Shown here: piece by piece, positions 1-64,000 of the stretch
Layout: the number at the start of each line of letters is the position of its first letter
Position numbering within the stretch: position 1 is the first letter of the stretch
Origin: Caballeronia sp. SBC1
GTDB taxonomy: Bacteria; Pseudomonadota; Gammaproteobacteria; Burkholderiales; Burkholderiaceae
DNA length: 64,000 bases
Assembly: GCF_011493005.1 (NCBI RefSeq)
Contig: NZ_CP049156.1
Span: 496,001 to 560,000, forward strand
Reading direction: 5' to 3'
Notes under the pieces: model-generated
Told to the model about the DNA's origin: nothing
What the model saw: only the letters and a program-made list of their open reading frames with translations
Databases searched by the model: none
Made by a program: the position numbers and the translations under genes

Positions 1-524
1 TCAAGGCAACGCTGAATGCGCGGCAGGCTGCGGAAATCGATGCGCTCGGCATCGGTCCCACACGTGGCGCGGCGCGCGACGCCCTGACGCTCTTCGATGA
101 AAACGCGATCCTCTTTGCCTGTGCAGACGCGTCGCTCGCCGCTGCACTTCGAGCCTTCGACTGGCGCAAGTTGTTCGTCGAACAACGCGCAGCCTGGGGC
201 CTTCGATGCGAAGCGCGCATCTTCGGCCACGCGCTGCTGGAAAAACTCGTCGCCCCGTACAAGGCGTGTACGGGGCACGTTTGGATAGCGGAAGTCGAGC
301 CTGCCTACTTCTCCGCCACCGATGCCGGGCGCCGGGCGATCCTGGACCACGCGGTGTCTGAACAACTAAAAAACGAAGCCATTTCCAGCCGATATTTCAC
401 GCCACTGCCGGTGCTGGGCGTACCGGGCTGGTGGCCTGAAAACGAAGTCCCTTCTTTCTACGATGACCCTCAGGTCTTTCGATCCGGCCGCCGGTCGCGG
501 ACCTGGCCGGTGCAATCAGCCTGA
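1..524 (+). CDS. DUF3025 family protein, 5' truncated by window edge
   Basis: The frame is open from base 3 to the TGA at 522-524, so the start codon lies left of the window; about 173 residues are visible. The stretch ALTLFDENAI near visible residue 27 and FGHALLEKLV near residue 74, followed by PYKACTGHVW, match the DUF3025 family of proteobacterial proteins, which has no assigned reaction. No signal peptide or membrane segment is seen in the visible part. It ends about 40 bases before the RNase P RNA gene on the same strand. Family assignment is by motif recall; function is unknown. Confidence 0.8.
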   Translation, partial: KATLNARQAAEIDALGIGPTRGAARDALTLFDENAILFACADASLAAALRAFDWRKLFVEQRAAWGLRCEARIFGHALLEKLVAPYKACTGHVWIAEVEPAYFSATDAGRRAILDHAVSEQLKNEAISSRYFTPLPVLGVPGWWPENEVPSFYDDPQVFRSGRRSRTWPVQSA

Positions 525-550
525 CGGCGGGGCTGCCGCACCCCTCATGC

Positions 551-556
551 TAGAAT
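551..556 (+). promoter_or_regulatory. Probable -10 box of rnpB
   Basis: TAGAAT at 551-556 lies about 10 bases before the expected 5' end of the RNase P RNA. No good -35 hexamer was seen at the usual distance, so this is a partial promoter call. Confidence 0.4.
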
Positions 557-563
557 CATGGCC

Positions 564-982
<419 letters not shown>

Positions 983-994
983 AGATTCAAAAAG

Positions 995-1029
995 AAAGCC
1001 GGCGTCAGTGATGACGCCGGCTTTTTTTC
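995..1029. terminator. Bidirectional intrinsic terminator, rnpB / osmC
   Basis: A perfect 13-bp stem (AAAGCCGGCGTCA at 995-1007 with its complement at 1012-1024) has a 4-base loop and a T run on the + strand. The A-rich flank on the left gives a T-rich tail on the other strand too, so it can serve both rnpB and the convergent osmC-like gene. Confidence 0.9.
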
Positions 1030-1055
1030 GTCGTTTCTTCTTCGATGCGCGGAAT

Positions 1056-1478
1056 TCAGCTCGCGACGATATCGAAGGAATGCGTCAATTCGGCCGTCTT
1101 CGCCAGCATGATCGACGCCGAGCAGTATTTGTCGTGTGAGAGGGTGATTGCGCGTTCAACCGTCGCGGGATTCAGGTTCTTGCCTGTCACCGTGAAATGG
1201 AAGTGGATCTTCGTAAACACCTTCGGCTCTTCACTCGCGCGCTCGGCCTTGAGCGTGACCGAGCAACCCGCCACTTCCTGACGACTTTTCTTCAGGATCA
1301 TCACGACGTCGTACGCGGTGCAGCCGCCCGTGCCGAGCAAGACCATTTCCATTGGTCGCGGCGAGAGATTGCGGCCGCCGCCTTCCGGTGCGCCGTCCAT
1401 TGTGACCAGATGACCGCTGCCCGTTTCCGCGGCAAACGCCATTCCGTCCTGTCCCATCCAGCTAACTTTGCATTCCAT
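1056..1478 (-). CDS. OsmC/Ohr family peroxide reductase-like protein
   Basis: A 140-residue protein of normal length for the OsmC/Ohr family, small cytoplasmic dimers that reduce organic hydroperoxides with a pair of cysteines. Both expected cysteines are visible: GTGGCTAYD around residue 53 and DKYCSAS around residue 119. The opening MECKVSWMGQDGMAFAAETGSG resembles the YhfA/OsmC-like branch more than Ohr, so the true substrate is uncertain. Start is the ATG at 1476-1478. It stands alone, convergent with rnpB and sharing its terminator. Confidence 0.88.
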   Translation of the reverse strand: MECKVSWMGQDGMAFAAETGSGHLVTMDGAPEGGGRNLSPRPMEMVLLGTGGCTAYDVVMILKKSRQEVAGCSVTLKAERASEEPKVFTKIHFHFTVTGKNLNPATVERAITLSHDKYCSASIMLAKTAELTHSFDIVAS

Positions 1479-1735
1479 GAGAAAACTCCGGTGCCATAAG
1501 ACACTTGTCTAATCGTGTCGATTGTAGCGTTTTAGCTGATTGTAGGAATCGCAGTAGTGCGTTCGTTTGTCTTTTCCGTGAAGCGTTGTTGCGTCGCAAT
1601 ACGTAAGACAAATTCGCGATTTCCCTACTATGAATAAGGGGTTTCTCCTGCAAGTTGTGCCTGAGAAGCTTTTAAATTTCAGGTAAGTAATTGATTGTAA
1701 ATACTAAATAATTCGATCGTCCGTGACGTTAACAT

Positions 1736-1768
1736 TTTGCATTATGAAATTACATCCCATAATGCAAA
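1736..1768. promoter_or_regulatory. 11+11 bp perfect palindrome, operator candidate
   Basis: TTTGCATTATG at 1736-1746 is repeated in perfect inverted orientation as CATAATGCAAA at 1758-1768, with an 11-base spacer. The arm centres are 22 bp apart, two helical turns, as expected for a dimeric regulator contacting one DNA face. The site ends 5 bases before the -35-like box of the candidate small RNA promoter, centred near -57 from the inferred start, a usual place for an activator. No protein can be named. Confidence 0.6.
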
Positions 1769-1773
1769 TTTAC

Positions 1774-1802
1774 TTGCTTTGCACAAAAGCCCTTCATATA
1801 CT
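1774..1802 (+). promoter_or_regulatory. Candidate promoter of small RNA
   Basis: TTGCTT at 1774-1779 and TATACT at 1797-1802 are separated by 17 bases. The -10 matches consensus at 5 of 6 positions, the -35 at 3 of 6, fitting an activator-dependent promoter. The transcription start would be near 1808-1810. Confidence 0.55.
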
Positions 1803-1807
1803 TGCTC

Positions 1808-1868
1808 CTGTCTCCTCCACCTCCTCCTAGGTGGATTCAGCCCGAGCCCAAGGCTCGGGCTTTTTTTC
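1808..1868 (+). ncRNA. Candidate small regulatory RNA with anti-Shine-Dalgarno loop
   Basis: No open reading frame fits this stretch, yet it has a promoter-like sequence on its left and a strong terminator on its right, giving an RNA of about 60 nt. A hairpin with a 6-bp stem (CCACCT at 1817-1822, AGGTGG at 1829-1834) displays CCTCCT in its loop, and the string CACCTCCT equals the anti-Shine-Dalgarno end of 16S rRNA. Such an RNA could pair with ribosome-binding sites of mRNAs. Small RNAs with CUCC-rich seeds are known from Rhodobacter and have been reported in Burkholderia, so this may belong to a known type. Transcription is inferred, not shown. Confidence 0.55.
1839..1867 (+). terminator. 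Strong intrinsic terminator with no upstream gene
   Basis: AGCCCGAGCC at 1839-1848 pairs perfectly with 1852-1861 around a 3-base loop and is followed by seven T. The nearest + strand gene upstream (rnpB) already has its own terminator 800 bases earlier, so this one implies an otherwise unannotated transcript. Confidence 0.85.
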
Positions 1869-1996
1869 GTCTGCTTTAGCGTCGATTTTGGTCATGACGG
1901 CCCGGTTGTTCGCTCGTCGTTCGGTCGCAAAATCTCCCCACAATGCGATCGTTCAGCACTGAATCGGGGTGAATTTGCTTGTCGAACAGGCAAGTT

Positions 1997-2026
1997 TTGA
2001 CTTCATATCCAAATTTCCCTTATAAT
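1997..2026 (+). promoter_or_regulatory. Promoter of rplM-rpsI
   Basis: TTGACT at 1997-2002 and a consensus TATAAT at 2021-2026 are separated by 18 bases. The inferred start near 2033 leaves an mRNA leader of about 114 nt before rplM, long enough to hold the autoregulatory structures known for L13 operons, although no known leader fold was recognised. Confidence 0.75.
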
Positions 2027-2146
2027 TCAAAGTTCTCTATCCGCACCATGCCCGCGGACGAGAACCAGGGAGAGCCCGCACGCGCCTCGATGCGCACGAA
2101 CATACAAGCGGGACAAAGCAGGGCAGAATTATTTTTTGGATCGATC

Positions 2147-2575
2147 ATGAAGACGTTTTCCGCAAAAGCCCATGAGGTGACGCGTGAATGGTACGTGATT
2201 GACGCGACGGATAAGGTTCTCGGACGTGTCGCCAGTGAAGTGGCCGCCCGACTTCGCGGCAAGCACAAACCCGAGTTCACCCCGCACGTCGACACTGGCG
2301 ATTTCATCGTCATCATCAACGCCAGCAAGTTGCGCGTCACGGGCAACAAGGGTACTGACAAGAAGTACTACCGTCACTCGGGCTATCCGGGCGGCATCTA
2401 CGAAACGACGTTCAACAAGATGCAAGAACGCTTCCCGGGCCGTGCGTTCGAGAAAGCCGTTAAGGGCATGTTGCCGAAAGGTCCGCTCGGCTACGCGATG
2501 ATCAAGAAGCTCAAGGTCTACGCTGGCGCAACGCATCCGCATACGGCTCAACAGCCTAAAGCGCTCGAGATCTAA
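2147..2575 (+). CDS. rplM: 50S ribosomal protein L13
   Basis: Early-assembling large-subunit protein that binds 23S rRNA. The 142 residues beginning [19 protein letters not shown] match L13 over full length, with the family block [14 protein letters not shown] and the ending QQPKALEI. The frame is open further upstream, but this ATG is the conserved start; the leader part is not protein-like. It is 11 bases from rpsI and forms the usual rplM-rpsI operon behind the promoter at 1997-2026. Confidence 0.98.
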
Positions 2576-2586
2576 AGGGAGCCCAT

Positions 2587-2979
2587 ATGATCGGTAATTG
2601 GAATTACGGTACGGGCCGCCGCAAGAGCGCCGTTGCTCGCGTGTTCATCAAGTCCGGTACGGGCGAGATCATTGTCAATGGCAAGCCCATTGCTGATTAT
2701 TTCTCGCGCGAAACGTCGCTGATGATCGTGCGCCAGCCGCTCGAACTGACGAGCCACGCCACCACGTTCGACATCAAGGTCAACGTGAACGGCGGCGGTG
2801 AAACGGGTCAGGCCGGTGCAGTTCGCCACGGCATCACCCGCGCGCTGATGGACTACGACGCTACGCTTAAGCCCACGCTGTCACAAGCTGGCTTCGTTAC
2901 CCGCGATGCTCGTGAAGTTGAACGTAAGAAGGTTGGTTTCCACAAGGCACGTCGCCGGAAACAATTCTCGAAGCGTTAA
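2587..2979 (+). CDS. rpsI: 30S ribosomal protein S9
   Basis: Small-subunit head protein whose basic C-terminal tail reaches the P-site tRNA. The protein is 130 residues, normal for the family, with the N-terminal [13 protein letters not shown], the central [14 protein letters not shown] and the terminal [10 protein letters not shown] that carries the invariant final Lys-Arg. A good ribosome-binding site (AAAGGGAG) precedes the ATG. It is cotranscribed with rplM and followed by a hairpin terminator. Confidence 0.98.
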
Positions 2980-3021
2980 GCTGTTTGGCGGTTTCGCCGT
3001 TGTTACGGCGAAATGGCTCAA

Positions 3022-3056
3022 AAAGCCGCCTGCGTGTATGCGCTGGCGGCTTTTTT
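3022..3056 (+). terminator. Intrinsic terminator after rpsI
   Basis: AAAGCCGCC at 3022-3030 pairs with GGCGGCTTT at 3045-3053 and is followed by a T run, about 45 bases after the rpsI stop. Confidence 0.85.
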
Positions 3057-3087
3057 CGTGGCGAATACTCGCGGATCGCGGCAATTT

Positions 3088-3109
3088 TTCAGTGATACTT
3101 CAGTGATAC
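3088..3109. repeat. 11-bp tandem duplication
   Basis: TTCAGTGATAC occurs twice head to tail at 3088-3098 and 3099-3109, between the rpsI terminator and erpA. It resembles several other short tandem duplications in gaps of this window. Confidence 0.8.
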
Positions 3110-3231
3110 CCCAAGCAGCCGCGGCAATTTCGGGATAGTGTGGGTCGATAGCCTATTGATTACATGGGCTTCCAGCACGATATTGAGATCAGCCCTACAA
3201 TAGTCCCTAGAAGCTTTTTTGGAGAGTTCGA

Positions 3232-3597
3232 ATGAACGCTGTCACCGACACCCCCACGACCGAAATGCCGTTGCCGTTTGTTTTCACCGACGCAGCAGCC
3301 GACAAGGTCAAGCAACTGATCGACGAAGAAGGCAATCCGGAACTGAAGCTGCGCGTGTTCGTGCAGGGCGGCGGCTGTTCGGGTTTCCAGTACGGCTTCA
3401 CGTTTGACGAAGCCATCAACGAAGACGACACCGTGATGGACAAGGCTGGCGTCCAGCTCCTGATCGATTCGATGAGCTATCAGTACCTCGTCGGCGCTGA
3501 GATCGACTACAAAGACGATTTGAACGGCGCGCAGTTCGTGATCAAGAATCCGAACGCGACCAGCACCTGCGGTTGCGGATCGTCGTTCTCGGCGTGA
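3232..3597 (+). CDS. erpA: Iron-sulfur cluster insertion protein ErpA
   Basis: A-type carrier that hands Fe-S clusters to apoproteins, including those of isoprenoid synthesis and respiration. The 121 residues carry the three invariant cysteines: Cys49 in [11 protein letters not shown] and Cys113/Cys115 in TCGCGSSFS. The N-terminal tail before [15 protein letters not shown] is slightly longer than in the IscA branch. A GGAGAG ribosome-binding site stands 6 bases before the ATG. A TACAAT -10-like box lies at 3196-3201, without a clear -35. It is a single-gene unit closed by a UUCG-loop terminator. Confidence 0.96.
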
Positions 3598-3678
3598 TTC
3601 TGATTAGTTGATTCGATTACGCTGCTGATCCGACTACGCCGCGGGATTTGCGCCGCGTAATGTAGCTTTGCAGATATA

Positions 3679-3705
3679 AAACGGAGTCTTCGGGCTCCGT
3701 TTTTG
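3679..3705 (+). terminator. UUCG-tetraloop terminator after erpA
   Basis: A 10-bp stem (3679-3688 with 3693-3702, one T-G pair) closed by a TTCG loop runs into a T tract. It lies 80 bases past the erpA stop. The remaining 170 bases before the end of anmK show nothing recognisable. Confidence 0.85.
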
Positions 3706-3875
3706 TTTTTTGGCCCGCGTTTACCGGGACATGTGCTTCGATGAAGAATCGAGGCCGTAACGCGAGGAGCAGGGCGTGGGCGACACGCTTGAAAGTGCTA
3801 TCAGCTTCTCTTTCGCACCGATAGCCCCTCTTAGCCACTCTTCGTCGGCAACGGATTGTTGGCACCGGGCTGGCT

Positions 3876-5030
3876 TCATCGCGGATAAATCGCCCCTAAA
3901 ACCCGTTCCCCCGCAGCGCCTGTTACCGCCGATACATTGCCCGGCTTACGGGCCACGCAGCGCATCGCAAGCCATGCGAATGCCAATGCTTCCACCTGAT
4001 GTGGCGGTACGCCGAGCGCTTCCGTGGTCATTACGGGGACACCCGCCACGCCACTCTCCCCAAGCGCCTGCTGGATAGCCTGCATCAGTACCGGATTACG
4101 GGCGCCCCCACCGCACACATAGACCGCGCGGCAGTCGGAAGCATGCCGCTCGATTTCTCTTGCAACGGTGATGGCGGTCAGTGCGACAAGCGTGGCCTGC
4201 ACGTCTTCGGGCGATACTTTTTCAAAACCGATGAGCTTGGCGTCGAGCCACGCGGGATTGAACAGATCTCGCCCGGTGCTTTTAGGCGGCTGCTCTTCGA
4301 AGAACGGTTCGTTGAGTAACGTGTTGAGCAACGGGCGGTGCACTTGGCCCTGTGCCGCGAAATGACCGCCTTCGTCGAAGGGGCGTTTCAGATGCCGATG
4401 CGCCCATTCGTCCAGCAATGCGTTCGCGGGTCCGCAATCGAAGCCGTGGACGCTGCCATTTGCCGAGAGAATGGTGATGTTGCTGATGCCGCCCAGATTG
4501 CAGACCACGCGCGTCTCGTCCTTACTGCCGAAAATGGTCGCGTGAAATGCCGGGACGAGCGGCGCGCCTTGACCGCCGGCGGCGACGTCGCGGCTACGGA
4601 AGTCGGCAACGATGTCGATGTTGGTCATTTCTGCGAGCAACGCGGGATTGTTGATTTGCCGTGTGTAGCCCTTTTCCGGCCTATGTCGCACCGTCTGCCC
4701 GTGTACGCCGATCGCGCGGACTTTCGAGGACGTGTAGCCGCTCATGCTTGCCAGTTCGTGACAACACACGGCGTAGCGCGTGGCTAGCGCGTTCGCTGCA
4801 AGGGCTTCGCGTTCCAGTTCGTTGTCGCCTGGGGCCTGAAGGGCAAAAAGCGCGTCGCGCAGGCCTTGCGAGAACCCGACGTGAGCCTCGCCGAGCACAA
4901 CGGGCGGCTTGCCGGCGGTGAACTGGACGGCAATGCCGTCCACGCCATCCATGCTCGTACCCGACATCAACCCAAAGTACACGCCGTCCGCCATGTCGCC
5001 TGTTTCCATTGCCTCGGTCCGTCGCGCCAC
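3876..5030 (-). CDS. anmK: Anhydro-N-acetylmuramic acid kinase
   Basis: Phosphorylates 1,6-anhydro-N-acetylmuramate to N-acetylmuramate 6-phosphate during cell-wall recycling. The 384 residues show the family N terminus [20 protein letters not shown], the ATPase-fold block [12 protein letters not shown], the sugar-site stretch [13 protein letters not shown] and a late [13 protein letters not shown] motif. The chosen start is a GTG at 5030, supported by an AGGAGA site about 6 bases upstream; an in-frame ATG lies 12 codons further in. It is convergent with erpA and divergent from tyrS, with which it is a usual neighbour. Confidence 0.96.
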
Positions 5031-5156
5031 GTTGCTCTCCTGTTCGATGCGGGTTCACCGATCACCCTGTTCGAGCAGGGATCGACGCAATTCTGACAGC
5101 CAAAGCGGCCGCGATGGACCGATTATCCACGCATCGGCGCCACTCGTTAAGCCGCT

Positions 5157-5222
5157 GGCCGTTCGGCCATGTTTCATGCTCCGTTTCCGCAGCCGGGGCG
5201 TTCGAAACATGGCCAAACGGTC
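5157..5222. repeat. 19-bp imperfect inverted repeat between anmK and tyrS
   Basis: The arm 5157-5175 (ending GGCCATGTTTC) is inverted at 5204-5222 (beginning GAAACATGGCC) with 17 of 19 positions complementary and a 28-base spacer. There is no T tract, so it is not a normal terminator. It could form a long hairpin in a tyrS leader or be an operator; neither is shown. The rest of the 395-base gap (5031-5425) shows no gene. Confidence 0.65.
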
Positions 5223-5240
5223 AACGCGCGGTCAACGCGC
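5219..5240. repeat. 11-bp tandem duplication
   Basis: GGTCAACGCGC occurs twice head to tail (5219-5229, 5230-5240), overlapping the end of the inverted repeat just before. Confidence 0.8.
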
Positions 5241-5425
5241 TGCCCACATGCGGGGAAAACGGGGCGAAGGCAGGCGACATCACGTAAAATCCGTTGCCTG
5301 AACAAGTGAATGCCGCACGTTTTTTCCGTGTCCGAACGCGACCGTCGACGAATCCGGAAGCAGCGGCTTTTGCCCGATCGGCGCCTGTTGGCGCCCCGAA
5401 TAAATCACCCGAAAAAGTTGCAAGC

Positions 5426-6682
5426 ATGACCACTGAACCGAACGACTCTCCGGCTTCGGCTGCGAAAACCTTGCCCCTGACCGACGAAGTGCAGGCGGCT
5501 CTTGCCATCGCGAAACGGGGCTGTGACGAGCTGCTGATCGAAGCCGAGTTCGCACAGAAGCTGGCTCGCAGCGCCGCGAGCGGCAAGCCGCTGCGCATCA
5601 AGCTTGGCCTGGACCCGACCGCGCCTGATATTCATATTGGCCATACGGTTGTCCTGAACAAGATGCGTCAGTTGCAGGACCTCGGCCATACGGTGATCTT
5701 CCTGATCGGCGACTTCACTTCGCTGATCGGCGATCCGTCGGGGCGTAACGCCACGCGCCCGCCGTTGACGCGCGAGCAGATCGAGTCGAACGCGAAGACC
5801 TATTTCGAGCAGGCCGCGCTCGTGCTGGATCGTGAGAAGACCGAAATGCGATACAACAGCGAATGGTCCATGCCGCTCGGTGCCGACGGCATGATCAAGC
5901 TCGCGTCGCGCTACACGGTCGCGCGGATTCTTGAGCGCGAGGATTTCACGAAGCGCTACCAGGGCGGCATGCCCATCTCAATTCATGAGTTGCTGTACCC
6001 GCTCATGCAGGGTTATGACTCGGTTGCGCTGAACGCCGATCTCGAACTCGGCGGCACGGACCAGAAGTTCAATTTGCTGGTTGGCCGCGAATTGCAAAAG
6101 CAATACGGCCAGGAGCAGCAATGCATCTTGACCATGCCGCTGCTGGAAGGGCTGGACGGCGTCGAGAAGATGTCGAAGTCGAAGCATAACTACATCGGCA
6201 TCAGCGAGAAGCCTACCGACATGTTCGGCAAGCTGATGAGCATCTCCGACACACTCATGTGGCGCTACTTCGAGTTGCTGTCGTTTAGAAGTATCGAAGA
6301 GATTGCGCGTTTCAAAAGCGAAGCCGAAGGTGGTCGTAACCCGCGCGATTTCAAAGTGCTGCTCGGGCAGGAGATCGTCGCGCGTTTCCATTCGCCGGCT
6401 GGCGCGGAACGGGCGCTGGAAGACTTCAACCATCGTGCGAAAGGCGGCGTGCCGGATGAGATCCCGTCGGTGACGCTCAGCGGCGCTCCGCTCGCGATCG
6501 GGCAACTGCTGAAGCAAGCCGGGCTGGTGCCTTCGACCAGCGAGGCGCTGCGCAATATCGAGCAGGGCGGCGTGAAGATCGACGGCGCGACGGTGTCGGA
6601 CAAGAGCTTGAAGATCGAGGCGGGCGAGTTTGTGGTGCAGGTTGGCAAGCGCCGCTTCGCGCGCGTCACGCTGGCAGCGTAA
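5426..6682 (+). CDS. tyrS: Tyrosyl-tRNA synthetase
   Basis: Charges tRNA-Tyr with tyrosine. The class I signatures are HIGH at residues 70-73 ([13 protein letters not shown]) and KMSKS at 248-252, with a C-terminal S4-like RNA-binding region (residues 355-418, [16 protein letters not shown]). The frame is open for 44 codons upstream, but the ATG at 5426 (MTTEPNDSP) gives 418 residues, the usual size, and the upstream part is not conserved-looking. It is 4 bases from dtd, so the two are cotranscribed. Confidence 0.96.
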
Positions 6683-6686
6683 GCGC

Positions 6687-7145
6687 GTGATCGCACTCAT
6701 TCAGCGTGTTTTGCGGGCCGACGTGCGCGTTGGCGACCGTGTGACGGGTGCGATCGATGCCGGCTTGCTGGCGCTCGTGTGTGCGGAGCGTGGCGATACC
6801 CCAGCAGTTGCGGACAAGCTGCTGGCGAAGATGCTGGCATATCGTGTTTTTAGCGATGCCACCGGCAAGATGAATCTGCCGGTGCGGGATATAGACGGTG
6901 CCGGGCGTGCGGGCGGCGTGCTGCTGGTGTCGCAATTCACGCTCGCCGCCGATACCTCCAGCGGGCTGCGGCCAAGCTTCACGCCGGCCGCGCCGCCAGA
7001 GGAAGGCCGCAGGCTCTTTGATTACTTTGTTGGGCAGGCGCGCGCCACGCATCCGATTGTTGAGACGGGCGAGTTCGGCGCGGACATGCAGGTGTCGCTG
7101 GTCAACGACGGGCCGGTCACGTTCTGGCTGCAAGTTCGTTCCTGA
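6687..7145 (+). CDS. dtd: D-aminoacyl-tRNA deacylase
   Basis: Removes D-amino acids wrongly attached to tRNA, a proofreading role that fits its place directly behind tyrS (TyrS mischarges D-Tyr). Starting at a GTG 4 bases after the tyrS stop gives 152 residues, the typical size. The two family active-site motifs are visible: [17 protein letters not shown] near residue 78 and NDGPVTFWL near the C terminus (the Gly-cisPro loop). No clear ribosome-binding site precedes the GTG, suggesting translational coupling. Confidence 0.95.
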
Positions 7146-7212
7146 GGCCTCCGCCGAGCTTTGTCACTGCACCCGTCGTATTGGGCGCATCTTCTGGAAT
7201 ATCAAGCATCTC

Positions 7213-7875
7213 ATGACCACGCAAGTCCTCTTCATCAGGCACGGCGAAACCGACTGGAATCGCATCAAGCGTATTCAGGGGCACATTGATATTCCGCTGG
7301 CTGCGAGTGGCGTGGTGCAAGCAGGGCAGCTTGCGCAGCGTCTCTTACAGGAGTCGAAGGCCGGCGCCCGGCTCGACGCGGTGTATTGCAGCGATCTGCA
7401 ACGTGCTCAGCAAACCGCCAAACCGTTTGCGGACGCGCTTGGTTTGCCGCTGAACCTGAATGAAGGTTTGCGCGAGCGTTTATACGGTGACTTTCAAGCT
7501 CACAGCGGTGAAGAGATCCGCGCGAAGTATCCTGCTGAATACGCGGACTGGCAGAGCCATAACCCTGACTTCGCGCCGCCTGGCGGTGAGTCGCAACGGG
7601 CATTCTCACAACGTGTGCTGGGCGCTGTCGAGCCGATCGTGGCCGCCCATCCGGGTGGACGTATCGCATTCGTCGCTCACGGGGGCGTGCTGGACTGCGT
7701 TTATCGGTTCGTGCGTGGCTTGCCGCTCGACGTGCCGCGCGACTGGCCGCTGCTGAATTCCAGCATTAACGTGGTGGATTTTGAGAACGGTCAAATGAAT
7801 GTCGTTTCTTGGGGCGATGTCGCGCATCTTTCGACCCCCGGCAGTGACGATGACCTCAAGGAAGTCCCGCGCTAA
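7213..7875 (+). CDS. Histidine phosphatase (phosphoglycerate mutase family)
   Basis: A 220-residue protein of the phosphoglycerate mutase-like superfamily. The phospho-acceptor motif RHGETDWN is at residues 9-16 and the second active-site motif FVAHGGVLD near residue 155. It resembles GpmB/CobC-like phosphatases; the true substrate cannot be read from the sequence, and it is unlikely to be the main glycolytic mutase. The ATG at 7213 was chosen because the open frame upstream overlaps dtd in another frame. Its stop overlaps the stop of the convergent oxygenase gene. Confidence 0.9.
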   Translation: MTTQVLFIRHGETDWNRIKRIQGHIDIPLAASGVVQAGQLAQRLLQESKAGARLDAVYCSDLQRAQQTAKPFADALGLPLNLNEGLRERLYGDFQAHSGEEIRAKYPAEYADWQSHNPDFAPPGGESQRAFSQRVLGAVEPIVAAHPGGRIAFVAHGGVLDCVYRFVRGLPLDVPRDWPLLNSSINVVDFENGQMNVVSWGDVAHLSTPGSDDDLKEVPR

Positions 7876-8825
7876 TCAGGTTTCATCGCGGCGCGGCGCC
7901 GGGCTCGCTTGGACACGCCATTGTTCAATGCCCAGCGTATCAACGGCGCGATCATCTTTACACCTGGCCGCGTCCACGCGCGGCGTAGCGGCGCAAGAGC
8001 GCCGAATCCAAGCAACGATTGCGCCCAGTCAGGCAACAGGTCCACACCTGCGTTCAGGATCAGCGCGCTGGCGGGTTTCATCGCGACACTGGGCGTTGGC
8101 GCGTTCATCAGTACCTTCAGCACTTCCCGGGTACGGTCGCTTGCTTCCAACTGCGGCTGCATTGACGCCAGATACTTGTCGATCTCCGCACAACTCTTCG
8201 GCACGTTGGTTGCACCGAGCATCTCGGCTATGGTCGATGTCTCGGCGTAGTAGCGATCCTGTGCCTCAGGCGGAAGCAGCGGGTTTACATATCGCAAATG
8301 CGCCTTCAGGAAACTCGATACTTCAGCGACGTGAACCCAGGTCAGCAACGCAGGATCGCTTGCGCGATACGGCCGCCCGTCGGGAGCCGTACCCGTCACC
8401 GAGAGGTGAATTCGCTTCACACGTTCGATAAGCGCAAGCGCGTCACGCTTATTGCCGTATGTCGTACCCGCGATGAACGTGGCCGTGCGGCGCAGGCGTC
8501 CGAGAATATCGGTGCGAAAGGTGGAGTGATCCCAGACGCCCGCGAGCGCTGTTGGGTGCAGTGCCTGAAGCAAGAGGGCGCTGACGCCGCCGGTCATCAT
8601 CGACGTGAAGTCGGCGTGGACTTTCCAACAAATGGCGTCGGGTCCGAACAGTCCTGGGTCGCCCGGCGGCGACGAGTAATCCAGCGATGGCCCGCTGCCG
8701 GTAGTCAGGCTCGTTACGCCGTTGGCCAGTCTGGAGCGTATTCGCTTGACCAACTGGCCGGCGAAACCGGATGAATCGTCATGGCGCGGACTTGCTTGAT
8801 CGGACATCGGTTCGGCTATCGGCAA
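7872..8825 (-). CDS. Oxygenase MpaB family protein (DUF2236)
   Basis: A 317-residue protein of the MpaB/latex-clearing-protein-like family (DUF2236). Family signals are GPDAICWKVHADFTSMMTGG near residue 60, ALHPTALAGVWDHS near 86 and TWVHVAEVSSFLKAH near 160, with histidines that probably bind heme b. Known members oxidise alkenes or unsaturated substrates, but most bacterial ones are uncharacterised. The ATG at 8825 is used; MSDQASPR five codons later is an alternative start. It lies 38 bases beyond ruvB on the same strand and may be the last gene of that operon. Confidence 0.85.
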   Translation of the reverse strand: MPIAEPMSDQASPRHDDSSGFAGQLVKRIRSRLANGVTSLTTGSGPSLDYSSPPGDPGLFGPDAICWKVHADFTSMMTGGVSALLLQALHPTALAGVWDHSTFRTDILGRLRRTATFIAGTTYGNKRDALALIERVKRIHLSVTGTAPDGRPYRASDPALLTWVHVAEVSSFLKAHLRYVNPLLPPEAQDRYYAETSTIAEMLGATNVPKSCAEIDKYLASMQPQLEASDRTREVLKVLMNAPTPSVAMKPASALILNAGVDLLPDWAQSLLGFGALAPLRRAWTRPGVKMIAPLIRWALNNGVSKRARRRAAMKPD

Positions 8826-8863
8826 TCAGTTATTAGTCTGTTGCGGCTAATACGGCTGTTGGC

Positions 8864-9928
8864 TCAACTGTCTGCGTTGGCGTCCCACAGTTCGCGGATC
8901 GGGCCGGCGTCAGGGGCGGCGAGGCCAAAGTGGCGATACGTTAGCAACGTGGCAACGCGTCCTCGCGGTGTGCGTTGCAAATATCCCTGCTGGATCAAAT
9001 AGGGTTCAAGCACGTCTTCAATGGTGTCGCGTTCTTCACCAATAGCTGCCGCGAGATTGTCGACGCCGACTGGACCGCCATCGAATTTGTGCAAGATGGC
9101 TTCCAGCAGTTTTCGGTCCATCAAGTCGAAGCCAACCGGATCGACGTCGAGCATCTTCAACGCGGCATCCGCCACTTCGGCTGTGATGTTGCCGTCGGCC
9201 CGTACTTCGGCGTAATCTCGCACGCGCCGCAGCAGCCGGTTCGCGATTCGCGGTGTCCCGCGCGCCCGCTTCGCAATCTCCAACGCCCCTTCCGGGACGA
9301 TATGCGCCTTGAGCAGCGACGCCGAGCGCGTCACGATTCGCGCGAGTTCGCTCGCGGTGTAGAACTCCAGCCGCGACACAATGCCGAAGCGATCGCGTAA
9401 CGGATTGGTCAGCATGCCGGCCCGCGTGGTCGCGCCGACCAGCGTGAACGGCTGTAAATCCAGCTTGACGCTACGGGCCGCCGGACCTTCACCGATCATG
9501 ATGTCGATCTGATAATCCTCGAGCGCCGGATACAGGATTTCCTCGACGACCGGCGACAGCCGATGAATTTCGTCGATGAAAAGCACGTCGTTCTTTTCGA
9601 GGTTCGTCAGTAGCGCCGCGAGATCGCCGGCGCGCTCCAGTACCGGTCCCGACGTCTGCCGCAGATTCACGCCCATCTCCCGCGCAATGATGTGCGCGAG
9701 CGTGGTCTTGCCAAGACCCGGCGGCCCGAACAACAGCACGTGATCGAGCGCTTCGGAGCGCCGCCGCGCTGCCTCGATGAAAATCTGAAGCTGATCCCGG
9801 ATCTTCTCCTGCCCGACGTATTCCTCGAGATCGCGCGGCCGCAGCGCGCGCTCGAACACTTCCTCGTTCGGCGAGACGGGAGTAGCCGAAATGATGCGTT
9901 CGGCGGCGAGTTTGTCGGTTTCTATCAT
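8864..9928 (-). CDS. ruvB: Holliday junction DNA helicase RuvB
   Basis: AAA+ motor that drives branch migration of Holliday junctions with RuvA. The protein is 354 residues, normal length, with Walker [14 protein letters not shown] near residue 67, Walker [13 protein letters not shown] near 115, sensor 1 VGATTRAG and the arginine-finger region [12 protein letters not shown]. The C-terminal winged helix includes [15 protein letters not shown]. It follows ruvA after 145 bases, in a ruvC-ruvA-ruvB order. Confidence 0.98.
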
Positions 9929-10048
9929 GCGTCGATTGTACCGCGTGGCTAAAACGCCGAAAGCTGGCCGATCGGCCGACTGTTGGCCGGATCAGCCACG
10001 TGGGAGACTGAATCCGTACCAGCCGCTACCAGAGGGCGTCGCGCTTGT

Positions 10049-10094
10049 GGTCGGCGCGTGAGTTGAAACGCGGTCAGCGCGTGGGTTGAAACGA
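10049..10094. repeat. 23-bp tandem duplication at the ruvA 3' end
   Basis: Two 23-base units (10049-10071 and 10072-10094) agree at 20 positions. The right unit holds the last codons and stop of ruvA (GTTGAAACG is common to both); the left unit is the copy just past the stop. Confidence 0.75.
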
Positions 10095-10664
10095 GAGCGC
10101 CTTCAGGGCCAGCTTGATGCCTTCCGAGACGCCCGTGCCGGCCGGAACATTCTTGACCGACATAAGCGCTTCTTTTTCGGAGTAACCCAATGACAACAAT
10201 GCATTCAGGATATCGCTCGCGTGGTCGGGGCCGCTCACCGTGCCCGCTGCCGCGCCCAGATCCGCGCCGAGCTTGCCCTTCAGTTCGAGCAACAGGCGCT
10301 CAGCCGTCTTCTTGCCAATGCCAGGCGTGCGTGTCAGACGTGCGGCGTCCTGCATCGTCACCGCCTGGGCGAGTTCCTGAACGCTCATGCCGGACAGCAC
10401 GGCAAGCGCCATACGGGCCCCGATTCCGCTGATCTTCAGGAGTTCGCGGAAGGTCGTGCGCTCCTGTTGCGTACCGAAGCCGTACAGCAAATGCGCGTCT
10501 TCACGAACGATCAACTGGGTCAGCAACACAACCTTTTCGCCGCTGTTCGGGAGGTTGTAGAAGGTGCTCATGGGTACGGCTATTTCGTAGCCTACGCCGC
10601 CGCAATCAACGAGCAAGTATGGCGGATTTTTTTCCAGCAAAACGCCTGCTATGCGACCAATCAT
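10074..10664 (-). CDS. ruvA: Holliday junction branch migration protein RuvA
   Basis: Tetrameric junction-binding partner of RuvB. The 196 residues begin [21 protein letters not shown] and hold the two helix-hairpin-helix motifs ([18 protein letters not shown] near 73 and [19 protein letters not shown] near 108) and the C-terminal domain III ([15 protein letters not shown]). The ruvC stop lies 21 bases upstream. The last codons are part of a 23-bp tandem duplication. Confidence 0.97.
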
Positions 10665-10685
10665 GGTGAGGAACTTGTAGTGGAG

Positions 10686-11228
10686 TTAGCCGACAAGACG
10701 GCCGCGCCGTACGCGCAGGCCTTTTTTTGCCAGCGATGGTGCGATCTCGCCGAGTGCCGTCATCGCGCCGCCAGCGTGCGCGTGGCAGATGGCCATGCCG
10801 AGTGCATCGGCGGCGTCGGTGCCTGGCACCCCGGTGAGCGCGAGCAAGCGCACAACCATTTGCTGCATTTGTTCTTTCGTGGCGCGGCCATAGCCCACCA
10901 CGGCTTGCTTCAACTGCAACGCCGTATATTCGGCGACCGGCACGCCGCTCGCGACCAGGCCGCAAATTGCCGCGCCGCGCGCCTGGCCGAGCAGCAGCGT
11001 GGATTGCGGATTAACGTTGACGAACACTTTTTCGATCGCGGACTGGTCGGGCGCGTGTTGCCGGACAAGCGTCGAGATACCTTCGAAGATCGTGTGGAGC
11101 CGCGACGGCAGATCTGCGTCGGCGGTCTTGATGACGCCGCTGGTCACATAGGTCAGCGTTTGACCGGTCTTGTCGATGACGCCGAACCCCGTCACGCGCA
11201 GGCCCGGGTCAATACCGAGAATTCTCAT
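10686..11228 (-). CDS. ruvC: Holliday junction resolvase RuvC
   Basis: Endonuclease that cuts Holliday junctions made mobile by RuvAB. The ATG at 11228 gives [19 protein letters not shown] and 180 residues, the standard size; the 16 codons of open frame upstream are not conserved. Acidic catalytic residues are Asp7 in GIDPG, the Glu in AIEKVFVN and the Asp pair in the C-terminal [16 protein letters not shown]. It is the first gene of ruvCAB and is separated from purH by a terminator. Confidence 0.96.
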
Positions 11229-11283
11229 GGAGTGCCGTTGGAACGTAGTGCTTGCGATACTAACAGCGCGGCGCAAAAAGTAA

Positions 11284-11316
11284 AAAGCCCGGTGCGCCTG
11301 CCGGCCACCGGGCTTT
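11284..11316. terminator. Intrinsic terminator between purH and ruvC
   Basis: An 11-bp perfect stem (AAAGCCCGGTG at 11284-11294, complement at 11306-11316). The A run on the left gives a T tract on the minus strand, ending purH transcription before ruvC. Confidence 0.85.
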
Positions 11317-11357
11317 CTAAAGGTGAAGCGTGCTTGGTGATGTGCTTATCGCCGTGC

Positions 11358-12923
11358 TCAGTGACGGAAGTGTCGCGTTCCGGTCAGCACCATCGCAATG
11401 TTGTGCTCGTCCGCAGCAGCAATCACTTCGTCATCGCGCATGGAGCCACCCGGCTGGATGACGCAGGTCGCACCGGCGTTCACCACAACGTCAAGGCCAT
11501 CGCGGAACGGGAAAAACGCGTCCGACGCCACAGCCGATCCGGCCAGCGACAAGCCCGCGTTCTGCGCCTTGATGCTGGCAATGCGCGCCGAATCCACGCG
11601 GCTCATCTGGCCCGCACCTACACCAATCGTCATGCCGCCGCCGCAGAACACAATGGCGTTCGACTTCACGTACTTCGCAACACGCCACGCGAACAGCAGA
11701 TCGTCCATCTCCTTCGGCGTCGGATAACGTTTCGTGACCACGCGCAATTCGTGCGGCTGGACGTTCTTCGAATCCAGCGATTGGACAAGCAGGCCGCCGC
11801 CCACGCGCTTCAGGTCGAATGCGTTGTGACCGTCGCCGAGATCGATTTGCAGCAGACGCACGTTTTGTTTCGCCGCGAAAATCTGCTTGGCTGCATCGCT
11901 GAACGAAGGCGCCATCAGCACTTCCACGAACTGCTTCGCAACAGCCTGCGCCGCAGTTTCATCCACTTCACGATTGAACGCGATGATGCCGCCGAACGCG
12001 GATGTGGGATCGGTCTGGAATGCCTTCGAATACGCTTCATGCGCGTCCACGCCGATAGCCACGCCGCACGGATTCGCGTGCTTGATGATTACGCAGGCGG
12101 GCACGTCGAAGGTTTTTACGCATTCCCACGCAGCGTCAGAGTCCGCAATGTTGTTGTACGACAGTTCCTTGCCCTGCAATTGCTCGTAGTTAGCGAGCGC
12201 GCCGGCCGGCGTGGTCAGATCGCGGTAGAACGCAGCGCTTTGATGCGGGTTCTCGCCGTAACGCAGATCCTGCACCTTGGTGAACGCGAGGTTGAATGTC
12301 GACGGATAGGTGTTGCGGCTCTTGTGCTGCAACTCGTCGGTCAGGCTCGTCAGGTAATTCGTGATTGCGCCGTCGTATTGAGCTGTGTGCGCAAACACTT
12401 TGGTGGCGAGCTTGAAATTCGTTGCGTAGCTGACGGTGTTTTTAGCCGAGCGCATTTCGTCGAGGACGGTCGCGTAATCCGACGGATCGACGATCACCGT
12501 TACGTCACGATGATTCTTCGCCGCCGAACGCAGCATGGTCGGCCCGCCAATATCGATATTTTCGATCGCGTCTTCCAGCGAGCATTCTTCCTTCGATACC
12601 GTCTGCACGAACGGATACAGGTTCACCACCAGCAGGTCGATGGTCGGAATGTCGTGTTGTTCCAGCGCTGCCATGTGTTCCGGCAGATCGCGGCGCGCCA
12701 GAATGCCGCCGTGAACCTTCGGGTGCAGCGTTTTCACGCGGCCGTCGAGCATTTCCGGAAAACCGGTGTAGTCGGCGACTTCGGTGACAGGCAGACCCGC
12801 ATCAGCCAGGAGTTTCGCGGTGCCGCCGGTCGAGAGCAGGCTAACGCCTAGCTCCGACAGCGATTTCGCAAATTCGACGATGCCAGACTTGTCGGAAACG
12901 GAAAGGAGCGCTTGCTTGATCAT
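11358..12923 (-). CDS. purH: Bifunctional AICAR transformylase / IMP cyclohydrolase
   Basis: Catalyses the last two steps of de novo IMP synthesis. The 521 residues are the normal length. The N-terminal MGS-like cyclohydrolase domain starts [22 protein letters not shown] and has STGGTAKLL; the transformylase domain includes [14 protein letters not shown], the KHANPCG motif with its catalytic Lys-His, and [10 protein letters not shown] near the C terminus. It follows fis after about 96 bases in a dusB-fis-purH arrangement common in Burkholderiaceae. Confidence 0.98.
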
Positions 12924-13019
12924 GATGGGAACGGCGGGAGCCGGTAGGGGAGTCGAGGGGAATCAGGAAATTCGAGTCGACCGCCGTACGCCGCGACGGT
13001 CCGGATTAAAACAACTGCT

Positions 13020-13253
13020 TTAAATGAGGCCGTGCTGTTGCAGCTTCTTGCGCAGCGTGTTGCGGTTGATGCCGAGAAACTCGGCCGCGAGCGACTGGTT
13101 GCCCTCGGCTTGCTTCAGCACAACTTCCAGCATCGGTTTTTCGACGCACGAAATCACCATCTCGTAGACGTCGTGCGGTTTGGAACCGTCCAAGTCCTGA
13201 AAATAATTGTCCAGGCTCTGGCGGACGCATTGTTCTATGTGATTTCTACTCAT
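13020..13253 (-). CDS. fis: DNA-binding protein Fis
   Basis: Small nucleoid-associated protein that bends DNA and regulates rRNA and many other promoters. The ATG at 13251-13253 (MSRNHIEQCVRQSLDNYF) gives 77 residues, the usual betaproteobacterial length; it overlaps the dusB stop by 4 bases (ATGA). The C-terminal helix-turn-helix is NQSLAAEFLGINRNTLRKKL. The dusB-fis pairing is the classic arrangement. The name is based on size, motif and position; short Fis-domain paralogues exist, but context favours Fis. Confidence 0.93.
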   Translation of the reverse strand: MSRNHIEQCVRQSLDNYFQDLDGSKPHDVYEMVISCVEKPMLEVVLKQAEGNQSLAAEFLGINRNTLRKKLQQHGLI

Positions 13254-14362
13254 GCGGCTAGTCGGTCTGTGTGGTTCTGCCCGTCGCACGACTCTTCAGC
13301 TTCGTCGTTGCCGCCGCGGTCACCGTCTGCGCCGAGTTCTTCGACATAGACGAGACGGTCGGACAACGCCTTTTGGGCGTCGAAGAATTCGTTCACGGCG
13401 AGCAATTGTTCTCGTGTGGAATCCAGCGTGTTCATCCGATGTCTGAACGTGTTGGCGCCGGAAAGGCCGCGAGTGTACCAGCCGATGTGTTTGCGCGCTG
13501 TACGAACGCCCGTGAATTCGCCATAGAAATCATAGTGATCTTCGAGATGCTCATTCATCAGTTGCTGGATCTCGTCGATACGCGGCGCCGGCAAATGTTC
13601 GCCCGTTGCCAGAAAGTGTTCGATCTCGCGAAAGAGCCACGGGCGCCCCTGCGCGGCGCGACCGATCATGATCGCGTCCGCACCCGTAATGGCCAGCACG
13701 TGACGCGCTTTTTCGGGCGTGGCGATGTCGCCGTTGGCCACTACCGGAATGCGCACGGACGCTTTGACGGCGGCAATGGTCTCGTATTCCGCGTCGCCCT
13801 TGTAGAGATCAGCGCGGGTGCGGCCGTGCACGGTCAGCATGGAAATGCCCGCGTCTTGCGCAATACGCGCAATATTTAGCGCGTTTTTGTTCTCGCGGTT
13901 CCAACCCGTGCGGATCTTCAGCGTGACAGGCACGGCGTCCGGACCCACACCGACTGCGTTCACCACGGCTTGCACGATCTGCGCGACCAGCGCTTCGTTT
14001 TGCAGCAATGCCGAACCGGCCGCCACATTGCAGACTTTCTTGGCTGGGCAGCCCATGTTGATGTCGATAATCTGCGCGCCGTTCGCAACGTTGTGACGCG
14101 CGGCTTCCGCGAGCATTTTCGGATCAGCGCCGGCGATTTGTACGGAAATAGGCTCTACTTCGCCGGTGTGATTCGCGCGACGCAGCGTTTTCTCGCTTTT
14201 CCACAATTGCGCATTCGATGCAACCATTTCGGACACCGCGTAACCCGCGCCCATGCGTTTGCACAACTGCCGGAACGGGCGGTCCGTCACCCCGGCCATG
14301 GGGGCGACAAACAAGTTGTTGCGCAAAATATGGGGGCCGATGGCCGGGGGGGAAATGGGCAT
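13250..14362 (-). CDS. dusB: tRNA-dihydrouridine synthase B
   Basis: FMN enzyme that reduces uridine to dihydrouridine in tRNA. Beginning at the ATG at 14362 (MPISPPAIGPHILRNNLFVA), it has 370 residues; the frame is open 8 codons more to a TTG. Motifs: APMAGVTDRPFRQL near residue 20, INMGCPAKKVCN with the catalytic Cys near 107, LTVHGRTRADLY and the FMN-phosphate region VANGDIATPEKA. It is translationally coupled to fis. The C-terminal 40 residues (ADGDRGGNDEAEE and following) are acidic and low in complexity. Confidence 0.94.
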   Translation of the reverse strand: MPISPPAIGPHILRNNLFVAPMAGVTDRPFRQLCKRMGAGYAVSEMVASNAQLWKSEKTLRRANHTGEVEPISVQIAGADPKMLAEAARHNVANGAQIIDINMGCPAKKVCNVAAGSALLQNEALVAQIVQAVVNAVGVGPDAVPVTLKIRTGWNRENKNALNIARIAQDAGISMLTVHGRTRADLYKGDAEYETIAAVKASVRIPVVANGDIATPEKARHVLAITGADAIMIGRAAQGRPWLFREIEHFLATGEHLPAPRIDEIQQLMNEHLEDHYDFYGEFTGVRTARKHIGWYTRGLSGANTFRHRMNTLDSTREQLLAVNEFFDAQKALSDRLVYVEELGADGDRGGNDEAEESCDGQNHTDRLAA

Positions 14363-14386
14363 GAAACTCGCGGCGCTCCCAAACAA

Positions 14387-14775
14387 AGGGACGCAAAAGC
14401 GCTTAAGGAAACGCCTATTTTAACGCGAACGCGCTGAGTCAATTAAGTCCAATCGACGCGCAAGTTGTTAAATCTTCTATGAATATCGTGAACGTCATAG
14501 AGGAAAAGTTCAACTATGGGCAGATGAATGCAGTGCGGCGAACGCATGTTTGACCGATTGGTGCGGCAGGCTGAGGGCGAGGTTGACGCTCGTCGTGATT
14601 TGAACACGCAGACCTCACACAAGGCACGCGGAAAGCTCGTCGCACGAATCGCGCGAGTTGCCATAACGTGTCGTGTCCGAAGGTGTTCCTTCCGTGATTG
14701 ACTCAGCAGAATTCACTCGCAGCGATCACGCCGCTCGTCGTACTTACTCGAAGCCACTGCGAGTATTCCGGCAGG
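14387..14775. other. Intergenic stretch with no gene seen
   Basis: 389 bases between dusB and the UbiH-like gene. No convincing reading frame, RNA or repeat was found. The only structure noted is a small dyad, CTATGA at 14477-14482 and TCATAG at 14495-14500, spaced 12 bases; it may be part of the dusB promoter region. Confidence 0.5.
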
Positions 14776-16011
14776 TCAGCGCCGTTGCCCGAACATCATC
14801 TGTCGCGCCAGCACGGTTTTAACCGGCGGGACGAGTTCAAGCGCGCTCAACGCCAACCCGCGCATCGCGGCGAGTGGCGCGAAATCGACGGTGAAAAGAC
14901 GTGCGAGCGTATCGGTTGCGCCAATCGTCATGCGTCGGTCCAATGCGCGCCGTTGCGCAAAAAGACTCAACGCGACCGTGGTCGGGCCGTTCGTCGATAA
15001 CGCATCGCACAGCGCGTGAGCATCGCGGAGACCGAGGTTAAGCCCTTGCCCCGCAACGGGATGCAGCGTTTGTGCAGCGTTGCCGATAGCGACCGTGCGC
15101 CGGTCGACCAGCGCATTCAGCGCATTCAGCCCGAGCGGGAACATCGCGCGTCCGGTGACTCGCGTGAAGCGGCCCATGCGCTCACCGAAGGCCGAGCCGA
15201 GTTCAGCGAGGAACTCGGCATCCGGGAGTTGCGACCTGCGGGCAGCCTCTTCAGGATCACAGCACCAGACAAGCGCGTAGTCGGCCTGCCGTGCGCCGCC
15301 GGACGGCAACAACGCAATCGGACCTTCGGGCGTAAAACGTTCCCACGCCACGCCCGGCTGCGGCGACGATACGCTCACCGTCCCGACAATAGCCGTCTGG
15401 CCATAATCGCGCGTGTTCTTGACGTCGGCGGAAAGAGCGGAAGAAGGGGACGAAGCGTCCGCTTCCTTGTACAACCCGCCTTCGGCATTCACCAAAATGC
15501 GCGCGCGGATCGTGCGGTCGCCGGTGGCCGAATGGATTGAGAGCGTGACGCCCTCGTGGTCGTGCAGGGGCGTTGATGCGGTGGTTTCCATGAACCAATG
15601 CACGTTGGTTTTGCTGACCGCTTGCGCAAGCGTTGTAACAAGCGAGCCATAGCGCACGACGTAGCCGAGCGCGGGCAAACCGTGTTCATCGTGGTCGATC
15701 AGCGTGCGGCCGAACTGGCCACGTTGCGAAACGTGAATGCGTTTGATCGGCGTGGCATCGGCGGGAAAACCGAGCGACGATTCGAGCATCGCGCGGCTGC
15801 CATGCGAAACCGCGATGGCCCGCGGGTCAGCCGACGCCGCACCCGGTTCGCGTGCATCAATCAACGCCACCGACAAGCGCGACGTTGCGCTGCGTTTCGC
15901 CAGCCAGCCAGCGAGCGCGAGCCCGACCGGACCCGCGCCGACGATGGCGATATCGAAGTGATAATCGGCAGGCGGTGCATGGCCGATAGTTTCCGCAGTT
16001 TCAATTTGCAT
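14776..16011 (-). CDS. UbiH/UbiF-family FAD-dependent monooxygenase
   Basis: A 411-residue flavoprotein of the UbiH/UbiF/VisC group that hydroxylates the ubiquinone ring. Motifs: the dinucleotide fold DIAIVGAGPVGLALAGWL at residues 19-36, the ADPRAIAVSHGSR block, and the second FAD motif AIGNAAQTLHPVAGQGLNLG near residue 313. The family member (UbiH, UbiF, UbiM) cannot be fixed here, so no symbol is given. Its start overlaps the end of the aminopeptidase gene by 11 bases, matching the pepP-ubiH arrangement seen in other proteobacteria, which favours UbiH. Confidence 0.9.
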   Translation of the reverse strand: MQIETAETIGHAPPADYHFDIAIVGAGPVGLALAGWLAKRSATSRLSVALIDAREPGAASADPRAIAVSHGSRAMLESSLGFPADATPIKRIHVSQRGQFGRTLIDHDEHGLPALGYVVRYGSLVTTLAQAVSKTNVHWFMETTASTPLHDHEGVTLSIHSATGDRTIRARILVNAEGGLYKEADASSPSSALSADVKNTRDYGQTAIVGTVSVSSPQPGVAWERFTPEGPIALLPSGGARQADYALVWCCDPEEAARRSQLPDAEFLAELGSAFGERMGRFTRVTGRAMFPLGLNALNALVDRRTVAIGNAAQTLHPVAGQGLNLGLRDAHALCDALSTNGPTTVALSLFAQRRALDRRMTIGATDTLARLFTVDFAPLAAMRGLALSALELVPPVKTVLARQMMFGQRR

Positions 16012-17407
16012 CTGGCGTTTGCGCGTCGCGCATCAAGGCTTCAATTTCGTCGGCATCGACGGGCACTGCGCGAGTCGTCAACTCGCAGCCATCGGCTGTG
16101 ACAATGGCGTCATCCTCAATCCGGATGCCGATGTTCGCGTACCGTTCGGGCACATCTTCGGCTGCGCGAATGTACAAACCCGGCTCGATGGTCAGCGTCA
16201 TGCCCGCCTTCAACGTGCGCCACGCGCGTGCGCCCTGGTCGTCGAGTTGCGCGTGGGCGTCGCGATAATCGCCGGCATCGTGCACGTCCATGCCTAGCCA
16301 GTGGCTTGTCCGATGCATATAAAAGCGCTGGTAAGCCTGTTCGGCGATGACATCGTCCACGGTTGCAAACTTGTTGCGGTCGATGATCCCCGTGTCCAGC
16401 AAGCCCTGCGACAACACGCGCACCGCGGCTTCGTGCGGCGCGTCGAAACTGGCGCCCGCGCGGGTTGCATCGACGGCGGCATATTGCGCGTCCAGCACGA
16501 TGTCGTAGATTTCCCTTTGCGCCGATGTGAACCGTCCGCTCGCCGGAAACGTACGCGTGATGTCCGACGCGTAGCCGTCGAGTTCGCACGCGGCGTCGAT
16601 CAGGATCAGGTCGCCCTCGCGCACGATCGTGTTGCCGGCAGGGTAGTGCAGCGTGCACGCATTTGCGCCGGCCGCGACGATCGTGCCGTATGCGGGCGCT
16701 TGCGCGCCGCGTCGGCGGAACGTGTAGAGCAGCTCGGCTTCGATCTCGTATTCGTGCATGCCCGGACGACAGGTTTGCATCGCGCGCCGGTGCGCTTCGG
16801 CGGAAATTATTCCCGCACGCCGCATGATCTCGAGTTCGTGCGCGTCTTTGATGAGGCGCATTTCGTCGAGCACTGGCAGCAAATCGATCGCTTTCGTGGG
16901 CGCTTTCACGCCAATCCGGCTTTGTGCCCGAACCGCCGCGAGCCAGCCGCGGACTTGCTCGTCAAGCTTGGCGGAACTGCCGAGCGCGTAGTGCAGCGCG
17001 GGTTTGTCGGCGAGAAGGCGCGGCATTTCCGTATCGAGCTGATCGATGGGAAACGCCGCGTCGAAACCCAACGCGAGGCGTGCGCCCTCAGGGCCGTATC
17101 GGAAACCTTCCCAGGTTTCACGCTCGGCGTTTTTCTCGCGGCAAAACAGGATGGCGGCGGGATCGGCGGCGTCGGCGCTGGCGTCCAAGACCAAGGTTGC
17201 TTCCGGTTCCGTGAAGCCCGTCAGGTAATAGAAGTAGCTGTCGTGGCGGAACGGGTAATCGGCGTCGCGGTTGCGCATGACTTCGCGCGCTGTCGGAATG
17301 ATTGCCACGCCGCCGCCCGATTCCCGCAGCGCCGCGAGGACGCGGTCACGGCGGCTGCGATAGACGTCGATGGCTAATAAGGATTGGGCTTCAGTCGATG
17401 AGTTCAT
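16001..17407 (-). CDS. pepP: Xaa-Pro aminopeptidase P
   Basis: Metallopeptidase that removes N-terminal residues preceding proline. The 468 residues comprise the creatinase-like N-terminal domain (VMRNRDADYPFRHDSYFYYL near residue 46) and the pita-bread catalytic domain. All five expected di-metal ligands are visible: the Asp pair in IDAACELDGYASDITRTF, His in HRTSHWLGMDVHD, Glu in MTLTIEPGLY and Glu in NIGIRIEDDAIVT. Coupled to the downstream UbiH-like gene by an 11-base overlap. Confidence 0.95.
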   Translation of the reverse strand: MNSSTEAQSLLAIDVYRSRRDRVLAALRESGGGVAIIPTAREVMRNRDADYPFRHDSYFYYLTGFTEPEATLVLDASADAADPAAILFCREKNAERETWEGFRYGPEGARLALGFDAAFPIDQLDTEMPRLLADKPALHYALGSSAKLDEQVRGWLAAVRAQSRIGVKAPTKAIDLLPVLDEMRLIKDAHELEIMRRAGIISAEAHRRAMQTCRPGMHEYEIEAELLYTFRRRGAQAPAYGTIVAAGANACTLHYPAGNTIVREGDLILIDAACELDGYASDITRTFPASGRFTSAQREIYDIVLDAQYAAVDATRAGASFDAPHEAAVRVLSQGLLDTGIIDRNKFATVDDVIAEQAYQRFYMHRTSHWLGMDVHDAGDYRDAHAQLDDQGARAWRTLKAGMTLTIEPGLYIRAAEDVPERYANIGIRIEDDAIVTADGCELTTRAVPVDADEIEALMRDAQTPDAN

Positions 17408-17438
17408 TCAGCGATTGTAGCGCCGCCTCCGCGATGCT

Positions 17439-18767
17439 TCACTCCCCTGCGTCGGGCGTTTGATCGGCGGCGGGTTCGGCTGCTGCCGGCCGATTCCGAA
17501 CGCTGCCGGCGATCAGGTCGAAGCGGAACAGGCGGCATTCGAGCGCGCCGTTGAAGAGCGGCGTTTTCGTCGATTCACGCAATCGCAGCATGCCCGGCAG
17601 TTTTCGATCCGACGTCAGCACGTACGCGCGCCAACCTGGGAAACGCTGCTTGAGCGCGTTGCCGAACGAGATGAAGAATTCCTGATCGGCCGGATCGGGT
17701 TGAGCGCGGTGGAACGCTTCTTCATCTTCATCGCGGCCACGATTTTTCGGTTCGCGAAGCTCGCCACGCGGGCCGCGTCCACGTACTTCGATTCGTTCAC
17801 CGTACGGCGGATTCGCGACCAGAATGCCGGGGGTGTCCGACGGCGGCGTCATGTGGCGGGCATCGACTTGTTTCAACGATAGCTCTGGCAAACCCGCGCG
17901 CTCCAGGTTCGCGTAGGCCTTGTCGAGCATATCGCCGGAAATGTCGCTGCCGTAAATCTGAATATCCTCACGCGATGACTGCGCGGCACGTTTGGCATCG
18001 ACGGCCGCGCCTTTCAGCTTTTGCCACGCGTTCACGTCGTATTGCTTCAGCTTTTCGAAGCCGAAACTGCGGTCAACACCCGGCGCAATGTTCAGCGCGA
18101 CCTGCGCTGCTTCGGCGAGGAAGGTGCCGCTGCCGCACATCGGATCGAACAGCGGTGTGCCGGGCGTCCAGCCGGTTAGGCGCAAAATTCCCGCCGCCAG
18201 GTTTTCGCGCAAGGGCGCGGCGCCCTTGTCGAGGCGCCAGCCGCGTTTGAAGAGCGGATCGCCGGAGGTATCGAGGTAGAGCGTGCATTCGTTCAGCGTA
18301 AGGAACGCGAACACGCGAACGTCCGGTTGCGCTGTGTCGACGCTTGGCCGGTTGCCCGTCAATTCGCGCAAGCGGTCGCACACGGCGTCTTTCACACGCA
18401 GGGTCGCGAATTCGAGGCTGCGCAGCGGTGATTTGATCGCGGTGATATCGACGCGAATGGTTTCATTCGGCGAGAACCACTTTTCCCATTGCTGCTGATA
18501 CGCGAGTTCGTAGATGTCGTGTTCGCTGCGATACGGGCCTTGCGCCAGCTTCAGCAACACGCGGCTCGCGATGCGCGAATGCAGGTTCGCAGCCATGCCG
18601 GCGGCCCAGCTGCCGCGAAAATGCACGCCGCCGGGGACTTCCTTGCCGGTTCTGAATTGCGAGCCATCAATGTGCTTCGCTCCGATTTCGGCGAGTTCGG
18701 CGGCCAGCGGCGCCTCGAGACCGCGCGGGCAGGGGGCAAACCAGTCGAAAAGGAAAGTAGTGGCCAT
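17439..18767 (-). CDS. RlmL-like THUMP-domain rRNA (guanine-N2) methyltransferase
   Basis: SAM-dependent RNA methyltransferase resembling the N-terminal RlmL half of E. coli RlmKL, without the RlmK domain. The ATG at 18767 (MATTFLFDWFAPCPRGLE) gives 442 residues; 43 more open codons upstream look non-coding. The THUMP region spans residues 40-160; the methyltransferase domain has DPMCGSGTFLAEAA near 215 and the N6/N2-type catalytic motif ILVANPPYGERIE near 310. A charged insert follows that motif (RGRGPRGELREPKNRGRDED). Likely target is m2G2445 of 23S rRNA, by family. Confidence 0.9.
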   Translation of the reverse strand: MATTFLFDWFAPCPRGLEAPLAAELAEIGAKHIDGSQFRTGKEVPGGVHFRGSWAAGMAANLHSRIASRVLLKLAQGPYRSEHDIYELAYQQQWEKWFSPNETIRVDITAIKSPLRSLEFATLRVKDAVCDRLRELTGNRPSVDTAQPDVRVFAFLTLNECTLYLDTSGDPLFKRGWRLDKGAAPLRENLAAGILRLTGWTPGTPLFDPMCGSGTFLAEAAQVALNIAPGVDRSFGFEKLKQYDVNAWQKLKGAAVDAKRAAQSSREDIQIYGSDISGDMLDKAYANLERAGLPELSLKQVDARHMTPPSDTPGILVANPPYGERIEVRGRGPRGELREPKNRGRDEDEEAFHRAQPDPADQEFFISFGNALKQRFPGWRAYVLTSDRKLPGMLRLRESTKTPLFNGALECRLFRFDLIAGSVRNRPAAAEPAADQTPDAGE

Positions 18768-18939
18768 GGGGCGGTGCTTTTTTGGGAATTGAAGGGGGAT
18801 ATTGTACGCGGGGGAGGGTGCGCGAACACTTGAACGGCATGGATGCCATAGGTTCATAGTGCTCGCGAGCGAATCGGCGAGCCGTATCTTAGTCACTAGC
18901 CTTCAACAAGGGCTGGTGTTGCTAGCCGTTGATGCTCAA

Positions 18940-19230
18940 TCATTCAACGCGGCTAGTCGCCGCATCGTAAATTTCGTTGTCCCGACGCATTCCCACCGCG
19001 ATGATAAGAACCTCGATCCGATCCCCGTTCACGCGATAAACGATGCGAGTCTGACCGGTTCTCATGCGGCGGCATCCTGCGAGCTGCCCACTGAGCGTTT
19101 TACCTGCTTTGTCCGGCTCGCCATGAACGATGCGCTCTTCGATGACTTTAAGAATCGCGGCGGCTTCGACACGCCCGAGGCCGATTAAATCGCGTTTCAC
19201 GGCGGGGTGATACTCAACCGTCCAAATCAT
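18940..19230 (-). CDS. RelE/ParE-superfamily toxin
   Basis: A 96-residue protein of the RelE/ParE toxin fold, usually an mRNA interferase or gyrase poison. The profile MIWTVEYHPAVKRDL...LSGQLAGCRRMRTGQTRIVYRV...IIAVGMRRDNEIYD carries the basic RxRxGxxRIVY core of RelE-type members. Its ATG overlaps the antitoxin stop (19230), so the pair is coupled in the order antitoxin-toxin. Whether the toxin is active cannot be told. Chromosomal context between housekeeping genes suggests a domesticated or recently acquired module. Confidence 0.85.
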   Translation of the reverse strand: MIWTVEYHPAVKRDLIGLGRVEAAAILKVIEERIVHGEPDKAGKTLSGQLAGCRRMRTGQTRIVYRVNGDRIEVLIIAVGMRRDNEIYDAATSRVE

Positions 19231-19514
19231 CAGTCAGGTTTTCCAAAGTAAGCCAGCATGTCAGCGTGAGAAATGCTGGTTGCGTTTTCCAACGTAGCGA
19301 GCCGATCCCGCGCCAAAGCTTCAACCCTGAGATCCTCGAGTTCATTCATGATCGCCTCGTATCTTTCCGTCGGCATTAAAACGGCCGCAGGGCGATTGTC
19401 GCGAATGACCACGTAACGGTCCTGCTCACCTGAGGCGATTCGATCAAGAAGTGCCTTGGTGTTCTTTTGAAGATCGGTGGATGAGATCGCCTGGTCGGCT
19501 CGATCGAGTAACAT
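19230..19514 (-). CDS. Phd/YefM-family antitoxin
   Basis: 94 residues; the N terminus (STDLQKNTKALLDRIASGEQ, then VVIRDNRPAAVLMPTERYEAI) is the Phd/YefM DNA-binding fold and the C-terminal helix region from about residue 60 is the likely toxin-wrapping part. It neutralises the adjacent RelE-type toxin and normally represses the operon. A dyad overlapping the probable -10 box just upstream (19517-19548) is a good candidate for its operator. Confidence 0.87.
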   Translation of the reverse strand: MLLDRADQAISSTDLQKNTKALLDRIASGEQDRYVVIRDNRPAAVLMPTERYEAIMNELEDLRVEALARDRLATLENATSISHADMLAYFGKPD

Positions 19515-19516
19515 TG

Positions 19517-19548
19517 TACGATTCCAGTAGGATTTAAATCGTATTATA
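19517..19548 (-). promoter_or_regulatory. Promoter -10 box and dyad of the toxin-antitoxin operon
   Basis: On the minus strand a consensus TATAAT (19543-19548) precedes the antitoxin gene. Directly beside it is the dyad TACGATT (19517-19523) and AATCGTA (19537-19543), 13 bases apart. The overlap of dyad and -10 suits autorepression by the antitoxin-toxin complex. No clear -35 was found. Confidence 0.55.
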
Positions 19549-19595
19549 ATCCGACATCGATGAGCGTGGTGGTTTTCTTGCTCGCCTTAAAGGCA

Positions 19596-19625
19596 AACGC
19601 CGGTGTCTAAGAGCACACCGGCGTT
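19596..19625. terminator. Hairpin terminator downstream of pntB
   Basis: AACGCCGGTGT at 19596-19606 pairs perfectly with 19615-19625, with an 8-base loop. Weak T tracts follow on both sides. It stands 22 bases past the pntB stop and separates it from the toxin-antitoxin promoter. Confidence 0.7.
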
Positions 19626-19647
19626 CCGTTTTGCCCGGCAGCGATCC

Positions 19648-21090
19648 TCACTCCACCGCCTTCACCATATCCTCAATAACCTTCTTGGCATCGCCGAAAA
19701 CCATCATCGTCTTGTCCATATAGAACAGTTCGTTATCTAGTCCCGCATAACCCGCCGCCATGGACCGTTTATTCACGATAATTGTCTTCGCCCGATACGC
19801 TTCCAGAATCGGCATACCCGCAATCACCGATTTCGGATCAGTCTTCGCGGCCGGGTTCACCACGTCATTCGCCCCCAGCACCAGCACCACGTCCGTCTGC
19901 TGAAACTCGCCGTTGATGTCCTCCATCTCGTGGACCAGTTCATAGTCCACTTCGGCTTCAGCCAGCAACACGTTCATATGCCCCGGCATCCGCCCAGCCA
20001 CCGGGTGAATCGCGTACTTCACGTCGATGCCTTTCTCAATCAGCTTATCGGTGAGTTCCTTCAGCGCGTGTTGAGCGCGCGCCACCGCCAAGCCATACCC
20101 CGGCACGATCACTACCGTCTCCGCATTGCCGAGCATGAACGCGGCGTCATCGGCGGAACCGGATTTCACCGGACGTTGCTCTTGCGCACCGCCCGTTGCC
20201 GCCGCACCGCCTTCGTTACCAAAGCCGCCCAACAGCACGTTGAAGAACGAGCGGTTCATCGCGCGGCACATGATGTACGACAGAATCGCACCCGACGAAC
20301 CAACCAGCGACCCCGCAATAATCAACATCGGGTTATTCAGCGAGAAGCCGATACCCGCCGCCGCCCAACCCGAATACGAGTTGAGCATGGACACAACCAC
20401 CGGCATATCCGCGCCACCGATCGGGATGATGATCAGCACGCCGAGCGCAAATGCGATCGCCGTCATGATGACGAACGGCAGCCACGACTGCGTCAGCATG
20501 AAGATAATGCCGAAGCCAAGCATCGCGAGGGCGAGCAGCAGGTTGATCATGTGCTGGCCGGGATACACAACCGGCGCGCCCTTGAACAAGCGGAACTGAT
20601 ACTTGCCCGAGAGCTTGCCGAACGCGATAACCGAACCGGAAAACGTGATCGCACCCACGAACGTGCCGATAAACAACTCCACGCGATTGCCCACGGGAAT
20701 CGGGTCCCCCAACGCAGCAAGACCAAACGCTGAGGGTTCCGAAACAACCGCATACGCAATACATACCGCCGCCAGACCGATCAACGAGTGCATCGCGGCG
20801 ACGAGTTCCGGCATCTTCGTCATCTCGACTTTCGCCGCGACATACGCGCCAACCGAACCGCCGATCACGAGCGCGCCGAACAGCAGGCCGAGCCCCAGCG
20901 ACAGATCCGATCCCAGCGCCGAAGCTTGCTTCACGATCAACGCGATGGTCGTGAGAATCGCGATCGCCATGCCGGCCATGCCGAACGTATTGCCGATGCG
21001 CGCCGTCTTCGGATTCGACAACCCTTTGAGCGCCTGGATGAAACACACCGAGGCGATGAGATACAGGAGAGTAACAACGCTCATGCTCAT
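19648..21090 (-). CDS. pntB: NAD(P) transhydrogenase subunit beta
   Basis: Proton-translocating transhydrogenase beta chain, inner membrane, which couples proton entry to reduction of NADP by NADH. The 480 residues start with about nine membrane segments ([20 protein letters not shown] onward) and end in the NADP-binding dIII domain, from roughly residue 305, with [35 protein letters not shown] and [14 protein letters not shown]. It overlaps the preceding small subunit gene by 4 bases. Confidence 0.97.
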
Positions 21091-21416
21091 TGCGCGGCCC
21101 CCTTCGAAGCGTGAGTGATTTGCTTGGGCGCTTTCTTCTTGAACATTTCAAGCATTCGCCGCGTCACTAAGAACCCGCCGAACACATTCACGGCAGCCAA
21201 CAAAACCGCGAGCGTGCCGAAGAACTTGCCTGCACCGCCAATCGTCAAGCCAGCCGCAAGCATCGCGCCGACAATAACAATCGCCGAAATTGCGTTGGTC
21301 ACGGCCATCAAAGGCGTGTGCAAGGCGGGCGTGACGTTCCACACCACGTGATAGCCAACGTAGATCGCCAGCACGAAGATGATGAGGTTGATGACCGTGT
21401 GATTTACCAGTTCCAT
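21087..21416 (-). CDS. pntAB: NAD(P) transhydrogenase subunit alpha part 2
   Basis: Small membrane part of the split alpha subunit, 109 residues from the ATG at 21416 ([20 protein letters not shown]); the longer open frame upstream overlaps the preceding gene and is not conserved. Three to four membrane helices are visible ([36 protein letters not shown]). The split into two alpha genes is the Rhodospirillum-type layout, unlike the fused PntA of E. coli. Overlaps pntB by 4 bases. Confidence 0.95.
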
Positions 21417-21417
21417 G

Positions 21418-22575
21418 TCAGTCTCCTTTGATCCCGCGCGTGACCTGGCCGTCGCGGCACAGGAGCGTCGCGGCGACAATATCGTCGGCCATATCGATGT
21501 TCAGCGTCCCTTCCTTCGTCACAATCAGCTTGATGAAATCAAGCAGGTTGCGAGCGTAGAGAGCGGAGGCATCGGTGGCGACCATCGAGGCGAGATTGGT
21601 GTAGCCGACCACATGCACACCGTGTTTCATCACGACCTGATCGACTTCGGTGAGCGGACAATTGCCGCCGCGGCGGCCTTCGAATTCAGGACCGCGTCCC
21701 GCCGCCAGATCGACGATGACCGAGCCCGGTTTCATCTGCTGGACGGTTTCCGCCGCGATCAACGTAGGCGCGGGGCGACCGGGAATCAGTGCGGTCGCGA
21801 TGACGATATCGGCTTGTTTTGCACGTTCGGCCACCAGCACGGATTGCCGCGCGAGCCAGCTTGGCGGCATGGGACGAGCGTAACCACCGACACCAACCGC
21901 GGCTTCGCGTTCTTCATCGGTTTCGTAGGGAACTTCGAGGAATTTCGCACCCAGCGATTCGATCTGCTCCTTCACAGCTGGACGCACATCGGACGCTTCG
22001 ATCACCGCACCCAGCCGCTTCGCCGTGGCGATAGCCTGCAAGCCCGCCACGCCCGCGCCGAGCACGAGCACGCGTGCCGCTTTGACGGTGCCGGCTGCGG
22101 TCATCAGCATCGGCATGAAGCGCTGATAGATATTGCTTGCAACGAGCACGGCCTTATACCCGGCGATATTCGCCTGCGACGACAACACATCCAGGCTCTG
22201 CGCACGCGTGGTACGCGGCGCGGCTTCCAGCGCGAACGCCGTGATGCCGGACGCTGCCAGGCGCGCATTGTTCTCGGCGTTGAATGGATCGAGCATGCCG
22301 GCAATCACCGCGCCGGACTTCAGCAGCAGCAATTCGGCTTCGTTGGGCGAATGAACCTTGAGGACGAGATCAGCAGCGAACGCGGTGTTGGCATCGACTA
22401 GCTCGGCGCCGGCAGCGGCGTAGGCATCGTCGATATAACTCGCTGGCACGCCCGCGCCGCGCTGCACCGTAACCCGGTGACCTTGCGACACGAACTTCTT
22501 GACCGTCTCCGGCGTCGCGGCGACACGCGCCTCGTTCGCCCGCGTTTCGGCAGGCACTCCGATATGCATCTTCAA
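21418..22575 (-). CDS. pntAA: NAD(P) transhydrogenase subunit alpha part 1
   Basis: Soluble NAD(H)-binding dI component, 385 residues, related to alanine dehydrogenase. The N terminus [26 protein letters not shown], the Rossmann motif [22 protein letters not shown] near residue 170 and [18 protein letters not shown] are diagnostic. Two starts two codons apart are possible (MKMHIG or MHIG). First gene of pntAA-pntAB-pntB; a hairpin repeat element lies 67 bases upstream of its start. Confidence 0.96.
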
Positions 22576-22641
22576 TCCTCCTCACGTTCTAGTTTTTGAT
22601 TTGGCCGTGTGCAGTCGCTCGCGCTGTTGTCAGCAACCCTC

Positions 22642-22687
22642 TTGCATGGGACCGGAGCAAGCGCTAAAGCTCCAACTCTGGTCGACA
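22642..22687 (+). repeat. Dispersed hairpin repeat, copy 1
   Basis: Begins TTGCATGGGACCGGAG and ends ACTCTGGTCGACA around a GCGCTAAAGC centre. The outer arms can pair (GACCGGAG with CTCTGGTC, one G-U). Same element as the copies at 34740, 34790 and 41118. Located in the gap upstream of pntAA and the Nudix gene. The rest of this 277-base gap shows nothing recognisable. Confidence 0.85.
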
Positions 22688-22852
22688 AACGGGAGACGCC
22701 TGGTGCACGTGATTAAGCGGTTATTTAAGCTGTTATTTGCGACTGATTGTCACTGTAACCGAAACATTCGCGAAAAATGACGCGATCGGACAACAACCTG
22801 CACGATCCTTGCCGACGACGGAAAAACGCGCAAAACGGTAAAATACCGTCCC

Positions 22853-23353
22853 ATGAAACCAGAACGTTGGACACCGCGCGTGACGGTCGCGGCAATTGTG
22901 GAGCGGGACGGGCGCTTTCTCGTGATCGAGGAGCACACGTCGGACGGGCTCAGGATTAATCAGCCGGCCGGGCATCTGGAAGCGGGAGAAACACTCGTCG
23001 ACGCCGTGAAGCGCGAGACGCTCGAGGAAACCGCGCACCGTTTCGAGCCGCAGGCGCTTGTCGGCACGTATCTCACGCACTTCGAGCGGCCCGGACGGTC
23101 GGTCACGTATTTGCGGTTTACGTTCTGCGGCACGACATCAGGCGAAGTGCCGGGCATGGCGCTGGACGCGGGCATCGTGCGGGCCATGTGGCTTACCGCC
23201 GACGAATTGCGCGCATGCGCTGACCGGCACAGGTCGCCAGCGGTGCTGGAATGTCTCGATCATTACCTCGACGGGCGCCGCGTGCCGCTCGACTTCATTC
23301 ATACCCTTTCGGTCGCGCCGGTGCCGGTTGGGACCCAGGCTGACGCCGGGTGA
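22853..23353 (+). CDS. Nudix hydrolase (NudJ-like)
   Basis: A 166-residue Nudix pyrophosphohydrolase. The Nudix box is complete: GHLEAGETLVDAVKRETLEE at about residues 42-61, with the REtxEE core. The N terminus WTPRVTVAAIVERDGRFLVIEE matches the NudJ/YmfB branch, which acts on thiamine and nucleoside di/triphosphates. It directly precedes mnmA (33 bases), a neighbourhood also known for E. coli nudJ. The C-terminal tail after LDFIHTLSV is probably disordered. Confidence 0.92.
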   Translation: MKPERWTPRVTVAAIVERDGRFLVIEEHTSDGLRINQPAGHLEAGETLVDAVKRETLEETAHRFEPQALVGTYLTHFERPGRSVTYLRFTFCGTTSGEVPGMALDAGIVRAMWLTADELRACADRHRSPAVLECLDHYLDGRRVPLDFIHTLSVAPVPVGTQADAG

Positions 23354-23386
23354 CTTTAGCCTCAGGCAAGTAACGTAGAGAGAGAA

Positions 23387-24538
23387 ATGAGCAAGGCCGG
23401 AAAACAGAAAGTCGTGGTGGGCATGTCGGGCGGCGTGGATTCGTCGGTGACCGCATGGCTGCTCAAGGAGCAGGGCTACGACGTGATCGGCCTGTTCATG
23501 AAGAACTGGGAAGATGACGACGACAGCGAATACTGCTCGACGCGGCAGGACTGGATCGACGTGGTGTCGGTGGCGGACCTGATCGGCATCGACGTGGAAG
23601 CGGTCAACTTCGCAGCCGAATACAAGGATCGCGTGTTCGCTGAGTTCCTGCGCGAATATTCGGCCGGCCGCACGCCCAATCCGGATGTGCTGTGCAACGC
23701 CGAGATCAAGTTCAAAGCCTTCCTCGACCACGCGATGTCGCTTGGCGGCGAGACGATCGCAACGGGGCACTACGCCCGTGTGCGGGAGCGCGACGGGCTG
23801 TTCGAACTGCTGAAGGCCACCGATTCGACCAAGGATCAGTCGTACTTTTTGCATCGGCTGAATCAGGCGCAGTTGTCGAAGACGCTGTTTCCGCTCGGTG
23901 AGATGCCGAAAACGAAGGTTCGCGAAATTGCGGCGCAGATCGGCTTGCCGAATGCAGCGAAGAAAGATTCCACGGGCATTTGTTTTATCGGCGAACGGCC
24001 GTTTCGCGAGTTCCTGAACCGCTATCTGCCGACTCAACCCGGTCCGATGAAAACACCCGATGGAAAAGTGATTGGCGAACATGTCGGGCTGGCGTTTTAT
24101 ACGTTCGGTCAGCGCAAAGGCATCGGGCTCGGTGGCAGCAAGGACGGCAGCGGCGACCCGTGGTTCGTGGCGGGCAAGGACATGGCGTCGAACACGCTGT
24201 ATGTGGTGCAGGGGCACGACCATCCGTGGCTGTTGTCGCACTCGCTCGTGGCCGGCAATACCAGTTGGGTCGCGGGCGCTGCGCCGGGCGAAGGCACCGT
24301 TTGCGCGGCCAAGACGCGGTATCGGCAGTCGGATGCACCTTGCGTGATGGGAGCGTCGGGACCGCTGGATGGGCGCTTCGAACTTCGTTTCGACGACGCG
24401 CAATGGGCCGTCACGCCAGGACAATCGGCCGTGCTCTATCAAGGCGATGTGTGCCTGGGCGGCGGGATTATTGAGTCGGCTGCGACTGCCCAGCCTGTGC
24501 GACGCGATCCAGGAGCCGCCCTGCTCACGGCAAGGTAG
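23387..24538 (+). CDS. mnmA: tRNA-specific 2-thiouridylase MnmA
   Basis: Makes the 2-thio group of the wobble uridine in tRNAs for Lys, Glu and Gln. The 383 residues have the ATP P-loop [18 protein letters not shown] at 10-27, the nucleophile Cys in [12 protein letters not shown] near 103 and the second Cys in [15 protein letters not shown] near 201. A strong terminator follows. Cotranscribed with the Nudix gene. Confidence 0.97.
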
Positions 24539-24567
24539 GCTATCTTTCTTACATCACGCTGGTTGGG

Positions 24568-24589
24568 AGCGGGCTGCGGCCCGCTTTTT
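24568..24589 (+). terminator. Intrinsic terminator after mnmA
   Basis: AGCGGGC (24568-24574) pairs with GCCCGCT (24579-24585) around TGCG, followed by a T run. Confidence 0.85.
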
Positions 24590-24741
24590 GTTGCGCGGAG
24601 TTCACCGAGAAAAACGCACAAATCAGTAATTCACAAAAAATTGGTACATACCCGGTGAAGTTGGGGTGCCTTCTGAGCACTCCAGAGGGAGAAAATTGGG
24701 GCTGCGTGGGGAAAAACGTCCGAAAAACTCGTACAAAGATC

Positions 24742-24770
24742 TTGACTATCTATCTTCTAGTAGATAAATT
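24742..24770 (+). promoter_or_regulatory. Promoter with TetR operator-like palindrome, site A
   Basis: TTGACT at 24742-24747 and TAAATT at 24765-24770 are 17 bases apart. The spacer is filled by a 22-bp element (24748-24769) with half-sites ATCTATCTTC and GTAGATAAAT; the inner core TATCT-t-CTAG-t-AGATA is a perfect dyad. Nearly the same element recurs at 25775 and 26108. The position between -35 and -10 is typical for repression. The promoter points at the TetR gene 210 bases downstream. The remainder of the 443-base gap (24539-24981) holds only the mnmA terminator. Confidence 0.65.
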
Positions 24771-24981
24771 ATCGCTGTTGGTAACGGGGCCAATGACGAC
24801 GTCAATGCCGAGGCCAATGATGATGCCAACAACGATGCCGCTGATGATAACGGCATGGTAACTAGATGACGATGTGCCCGGACTTGTGCAGCAAGATGGA
24901 GTGAATCGATTGGATCGTAACTGTGCGCAACGAGGCCACACGAGCGCAACAACCTTATGGAAGTAGCGAGCCAGAACCGAC

Positions 24982-25557
24982 ATGAATACCGACAAAACCC
25001 CTGACAAAAATACTGTGCGCGAACAGTTGCTCGACCACGCCCAGGTTTTGCTGATGACCCGCGGCTACAACGGTTTCAGTTATCGGGATCTGTCGACGCT
25101 GGTCGGCGTGAAAACTTCGAGCATTCATTATTACTTCCCGTCTAAGGAAGATCTGGTGCTCGAAGCGGTGAATACGTACAGCGCAGACGTGATGTCGTCA
25201 ATTTACGCCATCGATAGTTCTGCCTCCGCCGAGAAAAAGCTAGACCGGTATGTAAAGCTGTTCGGCAAAATCGTAGGTGAGGGCGATCAGGTTTGTCTTT
25301 GCGGAATGCTTGCCGCGGATATTGAATCGCTTCCCGAAGACGTCCGCCATGCGGTTCAGGCCTTCTTTAAAGCTAACGAAACTTGGCTGGCTAAGGTGCT
25401 GGCCGAAGGCGAGAAGCAAGAAACCCTCAGGGTGAACGGAAAGCCTGACGTGACGGCCCGCGCATTGTTCGCGGCATATCAGGGAAGTTTGCTGGCCTGC
25501 CGGTTATTTCACACGAAGGTGCGTCTAGATGAAGTCACCCAAACTGTGAAACGTTAA
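24982..25557 (+). CDS. TetR/AcrR family transcriptional regulator
   Basis: A 191-residue one-component repressor. The N-terminal helix-turn-helix is clear (residues 14-60, RGYNGFSYRDLSTLVGVKTS then SIHYYFPSKEDLVLEAV). The ligand domain has the QVCLCGMLAADIESLP motif near residue 107, found in TetR members of the AcuR-like type. The three matching palindromes around it (24748, 25775, 26108) suggest that it controls itself and the downstream esterase. The ligand is unknown. Confidence 0.93.
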   Translation: MNTDKTPDKNTVREQLLDHAQVLLMTRGYNGFSYRDLSTLVGVKTSSIHYYFPSKEDLVLEAVNTYSADVMSSIYAIDSSASAEKKLDRYVKLFGKIVGEGDQVCLCGMLAADIESLPEDVRHAVQAFFKANETWLAKVLAEGEKQETLRVNGKPDVTARALFAAYQGSLLACRLFHTKVRLDEVTQTVKR

Positions 25558-25774
25558 TTCACGATGTGAGTGAAAGCGCGGTGGTTAGAGTCTGATTGTC
25601 CGGTAACTGTTTCGAACGAATTGAGTATTGCGAAGGGGCGTCGAATAGGTCGCGGGTGGGTATCAAGCGGAAAGAGTGGTGTGCTGTCCGCCTGCTGACC
25701 TCGTTGGGAATATTGTTAATAAAGATTTAGTGTGTTCCAAAAATTGGCATTTATTTCGTGACTTACACTCATTT

Positions 25775-25796
25775 ATCTATCTTCAAGTAGGTAGAT
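25775..25796. promoter_or_regulatory. TetR operator-like palindrome, site B
   Basis: Half-sites ATCTATCTTC (25775-25784) and GTAGGTAGAT (25787-25796) around AA; 8 of 10 positions are symmetric. The left half is identical to site A. Confidence 0.6.
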
Positions 25797-26107
25797 TTTG
25801 ATTGCCGATTCAATATGCATCTAAGTTATTTCGAAGTTATTTTTACCGTCATCAAAAACATCGACGAAGATAGGTCGACGAATTATGGTTGGCGCGCTAA
25901 TGGTGAATCAGTATCGCCGGTTTGCTTTTTAGCCGATAAGGCGCACTTGCACCGTCTGAGGACTAGCGCTCTTGCTGGGCTGAACACTTGTCCGGTACCG
26001 CCACGCGCTGGTTCGCATCAATTTTGTCGCCACCGTTGTGGCTAGTGGCCACGCTGACAAAGAGGCTAGCTAGCGTAGTCAGTTCCTTGTAGTTAGTTCG
26101 TTTAGTT

Positions 26108-26129
26108 ATCTATCTATGAGTAGATGCAG
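26108..26129. promoter_or_regulatory. TetR operator-like palindrome, site C
   Basis: Half-sites ATCTATCTAT (26108-26117) and GTAGATGCAG (26120-26129) around GA. Less symmetric than A and B but with the shared ATCTATCT and GTAGAT cores; it is about 190 bases before the esterase start. Confidence 0.5.
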
Positions 26130-26150
26130 TCGAAAGTTTTTGGGTACTTC

Positions 26151-26178
26151 GTTTTCACCACCCCGTTTTCACCACCCC
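26151..26178. repeat. 14-bp tandem duplication
   Basis: GTTTTCACCACCCC occurs twice head to tail (26151-26164, 26165-26178), followed by a partial third unit. Confidence 0.8.
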
Positions 26179-26315
26179 GTTTTCAGCATTCCGTGTTTCA
26201 GCCGTTTCGCATCACAAGTCGTAGGCAGTCAGGCATTACCCGTCTTACCAACCGCAGCACCCCGGTTTTCGCACTGGGCCCTCATCCACTGTCCGATCAC
26301 TAACAGGAGTGAACC

Positions 26316-27341
26316 ATGTACAAGCTCAAGTCCTTCGCCATCGCCTCCGCTGTTGCTGCATTGCTTGGAGCAAGCGCCGTCGCACAAGCCGCTCCGGTGC
26401 TCGAACCCGCGACGCAGCAGTTTATCGACGCGCTCACGGCTCAAAAAGGTCCGCCGATCTACACCCTTTCTCCCGCCGATGCCCGCAACGTCCTCGCTGG
26501 CGCCCAGTCGCAGCCAGTGCAGAAGGAAGCCGCGCGGATTGAGGACCGCGTGATCGACGCAGGCCCGTCGGGCAAGATCGCGATCCGCATCGTACGTCCC
26601 GCCCACGCCAAAGGCGTGCTGCCTGTGATCATGTATTTCCACGGTGGCGGCTGGGTGCTGGGCGACAAGAATACGCACGACCGCCTTGTCCGTGAGATCG
26701 CGAACGGAGCGCAGGCTGCGGTGGTCTTCGTGGATTACGATCGCTCGCCCGAGACGAAATTCCCGGTGCCGACGGAAGAGGCCTACGCCGCGACGCGCTA
26801 CGTGGCTGAGCATGCAAAGCAGTTCAACGTCGATGCGACGCGGATGGCCGTGGCGGGCGACAGTGTCGGCGGGAACATGGCGGCGGCCGTCACGTTGATG
26901 GCGAAGGAGCAGGGCGGTCCGGCGCTGCGGTACCAAGTGCTGTTCTACCCGGTCACCGATGCGAATTTCGACGACGGCTCGTACAACGAATTCGCCGATG
27001 GACCGTGGCTCACCAAAAACGCGATGAAATGGTTCTGGGACGCATACGCACCGAACGCCGCTGATCGGGACAAAATCACGGCGTCGCCGCTGCGCGCGTC
27101 GCTTGATCAGTTGAAGGGTTTGCCGCCGGCGCTCGTCATTACCGACGAAAACGATGTGCTGCGCGACGAAGGCGAAGCGTATGCGCGCAAGCTGTCACAG
27201 GCCGGCGTCCGGGTGACGGCGGTGCGCTACGGCGGCACGATCCACGACTTCGTGATGCTGAACGCACTGGCCAATACCCCGGCCACGCGCGCTGCGATCG
27301 ATCAGGCGAATACCGCGCTGAAGAAGGCGCTGGCGAAATAA
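26316..27341 (+). CDS. Exported HSL-type alpha/beta hydrolase (esterase)
   Basis: A 341-residue carboxylesterase of the hormone-sensitive-lipase family. Residues 1-25 are a signal peptide ending AVAQA-AP, so it is exported. The oxyanion motif HGGG is at 109-112, the nucleophile Ser183 in VAGDSVGGNMAA, the acid is in VITDENDVLRDE near 275 and the His in GTIHDFVML near 305. An ideal ribosome-binding site (ACAGGAG) precedes the ATG. A hairpin terminator follows. The TetR gene and operator sites upstream suggest induction by a small molecule, perhaps its substrate. Confidence 0.92.
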   Translation: MYKLKSFAIASAVAALLGASAVAQAAPVLEPATQQFIDALTAQKGPPIYTLSPADARNVLAGAQSQPVQKEAARIEDRVIDAGPSGKIAIRIVRPAHAKGVLPVIMYFHGGGWVLGDKNTHDRLVREIANGAQAAVVFVDYDRSPETKFPVPTEEAYAATRYVAEHAKQFNVDATRMAVAGDSVGGNMAAAVTLMAKEQGGPALRYQVLFYPVTDANFDDGSYNEFADGPWLTKNAMKWFWDAYAPNAADRDKITASPLRASLDQLKGLPPALVITDENDVLRDEGEAYARKLSQAGVRVTAVRYGGTIHDFVMLNALANTPATRAAIDQANTALKKALAK

Positions 27342-27373
27342 ACGGGTGCGCACGCCGGGAATCGCCCATATGC

Positions 27374-27409
27374 AAAAGCCCCACGTGCCTTGCGGCGCGT
27401 GGGGCTTTT
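27374..27409. terminator. Bidirectional terminator, esterase / glutathione transferase
   Basis: AAAAGCCCCACG at 27374-27385 pairs perfectly with 27398-27409; A and T runs on the two sides allow both convergent genes to use it. Confidence 0.88.
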
Positions 27410-27439
27410 CAAGTCACGCTCACTGCTGCGAATGAATTC

Positions 27440-28060
27440 TCAGCTACCGTCAGTCGGCAATGTATCGATGAAAGACTGGCGCTGCGACAAACGCTGAACG
27501 TGCTTGTCCAGATTGGGATACTCCTCGCGCCAGTTCATGTGGGGCATCCGGAAATCGAGATAGCCAAGCGCGCAACCGCAAGCGATATCGGCGAGGGTGA
27601 AGTGATTCGCCGAACACCAGTTCTTGGTGGCGAGCCCTTTCGACATGGCCTTCAGGCCATCGTCAATCTTGCGCTGTTGGCGCGCTACCCATGCCTCGTT
27701 GCGTTGCCCTTCCTCGCGCTGGGTGGTTTCCAGGCGAATCAGAACGGCGGCGTCGACCATGCCGTCGGCGAGTGCTTCCCAGCATCGCACTTCCGTGCGC
27801 TCGCGGCGTTCCTGCGGCAGCAGCTTGCCGACCGGCGTAAGCGTATCGACGTATTCGCAGATCACGCGCGAATCGAAAACGGCTTCGCCATCGTCCAGGA
27901 TCAGGCACGGCACTTTGCCGAGCGGATTAAAGCTATGGATTTTCGAATCGGATGCCCAGACGTTTTCGAGCACCAGTTCGCAGTCGATTTTCTTTTCTGC
28001 CATCACAATCCGCGTCTTTCGGACGTACGGGCTGTTGAGCGAACCGATCAGTTTCATCAT
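27440..28060 (-). CDS. Glutathione S-transferase (YibF-like)
   Basis: 206 residues with the thioredoxin-fold N-terminal domain (MMKLIGSLNSPYVRKTRIVM, then NPLGKVPCLILDDGEAVFDS with the cis-Pro and the glutathione-binding Asp-Ser) and an all-helical C-terminal domain (HFTLADIACGCALGYLDFR). It resembles E. coli YibF, whose substrate is unknown. Single gene; start at the ATG at 28060, with MKLIGS one codon later equally possible. Confidence 0.9.
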   Translation of the reverse strand: MMKLIGSLNSPYVRKTRIVMAEKKIDCELVLENVWASDSKIHSFNPLGKVPCLILDDGEAVFDSRVICEYVDTLTPVGKLLPQERRERTEVRCWEALADGMVDAAVLIRLETTQREEGQRNEAWVARQQRKIDDGLKAMSKGLATKNWCSANHFTLADIACGCALGYLDFRMPHMNWREEYPNLDKHVQRLSQRQSFIDTLPTDGS

Positions 28061-28162
28061 CTGTGTTTTCGTTTCTGCAAAGAGTAGTCACGGAGATGGA
28101 TCTTAACCGCCCAAACGCGCGCCGACTGTAAATTCAAGATGGCGGCGTTGTGGTCGGGCGAC

Positions 28163-28197
28163 AAAAAACCCGGTGCACCTTTTGGTGCAACCGGGTT
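28163..28197 (-). terminator. Intrinsic terminator of the pqi operon
   Basis: AACCCGGTGCACC at 28167-28179 pairs with 28184-28197 (one bulged A) around TTTT. The run of six A at 28163-28168 is the U tract on the minus strand, downstream of the lipoprotein gene. Confidence 0.75.
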
Positions 28198-28291
28198 GCG
28201 GTCTGGCAGCACGAAGTCGTGCCCGTGACAGATGCTTCGGCCTATACGCGGCGTCTTCCAGCAACATAGCGCGCAACCGTGTCAGCCATGC

Positions 28292-29020
28292 TCACTGGGC
28301 AGGCGCCGCGTTTGCGGACATGGCGGCGGCAGGACAGGGAAGCACCGCCGGGGTGCGAGCTGTCACTTTTCCGGCCTTGCCTGCCGTAGCGGAAGACGAG
28401 ACGGACGATGACAGGGGCACAGGCACCGAACTCACCGTCCGAACCCCGGCGGAAATCTCGCTGGCGAGTTGATCGACCGCTCGCCGATGTCCCGCCACCA
28501 GCGCGTCATATCCAGCATCGACAGGTTGTTCGGCCACCGTCCGGCAGGTCAGGACAGCCTGATTGTTCACGCCGCGCACGCTCCACACAGCGTCAATCAA
28601 CGCGCGCCGGCCCGGCGACGACTCGAAGCGCTGAACATTCACCTTCACGCGGTACACCGGTACGCCATCGGGATGCGGCGTGCCGAAAACGTCGATGGCG
28701 CCCAGCCGCTGCGACAAGTCCGCCGACAGCGCGCGCCGGACTTCGTCGGCCGGAAGGGACGCCCAGCGCTCATCCTCGAGCACCCGGACTTGCGCCGAGC
28801 CGTCCTGCACGACCATCTGGTTCTTCGCGACTTGCGGCGGCATGTCCACTGGCGACACTTCCAGATAGAACGAAGCGGGCGAGGCCGTTCTTGTCGCGGC
28901 GTCGGTGCCGCCGAGCGTATAAAAGCGGCTGGCTGGCGAACTGCTGCACGCGGCGAGCGCGGCGACCAGACCTATCGCCGACACCCCGCCGACGGCCCTC
29001 AATACTCTGGCCAAGCTCAT
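28292..29020 (-). CDS. pqiC: PqiC-type auxiliary lipoprotein (YmbA family)
   Basis: 242-residue outer-membrane lipoprotein that partners PqiB in intermembrane lipid transport. The signal peptide ends in the lipobox LAAC (Cys25), followed by SSSPASRFYTL, the usual start of the ABC-type transport auxiliary domain; YRVKVNVQRFESSPG and DAVWSVRG are further family blocks. The C-terminal 45 residues are Ser/Ala-rich and low in complexity. It overlaps pqiB by 4 bases and ends the operon. Confidence 0.88.
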   Translation of the reverse strand: MSLARVLRAVGGVSAIGLVAALAACSSSPASRFYTLGGTDAATRTASPASFYLEVSPVDMPPQVAKNQMVVQDGSAQVRVLEDERWASLPADEVRRALSADLSQRLGAIDVFGTPHPDGVPVYRVKVNVQRFESSPGRRALIDAVWSVRGVNNQAVLTCRTVAEQPVDAGYDALVAGHRRAVDQLASEISAGVRTVSSVPVPLSSSVSSSATAGKAGKVTARTPAVLPCPAAAMSANAAPAQ

Positions 29021-30690
29021 GGCTTATCTCCTGGTTTTCCACGCACGAGCGATTCCGGATGACGTTCCAGATAATCGGCGAGCGCATTGAGCGATTGCAG
29101 TGTCCGCGTGAGTTCCTGCAGCGCCTGATGAACATCCGACTGCAGCGGCGAGTCCTGTTGCAGCGTGTTTTGCGCCTCGCCGAACGTTTTCCGCGCGGCG
29201 GTGAGCGTGTCACGCGCTTCGGGCACAACCTGCGTGCCAAGTTGGTTAAAGAGGCTGTTCGCGTTCTTCAGCGCGCCGTTCAAGTTGGTGCCGATCTCGT
29301 CGAAGGGAATCTTGTCGAGTTTCTTCGCGATGTCCGCTACCTGAAGTTGCAGTTCGTCGAGCGTATTGGGCACGGTTGGCAACTCGAGCGGATCGGCTGT
29401 GGCGTCTATCGTGACCTTGGCCGCTTTCGGGAACACATCGAGCGCGACATAAAGCTGCCCGGTCAGCAGATTGCCGGTACGCAACTGTCCGCGCAAACCG
29501 TTCGACACCAGTTTCTGGAGCAATTCCTGTCCGGCCACGGTGTTTTGACGCGGCACCGAGTCCCGGAAGCGCTTGCCCAGCCGGTCAGGATAGATATTCA
29601 TGGTCACCGGCATCTGGAAGCTGCGCGTTTTCGGGTCGTATTCGATCCCGATGCCCGTCACGCTGCCGAGCAGGATGCCGCGGAAGTCGATTGGCGCGCC
29701 CACCGACAAACCGCGCAGTGACTGGTTGAAATTCATGACCACGCGGATGGGCTGGCCGTCCGGATCGCGCATGGAGTCCTGTTCGTCCGAGCCGAGGCGG
29801 AAGGTCATGTTGTCCGGCGCCTGCTGCCCGGGCTCCTGATTCGGCGGTGTCTGGAAGGCAATACCCCCGAGTACGACGGTCGCAAGCGACTGCGTGTTCA
29901 GCTTGAAGCCGCTTGCATCCAGCCGCAGGTCAACGCCGCTTGCGTGCCACCAGCGCGAGTTCGTGCCAACATATTGATCGTACGGCGCGTTCACGAACAC
30001 CTGCATGGTGACGCCCGTGCCGTCCTTGTCGAGCGAAAAGCCCACCACTTGCCCGACCTGCACGCGCCGGTAATAGATAGGCGAGCCAATATCGATGGAA
30101 CCCAGCGACTCACCGCGCAAGGTGAACTGCCGCCCTTTCTGATCGCCGGTCACAGCAGGTGGAGTTTCGAGCCCGACGAAATGGGTTTCGTCCTCTTTGG
30201 ACTTCCCTGCATCCACGCCAATATATGCACCGGACAACAACGTGCCGAGTCCGGTCACGCCGCTTGCCGCCACGCGCGGGCGCACTACCCAGAAGCGCGT
30301 GTCTTTCACCGCGAAGTCCTCGGCGACCTTGGTCAACTGGACGTCGACGAGCACGCGCGAGTGGTCTTTCGACAGCGTGATCTCCTTGACCGTGCCAACA
30401 TCGACGTCCTTGTATTTCACCTTGGTTTTACCCGTCTCCAGGCCTTCGGCGCTCACGAAGCTGATGGTGATCGTCGGTCCGCGTCCCGACACCGATTTCA
30501 CCACGAGCGCAATGCCGATCAGCGCGGCGATCAGCGGAATCACCCATACGAGCGACGGTATCCAGCGGCTGCGCGGCTCGATCACCGGATCAGGAAGATT
30601 GGGCGGCAAGCCACCGCCGCCGCCCGCGTTTCGCGACGGCTCGTTCGGGCCTTTGACGGTGTTGTTCGAAGGACCTTGCGGGCTAGTCAT
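29017..30690 (-). CDS. pqiB: Intermembrane transport protein PqiB (three MCE domains)
   Basis: A 557-residue MCE protein with one membrane anchor (WIPSLVWVIPLIAALIGIAL near residue 43) and three MCE repeats, each recognised by a GLETGKTKVKYKDVDVGTV-like block (about residues 76, 190 and 325). The C-terminal helical region (residues 440-540) would form the periplasmic tube seen in E. coli PqiB, which bridges the inner and outer membranes. The N-terminal 35 residues are Pro/Gly-rich. It overlaps both neighbours. Confidence 0.93.
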   Translation of the reverse strand: MTSPQGPSNNTVKGPNEPSRNAGGGGGLPPNLPDPVIEPRSRWIPSLVWVIPLIAALIGIALVVKSVSGRGPTITISFVSAEGLETGKTKVKYKDVDVGTVKEITLSKDHSRVLVDVQLTKVAEDFAVKDTRFWVVRPRVAASGVTGLGTLLSGAYIGVDAGKSKEDETHFVGLETPPAVTGDQKGRQFTLRGESLGSIDIGSPIYYRRVQVGQVVGFSLDKDGTGVTMQVFVNAPYDQYVGTNSRWWHASGVDLRLDASGFKLNTQSLATVVLGGIAFQTPPNQEPGQQAPDNMTFRLGSDEQDSMRDPDGQPIRVVMNFNQSLRGLSVGAPIDFRGILLGSVTGIGIEYDPKTRSFQMPVTMNIYPDRLGKRFRDSVPRQNTVAGQELLQKLVSNGLRGQLRTGNLLTGQLYVALDVFPKAAKVTIDATADPLELPTVPNTLDELQLQVADIAKKLDKIPFDEIGTNLNGALKNANSLFNQLGTQVVPEARDTLTAARKTFGEAQNTLQQDSPLQSDVHQALQELTRTLQSLNALADYLERHPESLVRGKPGDKP

Positions 30691-31378
30691 GTTTCTTTCC
30701 TGAAGGTTCGATGTGATCCCACATCAGTCGCGGGTCGAATTGCATGGAGGCCAGCATGGTGAGCACCACCACGCAGCCGAACGCAAGTGCGCCCGGCCCT
30801 GGCGTGATGACGGCGAGTGAACCGAAGCGCACGAGCGCGACGGTCAGTGTCACGACAAAGACATCGAGCATTGACCATCGGCCAATTTTTTCGACGATTC
30901 GATACAACGTCGTGCGCTGGCGAGGACGCCATTTGGAGCCCGATTGGGTGGCCCAGGTGAGAAACGCGAGCGTGCCGAGCTTGAGCATCGGCACGAGAAT
31001 ACTGGCGATAAAAATGATCGCGGAGAGCGGATAGTCGCCATCGTTCCAGAACATCGCCACGCCGCTCATGATCGTGTCGTCTTCGGAACCGACGATCGAC
31101 GACGTGTGCAGCACCGGATATAAATTCGCCGGAATGTACAGGATCGCGGCGGACAACAGCAACGCCCAGGTGCGCACGACCGAGTCCGGAGTACGCCGAT
31201 GCAGCGGCGAGCCGCAGCGCACGCAAAGCTGACGCTCGACCGTGAACACGCGCTTTTGCACGCGGTTGCAAGCGTGGCAGGCGATCAGCCCCGCCTCCGT
31301 AGCCGTGGTGAATACCGGCTCGGGAGAGTCGGATGCGGACGCGTCGGGAGTGCCGGCGGTATCGGGCTTGTCGATCAT
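30683..31378 (-). CDS. Paraquat-inducible protein A, second half-size copy
   Basis: 231 residues: a zinc-ribbon-like start (IACHACNRVQKRVF...LCVRCGSPLHRR, two CxxC pairs) and four membrane segments (WALLLSAAILYIPANLYPVL first). E. coli PqiA is one protein with two such domains; here they are separate genes. It overlaps the first half-size gene by 4 bases and pqiB by 8, so all are translated from one message. Confidence 0.9.
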   Translation of the reverse strand: MIDKPDTAGTPDASASDSPEPVFTTATEAGLIACHACNRVQKRVFTVERQLCVRCGSPLHRRTPDSVVRTWALLLSAAILYIPANLYPVLHTSSIVGSEDDTIMSGVAMFWNDGDYPLSAIIFIASILVPMLKLGTLAFLTWATQSGSKWRPRQRTTLYRIVEKIGRWSMLDVFVVTLTVALVRFGSLAVITPGPGALAFGCVVVLTMLASMQFDPRLMWDHIEPSGKKHD

Positions 31379-32175
31379 GGCTTACTCCCTGGAGCGGCTG
31401 CGTCGGGCGGCGTCCCCCGTGTCGTCCCTTGCGTCATCACGCGTTTCGGCGCTAACGGATGCGGCGGGTTGGATGGGGAGCTGGAACGCGAATCGGCTGA
31501 ATAAGCCGAGCCTGAGCCGGGCCGGAGGCCGCCGAAAGGCGTGTACCGCAACGGTCCGCGACCGCCCACACGCTCGGCGATTTCCCACAGCGCGCGCGGA
31601 TCGAAGGTGAGGATGACTGCGAACAGCAAGGTTAGCGCGCCGAATGCGAACAGCGCAGCCTCCGGAATAACGCGCGCGATGCTCACCATTTTCACCAGCG
31701 TTACGAGTATCCCGAGCATGAACACTTCGATCATTCCCCACGGCCGCACAAACTGAATCGCGCGCAGCACCTGGCTGAAGCCGGCAGGAATGAAACCCGC
31801 GCGCAACGGCACGAGCAGATACAGCATTGCAACCAGTTCGGTGAGCGGAAAGAGGATGGTCGCGCAAAAAACCATGGTGGCGATCACTTCCATGTTCTCA
31901 CCCCACAACGCGACGATTGCACCAATCAGGGTCGTTTGGGACGTGATGCCGTTCGTTTCCAGTTCCACAATAGGAAAAGCCTGCGCGATCAAAAACGTAA
32001 TCAGCGCGGCGAGCGTGATGGAGCAAAGCTTGTCCAGATTCGTCGACACGCTCTGGTAGAGCGTGGCGCCGCAACGCGTGCATTTCGCAGAGCTGCGGGA
32101 AGGCAGGGCGCGCTTATGAAACAGTGTGTCGCATTCGTGGCATGCGATCAGATCGTCTAGATCGTCTTCTTCCAT
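31375..32175 (-). CDS. pqiA: Paraquat-inducible protein A, first half-size copy
   Basis: 266-residue inner-membrane protein with a CxxC-CxxC ribbon (IACHECDTLFHKRAL...AKCTRCGATLYQ) and four membrane helices (LCSITLAALITFLIAQAFPI first). First gene of the pqiA-pqiA-pqiB-pqiC operon, which supports envelope lipid homeostasis. The C-terminal 50 residues after RYTPFGGLRPG are proline/serine-rich and probably disordered. Confidence 0.9.
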   Translation of the reverse strand: MEEDDLDDLIACHECDTLFHKRALPSRSSAKCTRCGATLYQSVSTNLDKLCSITLAALITFLIAQAFPIVELETNGITSQTTLIGAIVALWGENMEVIATMVFCATILFPLTELVAMLYLLVPLRAGFIPAGFSQVLRAIQFVRPWGMIEVFMLGILVTLVKMVSIARVIPEAALFAFGALTLLFAVILTFDPRALWEIAERVGGRGPLRYTPFGGLRPGSGSAYSADSRSSSPSNPPHPLAPKRVMTQGTTRGTPPDAAAPGSKP

Positions 32176-32633
32176 AGGCGGAATACTGGGCTCGTAATGG
32201 CGTGTTGTTTTAGTGTCTTAAACGTCGCGGTTCCGGGGCGGCTGCATACAAGAGCAAGGGCCGGGCCAGCGGGCATGGTAACAAACGGCAAGCTGCCGCG
32301 CGGAAGAGGCGCGCAGATCAGGCTTGCGATCCCTTCACGGGCAAAAAGCGCTGCAGCGCGGGCGCATGCCGATGAGCGGACCTTGATTAGCTCCTCGCCC
32401 AATGGAATTGTCGGCGTTCGTGGCCCGTTTACCCTGGATACAAGCCACTGATACCAGATTTGTAACGCGGGCGCGAAGGGGGCGGCAACTATTTCTTCAG
32501 GGAAAAGCCGGTTTTTACTTGTTCGGGTAGGATGGCGGCCTTGAGACCTTAACGTCGGGTTATTGCGGTTGCCGTGCGATAAACCGTTTGGGGTCAAGTC
32601 ATCAATTCCGCACTATTTTTTGGTGGACCACGT
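32176..32633. other. Divergent promoter gap, no gene seen
   Basis: 458 bases between the pqi operon and the cytochrome b561 gene. A 146-codon minus-strand frame covers much of it but lacks protein-like features and a ribosome-binding site. No repeat or clear promoter pair was identified. Confidence 0.5.
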
Positions 32634-33194
32634 ATGGAAAGCAGCCCGAATTTCGCCAGCTCCGACAGCTACAGCCGGACTGCGATCGGCCTTCACTGGC
32701 TGATTGCACTGCTGATTGTGTGCGGCTTCTATCTTGGCTGGATCATGACCGATATTCCCGGTTTCACGCCAACCAAGCTCAAATATTTCTCCTGGCACAA
32801 ATGGATCGGCGTAACGGTGTTCGCGCTCGCCGTCGTGCGCGTGCTCTGGCGCGTCACGCATAAGGCACCGTCCATGCCGCGGCGCATTCCCACGTGGCAA
32901 AAAGGTGTTGCTCATGTCACGCACTTCCTGCTTTATGCGCTGATGCTCGTGATTCCGGCCTCCGGGTACCTCTATAGCTCGGCTGCCGGCATTCAGGTCG
33001 TGTATCTCGGGTTGGTGCCGCTGCCAACGATCATCGGACCGGATACCGCGTTGAAAGCCACCCTGAAGATGGTCCACATTTACCTGAATTACACGCTGCT
33101 CGTGCTCGTGATCATGCACGTCCTGGCGGCGTTGAAGCATCAATTCGTCGATCGTGATGGTTTGCTCGCACGCATGATTCCGTTCCTCCGATAA
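32634..33194 (+). CDS. Cytochrome b561
   Basis: 186-residue four-helix diheme membrane protein (CybB family) that passes electrons between quinol and periplasmic partners. Heme-ligand histidines are visible in AIGLHWLIALL (residue 21), SWHKWIGVT (about 55), HVTHFLLYALM (about 101) and KMVHIYLNYTLL (about 146), each in a membrane helix. Two YceI genes follow within 150 and 60 bases, a common cytochrome b561-YceI association that suggests joint work on isoprenoid quinones. Confidence 0.93.
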   Translation: MESSPNFASSDSYSRTAIGLHWLIALLIVCGFYLGWIMTDIPGFTPTKLKYFSWHKWIGVTVFALAVVRVLWRVTHKAPSMPRRIPTWQKGVAHVTHFLLYALMLVIPASGYLYSSAAGIQVVYLGLVPLPTIIGPDTALKATLKMVHIYLNYTLLVLVIMHVLAALKHQFVDRDGLLARMIPFLR

Positions 33195-33340
33195 GCATTG
33201 TTTGGTTCGCATTCAGCGAAAATGAGGCGTAATTGATTCCTTGTTGTTGATAGCCAGTTTCCTGCGCACGGGTTGCGCTGGATTGCGTTTGACTTTTCAA
33301 TAGCGGCTCAACCGGTTTTCCCGGTGGCCTCAGGACATAC

Positions 33341-33913
33341 ATGAAACACGCGAAATTTTCCCGTTGGTTGCTTGCAGGCGTTTGCTCCGCATCGCTGGTC
33401 GCGGCGGTTTCCGCCTTTGCTCAAGCCCAGGTCGACACGACCAAAAGCACGGTGACGGCGACATCGAAGCAAATGAACGTGCCGGTTGAAGGCAAGTTCA
33501 AGAAGTTCACCTCGCAACTCGACTTCGATCCGGCCAAGCCGGCTGCGGGCAGCGCGAATATCAGCATCGATACGGGAAGCTACGATCTCGGCGATGACAG
33601 CTACAACAAGCAGGCGACCGACAAGGACTGGTTCGATACCGCCCATTTCCCGACCGCTACTTTTGTTTCAACGGCTATCGCGCCGGCTGGCGGGACGAAG
33701 TTCAATGTCAGCGGCAAGTTGACCATCAAGGGCAAGTCGCAGAACGTCATCGTGCCGGTCACGGTCACGAGCCAGGGCGCGACGCAAACCTTCGATGGCT
33801 CATTGCCCATCAAACGCACGCAGTTCGATGTCGGCACGGGCGAATGGAAAGACACCTCGGTCGTGGCCGACGAAGTCGTCATCAAGTTCCACCTCGTCGC
33901 GACGAAGAAATAA
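33341..33913 (+). CDS. YceI family periplasmic protein, copy 1
   Basis: 190 residues with a signal peptide (residues 1-28, ending AFAQAQ). The lipocalin-like YceI fold is marked by STVTATSKQMNVPVEGKFKK, the DTGSYDLGDDSYNKQATDKDWFDTA region and FPTATFVSTAI. YceI proteins bind long isoprenoid chains. It is a diverged paralogue of the next gene and is preceded by the cytochrome b561 gene. Confidence 0.92.
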   Translation: MKHAKFSRWLLAGVCSASLVAAVSAFAQAQVDTTKSTVTATSKQMNVPVEGKFKKFTSQLDFDPAKPAAGSANISIDTGSYDLGDDSYNKQATDKDWFDTAHFPTATFVSTAIAPAGGTKFNVSGKLTIKGKSQNVIVPVTVTSQGATQTFDGSLPIKRTQFDVGTGEWKDTSVVADEVVIKFHLVATKK

Positions 33914-33973
33914 GCCACGCAATAAGCCAAGTCATAAGCGCTCATCGCTTTCAACATTCATCCTGGAAAATTC

Positions 33974-34558
33974 ATGAAAAAGAACCTCCTGATTGCAGCC
34001 GCTGGCGCGCTTCTCGCGGCCGTTTCGTTCAACGCGATGGCTGAAGAAGTCACGTATCAACTCGACCCGAACCACACGTACCCGAGCTTCGAAGCCGATC
34101 ACTTCGGCGGCATCTCGACCTGGCGTGGCAAGTTCAACAAGAGCAGCGGCACGGTGACGCTTGATCGCGCGACCCAGAAGGGTACGCTGGATGCGACCAT
34201 CGATATGACGTCGATTGATATCGGCAATGAGAAGCTGAATGGCGAACTGAAGAGCGCGCAATTCTTCGACGCCGACAAGTTCCCGACGGCGACCTACAAG
34301 GGCACGTCGATGAAGTTCAAGGGCGACGTGCCGGTGGAAGTCATCGGCGAGCTGACGCTGCATGGCGTGACGAAGCCGTTGAACCTGAAGATCGAATCGT
34401 TCAAGTGCTTCACGAACCCGATGATGAAGAAGGAAGTGTGCGGCACGGAGTCGACGGCAACGTTCGATCGTGGCGACTTCGGCGTGGACTACGGCAAGGC
34501 GTATGGCTTCAAGATGAAGACGACTCTGCATATTCAAGCCGAAGGCATTCGGCAATAA
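33974..34558 (+). CDS. YceI family periplasmic protein, copy 2
   Basis: 194 residues; signal peptide 1-23 ([14 protein letters not shown]), then the canonical YceI profile [32 protein letters not shown] and [19 protein letters not shown], and [20 protein letters not shown] near the C terminus with a possible disulfide pair. This copy is closer to E. coli YceI than the first. A terminator 40 bases on ends the three-gene unit. Confidence 0.95.
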
Positions 34559-34600
34559 GCGGGAAGTTCTTTCCCGCTGGTTCTTTCCCGCCAGATAAGA

Positions 34601-34628
34601 AAACCGCTTCTGACCGAAGCGGTTTTTT
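34601..34628 (+). terminator. Intrinsic terminator after yceI
   Basis: AAACCGCTTC (34601-34610) pairs with GAAGCGGTTT (34616-34625), followed by a long T run. Confidence 0.9.
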
Positions 34629-34739
34629 TTCGCCCCCCGGTATTGCGAGCATTTCGATCCGGATTTCGGTGTGGCACAGTCGGCAGCGTTTGCACTTTGG
34701 CCGACAGCCCGTCATACCGACAATAACGGAACCACCTTT

Positions 34740-34780
34740 CATGCGACCGGAGTAAGCGCTGAGGCGCCAACTCTGGTCGA
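34740..34780 (+). repeat. Dispersed hairpin repeat, copy 2
   Basis: GACCGGAGTAAGCGCT at 34745-34760, a GCGCCAACTC segment and CTGGTCGA ending at 34780. Compared with copy 3 the 5' flank is CATGC instead of CATGG, and the loop differs (GAGG). It lies 10 bases before copy 3 in the same orientation. Confidence 0.8.
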
Positions 34781-34789
34781 GCGCAAAAA

Positions 34790-34835
34790 TTGCATGGGAC
34801 CAGAGTAAGCGCTAAAGCGCTAACTCTGGTCGACA
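34790..34835 (+). repeat. Dispersed hairpin repeat, copy 3 (perfect stem)
   Basis: GACCAGAGT and ACTCTGGTC form a perfect 9-bp outer stem, followed inside by AGCGC/GCGCT after an A-A mismatch. It ends only 12 bases before the MFS start codon, with the AGGAG ribosome-binding site just after it, so it would sit in the mRNA leader. Confidence 0.88.
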
Positions 34836-34847
34836 CAGGAGAAATGC

Positions 34848-36122
34848 ATGAGCAGTACGCCCGCAGTAGTATCGATCAGCCGCCCGGCCGCGTGGCGCGC
34901 CGTGGTGGCAGCTTCCATAGGCAACGCGCTCGAATGGTTCGACCTCGTGGTCTACGGGTTCTTCGCGGTCGTTATCTCGAAGTTGTTCTTCCCGTCGGGC
35001 AACGACTCGGTGTCCATCCTGCTGACACTCGGCACGTTCGGCGTATCGTTTTTCATGCGGCCGCTCGGCGCCATCGTGCTTGGCGCGTATGCCGACCGGG
35101 CAGGGCGCAAGGCGGCGCTCACGCTGTCCATCCTGTTGATGATGATGGGCACGTTCATCATTGCCGTGTTGCCCACGTACTCGTCCATCGGGGTCGCCGC
35201 GCCGTTGATCCTGGTGCTCGCGCGCCTGATGCAAGGCTTCTCGGCCGGCGGCGAGTTTGGCAGCGCGACGGCGTTCCTTGCCGAGCACGTTCCCGGCCGG
35301 CGTGGTTTCTTCGCGAGTTGGCAGGTCGCAAGCCAAGGCTTGACCACGCTCCTGGCGGCTATATTCGGCGTGGTGCTGACCGGCAACCTCTCGCCGGAAC
35401 AGATGAGTACCTGGGGCTGGCGCGTGCCGTTCATCTTCGGCTTGCTGATCGGGCCGGTGGCGTACTACATCCGCACGCGCCTCGATGAAACGCCGGAATT
35501 CCTCGCCGCCGTTCAGACCACCACCCCTTTGCGCGACACCTTCGCGTTGAACAAGGAACGCTTGCTGATCGCCATTGGAACGGTGGTGCTGGGCACAGTG
35601 GCAACTTACCTCGTGCTCTTCATGCCGACGTATGCAATCCGGCAGTTGGGGCTCGCGCCATCGGTTGCTTTCACGGCCATCCTGCTCACGGGCGCAATCC
35701 AGATGGTGCTCTCACCATTCGTTGGCCATCTCTCCGATACCCACGGCCGCACGCGCATCATGCTGATCTCGGCGGTGCTGCTGCTCGTGTTGATCTATCC
35801 GCTGTTCACGTGGCTGGTGGCGCATCCGACCTTCGGCACGCTGCTGGTCGTTCAAGCGGTACTCGGCGTGTTGATGACCGGGTATTTCGCGGCATTGCCG
35901 GGGTTGTTATCGGAGATGTTTCCAGTTGCCACGCGCACGACCGGAATGTCGCTGGCTTATAACATCGCGGTGACGGTGTTTGGCGGATTCGGGCCGTTCA
36001 TCATCACGTGGCTGATTGCATCGACGGGATCGAAGGCCGCGCCCAGCTTCTATTTGATTTTTGCCGCGGTAGTGAGCCTGGTCGCGTTGATAGCGGCGCG
36101 CAAGCGGCTGGGATTCAGTTGA
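34848..36122 (+). CDS. MFS transporter, metabolite:H+ symporter family
   Basis: 424 residues with 12 predicted membrane helices. The N terminus ASIGNALEWFDLVVYGFFAV and the loop YADRAGRKAAL are marks of the metabolite:proton symporter branch (CitA, KgtP, ShiA, ProP relatives), probably importing an organic acid. Substrate cannot be assigned. AGGAG lies 7 bases before the ATG. Two hairpin repeats stand directly upstream and a strong terminator follows. Confidence 0.9.
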   Translation: MSSTPAVVSISRPAAWRAVVAASIGNALEWFDLVVYGFFAVVISKLFFPSGNDSVSILLTLGTFGVSFFMRPLGAIVLGAYADRAGRKAALTLSILLMMMGTFIIAVLPTYSSIGVAAPLILVLARLMQGFSAGGEFGSATAFLAEHVPGRRGFFASWQVASQGLTTLLAAIFGVVLTGNLSPEQMSTWGWRVPFIFGLLIGPVAYYIRTRLDETPEFLAAVQTTTPLRDTFALNKERLLIAIGTVVLGTVATYLVLFMPTYAIRQLGLAPSVAFTAILLTGAIQMVLSPFVGHLSDTHGRTRIMLISAVLLLVLIYPLFTWLVAHPTFGTLLVVQAVLGVLMTGYFAALPGLLSEMFPVATRTTGMSLAYNIAVTVFGGFGPFIITWLIASTGSKAAPSFYLIFAAVVSLVALIAARKRLGFS

Positions 36123-36177
36123 TGGTTCTGTGCGGACGTATTCGCACGTAGCCGTTGCAATTGCTGGCTCAAAAGCA

Positions 36178-36207
36178 AAAAGGCCGATTCGCGAGAATCG
36201 GCCTTTT
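36178..36207. terminator. Bidirectional terminator, MFS / secF
   Basis: AAAGGCCGATTC pairs with GAATCGGCCTTT around GCGA, with A and T runs on the outer sides; placed between the convergent MFS and secF genes. Confidence 0.88.
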
Positions 36208-36261
36208 GCACTTTCGAACCCCGGATGTCAGCGTTCGAAACTCACATCTTGATGCCTGCTA

Positions 36262-37212
36262 TCAAACCTCTGCGCCTGCGTTGGGATCGCCTGGATCGTA
36301 TTTCGGCTTCTTTTCCTTCATCAGGTCTTCGCGCTTCACGCCCAGCCACATGGCGAGCGCGGCTGCAACGAACACCGACGAATAGATACCAAACAAGATG
36401 CCGACCGTCAGCGCCAGCGCGAAATAATGCAGCGTTGCCCCGCCGAACAGGAACATGGACAGCACCATCATTTCCGTACAACCGTGGGTGATGATGGTTC
36501 GCGACATTGTGCTGGTGATGGCGTGGTTGATGACCTCGATCACCGTCATCTTGCGTTGCTTGCGGAAGGTTTCACGAATCCGGTCGAAGATAACGACCGA
36601 CTCGTTCACCGAATACCCGAGCACCGCGAGAATAGCCGCCAGTACGGACAGCGAAAACTCCCACTGGAAGAACGCGAAGAAACCGAGAATGATCACCACG
36701 TCGTGCAAGTTGGCGATCACGCCGGCCACGGCGTATTTCCACTCGAAGCGGAACGACAGGTAGATCACAATGCCGATCACCACGCACGCCAGCGCGAGCA
36801 AGCCGTTGGTCACAAGCTCTTTCCCGACCTGCGGGCCGACGAATTCCACGCGCTGCAACTGCACCTGCGCGTCTTGATTCTTCAGCGCCGCCATCACCTG
36901 ATCGCTCTGCTGCGCCGACGTCAAACCCTGCTTCAACGGCAGGCGAATCAGTACATCACGTGACGTGCCGAAGTTCTGCACCTGCGCATCGGGATAACCG
37001 AGCGCGCCCAGCGTGCCGCGCACCGGTTCAAGCGGCACCGCTTGCGGATACTGCACTTCCACCACCGTCCCGCCGGTGAATTCCACAGAGAGATGCAGCC
37101 CGCGATGCACGAGGAAAAACACAGCCGCGAGGAACGTGATGAGCGAGATTGCGTTGAAGATCAACGCACGCTGCATCAGCGGTAAGTCGCGGCGAATACG
37201 AAAGAATTCCAT
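36262..37212 (-). CDS. secF: Protein translocase subunit SecF
   Basis: 316-residue RND-type membrane protein that, with SecD, uses proton motive force to help preproteins leave SecYEG. Motifs: SVEFTGGTVVEVQY near residue 29, and the membrane core YSVNESVVIFDRIRE near 200 and GGATLHYFALALTVGILFGI. Six membrane helices and one periplasmic domain. It follows secD after 17 bases. Confidence 0.97.
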   Translation of the reverse strand: MEFFRIRRDLPLMQRALIFNAISLITFLAAVFFLVHRGLHLSVEFTGGTVVEVQYPQAVPLEPVRGTLGALGYPDAQVQNFGTSRDVLIRLPLKQGLTSAQQSDQVMAALKNQDAQVQLQRVEFVGPQVGKELVTNGLLALACVVIGIVIYLSFRFEWKYAVAGVIANLHDVVIILGFFAFFQWEFSLSVLAAILAVLGYSVNESVVIFDRIRETFRKQRKMTVIEVINHAITSTMSRTIITHGCTEMMVLSMFLFGGATLHYFALALTVGILFGIYSSVFVAAALAMWLGVKREDLMKEKKPKYDPGDPNAGAEV

Positions 37213-37229
37213 GATTTATTCTCCGGGAC

Positions 37230-39299
37230 TCAGTTGGACGAGCCGGGTTTTTTCGGTTCAATACCAGGGCCCGAGCGACGACGTACGACCGGCTTGCCGG
37301 TGCGGACGGGAGGCGCGGCCTGCTTTTGCGAACGGGTCGGAACCGGTGCTTTGGCGCGTGTTGCAGGCATGACGACTTGATCTACGGCGGAGTCGTCGCC
37401 ACGCTCATTCGCCAGGTAAGCGGCGGTGGCCGCAGCCGTGTCACTGCCGGCAGGACGCCAGACCTGACCGATTGCGAGCGACTGCAACTTCTTCTTGCCG
37501 CCGTACCAGAGGTTCACGAGGCCGCGCGAGAAGAACACGGCCGAGAACATTGACGTCAGGATGCCGATACAGTGCACGACCGCAAAGCCGCGCACCGGAC
37601 CGGAGCCGAACGCCAGCAGCGCCAGACCTGCAATGAGCGTGGTCACGTTTGAGTCAACAATCGTGGCCCATGCATGCGCGAAGCCGTTCTGGATAGCAAG
37701 CTGCGGCGGCGCGCCGTTACGCAGTTCCTCGCGGATCCGTTCGTTGATCAGCACGTTTGCATCGATTGCCATACCGAGTGCCAGTGCAATAGCAGCAATA
37801 CCCGGCAGCGTCAGCGTGGCCTGCAGCATCGACAGAATGGCGACCAGCAGCAACAGGTTCACCGACAGCGACAACATGGAGATCAGGCCGAACAGCATGT
37901 AGTACGCGATCATGAAGACGGCGATCGCGGCGAAACCGTACTGCACGGAATCGAAGCCCTTGCGGATGTTGTCGGCGCCCAGGCTCGGACCAATCGTGCG
38001 TTCTTCGATGATGTCCATGGGCGCTGCGAGCGAACCTGCGCGCAGCAGCAGCGCCAGGTCGGCGGCGGCTTGCGGCGAGGGCTGGCCGGTGATCTGGAAG
38101 CGGTCGCCAAGTTCGGACTGGATGGTCGCGACGGTCAGCACTTCGCCCTTGCCCTTTTCGAACAGGATCATGGCCATCGGCTTGCCGATGTTGTCGCGCG
38201 ACACGCTGCTCACCGCGCGGCCACCTGCCGCGTCCAGGCGAATGTTCACCGACGGACGCTGGTGTTCGTCGAAGCCCGACGATGCGTCGATGATCCGGTC
38301 ACCCGTGAAGATCACCTGCTTTCTCACGAGCGTCGGCCCGGTGTTGCCTTGCGTGAAGAGTTCGTCGCCGGGGGGAACCGGATCGTTCGGACCGGGGTGC
38401 GTGTTGATCGGGTCAGCGAGCCGTGCTTCAAGCGTTGCCGTCCGGCCGATAATGTCCTTCGCCTTCGCCGTGTCCTGCACGCCCGGCAATTCGACCACGA
38501 TGCGGTCGGAGCCTTGTTGTTGGATCACCGGTTCCGCCACGCCGAGTTCGTTCACCCGGTTATGCAGCGTGACAATGTTCTGCTTGAGCGCGCTGTCTTC
38601 CGCCAGCTTTTGCGCCGCTGGCGTGAAGGTACCGACCACCTGGTAACCGTCACCGCCCGGACTTGTCGCCCATTGCAGTTCGCTCAGGCCGCTCGTCAGC
38701 ATGGTGCGCGCGGCATCGGCTGCGGCTTGGTCCGCGAAATTCACCACGACCGACTGATTCACGCGATTCACACCGCCATCGCGGATGTTTTTATCGCGTA
38801 ACAGCGCGCGGGCGTCCGCCGCGTTCGAGTCGAGCTTCTTGTTCAGCGCACCCGCCATGTCCACTTGCAACAGGAAGTGAACGCCGCCGCGCAAGTCGAG
38901 GCCGAGATACATGGGCAACGCGTGCAACGCGGTCAGCCAGCGCGGGGAAGCCGCCTGCAGATTCAGCGCGACCACGTATTGCGGATCGCTCGGGTCGCTG
39001 TTCAGCGTCTTCTGCAACAGATCCTTCACGCGCAATTGCGTGTCGGTGTCTTTCAGGCGCACGCGAATGTTGGCGTTCAGCGATGAATTGTCGAACGTCA
39101 CTTCATCCGGCGTCACCTTGTCGGCAGCCAGCGCGTTTTCGATGTTGGCAAGCGTAGTTGAATCCAGCTTGACCGTTGCCTTGCCGCTCGATACCTGCAC
39201 CGCCGGCGCTTCGCCGAAAAAATTGGGCAAGGTATAGACGAGGCCGATGACTAGCGCCACCAGCATCACGGCATATTTCCAAAGTGGGTAGCGATTCAT
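37230..39299 (-). CDS. secD: Protein translocase subunit SecD
   Basis: 689-residue partner of SecF. N-terminal helix MNRYPLWKYAVMLVALVIGL, the P1 periplasmic domain with YLGLDLRGGVHFLLQVDM, and the C-terminal six-helix core with ALGMAIDANVLINERIREEL. The last 70 residues (after AYLANERGDDSAVD) are a basic, Pro-rich cytoplasmic tail longer than in E. coli. Starts about 105 bases after yajC. Confidence 0.97.
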   Translation of the reverse strand: MNRYPLWKYAVMLVALVIGLVYTLPNFFGEAPAVQVSSGKATVKLDSTTLANIENALAADKVTPDEVTFDNSSLNANIRVRLKDTDTQLRVKDLLQKTLNSDPSDPQYVVALNLQAASPRWLTALHALPMYLGLDLRGGVHFLLQVDMAGALNKKLDSNAADARALLRDKNIRDGGVNRVNQSVVVNFADQAAADAARTMLTSGLSELQWATSPGGDGYQVVGTFTPAAQKLAEDSALKQNIVTLHNRVNELGVAEPVIQQQGSDRIVVELPGVQDTAKAKDIIGRTATLEARLADPINTHPGPNDPVPPGDELFTQGNTGPTLVRKQVIFTGDRIIDASSGFDEHQRPSVNIRLDAAGGRAVSSVSRDNIGKPMAMILFEKGKGEVLTVATIQSELGDRFQITGQPSPQAAADLALLLRAGSLAAPMDIIEERTIGPSLGADNIRKGFDSVQYGFAAIAVFMIAYYMLFGLISMLSLSVNLLLLVAILSMLQATLTLPGIAAIALALGMAIDANVLINERIREELRNGAPPQLAIQNGFAHAWATIVDSNVTTLIAGLALLAFGSGPVRGFAVVHCIGILTSMFSAVFFSRGLVNLWYGGKKKLQSLAIGQVWRPAGSDTAAATAAYLANERGDDSAVDQVVMPATRAKAPVPTRSQKQAAPPVRTGKPVVRRRSGPGIEPKKPGSSN

Positions 39300-39404
39300 G
39301 GGGATGGCCGAACAGGAAAGTTGGCGAGGAGGGGTAAGCGATGCGTCCGGCGACGAGCGGGCAATGGGCCGCGGAGGCCGCGCCGAACGCGAGAAAAGTT
39401 GGCC

Positions 39405-39728
39405 TTAGAGCGACTTGATCGTGCCTTTCGGGAGGATAGTCGTGACAGCAGCCTTCTGGATGGTAATTTCCGTACCTTCCGAAATTTCGACGCCAACGTA
39501 TGCGTCCGTCACCTTCGTGACCTTACCGACAATACCGCCGTTCGTTACTACTTCATCGCCCTTTGCCATGGCGGACAGCATATTGCGATGTTCCTTCTGC
39601 CGCTTCATTTGCGGACGAATCATGATGAAATACAGCACTGCAAACATCAAAATGAGAGGCAAAAAGCTCATGATGCTCGACTGCGCGCCATCTGCGCCGC
39701 CGCCGAAGGCTTTTGAAATAAAATCCAC
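39405..39728 (-). CDS. yajC: Preprotein translocase accessory subunit YajC
   Basis: 107 residues with one membrane helix (FLPLILMFAVLYFIMIRPQM, residues 25-44) and the conserved cytoplasmic GDEVVTNGGIVGKVTKV. Associates with SecDF. Standard position between tgt and secD. Confidence 0.96.
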   Translation of the reverse strand: MDFISKAFGGGADGAQSSIMSFLPLILMFAVLYFIMIRPQMKRQKEHRNMLSAMAKGDEVVTNGGIVGKVTKVTDAYVGVEISEGTEITIQKAAVTTILPKGTIKSL

Positions 39729-39899
39729 GTTGGTCTCTCCGTTATGACGATCAGAAAATTAGCCCGCTATTCTACCACTGGGCCACGCCACGTAAGCGCG
39801 GAATGCGCTTTGTGATCAAGCTGTTAAAGCGTGGCGTAAAGCAATTGTAATGTTTATCGGGCCGATTGCAGATTCAATGGCCGGACGTTAGCCATCCGG

Positions 39900-41087
<1,188 letters not shown>

Positions 41088-41117
41088 TCAAAAGCTCCTG
41101 TGCCACCGGAAGCAGCT

Positions 41118-41164
41118 TTGCATGGGGCCGGAGTAAGCGCTAAAGCACGAACTCCGGGCCGACA
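41118..41164 (+). repeat. Dispersed hairpin repeat, copy 4
   Basis: Same element as the three other copies, but the outer stem has changed on both arms: GGCC replaces GACC on the left and GGCC replaces GGTC on the right, keeping pairing. Lies between queA and tgt, antisense to both genes. Confidence 0.85.
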
Positions 41165-41264
41165 AGTCCGGCGCAATTGGGTAAAGGGTGAGGTATATGG
41201 GCGCCACGATTATGTGGCGCGTTCAATCATTCATGCGTTAGAGCTGCGTTGCAGACAGCGCTCT

Positions 41265-42317
41265 TCAGGCCGCCGTTTGCCGCGTGAGCAGCATGGCGTC
41301 GCCGTAGCTAAAGAACCGATACCGCTCCTCAATCGCATGCGCGTACGCCGCGCGGATCGCGTCCATGCCGGCGAATGCGGAAACCAGCATCATCAGCGTC
41401 GACTTCGGCAAATGGAAGTTCGTCACCAGCCGATCGACCACGCGGAACTGATACCCCGGTGTGATGAAAATGTCCGTCTCGGCACTGGTTTCCGCGAGCG
41501 GGCGCCCTGCAACGGCCGCGTCTCGGGCGGCCGCTTCGAGCGCACGCAGCGAAGTCGTGCCGACCGCAATCACGCGGTTCCCCCGCGCTTTCGTCGACGT
41601 GATCTTGTCCGCCAGCTCCTGCGGCAGCCGATACCATTCGCTATGCATCTTATGTTCGGCGAGATTCTCCACGCGCACCGGCTGGAACGTGCCCGCGCCC
41701 ACGTGCAGCGTCAGCGTTGCGCGCTCCACGCCGCGTGCGTCGAGCGCGGCAAACAGCGCCGGGTCGAAGTGCAGGCCGGCCGTGGGCGCCGCGACCGCGC
41801 CGGGGTTCGCCGCGTAGACCGTCTGGTAGCGGGTTTCATCGAAGGAATCGGGATCGTGTTCTATATACGGCGGCAACGGCAGGCGGCCATATTGTTCGAT
41901 CAGCGTCAGGCAATCGGCGGGGAAATGCAGCGTGTAGAACGGTTCCACGCGCTCGCCGACCGTGACCTCGAATGCATCGGCGAGAACCAGTTTCGTGCCC
42001 GGCAACGGGCTTTTGCTCGCCCGGATCTGCGCGAGCGCAGTGGTTGCGCCAGTCAGCCGCTCAACCAGCACCTCAATACGGCCACCGCTGGCCTTCTGGC
42101 CGAGGAACCGAGCCTTCAAGACTTTGGTATCGTTGAATACAAGCAGGTCGCCGGGTTCCAGCAGGTTGGGCAGCTCGGTGAAGTGGCGATCGGTGAAAGC
42201 GGCTATTGCGGCGTGGTTGTCCACGTCGAGCAAACGGCTCGCGCTGCGCTCGGCGAGCGCCGTTTGCGCGATCAGCTCGGGCGGCAGATTAAAATCGAAG
42301 TCAGAAAGCGTGAACAT
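41265..42317 (-). CDS. queA: S-adenosylmethionine:tRNA ribosyltransferase-isomerase
   Basis: Adds the epoxycyclopentane ring to preQ1 in tRNA, the step after Tgt. The ATG at 42317 ([18 protein letters not shown]) gives 350 residues, the normal size; the further 65 open codons upstream are not conserved. Motifs include [29 protein letters not shown] and [20 protein letters not shown]. First gene of queA-tgt-yajC-secDF. Confidence 0.96.
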
Positions 42318-42685
42318 GGGGAAAGCAGGTCGATGCGCGATGAAACGCGCGTTATTTTGGCCAGGCGTTGGCCAAGGCGGCGCAAGTGAGCGCGGGTTCA
42401 GTGCGGTAATGCGGGTTCGCGGGCCGGCTGTCTGATCGGCCGTTGCGGCGGTTTCAAATAGCGCCGCGGCCTCTCGAAATCCACTGGGCCGCTTCCAGAT
42501 TGCACCCCGCAATGCCCGCGAAGCGACTGGTTTCGCGGCTGCGTCCGGTACGATCGATGGAGCAAAAACCCTCCGCCGGCCGCATATTCACGCGCTTTAA
42601 CGAACCCGCACATGCCGCGCGGCGAACGGATGATGACCGTATCGCCGTGCCGAACGAAGCCGATATTGTACTTTGAAGAGATTAG
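42318..42685. other. Divergent gap queA/recG with an uncertain minus-strand frame
   Basis: 368 bases with no recognised gene. A minus-strand frame (42398 to about 42680) is open with codon-like third-position GC bias and reads YNIGFVRHGDTVIIRSPRG, but it has no matching start codon with a ribosome-binding site and would overlap the queA promoter. TACAAT on the minus strand at about 42666-42671 may be a -10 box. Left as unresolved. Confidence 0.4.
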
Positions 42686-44926
42686 ATGCCCTTGTCCGAC
42701 CGCCGTTTGCTCGTTGCTCCCGACGCTGAAGACGCTCCCGATGCAGCCGGTGAACCCGACGCGCCTGTTCAAAAGCGCAAGCGCCGGCGAGCGGCGGGCG
42801 CGAAAACGCTCGCGAATCTGGAGATCGCCACAGACAAGATCCAGCCGCTAAAACCCGCCGCCGCGCCGCCCAAACCCGTCGATAAACTCGCCAAGCTCGG
42901 CCTGAAATCGGATATCGACCTCGTGCTGCATCTGCCGATGCGCTACGAGGACGAAACCAGCATCACGCCAATTGCCCATCTGATCCCCGGCGACAACACG
43001 CAGACCGAAGGCGTGGTGTTCGACAACGAGATCGCGTACCGGCCGCGTCGACAGTTGCTGGTCAAGATCCACGACGACGCCGGCGACGAACTCACGCTGC
43101 GTTTTCTCAATTTCTACGGTTCGCAGGTCAAGCAGATGGCTATCGGCGTGCGCCTGCGGGTGCGTGGCGATGTTCGCGGCGGTTTTTTTGGCATGGAGAT
43201 GGTGCACCCGGCGGTGCGTCCGGTGGATGAAGACACGCCGCTGCCGCAAGCGTTGACGCCGGTGTATCCGAGCACGGCGGGGGTATCGCAGGCGTATTTG
43301 CGCAAGGCTATCGACAGCGCGTTGTCGCGGGTTCATCTGCCGGAGTTGCTGCCGGAAAAAATCGACCGGGCGCATCTGCAGCCGCTTAACGTGCCGGCGT
43401 TGCTCGATGCCGTTAGAACCCTGCATCATCCGCACGCCGATTCCGATGAAAACGCGTTGATCGACGGCACGCATCCGGCGTGGACGCGCATCAAGTTCGA
43501 GGAATTGCTCGCGCAGCAGTTGTCGCTCAAACGCGCGCATGAGGAGCGCCGCACGCGCGCCGCGCCAATGATGCCGCGGTTACAGGATGTGCCCGAATCG
43601 TTGGTCGCACGGTTTCTGGCTACGCTGCCGTTCAAGCTCACCGGCGCGCAGGAACGTGTGTGCGCCGAAATATCCGGCGAACTCATGCTGCCTCATCCAA
43701 TGCAGCGCCTTTTGCAAGGCGATGTGGGCAGCGGCAAGACGATCGTGGCGGCGCTTGCTGCCGCGCAGGCTATTGACGCCGGTTATCAGGCCGCGTTGAT
43801 GGCGCCGACCGAAATCCTCGCCGAACAACACGCGCGCAAGCTGCGTGCTTGGTTGGAGCCGCTGGGCGTGACGGTGGCGTGGCTCGCCGGCAGCCTGAAG
43901 GCGAAGGAAAAACGCGCGGCGCTGGAAGCGGCGGCATCGGGGGCGGCGCAGCTTGTGATTGGCACGCACGCGATCATTCAGGAAGCTGTTGAGTTTGCGC
44001 GGCTGGGGTTTGTGATCGTCGATGAACAGCATCGGTTTGGTGTGGCTCAGCGGCTTGCGTTGCGGGCCAAGGCGCATAACGCCGCCGATGGTGTGAACAA
44101 CTTCCAGCCGCATCAACTGATGATGTCGGCCACGCCCATTCCGCGCACGCTCGCCATGACGTATTACGCGGATCTCGATGTATCGACTATTGATGAATTG
44201 CCGCCGGGGCGCACGCCGATCCTGACCAAACTCGTCGCCGATAACCGGCGGGAAGAGGTGATCGCCCGCGTGCGTGAAGCGGCGCTGACTGGGCGGCAAG
44301 TATATTGGGTGTGTCCGCTGATCGAAGAGAGCGAGACGCTGCAATTGCAGACGGCGGTGGAGACGTACGAGACGCTTGTAGCCGCGTTACCGGAGTTGCG
44401 TATAGGGCTCGTGCATGGGCGTTTGCCGCCGGCAGAAAAGGCCGCCGTCATGGATGCGTTCACGCGTGCCGAGGTCCAGTTGCTGGTCGCGACAACGGTG
44501 ATCGAAGTGGGCGTGGACGTACCGAATGCCTCGCTGATGGTGATTGAGCACGCCGAGCGCTTTGGCCTGGCGCAGCTTCACCAGTTGCGTGGCCGCGTGG
44601 GGCGGGGCAGCGCGGCTTCAGTGTGCGTGCTGATGTATGCCGGGCCGTTGTCGCAGACGGCGCGCGCCCGTTTGCAGACCATGCGCGAAACCACCGATGG
44701 CTTTGAAATCGCCCGTCGTGACCTGGAGATTCGCGGTCCTGGCGAATTCCTTGGTGCGCGTCAGTCGGGTGCGGCGATGCTGCGTTTTGCCAGCCTTGAA
44801 AATGATGGCTGGCTGATCGAACCGGCGCGCGCGGCAGCGGACCAGATGCTGGCCCAGTTCCCCGAAGCGGTGACGAATCACTTGGCGCGATGGCTTGGCG
44901 CGCGCGAGCAATATCTGAAAGCTTGA
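42686..44926 (+). CDS. recG: ATP-dependent DNA helicase RecG
   Basis: Monomeric helicase that remodels stalled forks and branched DNA. 746 residues. An OB/wedge domain (about 90-200), Walker A LLQGDVGSGKTIVAALAAAQ near residue 348, the DEQH box VIVDEQHRFGVAQRLALRA near 448, motif III MMSATPIPRTLAMT, and motif VI HQLRGRVGRGSAASVCVL are in order. The N-terminal 60 residues are charged and longer than in E. coli. Start ATG at 42686; an internal start cannot be excluded. Confidence 0.95.
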   Translation: MPLSDRRLLVAPDAEDAPDAAGEPDAPVQKRKRRRAAGAKTLANLEIATDKIQPLKPAAAPPKPVDKLAKLGLKSDIDLVLHLPMRYEDETSITPIAHLIPGDNTQTEGVVFDNEIAYRPRRQLLVKIHDDAGDELTLRFLNFYGSQVKQMAIGVRLRVRGDVRGGFFGMEMVHPAVRPVDEDTPLPQALTPVYPSTAGVSQAYLRKAIDSALSRVHLPELLPEKIDRAHLQPLNVPALLDAVRTLHHPHADSDENALIDGTHPAWTRIKFEELLAQQLSLKRAHEERRTRAAPMMPRLQDVPESLVARFLATLPFKLTGAQERVCAEISGELMLPHPMQRLLQGDVGSGKTIVAALAAAQAIDAGYQAALMAPTEILAEQHARKLRAWLEPLGVTVAWLAGSLKAKEKRAALEAAASGAAQLVIGTHAIIQEAVEFARLGFVIVDEQHRFGVAQRLALRAKAHNAADGVNNFQPHQLMMSATPIPRTLAMTYYADLDVSTIDELPPGRTPILTKLVADNRREEVIARVREAALTGRQVYWVCPLIEESETLQLQTAVETYETLVAALPELRIGLVHGRLPPAEKAAVMDAFTRAEVQLLVATTVIEVGVDVPNASLMVIEHAERFGLAQLHQLRGRVGRGSAASVCVLMYAGPLSQTARARLQTMRETTDGFEIARRDLEIRGPGEFLGARQSGAAMLRFASLENDGWLIEPARAAADQMLAQFPEAVTNHLARWLGAREQYLKA

Positions 44927-45126
44927 ACGCAGTGAGGTTTCGCGGGTCTTAAGCGACTGCACACAAGCACGAAGCAGCACGGTGGCAGTGCTTGTGCGCT
45001 GAGACCGATAGCCGGCGAGAGATTCCTTCCGCTGATTCATCGGCTCCGCTTGGTCACAGTTGGCGAATCCCCCCGACGGGTGTATAAGTCAAATCCTATC
45101 GATTCAATGACTCTGATTGGCCCCTA

Positions 45127-46086
45127 ATGACCCTTACCGAATTGAAGTACATCGTTGCGGTGGCCCGCGAGCGGCATTTTGGCCGTGCGGCCGAGGCATG
45201 TTTCGTGAGTCAGCCGACCTTGTCGGTAGCAATCAAGAAGCTGGAAGATGAACTGAACGTGCAGATTTTCGAGCGCGGCACCAGCGAAGTCAGTGTCACG
45301 CCAATTGGCGAACAGATCGTCACACAAGCGCAGCGTGTTCTTGAACAAACCCTCGCCATCAAGGAAATCGCCAAGCAGGGCAAAGACCCGCTGGTCGGAC
45401 CGTTGCGCCTGGGCGTGATCTATACCATTGGGCCGTATCTACTGCCCACGCTCGTCAAGCAGATGATCAAGCGCGTCCCGCAGATGCCGCTGATGCTGCA
45501 GGAAAACTACACGCTCAAGCTGATCGAACTGCTGAAGCAGGGCGAAATCGATGTCGCCATCATGGCGCTGCCGTTTCCGGAAACGGGCCTGATGGTGCGT
45601 CCGCTATTCGACGAACCGTTTGTTGTCGCCATGCCGGCGGGCCATCCGTGGGAAAACCGGCCCAAGATCAATGCCGATGACCTGAAGCTGGAAACCATGC
45701 TGCTGCTGGGCAGCGGCCATTGTTTTCGCGATCACGTGCTCGGCGTATGTCCTGAATTGATGCGTTTTTCGCAGAACGCAGACGGAATCCAGAAGACGTT
45801 CGAAGGGTCATCGCTGGAAACCATCCGGCATATGGTTGCCAGCGGCGTTGGCATTACCGTGCTGCCGCGGATGTCGGTGATGGAAGTGAAACCGCACGCA
45901 GGCGGTGTGGATGCCGGTTTGCTGAGCTACGTTCCCTTCGATGACCCGATTCCGGACCGGCGCGTCGTGCTGGCGTGGCGCAAGAGCTTCACGCGGATGC
46001 CGGCTATCGAAGCCATTTGCGACGCAATCGCCGCCTGCAATATCCCGGGTGTCACGCGGCTAGAGTTGCCCGCCGCCGTCAACTAA
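45127..46086 (+). CDS. oxyR: Hydrogen peroxide-inducible transcriptional regulator OxyR
   Basis: LysR-type regulator of the peroxide response. 319 residues with the winged HTH at the N terminus (FGRAAEACFVSQPTLSVAIK) and, in the effector domain, LLLGSGHCFRDHVLGVC, which places the redox cysteines at exactly 199 and 208 as in E. coli OxyR. Directly upstream of a catalase and close to dps, two classic OxyR targets. Confidence 0.97.
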   Translation: MTLTELKYIVAVARERHFGRAAEACFVSQPTLSVAIKKLEDELNVQIFERGTSEVSVTPIGEQIVTQAQRVLEQTLAIKEIAKQGKDPLVGPLRLGVIYTIGPYLLPTLVKQMIKRVPQMPLMLQENYTLKLIELLKQGEIDVAIMALPFPETGLMVRPLFDEPFVVAMPAGHPWENRPKINADDLKLETMLLLGSGHCFRDHVLGVCPELMRFSQNADGIQKTFEGSSLETIRHMVASGVGITVLPRMSVMEVKPHAGGVDAGLLSYVPFDDPIPDRRVVLAWRKSFTRMPAIEAICDAIAACNIPGVTRLELPAAVN

Positions 46087-46191
46087 TCCTTCTTTAGCTC
46101 GATTTATCCCGTACCGCGTCCCGCATGGGCGCGGATTCCGGCACCATTTCCCCGCTTCTCGAAAGCCTCGCGCGCCTCACCTCTGCTCGGC

Positions 46192-46246
46192 CTATCGCAT
46201 AGATTGAATTAATTGAATTCGATATTTCAATAGTCTTTGTTATTCT
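46192..46246 (+). promoter_or_regulatory. Catalase-operon promoter region with AT-rich dyads
   Basis: An AT-rich island in GC-rich DNA. It contains CTATcgcATAG (46192-46202), repeated ATTGAATT motifs and the dyad TTGAA...TTCAA, followed by a TATTCT -10-like box at 46241-46246 with a poor -35. The layout suits an activator-dependent promoter, plausibly bound by OxyR, whose sites use ATAG/CTAT half-sites; exact contacts are not assigned. Confidence 0.45.
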
Positions 46247-46294
46247 CACCTCCATGGATCGGCCCCGATCCAACAGAACAAACCGGAGGAAGCC

Positions 46295-46396
46295 ATGTCG
46301 CTGATCGCCCGCCAGGCCACGCAACTCACCGCCGTTTATCGCGAAGCCAAAGGCGTAGTGGTTGACGTTCTAGCCAGCTTCGCCCGCACTTGCTAA
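46295..46396 (+). CDS. Small ORF (33 aa) leading the catalase gene
   Basis: An ATG with a near-ideal ribosome-binding site (CCGGAGGAAGCC) opens a 33-codon frame ending TAA, 47 bases before the catalase start: [20 protein letters not shown] then [13 protein letters not shown]. The Shine-Dalgarno is better than that of the catalase. It has no membrane segment and no family I recognise; it may be a leader peptide or small stress protein made with the catalase. A role is not inferred from sequence. Confidence 0.55.
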
Positions 46397-46443
46397 ACCC
46401 CGACATAAGGTTTCGTCCCAGACAAACTTCACGGAGCAAATCG

Positions 46444-47937
46444 ATGACCAATCGCATCCTCACCACTGCAGCAGGCGCGCCTGTCGGCGATAACCAGAAC
46501 TCGATAACCGCCGGTCCGCGCGGTCCGATCGCGCTGCAGGATTTCTGGCTGCTCGAGAAGCTCGCGCATTTTGACCGCGAAGTGATCCCTGAGCGCCGTG
46601 TGCATGCCAAAGGATCGGGCGCGTTCGGCACGCTCAAGATCACGCACGATATCTCGCGCTTCACGAAAGCCAAGGTGTTCGCGGAAGTTGGCAAGGAAAC
46701 GCCGTTGTTCATGCGCTTTTCGACCGTTGCCGGCGAACGCGGCGCGGCTGACGCCGAGCGCGACGTGCGCGGCTTCTCGATCAAGTTCTATACGGAAGAA
46801 GGTAACTGGGACGTGGTCGGCAACAACACGCCGGTGTTTTTTATCCGCGATCCGCTGAAATTTCCTGACTTCATCCATACGCAAAAGCGCGATCCGTACA
46901 CCAACATGCGCAGCAACGTGGCGGCGTGGGACTTCTGGTCGCGGCATCCGGAGTCGTTGCATCAGGTCACCATCCTGATGAGCGATCGCGGGATTCCGAA
47001 GAGCTACAGGCAGATGCATGGCTTCGGCTCGCACACGTATTCGTTCATCAACGCGAACAACGAGCGCTTCTATGTGAAGTTCCACTTCAAGTCGCAGCAG
47101 CCACTCGAGAATTACACCGATGCCGAAGCGTCTGCGGTCGTGGGCAGCGATCGGGAAAGCGCGCAGCGCGATCTGGTGGACAATATTGATCGCGGTAATT
47201 TTCCGAAGTGGAATTTCCGCATCCAGGTGATGACGGAAGCGCAAGCCGCGACGTATCGCATGAATCCGTTCGATATCACCAAGGTCTGGCCGCACAAGGA
47301 TTTCCCGCTGATCGACGTGGGCACGATCGAGTTGAATCGCAACGCGGGCAATTATTTTGCCGATGTCGAGCAGGCCGCTTTCACGCCCGCGAACGTGGTG
47401 CCGGGCATTGGCTTCTCGCCTGACCGCTTGTTGCAAGGGCGCTTGTTCTCGTATGGCGATGCGCATCGGTATCGTCTTGGCATCAATCACCATCAGATTC
47501 CGGTGAACGCGCCTAAGACCGCCGTGCAGAACTCGTTTCATCGCGATGGCGGCATGCGCACCGATGGCAACAGCGGCGGCCGCGTGAACTACGAGCCGAA
47601 CCGCTTCGGCGACTTCGCGCAGGACCCGAGCGTGAACGAGCCGGCGTTGGCGGCGGGAGCGGTGGAGCGTTACAACCATCGTGAAGACACGGATTACTAC
47701 AGCCAGCCGGGCGCGCTGTTCCGTCTCTTCGACGACGCGCAAAAGCAGCGCTTCTTTGGCAACATCGCACGGCACATTTTCGGCGTGCCGAACGAGATTG
47801 TCGCGGTGCAGATCGAGCACTTCCGGCGTGCCGATCCGGCGTATGCGGCGGGTGTTGTAGCGGCGCTGGCGGCGTTGGGCCAGAAGGTTGAAGTGGTTGA
47901 AGGGGTTGACGCGAACGCTGAAGCCGCAATGAAGTAA
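46444..47937 (+). CDS. Monofunctional heme catalase
   Basis: Decomposes hydrogen peroxide. The ATG at 46444 ([20 protein letters not shown]) gives 497 residues, typical of small-subunit (clade 3) catalases. Catalytic His54 lies in [12 protein letters not shown], Asn in [12 protein letters not shown] near 127, and the heme-ligand Tyr in [14 protein letters not shown] near 337; DIERGNFP-type and [13 protein letters not shown] blocks are present. Called katA/katB in relatives; no symbol is forced. Follows oxyR and the 33-codon ORF. Confidence 0.96.
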
Positions 47938-48031
47938 GCAGGACGGGACGCGTGTTCAGCAATGCGCAGAATATGCGTCCCTCGCTGATTTGATACGCAT
48001 GACTTAAAGGCTGAATTCAGGGAGAACGACG

Positions 48032-48202
48032 ATGACACAAGCCATCATGACACTCGAACGGGCGGTGAGCGGTATTGAGGCGAAGAGCCTGAATGCGTCG
48101 CGCGGCGTACGGTTGGTTATCGGCTTTGGCATTGTCGCGGCGAGTTACGCGGCGGTGATTATCGAAGGATTGCATGGTGTTGGTTTCGCCGGATTGTCCT
48201 GA
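48032..48202 (+). CDS. Small putative membrane protein (56 aa)
   Basis: Frame with a good ribosome-binding site (AGGGAGAACGACG) directly before the ATG, between catalase and dps. The protein begins MTQAIMTLERAVSGIEAKSL and has one hydrophobic segment, residues 27-44 (VRLVIGFGIVAASYAAVI), then a short glycine-rich tail. Codon third positions are GC-biased like real genes here. No family is recognised. Its position suggests induction together with peroxide defence. Confidence 0.6.
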   Translation: MTQAIMTLERAVSGIEAKSLNASRGVRLVIGFGIVAASYAAVIIEGLHGVGFAGLS

Positions 48203-48357
48203 CGACGCGTCGTATTGACGCGCCCGATAACCCTTGTGGCCCGCCTCCATGGCGGATTGCACCGCGTTTCTAATATAAACTGACGAACGTTCGGCACCCC
48301 CGGCAGCAGCTTCGGCCGGGTCGCTCGCACTGTTCGTATCACTCTCACGGAGTCACT

Positions 48358-48849
48358 ATGGCGAAGAAAATCGCATCACCGGCTGTGAACATCGGTATCA
48401 GCGACAAAGACCGCAAGAAGATCGCCGATGGTTTGTCGCATCTATTGGCCGATACCTACACGCTGTATTTGAAGACCCATAATTTTCACTGGAACGTCAC
48501 GGGGCCAATGTTCAACACGCTCCATTTGATGTTCGAAGGGCAATACACGGAACTGGCGCTGGCAGTGGATTCAATCGCTGAACGTATTCGCGCGCTGGGC
48601 GTGTACGCGCCGGGTAGCTATCGTGAATTCGCGAAACTGTCTTCCATTCCCGAAGCAGATGGCATTCCGGTAGCCGAAGAAATGATTCGCCAGTTGGTGG
48701 AAGGCCAGGAAGCAGTTGTGCGCACGGCGCGCGCGATTTTCCCGCTGACCGATAGCGCCAACGATGAGCCGACGGCTGATTTGCTCACGCAGCGCATGCA
48801 GATTCACGAAAAGACCGCGTGGATGTTGCGAGCAATGCTGGGACAGTGA
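48358..48849 (+). CDS. dps: DNA starvation/stationary phase protection protein Dps
   Basis: Ferritin-like dodecamer that oxidises iron with peroxide and shields DNA. 163 residues with the interface ferroxidase ligands in [19 protein letters not shown] and [20 protein letters not shown]. The basic N terminus MAKKIASPA fits DNA binding. Likely part of the OxyR regulon given its neighbours. A terminator follows. Confidence 0.96.
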
Positions 48850-48895
48850 GATTTTGAGTTGATCGCCACGGGTTGAGCGTGGCGAATGGAATGGA

Positions 48896-48930
48896 AGAAG
48901 CCCCGCGTTTGTCAGAACGCGGGGCTTCTT
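48896..48930. terminator. Strong terminator after dps
   Basis: AGAAGCCCCGCGTT pairs with AACGCGGGGCTTCT around TGTCAG, with a short T tract. Confidence 0.82.
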
Positions 48931-49027
48931 GGGTTTGGGGGTTTCTCGTCAATACGGAAGCGAAAGGCAACCACGAATCTCCGCTGCCTTAAAATGCTGT
49001 CATCGCCATTTGCCGTCGTCCGCTCCC

Positions 49028-49888
49028 ATGCTCGCACGCCTCCCGCTCTATCTTCGCCTCGTCCGCATGGACAAGCCCATCGGCAGCTTGCTGTTGCTGT
49101 GGCCGACGCTCAACGCGTTGTGGATTGCATCGAACGGGCGGCCGTCGCCCATGCTTCTGCTGATTTTCGTACTCGGCACGCTGCTCATGCGCTCGGCGGG
49201 TTGCGCGATCAACGACTACGCCGATCGCGACTTCGATAAACACGTCAAACGCACCGAAGACCGCCCGATCACCTCCGGCAAGATTGCCGCATGGGAAGCC
49301 GTGGCGCTGGCGGCGGCGTTATCGCTGATCGCATTTCTGCTGATCTTGCCGCTCAATACGCTGACGAAAGAACTCTCGGTGCTCGCGCTGTTTGTTGCGG
49401 GCAGCTATCCATTTACCAAACGGTTCTTCGCGATTCCTCAGGCGTATCTGGGCATCGCGTTCGGATTCGGCATCCCCATGGCTTTTGCCGCCGTGCAAGA
49501 TCACGTGCCGCCGCTCGCGTGGATCATGCTGGCCGCGAACGTCTTCTGGTCCGTCGCTTACGATACCGAATACGCAATGGTCGATCGCGACGACGACATC
49601 AAGATCGGCATTCGCACCTCGGCGCTGACGTTCGGTCGCTTCGATGTGCTCGCGATCATGCTTTGTTATGCCGTGACGCTTGGGATCTATGTGTGGATCG
49701 GTGTGGCGTTGCAATTCGGTGCGTTGTACTGGATCGGCTGGGCGGCTGCTGTTGCCTGCGCGATCTATCACTACACGCTGATCAAGAACCGAGAGCGCAT
49801 GCCGTGCTTCGCCGCGTTCAAACATAACAACTGGCTCGGCGGTTTGTTGTTCGCGGGCATCGCGGCGCATTACGCGTTTATGCGATAA
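49028..49888 (+). CDS. ubiA: 4-hydroxybenzoate octaprenyltransferase
   Basis: Membrane prenyltransferase of ubiquinone synthesis. The ATG at 49028 ([20 protein letters not shown]) gives 286 residues. Both Mg-prenyl-diphosphate motifs are present: [19 protein letters not shown] near residue 58 and [18 protein letters not shown] near 177. Eight to nine membrane helices. The last 48 codons have a second, diverged copy at 56401-56544, so the 3' end of this gene may be recombinant. Confidence 0.96.
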
Positions 49889-50302
49889 CGCGGGCATCTG
49901 TCGGGGGGGCTGCTATAGACCACAGCATGGGCGCTTTGCCGGCCAATCAAAGGGGGCAAGCGACTAAGGCGAGATGATCGACTCATCAGCGCGCACGCGT
50001 CTCTGGATTCTCGCAGGCGTCACTGACATGTGATCTGCTTCAATTCCCCCGCCGCAGAGGTTCAATGCTGTTGAAGTGGATGCGTTCAGCAATCGTGTGC
50101 TCCCTTTCGATTCGACCAGTTCGGAGCACGGCGATTGACGATTGCCAATTTATACCCGCATTTTTATGACATGGAATTTTCTTTAGGAATTTGCGCAGAA
50201 TCAATCCTACAGAAGAAGTCATGTAGTGGCGTCCGATATAATCCAGCCCCTCCGCGTGTCGGCAAAATGTCAAGACATCGGCGGCTGATGCATCGGAATG
50301 TC
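49889..50302. other. Left junction of the purine island and permease leader
   Basis: 414 bases without a gene. GC content drops from about 50040 on. A consensus TATAAT at 50237-50242 may be the permease -10 box; no -35 fits. Downstream of it are the small dyads ATGTC-AA-GACAT (50267-50278) and GATGCATC (50286-50293), in what would be a 50-nt leader. No known purine riboswitch core was recognised. Confidence 0.5.
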
Positions 50303-51592
50303 ATGTTAGATAAATATTTCGCACTCGCTACTAATAGAACCAACGTACGTACAGAGTGTCTCGCCGGGTTCACCACGTTTTTAACCATGTCTGCCATTCT
50401 GTTTGTGAATCCGGACATCCTCAAAGCTGCGGGTATTGACCACGGCGCGGCGTTCGTGGCTACCTGTCTCGCCGCTGCTATTGGCAGTTTGCTGATGGGT
50501 CTGGTTGCCAATTACCCCATTGGACAAGCACCGGGGATGGGAATTAACGCCTTCTTCACTTTTGGTCTGGTCAAGGGTATTGGGTTGTCGTGGGAAGTGG
50601 CGTTGGGAGCGGTGTTTTTATCTGGCGTCATGTTCGTGTTATTCAGTCTTTTCAAAGTGCGCGAATGGTTTGTGAATGCCATACCCGCCGGACTGAAGCT
50701 TTCTATTTCCGCTGGCGTCGGTTTATTCGTGGCATTGGTCGCGCTGCATCAGGCAGGCATAGTCACCGCGAATGCGGACACGCTGGTCTCCATTGGCAAT
50801 ATCAAATCGCCGCAAGCATTACTCGCCATGGCTGGCTTTCTACTGATGGTGGCGCTGGACAAGCGTGGCGTACCGGGCGCTATCCTGATCGGTATATTGG
50901 CTGTTACCGGCGTATCGATTGCAATGGGCGTAACGCCGTATGGCGGTATTACGTCTAGTCCGCCCTCGCTCGCGCCTACGTTCTTGCATGCCGATATCAA
51001 AGGCGCACTCAATGGCGCTGTGCTCGGCGTGGTGCTGTCTTTCTTTCTGATGAGCTTATTCGAAACGTCAGGCACGCTGATCGCCATCGCCAGTCGCGGC
51101 GGGTTTCTCGATGACAATGGCAAGTTGCCACGTTTGAAACGTGCTCTGCTGGCTGATTCACTGGCGATCAGCGCCGGTGCGTTGCTGGGCACTTCCAGCA
51201 CCACGTCTTATATTGAAAGCACCACGGGCATAGTCGCTGGCGGACGTACCGGACTCACCGCCGTGGTCATTGCCTTATTGTTCCTGGGCAGCCTGTTTTT
51301 CGCGCCCTTGGCAGCAATGATTCCGCCGCACGCGACCGCGCCAGCGTTGCTGTTTGTGGCAATACTGATGCTTAAAAGTCTGGCCGATCTGGATTGGCAA
51401 GATCTCACGGAGTCGGCGCCTGCCGTCGTGTGCGTTACGGTCATGGCGTTCACCTTTTCGATTTCAGACGGCATCGCCTTTGGCACCATCGCGTACGTTT
51501 TCTTAAAGTTATTGAGCGGCCAGCACCGGAGCCTGAATATTCCTATTGTGGTGGTGGCCGCGTTGTTTCTGGGCCGCTATTTGTTTCTATGA
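50303..51592 (+). CDS. NCS2-family purine permease (AzgA-like)
   Basis: Proton-linked importer of guanine, hypoxanthine or adenine. The ATG at 50303 (MLDKYFALATNRTNVRTECL) begins the conserved part; 429 residues with about 13 membrane segments. AzgA-branch motifs: AGFTTFLTMSAILFVNPDIL, NYPIGQAPGMGINAFFTFGL and LGTSSTTSYIESTTGIVAGG. Earlier in-frame starts exist but the leader is not conserved. Its 3' end overlaps that of the convergent MFS gene by 6 bases. Part of the purine cluster between the two ubiA ends. Confidence 0.92.
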   Translation: MLDKYFALATNRTNVRTECLAGFTTFLTMSAILFVNPDILKAAGIDHGAAFVATCLAAAIGSLLMGLVANYPIGQAPGMGINAFFTFGLVKGIGLSWEVALGAVFLSGVMFVLFSLFKVREWFVNAIPAGLKLSISAGVGLFVALVALHQAGIVTANADTLVSIGNIKSPQALLAMAGFLLMVALDKRGVPGAILIGILAVTGVSIAMGVTPYGGITSSPPSLAPTFLHADIKGALNGAVLGVVLSFFLMSLFETSGTLIAIASRGGFLDDNGKLPRLKRALLADSLAISAGALLGTSSTTSYIESTTGIVAGGRTGLTAVVIALLFLGSLFFAPLAAMIPPHATAPALLFVAILMLKSLADLDWQDLTESAPAVVCVTVMAFTFSISDGIAFGTIAYVFLKLLSGQHRSLNIPIVVVAALFLGRYLFL

Positions 51593-52798
51593 GTGCTGCG
51601 GGTGGGCCGGCAACCAGATAAACGCCGGTATGACCAGTAGCAGAAACAGGGGTAGCCCGGTTAGCGCGAGCAGTACGCCGCCGCTTTCCACCCAGCGCGC
51701 TGGCATCATCATCATTAATCCGCCCGTCACAAACTGGCTGCCATTCACCAATGCCGATGCAATGCCCGCTTTATCAGGGCCGACCAGCATGCACGCAATG
51801 CTGAAACACAGCATGGAGGCACCTGCTGCAAGTCCGAAAATAAACAGAAGGAAGGCCAGCGGCACGACACTGATACGGCCCCCCTGCAGCAGCAATACCA
51901 ACACGACTAATTGAAGCAGCACGCCAATGAGCAATGGCCTTTTAGGATTGCGGCCAGCGCAGCGGGCAAATAATGGTGCGCCAAATGCCATACCCAGCCA
52001 GCAACAAGCGCCGGCAATGCGTGCGGGTTGCTGGGCTATGCCATAAGCCTCAACCAGCCGCGGCGCCCACACCACGCCAAGGGCCAGCATGGCGCCGAAA
52101 CTGGCCGCGCCAATGAACAGATTGCTCAACATACCGGGCTTGCGCGCCACGTTAATCAGGTCGCACACCACCTGGCGCGCAAAGAGCTGCGGTCTATGCG
52201 GCCATCCGTGATTACTGTTCCAACCCGGCGGATCACGCATCAATAACATCGTCACGGCAAGGCAGAGAGCGACTGCAGCCAGTGAATAGATGAGGGTAGA
52301 CCACGGCCATGTAACGATCGATTGCGTGATGGTGATCTGAGACAAAAATGCGGCAATTGAAGCAACGAATTGAACCCAGGCGAACATTGCGCCGTATCGT
52401 TCCGGGGCGAACCATACTCCGCCCACAAAGCCTGCACCAATAAAGGCAAACGATGCCCCCAAGCCCAGCGGCAACTGCGCCATTAGCAACGCAGTAAGAC
52501 TATTCGCGCTGGCTACAAGCGTCGCACCAAAGGCCAATAACGCACACGCGAAAGGCAGCAAGCGCCGCACGCCCACGCGATCAAGCAAGGCGCCGGAAAT
52601 CAACTGGCTTATTGCGAAACACCAGGTATAGGCAAAGCCAACCAGGCCAATATCGGCCATGTTCAGGCCCAGGCTATGTGCGATATCGCTGTTGGTGATT
52701 GCATAACCCGTCTGGAAACCAAAGACCAGAACCACGAAGCAGACACTAAGCGCCCAGTTGAACCAGGGGTGGCAAGCAGATAAAACGCGGGTGTGCAT
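51587..52798 (-). CDS. MFS transporter, purine-island copy 1
   Basis: 403 residues from the ATG at 52798, which has GGGAG at good distance; 12 membrane helices. It shares with the next gene the blocks QTGYAI, GLVGFAYTW-FAISQLISGALLDR and MLALGVVWAPRLVEAYG, so the two are paralogues of about one-third identity. Substrate unknown; the setting beside guanine deaminase suggests a purine, urate or breakdown product. Codons are less GC-rich than those of the core genes. Third gene of the guanine deaminase operon. Confidence 0.87.
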   Translation of the reverse strand: MHTRVLSACHPWFNWALSVCFVVLVFGFQTGYAITNSDIAHSLGLNMADIGLVGFAYTWCFAISQLISGALLDRVGVRRLLPFACALLAFGATLVASANSLTALLMAQLPLGLGASFAFIGAGFVGGVWFAPERYGAMFAWVQFVASIAAFLSQITITQSIVTWPWSTLIYSLAAVALCLAVTMLLMRDPPGWNSNHGWPHRPQLFARQVVCDLINVARKPGMLSNLFIGAASFGAMLALGVVWAPRLVEAYGIAQQPARIAGACCWLGMAFGAPLFARCAGRNPKRPLLIGVLLQLVVLVLLLQGGRISVVPLAFLLFIFGLAAGASMLCFSIACMLVGPDKAGIASALVNGSQFVTGGLMMMMPARWVESGGVLLALTGLPLFLLLVIPAFIWLPAHPQHS

Positions 52799-52894
52799 GA
52801 GCATGCTCCCGAGAGGATGAAAACAGGGCGGTCCATCACTATCCGACCACCATGCCAAGGCGCGCCAGCGCAATGCTGGCGCGGCTGTAGGGGC

Positions 52895-54163
52895 TTAACG
52901 CTGATGCGCCGGATGAGATTCTTTGACGATGAGCGACACCGCGCAAGACACGACGAGCAGCGCCGGCATGCTCAACATCGCATGCTGGAAAGCGGGCAAA
53001 TCGCCTGCGGTGCCTTCGAGGAAGCGGCCCGGCAGATTCATCAGGACTCCTCCCACGATGAACATGGCGCCATTGACGACCGATGCCGATGTACCAATCA
53101 GGCGTGGCGGAACGTTATCGCCAGCGATGGTGAATGCAAGCATGTGGCCCGCATTGGCAAAGCCGACAATGAAGCACAAGGCCATAGCCAGGATGCCGGT
53201 CATTGGCAGATAGATTATTGCGAGGAGGGCCGCAAGCTGAATCAAGCTGGTGATGATGACCGGGCTTTTGCGTGCCTTGATCGCATCCGACCACTTGTTG
53301 ATTAATGGGCTGCCAGCGGCCAGACCGAGCCATAAACAAGCGTTTGCGATGTTTGCATCGGACTCGCTGACGCCATGCGCCATGATCAGCTTTGGCATCC
53401 ACACGACACCAAGCGCCAGCATCACGCCGAAGGTAATGGCGCCTGCCACGGAAATGAGCAGTACCTGACGGTTCTTGAGCACTTCGGCCATTGAACCGAT
53501 GACATCGGAGAGGAACCGGCCCGCGGTCAGGCCGCGCGTGTCCGGGGCGACGGGATTGCGCATGAAGATAAGCGATGCCAGTAACAGGAGCACACCAAAG
53601 CCACCGAAACCGAACATTAACTCGCGCCAGGTCATGACAGACAACGCAGCATTGAATCCGGCAGCACCGAAAGCGGAGGACAACGCCGCCACCAATTGCA
53701 CCAGACCAAACATCACGCCGAACTTGGCCATTCCAAACCAGACGCCGCCTACATAACCCGCGCCAACAAAACCGGCGCAGGAACCCAGTGCGAGCACGAC
53801 TTGAGACAGCAACAGCATCTCGAAGCTATGAGCCGTGGCAAACAGAAACACGCCAAGGCCAACCAGCAACATGGCCGGCAGTAATACCTTGCGGGATCCC
53901 AGGCGATCTAATAATGCGCCGGAGAATAATTGGGCAATTGCGAAGACCCACGTATAAACGGCGGCAATCAAACCGACCTGATCGAGTCGCAGGCCGATAT
54001 CAGCTTGCACGTGGGCGTTGAGAATGGCGTAGCCGGTTTGAACGTTGAACAGCCACACTACAAAAAGGGTGGCCAGTATCCATACCAGCCATGCGTAACC
54101 GCCGCCCTGCGCCGCAACCGGCGTGGGTGTTACGGTGCTCAGAACGTTATCGCGAGCACTCAT
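52895..54163 (-). CDS. MFS transporter, purine-island copy 2
   Basis: 422 residues from the ATG at 54163 (MSARDNVLSTVTPTPVAAQG), 12 membrane helices, with NVQTGYAILNAHVQADIGLR, AAVYTWVFAIAQLFSGALLD and LALGVVWMPKLIMAHGVSES. Paralogue of the downstream gene, from which it is separated by 96 bases. It follows guanine deaminase by 58 bases, so they are probably cotranscribed. The earlier 39 open codons upstream overlap the intergenic region and are not protein-like. Confidence 0.87.
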   Translation of the reverse strand: MSARDNVLSTVTPTPVAAQGGGYAWLVWILATLFVVWLFNVQTGYAILNAHVQADIGLRLDQVGLIAAVYTWVFAIAQLFSGALLDRLGSRKVLLPAMLLVGLGVFLFATAHSFEMLLLSQVVLALGSCAGFVGAGYVGGVWFGMAKFGVMFGLVQLVAALSSAFGAAGFNAALSVMTWRELMFGFGGFGVLLLLASLIFMRNPVAPDTRGLTAGRFLSDVIGSMAEVLKNRQVLLISVAGAITFGVMLALGVVWMPKLIMAHGVSESDANIANACLWLGLAAGSPLINKWSDAIKARKSPVIITSLIQLAALLAIIYLPMTGILAMALCFIVGFANAGHMLAFTIAGDNVPPRLIGTSASVVNGAMFIVGGVLMNLPGRFLEGTAGDLPAFQHAMLSMPALLVVSCAVSLIVKESHPAHQR

Positions 54164-54221
54164 GATTTTGATTCCAAAGAAGTGATTGCCGCTGCACGGG
54201 ACAGCGACAACAGAAAGACGG

Positions 54222-55526
54222 TCAGATACGGTCGTAGACCTGCTGGCCGGCCACGTACGTAGCGGCAATGGCGCGGTCATCGGCCAGGGTCATCTGGATA
54301 AACAATGACTCTTCCAGGCTTTCGCAATAGCGCATGCGGTAGTCGATAATCGGAGTGGAATGCAGATCGATCACGGCCAGGTCAGCTTCAAAGCCCGGTG
54401 CAATCGTGCCGATTTTGTCTGCAAGGCCCAAGGCAGTGGCCGTACCACGGCTCGCCTGATAAAACGCATGGCCCGATGAAAGCGCGTTGCAGTTCAATTG
54501 CGCGGCTTTATACGCTTCATTCAAGGTTTGCAGGATGGAGAAACTAGTGCCTGCGCCCAGATCAGTTGCAATGCCTACGTGTACTGGATTTTTGCGGGTT
54601 CTGGCATTTTTCATATCGAAATAGCCCGACCCGAGAAAGAAGTTAGAGGTGGGGCAATGCGCAATGGCAGCGCCGGTCGCGGAAAATAAATCGAGTTCCT
54701 CGTCGCTGAGGTGAATGCCATGCCCATAAATAGCCCGATCCCGCAGCAAACCGTATTTATGATAAACGCCAGTGTAGCTGTCGCATTCAGGATAAAGCGA
54801 TTTCACCCAGGCAACTTCGTTGATGTTTTCCGAAACATGGGATTGGATCAGTGCGGTGGGTAGATCACGTGCCAACTGGGCGAGCATTTCGAATTGCTCA
54901 GGTGTAGACGTTGGTGCGAATCGAGGCGTAATCACATATTCATTACGGCCGGTGCCGTGCCACTTTCTCGCCAATGCCGCAGATTCATCATACGCGCGCT
55001 GTGGTGTGTCTAGTAACGCGGCCGGTGCGTTGCGATCCATACAGATCTTTCCAGCCTGCACGCGCATGTTGTACTTGCTGGCAACTTCAAAAAAGGCATC
55101 CACGGATTGCGGATAAACGGTGCAATACACAGTGGAACTCGTGACACCGTTCCGTAGTTGCTCACGTATGAATACCTCGGCTACTTCCTTGGCATGTTCC
55201 TTTTGCGAGAATTGCTGCTCGGCTATAAACGTATAATTGTTTAGCCAGTCCAGCAACTGTTCGCCATAAGCACCAATTATCTGTGTTTGCGGATAATGCA
55301 CATGACTGTCAATAAAACCGGGCACAATCAGGCTATTTTTATATTCGCGAACTTTGGTATCGGCATTCATAGTGCCGATTAAATCTTTAGCCGGCCCGAC
55401 TGCGTTAATGAGGCCGTCTTCCATGACGATGATTGCATCGGAATCGTACACCATGCAATCTTTCATATCCCGTTGGAATGGGTCGTCTTTGAATGTGAGC
55501 ATTGCGCCGCGAACTGCTGTTTGCAT
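54222..55526 (-). CDS. guaD: Guanine deaminase
   Basis: Zinc amidohydrolase that converts guanine to xanthine. 434 residues. The metal-binding HxH is at 75/77 (PGFIDSHVHYPQTQIIG), the other ligands are in LIQSHVSENINEV, YGHGIHLSDEE and GIATDLGAGTSFS; HCPTSNFFLGSG is typical of guanine deaminases. First gene of a minus-strand unit with two MFS genes and divergent from the MarR gene, with a palindrome in the 265-base divergent gap. Confidence 0.94.
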   Translation of the reverse strand: MQTAVRGAMLTFKDDPFQRDMKDCMVYDSDAIIVMEDGLINAVGPAKDLIGTMNADTKVREYKNSLIVPGFIDSHVHYPQTQIIGAYGEQLLDWLNNYTFIAEQQFSQKEHAKEVAEVFIREQLRNGVTSSTVYCTVYPQSVDAFFEVASKYNMRVQAGKICMDRNAPAALLDTPQRAYDESAALARKWHGTGRNEYVITPRFAPTSTPEQFEMLAQLARDLPTALIQSHVSENINEVAWVKSLYPECDSYTGVYHKYGLLRDRAIYGHGIHLSDEELDLFSATGAAIAHCPTSNFFLGSGYFDMKNARTRKNPVHVGIATDLGAGTSFSILQTLNEAYKAAQLNCNALSSGHAFYQASRGTATALGLADKIGTIAPGFEADLAVIDLHSTPIIDYRMRYCESLEESLFIQMTLADDRAIAATYVAGQQVYDRI

Positions 55527-55679
55527 CTGAAAACTCCCTTTCTACACCTTCACTGGGCAGTCGAAATTCAGTGTGACTACCGCCTCAGGCCGCGCAACAG
55601 TCGCTTTCTAAATGTGCGCTGATCGCCTTCGGTGCAGTTATTGTGCGTCGCAACCTTCTCGTGCTCCTTGCTCTTCGTC

Positions 55680-55703
55680 AAGTATCTTTGAATCAAGATA
55701 CTT
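55680..55703. promoter_or_regulatory. 9+9 bp perfect palindrome between guaD and marR
   Basis: AAGTATCTT (55680-55688) and its exact inverse AAGATACTT (55695-55703) are 6 bases apart. The 24-bp length and location in the divergent gap suit a MarR dimer controlling both guaD-MFS-MFS and itself. GATACT on the minus strand within it could be a -10 box for guaD. Confidence 0.7.
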
Positions 55704-55791
55704 TGTATGAAGAAGCTTTTGATCGAGCAATTTGGCCGTGCGGTTCCGATCTGTTTTAATGGCGGCTACCTCACTGCTACAGATACCGTTG

Positions 55792-56289
55792 ATGCCAGAT
55801 CGAACCGACGGCGTTGATCAGATCGTCAGCCGTTGGCGGCGAGTCCGCCCCGATCTAGATCCGTCCAGCACCGAAGTTATCGGCCGCATTGTGCGGCTGG
55901 AATATTTCATCACGCGGCGTGTTTTGCTTGATCTCGCGCGTTATCAGCTCACGGTCGGTGAGTTTGATGTGATCGCCGCATTGCGTCGCATGGGCGAGCC
56001 TTTTGAGCTGTCGCCTTATCAGCTACAGAGCATGGTCCTGATTTCGTCCGGTGGTTTGACGAACCGGATAGATCGGCTTGAAAAAGCCGGCTTGGTTACG
56101 CGCCATCCTGATCCCGCTGACCGGCGCGGGGTGATTGTGCGGCTGACCGAAAAAGGCGTGGAAGTGTCCAACGACGCCACCGAGCATCATCTGGGTGCGG
56201 AGGCAGAGCTGCTCAAGCCTTTGGATATCGATGAACGTCAGCAACTGGCCGGACTCTTGCGCAAGCTATTGAGCCGGCACGAAAGCTGA
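55792..56289 (+). CDS. MarR-family regulator, possibly urate-responsive type
   Basis: 165 residues from the ATG at 55792 (MPDRTDGVDQIVSRWRRVRP); earlier in-frame starts at 55759 and 55733 are possible. The winged helix region is LTVGEFDVIAALRRMG...SSGGLTNRIDRLEKAGLVTR...DPADRRGVIVRLTEKG. The N-terminal extra helix with Trp15, Asp59 in GEFDV and Arg92/Arg95 resemble the ligand signature of urate-binding MarR proteins (HucR, MftR, PecS type). That link is by motif and context only. It adjoins a purine catabolic operon and a matching palindrome. Confidence 0.9.
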   Translation: MPDRTDGVDQIVSRWRRVRPDLDPSSTEVIGRIVRLEYFITRRVLLDLARYQLTVGEFDVIAALRRMGEPFELSPYQLQSMVLISSGGLTNRIDRLEKAGLVTRHPDPADRRGVIVRLTEKGVEVSNDATEHHLGAEAELLKPLDIDERQQLAGLLRKLLSRHES

Positions 56290-56400
56290 GCTTGTTGCTA
56301 CTTTTAGCAATCCGGAGAGGGGCGTCGTTGCGGGGATGTTCATCGCGGTTATCGCGCCATATGGTGTGCGTGGTCAATCGGCGAGCAACGGCGCGAGAGG

Positions 56401-56544
56401 GCTGCTGCTGCCTGCGCTATCTATCACTACACGCTAATCAAGAACCGCGAGCGCATGCCGTGCTTCGCTGCGTTCAAACATAACAACTGGCTTGGCGGAG
56501 TGTCGTTCTCGAGCATCGCGAAGCATTACGCGTTTCTCCGCTAA
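56401..56544 (+). pseudogene. Displaced 3' end of ubiA
   Basis: 144 bases align without gaps to the last 144 bases of ubiA (49745-49888), stop codon included, with 16 differences (89 percent identity). Most differences in the first 90 bases are silent; the last third also has amino acid changes ([14 protein letters not shown] against [14 protein letters not shown]). Similarity stops abruptly at the left end and directly after the stop. It has no start and is not a gene; it marks the right end of the purine island. Confidence 0.92.
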
Positions 56545-56789
56545 GGTCAGATTTACGTTCCTCCATGCTGAGATTGCCGGGTACTTCACGCTCGGCACTT
56601 CGTCATTCTTTTCGCACTCCAATGTATTTAGGATTGTTCCGATTTTTTGGTGCGACATGGTGACAGAGAATTGCTTCGTTTTATGAAACGAGATTTCGAA
56701 TTGAAGCGGAAATCGATTTTATGAAATGAGGGCGGTGCCTTATTTAGTGCAGCCGCATGCAATTTCCCAGCACAGAGGTTATGAAAAAT
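56545..56789. other. AT-rich leader upstream of the Ig-like protein
   Basis: About 245 bases without a gene. It contains a direct repeat, TTTTATGAAACGAG at 56679-56692 and TTTTATGAAATGAG at 56717-56730 (13 of 14 identical, 38 bases apart), which could bind a regulator or H-NS-like protein. Confidence 0.5.
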
Positions 56790-58433
56790 ATGTCGCAAAC
56801 TACGTACACCAATCAAGATCTCGTCGGTGCAATTGACTATCCGATCATCTCGGCTCTCGCCGAAGTAGTGTTGCCAGCACCGGGTTTCATAGGTTTGTCG
56901 GAGCACTCTCTTGCTGGGATTCAGGATGTCACCAGGGGGCAGACGATGCAGGACGCCAATCCCGTACTCGTGTTCAATTCGATCGCGGGTGCCACCTATT
57001 CGGTATTCGACAATGACGTACTGGTTGGCACGATTACCGCCGTGGGCAACGAATCGCCCTGGTTCTTTTCGACGCTGTCAGAGGGGCTGCACAACATCAC
57101 GGTCACCTACGCGACGGACGCGGGCACGAGCGCGCCGTTGGCCTTCAGTTTCACCATTGATACTTCGCCTGTCGTACCGACCATTGCCAGTGTTATCGAT
57201 GTAGCCGGGCCCTTGGCGGGCGCGGTCGCTATGAGCGGCATCGCAACTGACCAGCATCCGGTCATCGAGGGTTCGGGTCATCGGGGCAACATCGTCGAGG
57301 TCTATGACAACACGACGCTGCTTGGCTCAGCGCCCGTCGATGGAGAGGGCAAATGGAGTTTTCAACCTGTCGCGGCATTGTCGGATGGCGCACACAACGT
57401 TCACGTAACGGCTACGAGCCTCATCGGAACAAGCGAAGCATCGCCTTCCTACGCATTCAGCACCACGCAAATCATGGTGACGGGCGTAACCAGCAATGGC
57501 GTTGATGTTGCGAACGGTGGGACGGTGAACGGCACGGTGACGGTGACCGGATGGATTGCCGACCCAAGCCTCGCGTCCAAGGGCATCGGGATTTACCTGA
57601 GCGGCGGCAATCAGGGAACGACTCGCGCGTGGGATAACAGCGTCGTCGGAAACATGACGATTAACGGCAATATTTTTACCGCTGTCATTGCCAAGGACTC
57701 AATCCTTCCCGGCAATTTTCCGCTCGCCGACGGTACTTACCACATCGACGTGAAAGCGCTGGGCGCGTCGAGCGATATCAGGACGACATCGAACGCGGAC
57801 CTCGGCTGGACTTTCACCGAAAACTCCAGCGCCCACGCAGTCCAAAGCGTAGCTGCAACCCACAGCGATGCGTCGACGGCAGCCACGCAAGCGGCATCGG
57901 CGGATGTTCAAGCCACGGCGAGTTCGGCGGTCAGTGACCACGCGGTTCTTCAAACGTCGAGCGCCAACCACACGGTGGACCTCAACGCTGATCCGGCATC
58001 CTATTTCAAGGACGCTTCGGCACACGTTCAGGGCGGCACGAGCGGCGTCAGCACGTTGCATCTGACGGGCGACCATCAGGTTCTGGACCTCACGTCGCTC
58101 AGCGGCAAGACGGCGGCGGCGAAGGTATCGGGTATTGAAGCGGTCGATCTGGGTGGCGCGCACAACATGCTGAAGCTGTCGCTGGTGGACGTGTTGAACC
58201 TGGCCGAGCCGGACCTGTTCCAAAAGGACGGCAAGCAGCAGATGCTGGTCAGCGGCTCGAATGGCGATTCAGTGGATCTGTCGAATGCGCACATTGCGGG
58301 CGTGGCTGACGGTCACTGGATGCAAGGTGGTACCGCAGTAGTTAGCGGCGTAACGTACAACGTGTACGAGCACTCGGGCGCTCACGTTGAACTGCTGGTT
58401 CAGCAAGGCGTGCAGATTGCATTGCACGGGTAA
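56790..58433 (+). CDS. Short Ig-like adhesin with type-I-secretion-like C terminus
   Basis: 547 residues from the ATG at 56790, chosen because AGAGG lies 11 bases upstream; in-frame ATGs at 56757 and 56781 are alternatives. No signal peptide. Two bacterial Ig-like repeats (about residues 55-130 and 160-230), a third beta-rich domain (230-345), a Ser/Ala/Thr-rich linker, and a C-terminal region (from about 400) with VDLGGAHNMLKLSLVDVLNL, VSGSNGDSVDLSNAHIAG and YNVYEHSGAHVELLVQQGV. That C terminus is typical of BapA/LapA-like type I secreted adhesins. It is very short for that class and no transporter genes are near. Confidence 0.8.
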   Translation: MSQTTYTNQDLVGAIDYPIISALAEVVLPAPGFIGLSEHSLAGIQDVTRGQTMQDANPVLVFNSIAGATYSVFDNDVLVGTITAVGNESPWFFSTLSEGLHNITVTYATDAGTSAPLAFSFTIDTSPVVPTIASVIDVAGPLAGAVAMSGIATDQHPVIEGSGHRGNIVEVYDNTTLLGSAPVDGEGKWSFQPVAALSDGAHNVHVTATSLIGTSEASPSYAFSTTQIMVTGVTSNGVDVANGGTVNGTVTVTGWIADPSLASKGIGIYLSGGNQGTTRAWDNSVVGNMTINGNIFTAVIAKDSILPGNFPLADGTYHIDVKALGASSDIRTTSNADLGWTFTENSSAHAVQSVAATHSDASTAATQAASADVQATASSAVSDHAVLQTSSANHTVDLNADPASYFKDASAHVQGGTSGVSTLHLTGDHQVLDLTSLSGKTAAAKVSGIEAVDLGGAHNMLKLSLVDVLNLAEPDLFQKDGKQQMLVSGSNGDSVDLSNAHIAGVADGHWMQGGTAVVSGVTYNVYEHSGAHVELLVQQGVQIALHG

Positions 58434-58488
58434 GAACCTCGGCTGGCGGACTGCTGGTGAAGTAGCGGACTATCGGCGGAGCAAGACG

Positions 58489-58530
58489 AAAAATGCCGCT
58501 GCGGAAACTAATCCGAAGCGGCATTTTTTT
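58489..58530 (+). terminator. Intrinsic terminator after the Ig-like gene
   Basis: AAATGCCGCT and AGCGGCATTT form the outer stem (inner GCGGA/TCCG helps), followed by seven T. Confidence 0.85.
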
Positions 58531-58552
58531 CGCTTGTGCCGGATCTTAGCCT

Positions 58553-58656
58553 CAAGCCTGACCTTCCGGCCTGACCTTGAAGCCTGATCGTCAAGCCTTA
58601 CCTTCGAGCGTTACCTTCTAGCTTGATCGTCAGGCCCTCCCCTCAAGCCTTCCCCA
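58553..58656. repeat. 13-bp degenerate tandem repeat, eight units
   Basis: Eight units of exactly 13 bases, for example CAAGCCTGACCTT, CCGGCCTGACCTT, GAAGCCTGATCGT, CAAGCCTTACCTT, CGAGCGTTACCTT, CTAGCTTGATCGT, CAGGCCCTCCCCT and CAAGCCTTCCCCA. The last unit contains the stop and final codons of proC (minus strand), so the array has grown out from the 3' end of that gene. Confidence 0.8.
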
Positions 58657-59455
58657 ACTCCGCGCCCATTTCCTTGGCCCTTGCATCAGCTGCCAAGGCG
58701 CCACGGACGATAGCGTCCTTCACGCCCTGGGCATCGAAGGAAGCTAACGCCGCTGCTGTCGTGCCACCCTTCGACGTCACGCGTTCGCGCAACACGCTCG
58801 CCGGTTCGCCCGATTGCGCCGCCAATTGCGCTGCGCCGGTGAACGTTGCTACCGCGAGCGCGCGGCCTTGCTCCTCGTCCATGCCGAGCTGGCGCGCGGC
58901 TTCCTGCATGGCTTCGATGAAATAAAACACGTACGCCGGACCGCTGCCCGAAATGGCGGTGACGGCGTCGATCTTCGATTCATCGTCGAACCAGACGATC
59001 TCACCAACGGCTTCAAGTACCTTCGACGCCAGCGCCTTCGCTGAACTGTCGACACCGGGCAGCGCTGCCAATCCTGTCACGCCCATGCCAATGAGCGCGG
59101 GCGTATTCGGCATGGTGCGCACGATCTGCGTGTAGCCACCGAGCCAGCGCGACAAATCGGCGGCACGAATGCCGGCAGCAATGCTGATCACCAGTTGCTT
59201 CGACAACACCGGCTGCAACGCCGCAGCCACGTCCTTCAACACTTGCGGTTTGACGGCCAGCAGGATGGCGTCATAGTCCGCGAGCTTCGAATCGACCGCC
59301 GCGCCAGTCGCAATACCGAACTCCTTTTCAGTGCGCTGCCGTGCTTCTTCGCCGGGATCGACAACGTACAGATCCGCCGGCGCGACGCCACGCTTGATCA
59401 ACCCGCCAACGAGTGCCGACGCCATGTTGCCGCCACCGATAAATGCAATTTTCAT
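58643..59455 (-). CDS. proC: Pyrroline-5-carboxylate reductase
   Basis: Last step of proline synthesis, NAD(P)H-dependent. 270 residues with the Rossmann start MKIAFIGGGNMASALVGGLI, the VRTMPNTPALIGMGVTGLAA block and the signature SGSGPAYVFYFIEAMQEAA near residue 165. Its stop codon lies in the last unit of a 13-bp tandem repeat. Follows yggS after 26 bases. Confidence 0.97.
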   Translation of the reverse strand: MKIAFIGGGNMASALVGGLIKRGVAPADLYVVDPGEEARQRTEKEFGIATGAAVDSKLADYDAILLAVKPQVLKDVAAALQPVLSKQLVISIAAGIRAADLSRWLGGYTQIVRTMPNTPALIGMGVTGLAALPGVDSSAKALASKVLEAVGEIVWFDDESKIDAVTAISGSGPAYVFYFIEAMQEAARQLGMDEEQGRALAVATFTGAAQLAAQSGEPASVLRERVTSKGGTTAAALASFDAQGVKDAIVRGALAADARAKEMGAELGKA

Positions 59456-59481
59456 GATGAAGTTGAAGTGGTCGAGAAGAG

Positions 59482-60186
59482 TTAGTGAGAATAATCGCGG
59501 GCGCCGAAGATAGCCGTGCCAATACGAACCATGGTCGAGCCTTCGAGAATAGCGGCTTCAATATCCGCCGACATGCCCATTGAAAGCGTGTCGAGTTCGA
59601 GGCCGTCAGCGCGCAACGTGTCCATGATTTCACGCAGGCGCCGATGCGGCGCGCGTTGTTCATCGAGTGTGCCGGCCGGTTCTGGAATCGCCATCAAGCC
59701 GCGTAATTTGAGCTTCGGCAGCGCGGCAATCGCGCGCGCAAGCGCCAGCGTTTCCTCTGGCGTCACGCCACTTTTCGACGCCTCTCCACTGACATTTACT
59801 TGCAGGCAGACGTTGAGCGCAGGCAAGTTGTTGCCACGCTGATCGGACAAACGCTCGGCAATCTTGAGCCGATCCACCGAATGCACCCAGTCGAAATTCT
59901 CGGCAACAACCTTCGTCTTGTTCGACTGCAACGGTCCGATGAAATGCCACTCAATCTCGCTGCGCAAATCCGCCAGTTCGCTTATCTTCGCGACCGCTTC
60001 CTGCACGTAGTTCTCGCCGAATGCGCGTTGCCCGGCGTTGAAGGCAGCGCGAACATCCTCTGCAGGAAAGGTCTTCGATACCGCGAGTAACGTGACCGCT
60101 GACGCGTCGCGCGAAGCGTCAGCCGCCGCTTTCGCGATGCGCTGACGGACTTCGTCGAGGTGACGGGCTACATGAGAGGAGGACAT
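59482..60186 (-). CDS. yggS: YggS/PROSC family PLP homeostasis protein
   Basis: 234-residue alanine-racemase-fold protein binding pyridoxal phosphate. The PLP lysine is in VTLLAVSKTFPAEDVRAAF near residue 37; GENYVQEAVAKI, EWHFIGPLQSNK and the C-terminal LSMGMSADIEAAI...TMVRIGTAIFG match the family. Usual partner of proC. Confidence 0.96.
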   Translation of the reverse strand: MSSSHVARHLDEVRQRIAKAAADASRDASAVTLLAVSKTFPAEDVRAAFNAGQRAFGENYVQEAVAKISELADLRSEIEWHFIGPLQSNKTKVVAENFDWVHSVDRLKIAERLSDQRGNNLPALNVCLQVNVSGEASKSGVTPEETLALARAIAALPKLKLRGLMAIPEPAGTLDEQRAPHRRLREIMDTLRADGLELDTLSMGMSADIEAAILEGSTMVRIGTAIFGARDYSH

Positions 60187-60267
60187 GGAATCGGACGCCG
60201 CTGGGTGAGTAGGCAGAAGTCCGATTATACGGATGCGATGTGCCGATCCAGCACGTGGCCGCCAGCG

Positions 60268-61494
60268 TTAGCCATACAGCAGATGCTCGACCAGTTGAAT
60301 CCAGTGCACGACGGGCGTGGACGTGCCGCTCTGCAAATGCGCGATGCAGCCCACGTTCGCCGAGACAATCATCTGCGGTTCAAGCTTCTCGAGCGCATCG
60401 AGTTTCTGGTCGCGCAGTGCGTACGAGAGCTTTGGCTGCAGTACCGAATACGTTCCCGCCGAGCCGCAGCACAAATGGTTATCGGCGGGAAGATGCACTT
60501 CTATGCCCAGCGCCGTCAGCAAGTTCTCCACGTGACCGCGGATCTGCTGGCCATGTTGCAGCGTGCAGGGCGGATGGAACGCGACAGTGTGGACTGCGCG
60601 CCGCCTTGTCATCGCGGTCAGTTCGTCCTCGTATTGCGGCAGGATCTCGGACAGGTCGCGCGTCAAGGCCACGATCCGGGCGGCCTTCTCCGCGTAGACG
60701 GGGTCATTACGCAGCAAATGTGCGTATTCCTTCACCGTCGCGCCGCAACCGGACGCGTTCATCACGATCGCCTCGACGCCGTTTTCCACATACGGCCACC
60801 ACGCGTCGATGTTCTTGCGCACGTCGTCCAGCGCTTCGTCGTTGAAGCCGAGATGCAGGCGAATCGCGCCGCAACAGCCCGCGTCGGGCGCGGTCAGGAT
60901 CTGGATGCCCAATGCGTCGAATACTCTGGCAGTCGCGATGTTGACGTTCGGCATCATGGCGGGCTGGACGCAGCCGGCGAGCATCAGCATGGTGCGCTCA
61001 TGCGTGCCGGTTGCCGGTTCGAGCGGCTGTTGCGCGATGGGAATCTTGGTCCGCAAGGCTTTGGGCAACAGCGGCCGGAACTGCTGGCCGAGTTTCATCG
61101 CAGGCGTGAAAAGCTTGCTGTTCGGCAGGAAGTTGGCGAGCAGTTTGCGTTGGACGCGTTGGCCGAACGGCCGCTCCACTTTTTCTTCCACCACCTTCCG
61201 GCCAATCTCCACCAGCCGTCCATATTGCACACCCGATGGACACGTGGTTTCGCAATTGCGGCACGTGAGGCAGCGGTCCAGGTGTAGTTGCGTGCTGCGT
61301 GTAACGGGCGCGCCTTCCAGCATCTGCTTGATCAGATAGATCCGGCCACGCGGGCCGTCGAGTTCATCGCCGAGTATCTGATAGGTCGGGCACGTTGCCG
61401 TGCAGAAGCCGCAATGCACGCACTTGCGCAGGATGGCCTCGGCCTCTTCGCCATCGGGCGTGTCGCGCATGAAGTCGGCGAGGTTGGTTTGCAT
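60268..61494 (-). CDS. glcF: Glycolate oxidase iron-sulfur subunit
   Basis: 408 residues. Two ferredoxin-type 4Fe-4S motifs near the N terminus (CVHCGFCTATCPTYQ at 26-40 and CLTCRNCETTCPSGVQYG at about 75) and two CCG domains (GCCGAIRLHL and LCCGSAGTYSVLQPKL). Works with GlcD and GlcE to oxidise glycolate to glyoxylate at the membrane. Separated from glcE by 14 bases. Confidence 0.96.
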   Translation of the reverse strand: MQTNLADFMRDTPDGEEAEAILRKCVHCGFCTATCPTYQILGDELDGPRGRIYLIKQMLEGAPVTRSTQLHLDRCLTCRNCETTCPSGVQYGRLVEIGRKVVEEKVERPFGQRVQRKLLANFLPNSKLFTPAMKLGQQFRPLLPKALRTKIPIAQQPLEPATGTHERTMLMLAGCVQPAMMPNVNIATARVFDALGIQILTAPDAGCCGAIRLHLGFNDEALDDVRKNIDAWWPYVENGVEAIVMNASGCGATVKEYAHLLRNDPVYAEKAARIVALTRDLSEILPQYEDELTAMTRRRAVHTVAFHPPCTLQHGQQIRGHVENLLTALGIEVHLPADNHLCCGSAGTYSVLQPKLSYALRDQKLDALEKLEPQMIVSANVGCIAHLQSGTSTPVVHWIQLVEHLLYG

Positions 61495-61508
61495 TGCGTG
61501 TGTTCAGT

Positions 61509-62597
61509 TCAGAAGTCGGGGTAGAGACGTCCGCGATTAAAAATGCTCGCGGGATCGAATGCAGCTTTCAGGCCACGATGAATCTTCATCAGCGGGGCAG
61601 GCAAGGGCGTGAAGACGCCCGCGTTGCGGTCGTACGATGCGCTTGAGCGGAAGATGGTCGCGTGGCCACCGGCCTGCTTGGCACTGATGCGCACGGTTTG
61701 CGGGTCGGCGTCGGTGATCCACCAGCGTTGCGCGCCGCCCCATTCCATCAGATGCGGGCCGGGAAGATGCATCGGCTCGGCAATCGATGGCAGCGAGAGC
61801 CGCCACAGAGCCGATTTCGGCGGTATGACCGCGAAGAACGGGTCGGATTGCTCGCGCAAGCCGCACCAGAAACGCTCGGCTTCCACGGCGTCCACCACTT
61901 CGCCGCCCAGCGATGTCCGCGCTGCTTTCACCGCGGCTTCCGCGCCGCCCAGGCGCAAGGCGAGCGTGTGGTCGCGCCACGCGCTGCCGCTCAGCGGCAA
62001 CGGATGGCCGCTCCACTCGTTGAGCTTGCGCACGGCGTCGGTGTCGTTCATTTCGAACTTGAGCGTGGCTTCGGCGACGGGCTTCGGCAGCACTTTCACC
62101 GATACCTCCAGGATCAGCCCCAGCGTGCCGAGAGAACCCGCAAGCAGCCGCGAGACGTCGTAGCCAGCGACGTTCTTCACTACCTGACCGCCGAAGTGCA
62201 GCACGTGGCCCTGGCCGTTCATCACCACGGCGCCGAGCACGAAGTCGCGCGGCGCACCGGCCGCAGCGCGCCGCGGGCCGGCGAGGCCGGCTGCAATACA
62301 GCCGCCGAGCGTGGCGTTTGGCCCGAAGTGGGGAGGTTCGAACGGCAGCATCTGGCCGCATTCATCCAGCCGCGCTTCGATCTCCCTGAGCGGCGTGCCG
62401 GCTTTCGCGGTGATCACGAGTTCGGCCGGGTCATATTCGATAATCCCGCGATGCGCCCGCGTATCGACTATTTCGCCTTGCAGCGCCTGCCCGTACCAAT
62501 CCTTCGTGCCGCCGCCGCGAATCCGTAGCGGGGTGTTGCTCGCCGTCGCGGCGCGTATACGCTCGGACCAGCTCGCGACAATATCTTCCTCTGTCAT
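61509..62597 (-). CDS. glcE: Glycolate oxidase FAD-binding subunit
   Basis: 362 residues. The FAD-binding domain (LRIRGGGTKDWYG near 24, and ATLGGCIAAGLAGPRRAAAG near 105 followed by DFVLGAVVMNGQGHVLHFGG) resembles GlcD but lacks the long substrate domain, as usual for GlcE. The C terminus AAFDPASIFNRGRLYPDF is characteristic. Downstream of glcD after about 200 bases. Confidence 0.95.
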   Translation of the reverse strand: MTEEDIVASWSERIRAATASNTPLRIRGGGTKDWYGQALQGEIVDTRAHRGIIEYDPAELVITAKAGTPLREIEARLDECGQMLPFEPPHFGPNATLGGCIAAGLAGPRRAAAGAPRDFVLGAVVMNGQGHVLHFGGQVVKNVAGYDVSRLLAGSLGTLGLILEVSVKVLPKPVAEATLKFEMNDTDAVRKLNEWSGHPLPLSGSAWRDHTLALRLGGAEAAVKAARTSLGGEVVDAVEAERFWCGLREQSDPFFAVIPPKSALWRLSLPSIAEPMHLPGPHLMEWGGAQRWWITDADPQTVRISAKQAGGHATIFRSSASYDRNAGVFTPLPAPLMKIHRGLKAAFDPASIFNRGRLYPDF

Positions 62598-62799
62598 GGT
62601 GTCCCGCGTTTTTTATGGCTCTTGGGTCAGTGTATCGGCGTGTTCCCGCACGGCCACTCGTATAAACGTGGATACCTGCGGGGGCTTGAACGCCTGGAAC
62701 CACCGCCGATGTTTCAAAGGGACATCAATGGGAATATTAAAGAGGCGTTATCCGCACGATCCGCACGCAACGTTTAGACGCGCCTCCTAAACACGCCGC

Positions 62800-64000
62800 T
62801 TAAAAGCGTGGAATATCGGGATGCGGCAGCAAGCCGCCGCGAATATGCATTTTCCCGTACTCGGCGCAACGCGCGCGCGTCGGGATGCCTTTGTCGGGAT
62901 TAAGCAGGCCGGGGGGATCGAAAGCACGTTTTATCGCGTGAAACGTATCGCGTTCTTCGGGCGAAAACTGGACGCACATGGAGTTGATCTTTTCGATACC
63001 CACGCCATGCTCGCCCGTCACCGTGCCGCCCAGTTCCACGCAGGTTTCCAGGATGTCACAACCGAATGCCTCTGCCCGGTGCCATTCGTCCAGATCGTTG
63101 CCGTTGAACAGGATCAGCGGATGCATGTTGCCGTCGCCGGCGTGGAACACGTTCATGCAACGCAGTGCATACTTTTTTTCCATCTCTTCAATACGCGCCA
63201 GCAGCGGCCCGATCTGGCGGCGCGGCACGGTGCCGTCCATGCAGTAGTAATCCGGCGAGATACGGCCAGCAGCCGGAAATGCGTTCTTCCGGCCGGACCA
63301 GAACTTCAACCGTTCGGCTTCCGAGCGCGAAATCTGGATGCGGTTCGCGCCGAATTCGCGCAGCACTGCCGTCATGCGCACGATTTCCTCCATGACTTCG
63401 TCTTGTGTACCGTCGGATTCGCACAAGAGGATCGCCTTGGCGTCGAGGTCGTAGCCCGCTTTCACGAATTCTTCCACGGCGCGTGTCGCGGGTTTATCCA
63501 TCATTTCGAGCCCGGCGGGGATGATGCCGGCCGCGATAATCGCTGCCACCGCATTGCCGCCTTTGACGACGTCGTCGAAGCTCGCCATGATCACTTGCGC
63601 CGTTTGCGGCTTCGGGATCAGCTTGACGGTGATCTCAGTGACGATGGCGAACATGCCCTCGCTGCCGATCAGCACAGCCAGCAGGTCGAGCCCCGGCGCG
63701 TCCAAACCGAGCGAACCGAATTCGAGGATGTCCCCTTCCATCGATACCGCGCGTACCCGCATCACGTTGTGACACGTAAGGCCGTATTTGAGGCAGTGGA
63801 CGCCGCCGGAATTCTCGCTGACATTGCCGCCGATAGTGCAGGCAATCTGCGATGACGGATCGGGCGCGTAGTAGAGCCCAAAGGGAGCGGCGGCTTCGGA
63901 TATGGCGAGATTGCGCACGCCCGGCTGGACCGTGGCGGTACGCGCGTACGGATCGACTTCCACAATCTTGCGAAAGCGCGCAAGCGACACCACGATCCCG
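62800..64000 (-). CDS. glcD: Glycolate oxidase catalytic subunit, 5' truncated by window edge
   Basis: FAD-linked oxidase subunit; about 400 of the usual near-500 residues are present and the frame runs off the right edge (GIVVSLARFRKIVEVDPYAR at the border), so the true start lies outside. Visible motifs: QIACTIGGNVSENSGGVHCL, the metal/substrate region NVFHAGDGNMHPLILF near the C terminus and GEHGVGIEK. The internal ATG near the edge is not a start. Confidence 0.95.
   Translation of the reverse strand, partial: GIVVSLARFRKIVEVDPYARTATVQPGVRNLAISEAAAPFGLYYAPDPSSQIACTIGGNVSENSGGVHCLKYGLTCHNVMRVRAVSMEGDILEFGSLGLDAPGLDLLAVLIGSEGMFAIVTEITVKLIPKPQTAQVIMASFDDVVKGGNAVAAIIAAGIIPAGLEMMDKPATRAVEEFVKAGYDLDAKAILLCESDGTQDEVMEEIVRMTAVLREFGANRIQISRSEAERLKFWSGRKNAFPAAGRISPDYYCMDGTVPRRQIGPLLARIEEMEKKYALRCMNVFHAGDGNMHPLILFNGNDLDEWHRAEAFGCDILETCVELGGTVTGEHGVGIEKINSMCVQFSPEERDTFHAIKRAFDPPGLLNPDKGIPTRARCAEYGKMHIRGGLLPHPDIPRF

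Follow-up and report, generated by a model that had tools for sequence, protein, structure and literature searches.

The window, by which we mean the whole stretch of 64,000 nucleotides from Caballeronia sp. SBC1 that was analysed, carries a short RNA element between a gene that we take to be osmC-like and a gene that is presumably rplM (ribosomal protein L13), both names coming from the original prediction. The features of the locus are as follows.

566-983, + strand: RNase P RNA, bacterial class A (Rfam RF00010, 284 bits), 5′ of the osmC-like gene
1056..1478, − strand: presumed osmC-like gene, ORF of 423 bp (140 aa), used as a synteny marker
1736..1768, no strand assigned: inverted repeat TTTGCATTATG-N11-CATAATGCAAA, 5′ of the promoter, a possible operator (direct reading)
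1774..1802, + strand: sigma-70-like promoter TTGCTT-17-TATACT, 6 nt 5′ of the RNA start (direct reading)
1774..1786, + strand: putative PhaR/PhbF-type operator TTGCTTTGCACAA (TGC-N3-GCA), overlapping the −35 box (consensus match)
1809..1868, + strand: double-hairpin small RNA of the RF02278 family, very probable ncS27 ortholog, predicted length about 60 nt (RF02278 70.2 bits, fold z −4.9)
1809..1818, + strand: 5′ tail with the anti-Shine-Dalgarno (anti-SD) seed UGUCUCCUCC, the first 7 nt unpaired, GTCTCCTCCA being the most conserved part
1816..1835, + strand: hairpin 1, 7-bp stem, CCUCCU loop at 1823-1828 (direct reading and single-sequence folds)
1839..1867, + strand: intrinsic terminator, 10-bp stem and T run (sequence scan, covariation)
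1997..2026, + strand: promoter-like pair TTGACT-18-TATAAT, 3′ of the small RNA terminator, which could serve rplM-rpsI (promoter scan)
2147..2575, + strand: presumed rplM (L13), ORF, synteny marker and the query that gave 80 loci

The original prediction described a promoter pair with 17-bp spacing, a hairpin with a CCTCCT loop, and a 10-bp terminator with seven T, all of which were confirmed base for base. The −35-like TTGCTT (1774-1779) and the −10 TATACT (1797-1802) are separated by a 17-bp spacer; the −35 hexamer matches the consensus at just three of six positions, and the pair at 1774-1802 was not among the predictions of the promoter scan. By direct reading, UCCACCU at 1816-1822 pairs with AGGUGGA at 1829-1835 to form hairpin 1, and the terminator stem consists of 10 pairs at 1839-1861, followed by a run of seven T at 1861-1867 whose first T closes the stem. 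The fold of 1790-1890 has a computed energy of −33.8 kcal/mol (z = −4.9), which none of 200 shuffled sequences equalled. The absence of a reading frame was also fairly stated, as the element is crossed by mechanical ORFs only (87 aa from TTG and 43 aa from GTG). The string CACCTCCT indeed equals part of the expected 16S tail GGATCACCTCCTTTC, whose five matches in the genome are assumed to be the 16S ends, but it spans 1818-1825, so that most of it (five of eight bases) belongs to the stem and the loop contains only its CCT.

The Rfam covariance search proposed with the original prediction assigned the element to RF02278, 'Betaproteobacteria toxic small RNA', with a score of 70.2 bits (cut-off 50; E 4e-12 for the window) over the full length 1-64. 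The two hairpins, the second of which is the terminator, and the CU-rich unpaired tail and loop agree with the family structure, and 1809-1868 is almost certainly a member of RF02278. The other Rfam families compared all scored below their cut-offs on this RNA: RF00519 suhB/mmgR at 17.3 bits (cut-off 41), RF02877 NmsRb at 24.9 (52), RF02837 anti-hemB at 29.1 (49.5), and RF02651 SorY and RF02784 SorX, which are CU-rich RNAs of alphaproteobacteria, at 21.9 (111) and 24.8 (46.6), respectively; these families were rejected on their scores. The original prediction rediscovered a known RNA: it was correct about the kind of element, a minimal RNA that blocks the SD and ends in a terminator, but the candidate is not novel, being a member of a family already described.

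The genome of this strain has five RF02278 copies, three above the cut-off and two weak. Surveys gave copies above the cut-off in 182 of 200 genomes from the same bacterial family, in 59 of 150 genomes of the order, in 2 of 185 in the class-level draw (the genome itself and one of the same order), and, in each survey, in none of 14 controls. One of the weak relatives, L005 (1501-1558, − strand; 35 bits), lies 2 kb from the copy L001 and keeps the GTGTCTCCTCC tail without an anti-SD loop, as if the tail by itself were enough.

The position of the RNA is also conserved. Among the 80 rplM loci, three of which have less than 330 nt of upstream DNA, 46 carry RF02278 over the cut-off upstream of rplM on the same strand (18/20, 16/20, 6/20, and 6/20), and together with the window copy they make up the rplM-linked set of 47 copies. 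By DNA similarity over the first 5 kb, Caballeronia arvi (L039) comes first among the loci, and three of the top five bear the name Caballeronia. The RNase P RNA upstream of the small RNA and rplM recurs in many related loci. In Burkholderia cenocepacia, ncS27 is reported as a 92-nt RNA at 3666557-3666648 on the minus strand, 317 bp from the re-annotated start of BCAL3349 at 3666965. The osmC-like gene of the window, at 423 bp, has the length of this re-annotated BCAL3349. The osmC-like gene of a close relative, B. aenigmatica (L037), starts at 1428, and the processed end of the RNA is at 1775; when the transcription start is taken 30 nt before the processed end, the RNA is 92 nt long and the osmC distance is 317 bp, as published for ncS27 in J2315. 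Locus and spacing thus agree on both the osmC side and the rplM side, and the window RNA is very probably the ortholog of ncS27, so that the published ncS27 experiments were most likely performed on the ortholog of this locus.

Much has been reported on these relatives. Sass 2015 assigned ncS03, ncS05, ncS27, and ncS62 to RF02278 and credited the Northern confirmation of the toxic small RNAs to Kimelman 2012 (PMC4603805); the window RNA resembles all four in its family, its two hairpins, and its CU-rich tail and loop. Sass 2017 named them double-hairpin RNAs, predicted their pairing over the ribosome-binding sites (RBS) of carbon transport and metabolism genes, and reported that ncS27 overexpression attenuates growth and its silencing increases growth (PMC5688073). 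In the same paper, three of the four homologs share an unnamed upstream motif, and ncS03, ncS05, and ncS27 are induced 8.0-, 6.9-, and 4.3-fold in glucose medium; the cause of their accumulation in B. cenocepacia is stated there as unknown (PMC5688073). The relatives are reported as expressed, independent transcripts, and the family inhibits growth of Escherichia coli on a vector (PMC4603805, PMC5688073). A 2019 study of ncS27 is summarised in a 2024 review (PMC10987360), and ncS03 and ncS27 belong to a group of 14 genes whose disruption came under positive selection in each of two infection models (PMC12013268).

Similar RNAs are reported from elsewhere in the Betaproteobacteria. S17S of Bordetella pertussis represses a translational lacZ fusion, and the 5′ region of S17/S17S closely matches RF02278 RNAs, with a 2-nt mismatch to 'bdhR1' (PMC11722255, a preprint). 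S17S is conserved in Betaproteobacteria and acts on the RBS of transporter and catabolism genes, but it is cut by RNase E from a 190-nt precursor, is higher in the Bvg+ mode, and had little effect on E. coli growth in the test of that study (PMC11722255). NmsR of Neisseria (RF02877) likewise directs CU-rich unpaired stretches to the RBS of metabolic genes (PMC5688073), but it is a tandem pair with TCA-cycle targets, and its family model gave the sub-threshold score listed above. By analogy with these RNAs, it is highly likely that the window RNA would act by RBS blocking.

Comparison of the 47 rplM-linked copies indicates which parts matter. The GUCUCCUCCA/GTCTCCTCCA part of the 5′ tail is invariant in all 47, whereas 42 retain CCTCC in the hairpin part and 13 have the 16S-like CACCTCC (CACCUCC in RNA), from the CACCTCCT region. 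The loop is well kept, but the invariant element is the tail, and the seed would therefore be the 5′ tail first and the loop second. In an alignment of 40 of the 47 copies (A1), eight of nine consensus pairs of the terminator stem show a double change that keeps the pairing. Hairpin 1 was not recovered from this alignment by RNAalifold, since the two arms are nearly invariant and the 3′ one was broken up by MAFFT; this hairpin rests on single-sequence folds.

The 5′ ends differ between lineages. A −10 box was flagged 33-60 nt upstream of the mature end in 31 of the 47 loci, which have a leader (e.g. ATTGGTTGTCGC...), and none was flagged in 13. The −10 is only 6 nt upstream of the mature end in the window, in L039 (Caballeronia arvi), in L050, and, by eye, also in L056, whereas the leader is retained in the Caballeronia-like loci L054 and L062; the window also has a weaker flagged −10 match 45 nt before the mature end. 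Whereas ncS27 is a 92-nt RNA that can be processed, a primary transcript of this type with a processed 5′ leader is not predicted in the window, and with its −10 at 6 nt and no leader the window RNA appears to be an ncS27 ortholog of altered form, whose primary transcript should already equal the processed form. The term 'minimal' used for the regulator therefore suits this lineage but not the loci in which a leader is present.

Possible targets were surveyed in 864 kb of the same genome, covering 480 genes from our own rough caller. GGAGACA, the complement of the tail, was the commonest and most enriched GGAGNNN in the RBS (12 of 480 genes, 3.7-fold). Matches of at least 7 bases to the real tail complement occurred in 26 RBS versus 17 for the best permuted tail, and matches of at least 8 bases in 7 RBS versus 8 for a permuted one. 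The computed duplexes with GGAGGAGACA are −20.2 kcal/mol for the small RNA tail and −9.8 kcal/mol for the 16S tail, whereas those with a perfect 16S-type SD are −12.4 and −21.0 kcal/mol, respectively; these opposite preferences suggest that the small RNA tail and the ribosome favour different kinds of RBS. An action on many mRNAs had been expected, but the RNA need not affect mRNAs at large, given the enrichment of GGAGACA and the kind of genes that have it.

Fourteen genes have GGAGACA or GGAGGAGAC in the RBS. Eight of them encode uptake functions (five MFS transporters, two solute-binding proteins, and a porin), and the remaining six encode a PQQ dehydrogenase, an FAD monooxygenase, an amidohydrolase, an SDR, an epimerase, and one protein of no recognised function. 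Uptake genes make up 3 of 20 control genes and 7 of 30 controls on the same replicons, and the one-sided Fisher test gives p 0.010 for 8/14 versus 10/50 and p 0.037 for 7/12 versus 7/30 on the same replicons, where the uptake class is the author's reading of Pfam names that counts all MFS proteins and leaves aside a LacI-like periplasmic-binding domain and efflux parts. The GGAGACA/GGAGGAGAC genes thus may lean to uptake, a weak and post hoc indication. Phasin mRNAs were rejected as targets, as they did not stand out.

The promoter region offers a clue to the control of the RNA. The core TGC-N3-GCA at 1775-1783 resembles sites described for PhaR, the regulator of polyhydroxybutyrate (PHB) storage: TG[N]TGC[N]3GCAA was found by MEME and protected in footprints for PhbF (PhaR) of Herbaspirillum seropedicae, and CTGC[N]3GCAG is given for PhaR of Rhodobacter sphaeroides (PMC3206438). 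The window site ACTTGCTTTGCAC contains the core but neither the additional TG nor the last A of the H. seropedicae form. When the promoters are aligned, TCTTGCGTYGCACAA stands out as conserved across the −35 box. In the 120 nt upstream of the RNA, TGC-N3-GCA was found for 35 of the 47 rplM-linked copies and for 35 of 53 other copies, where 3-4 are expected from a background of 0.07 per 120 nt in 800 kb of the same genome. Other spacings from 0 to 10 gave 0-16 (rplM-linked) and 0-7 (others), the 16 being spacing 1 and, by eye, partly leader hairpins. The 53 other copies are best-scoring ones (29 the best of the family survey, two from the same genome, and 22 from eight named genomes), many of them of one paralog type and with the weak copies L004 and L005 omitted, and all sequences compared for the box are related rather than independent.

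The box is not universal. In the same genome, it is present at the window copy and at L002 and absent at L001, and it is missing from the 120 nt upstream of 12 of the other 46 rplM-linked copies, including those of Burkholderia sensu stricto (L036, L037, L044, and L047) and of Cupriavidus (L058, L060, and L061); the Ralstonia copy L059 has its match in the leader rather than at the promoter. Since the box of the window copy has no counterpart in any of the four Burkholderia sensu stricto loci, it does not account for ncS27 itself.

Other upstream motifs were also seen. Degenerate forms of the inverted repeat at 1736..1768, CATTATG...ATTTCGnAATGCAAAT by eye, lie upstream of many orthologs in Burkholderia, Paraburkholderia, Pandoraea, and Ralstonia loci. 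The Herbaspirillum RF02278 copies L156, L162, L163, and L170 (loosely also L155 and L169) have, instead of the PhaR-type box, a motif of about TTTGTGAATAT...ATATC...AAAGCnGAC by eye, and a second regulator may drive them.

The presence of the box can be compared with that of PhaR across the order outside the strain's own family, using one copy each from 82 of 95 RF02278-positive genomes; of the 13 dropped, six have a match adjacent to phaR and are treated apart, and seven have no listed place. Of the 82 copies, 44 carry the box: 37 of the 57 from PhaR-bearing genomes and 7 of the 25 from genomes in which no PF07879 match was found (p 0.002). Its strictest form, TGC-N3-GCA[CG][AC], stands at 30 of 57 versus 0 of 25. 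Four box forms were tried on the first 60 copies, and the lead figure is that of the loosest, literature-derived form, which there gave 29/44 with PhaR versus 4/16 without (p 0.006), the strictest giving 26/44 versus 0/16. The 22 later check copies point in the same direction (loose 8/13 versus 3/9, p 0.19; strict 4/13 versus 0/9, p 0.10), and a control region 400-520 nt upstream contained the box in 3 of 60. Twenty of the 57 copies in PhaR-bearing genomes lack the box; among the seven PhaR-lacking exceptions with a loose box, G297 and G319 are genomes of 85-87% completeness with PhaR-bearing genus mates. Across 150 genomes, the presence of RF02278 and that of PhaR are weakly associated (p 0.10).

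The genes of PHB storage show the same box. The genome of this strain encodes PhaR (PF07879, 108.5 bits), and four of its six phasin genes have the box, at five sites in all, each no more than 140 nt from the ORF start; 0.5 would be expected in the nearest 140 nt and 1.4-1.6 in the 400-450 nt scanned (P about 0.02 for the five seen). The 400 nt upstream of phaR itself contain no box, and phaR autoregulation through it was rejected. In six of the 72 genomes having both PhaR and RF02278 (for five of the 72, no RF02278 place was listed), an RF02278-like RNA was found, among the matches listed, 264-1105 bp from phaR and transcribed away from it; these genomes belong to three families, and about 0.09 genomes are expected by chance in a rough estimate. 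The six RNAs score 32-40 bits, below the Rfam cut-off. Five of them (L223-L227) lie directly 3′ of Pfam Phasin_2 genes divergent from phaR, the gene of L225 being barely over its cut-off, with boxes between phaR and the phasin gene; in the sixth, boxes lie between phaR and the RNA. The RNAs of L223-L227 are possibly released from the phasin 3′ UTR. A home-made phasin profile found no phasin upstream of 60 copies; tried on two phasins not used in its training, it detected that of L225 but missed that of L120.

As a genome-wide regulon finder, the operator scan was rejected for lack of specificity. The plain box is little enriched (23 versus 14 in the reversed control), the promoter form shows no enrichment (9 versus 9), and ten ORFs behind other box-like sites have no recognisable PHB domain. 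Promoter-like sites with a PhaR-type box at −35 were seen at L179 (C3:1095718, − strand) and L175 before small ORFs, of about 48 aa and of 163 aa without a Pfam match.

Several other explanations of the element have to be weighed. A chance hairpin before a terminator has nothing in its favour except the shortness of the element, and it is hardly credible in view of the RF02278 E value of 4e-12, the fold z of −4.9, and the conservation across family and order. It is also very improbable that the element acts in cis on rplM-rpsI, as a terminator or leader by which the expression of the ribosomal proteins is set. The RNA does lie about 340 bp upstream of rplM on the same strand and is kept there in 46 of 80 loci, but a separate promoter-like pair at 1997-2026 follows its terminator, the distance to rplM grows to ~710-735 bp in four Burkholderia loci, further copies lie elsewhere in the genome, and the relatives are reported as independent transcripts (PMC4603805, PMC5688073). 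A cis leader of rplM was rejected on the separate promoter-like pair and the copies elsewhere.

The more serious alternative is that RF02278 RNAs are general, largely non-selective SD blockers, that is, growth brakes or toxins with no link to storage, and that TTGC...GCA is a −35 box or the site of another regulator. The growth inhibition of E. coli from a vector (PMC4603805, PMC5688073) would fit such a role, as would the match of the tail to any GGAG, the many copies without a box, and the different upstream motif shared by the Herbaspirillum copies (four clearly and two loosely, by eye). Yet GCA lies in the spacer, where sigma-70 needs no fixed bases, and nevertheless follows 3 nt after TTGC in 33 of 37 rplM-linked and 32 of 45 other promoters with TTGC at −35, other TTGC-GCA spacings being rarer; moreover, the same box stands at four of six phasin genes, and relatives lie behind phasin genes beside phaR. 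On balance, a general SD blocker is possible but rather doubtful. From the sequence comparisons, PhaR control of the RF02278 family as a whole appears reasonably probable, and PhaR control of this very copy is favoured only slightly.

We consider it likely that the element is an ncS27-orthologous RF02278 RNA that would block the RBS of carbon uptake genes and would be repressed by PhaR. According to this proposal, and as described by others for relatives, the tail UGUCUCC and the loop CCUCCU would pair with the SD region of mRNAs and so keep ribosomes from loading, preferably where GGAGACA or GGAGGAGAC precedes the start codon. The main targets of the RNA would be genes by which sugars, amino acids, and aromatics are taken up and broken down. 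Repression of transcription would come from PhaR occupying TTGCTTTGCACAA at the −35 box; when PHB granules form, they would titrate PhaR, the RNA would be made, and carbon intake would be damped during storage. The rise of ncS03, ncS05, and ncS27 in glucose medium would fit PhaR control. The leader of about 30 nt that is processed in ncS27 would have been lost in this lineage, making the primary transcript the active form.

By analogy, the nearest known circuit is that of MmgR of Sinorhizobium meliloti (RF00519), a short small RNA that is reported to be negatively controlled by AniA (PhaR) and to act on phasins and PHB (PMC8401924). MmgR is alphaproteobacterial and its family lies far below the cut-off here (17.3 bits versus 41), so that the resemblance is one of circuit and not of family. 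The RF02278 RNA and the growth effects of ncS27 are already known, whereas the sequence evidence that would tie the family to the PHB-storage regulon is new; in the available text of the open-access literature searched, outside of which the 2019 ncS27 paper and Kimelman 2012 lie, no paper linking RF02278 to PHB or PhaR was found. Riboregulation in the PHB model Cupriavidus necator has been called undeciphered (PMC8401924).

At about even chances, the proposal may be extended to the whole RF02278 family as a post-transcriptional arm of the Burkholderiales PHB-storage regulon. The RNA would have arisen as, or been recruited to, the 3′ end of a phasin mRNA beside phaR and then spread as a stand-alone gene, with many copies keeping PhaR operators and braking the translation of GGAGACA-type carbon-uptake genes during storage, while PhaR-less genomes would keep the RNA but mostly not the operator. 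If this is true, the amount of an RNA that closes off carbon intake would be governed by the granule sensor, and a family described as 'toxic' would be tied to carbon storage. The PhaR operator would then offer a testable answer to the questions of small RNA accumulation in B. cenocepacia and of riboregulation in C. necator, and it would be relevant to PHB production strains.
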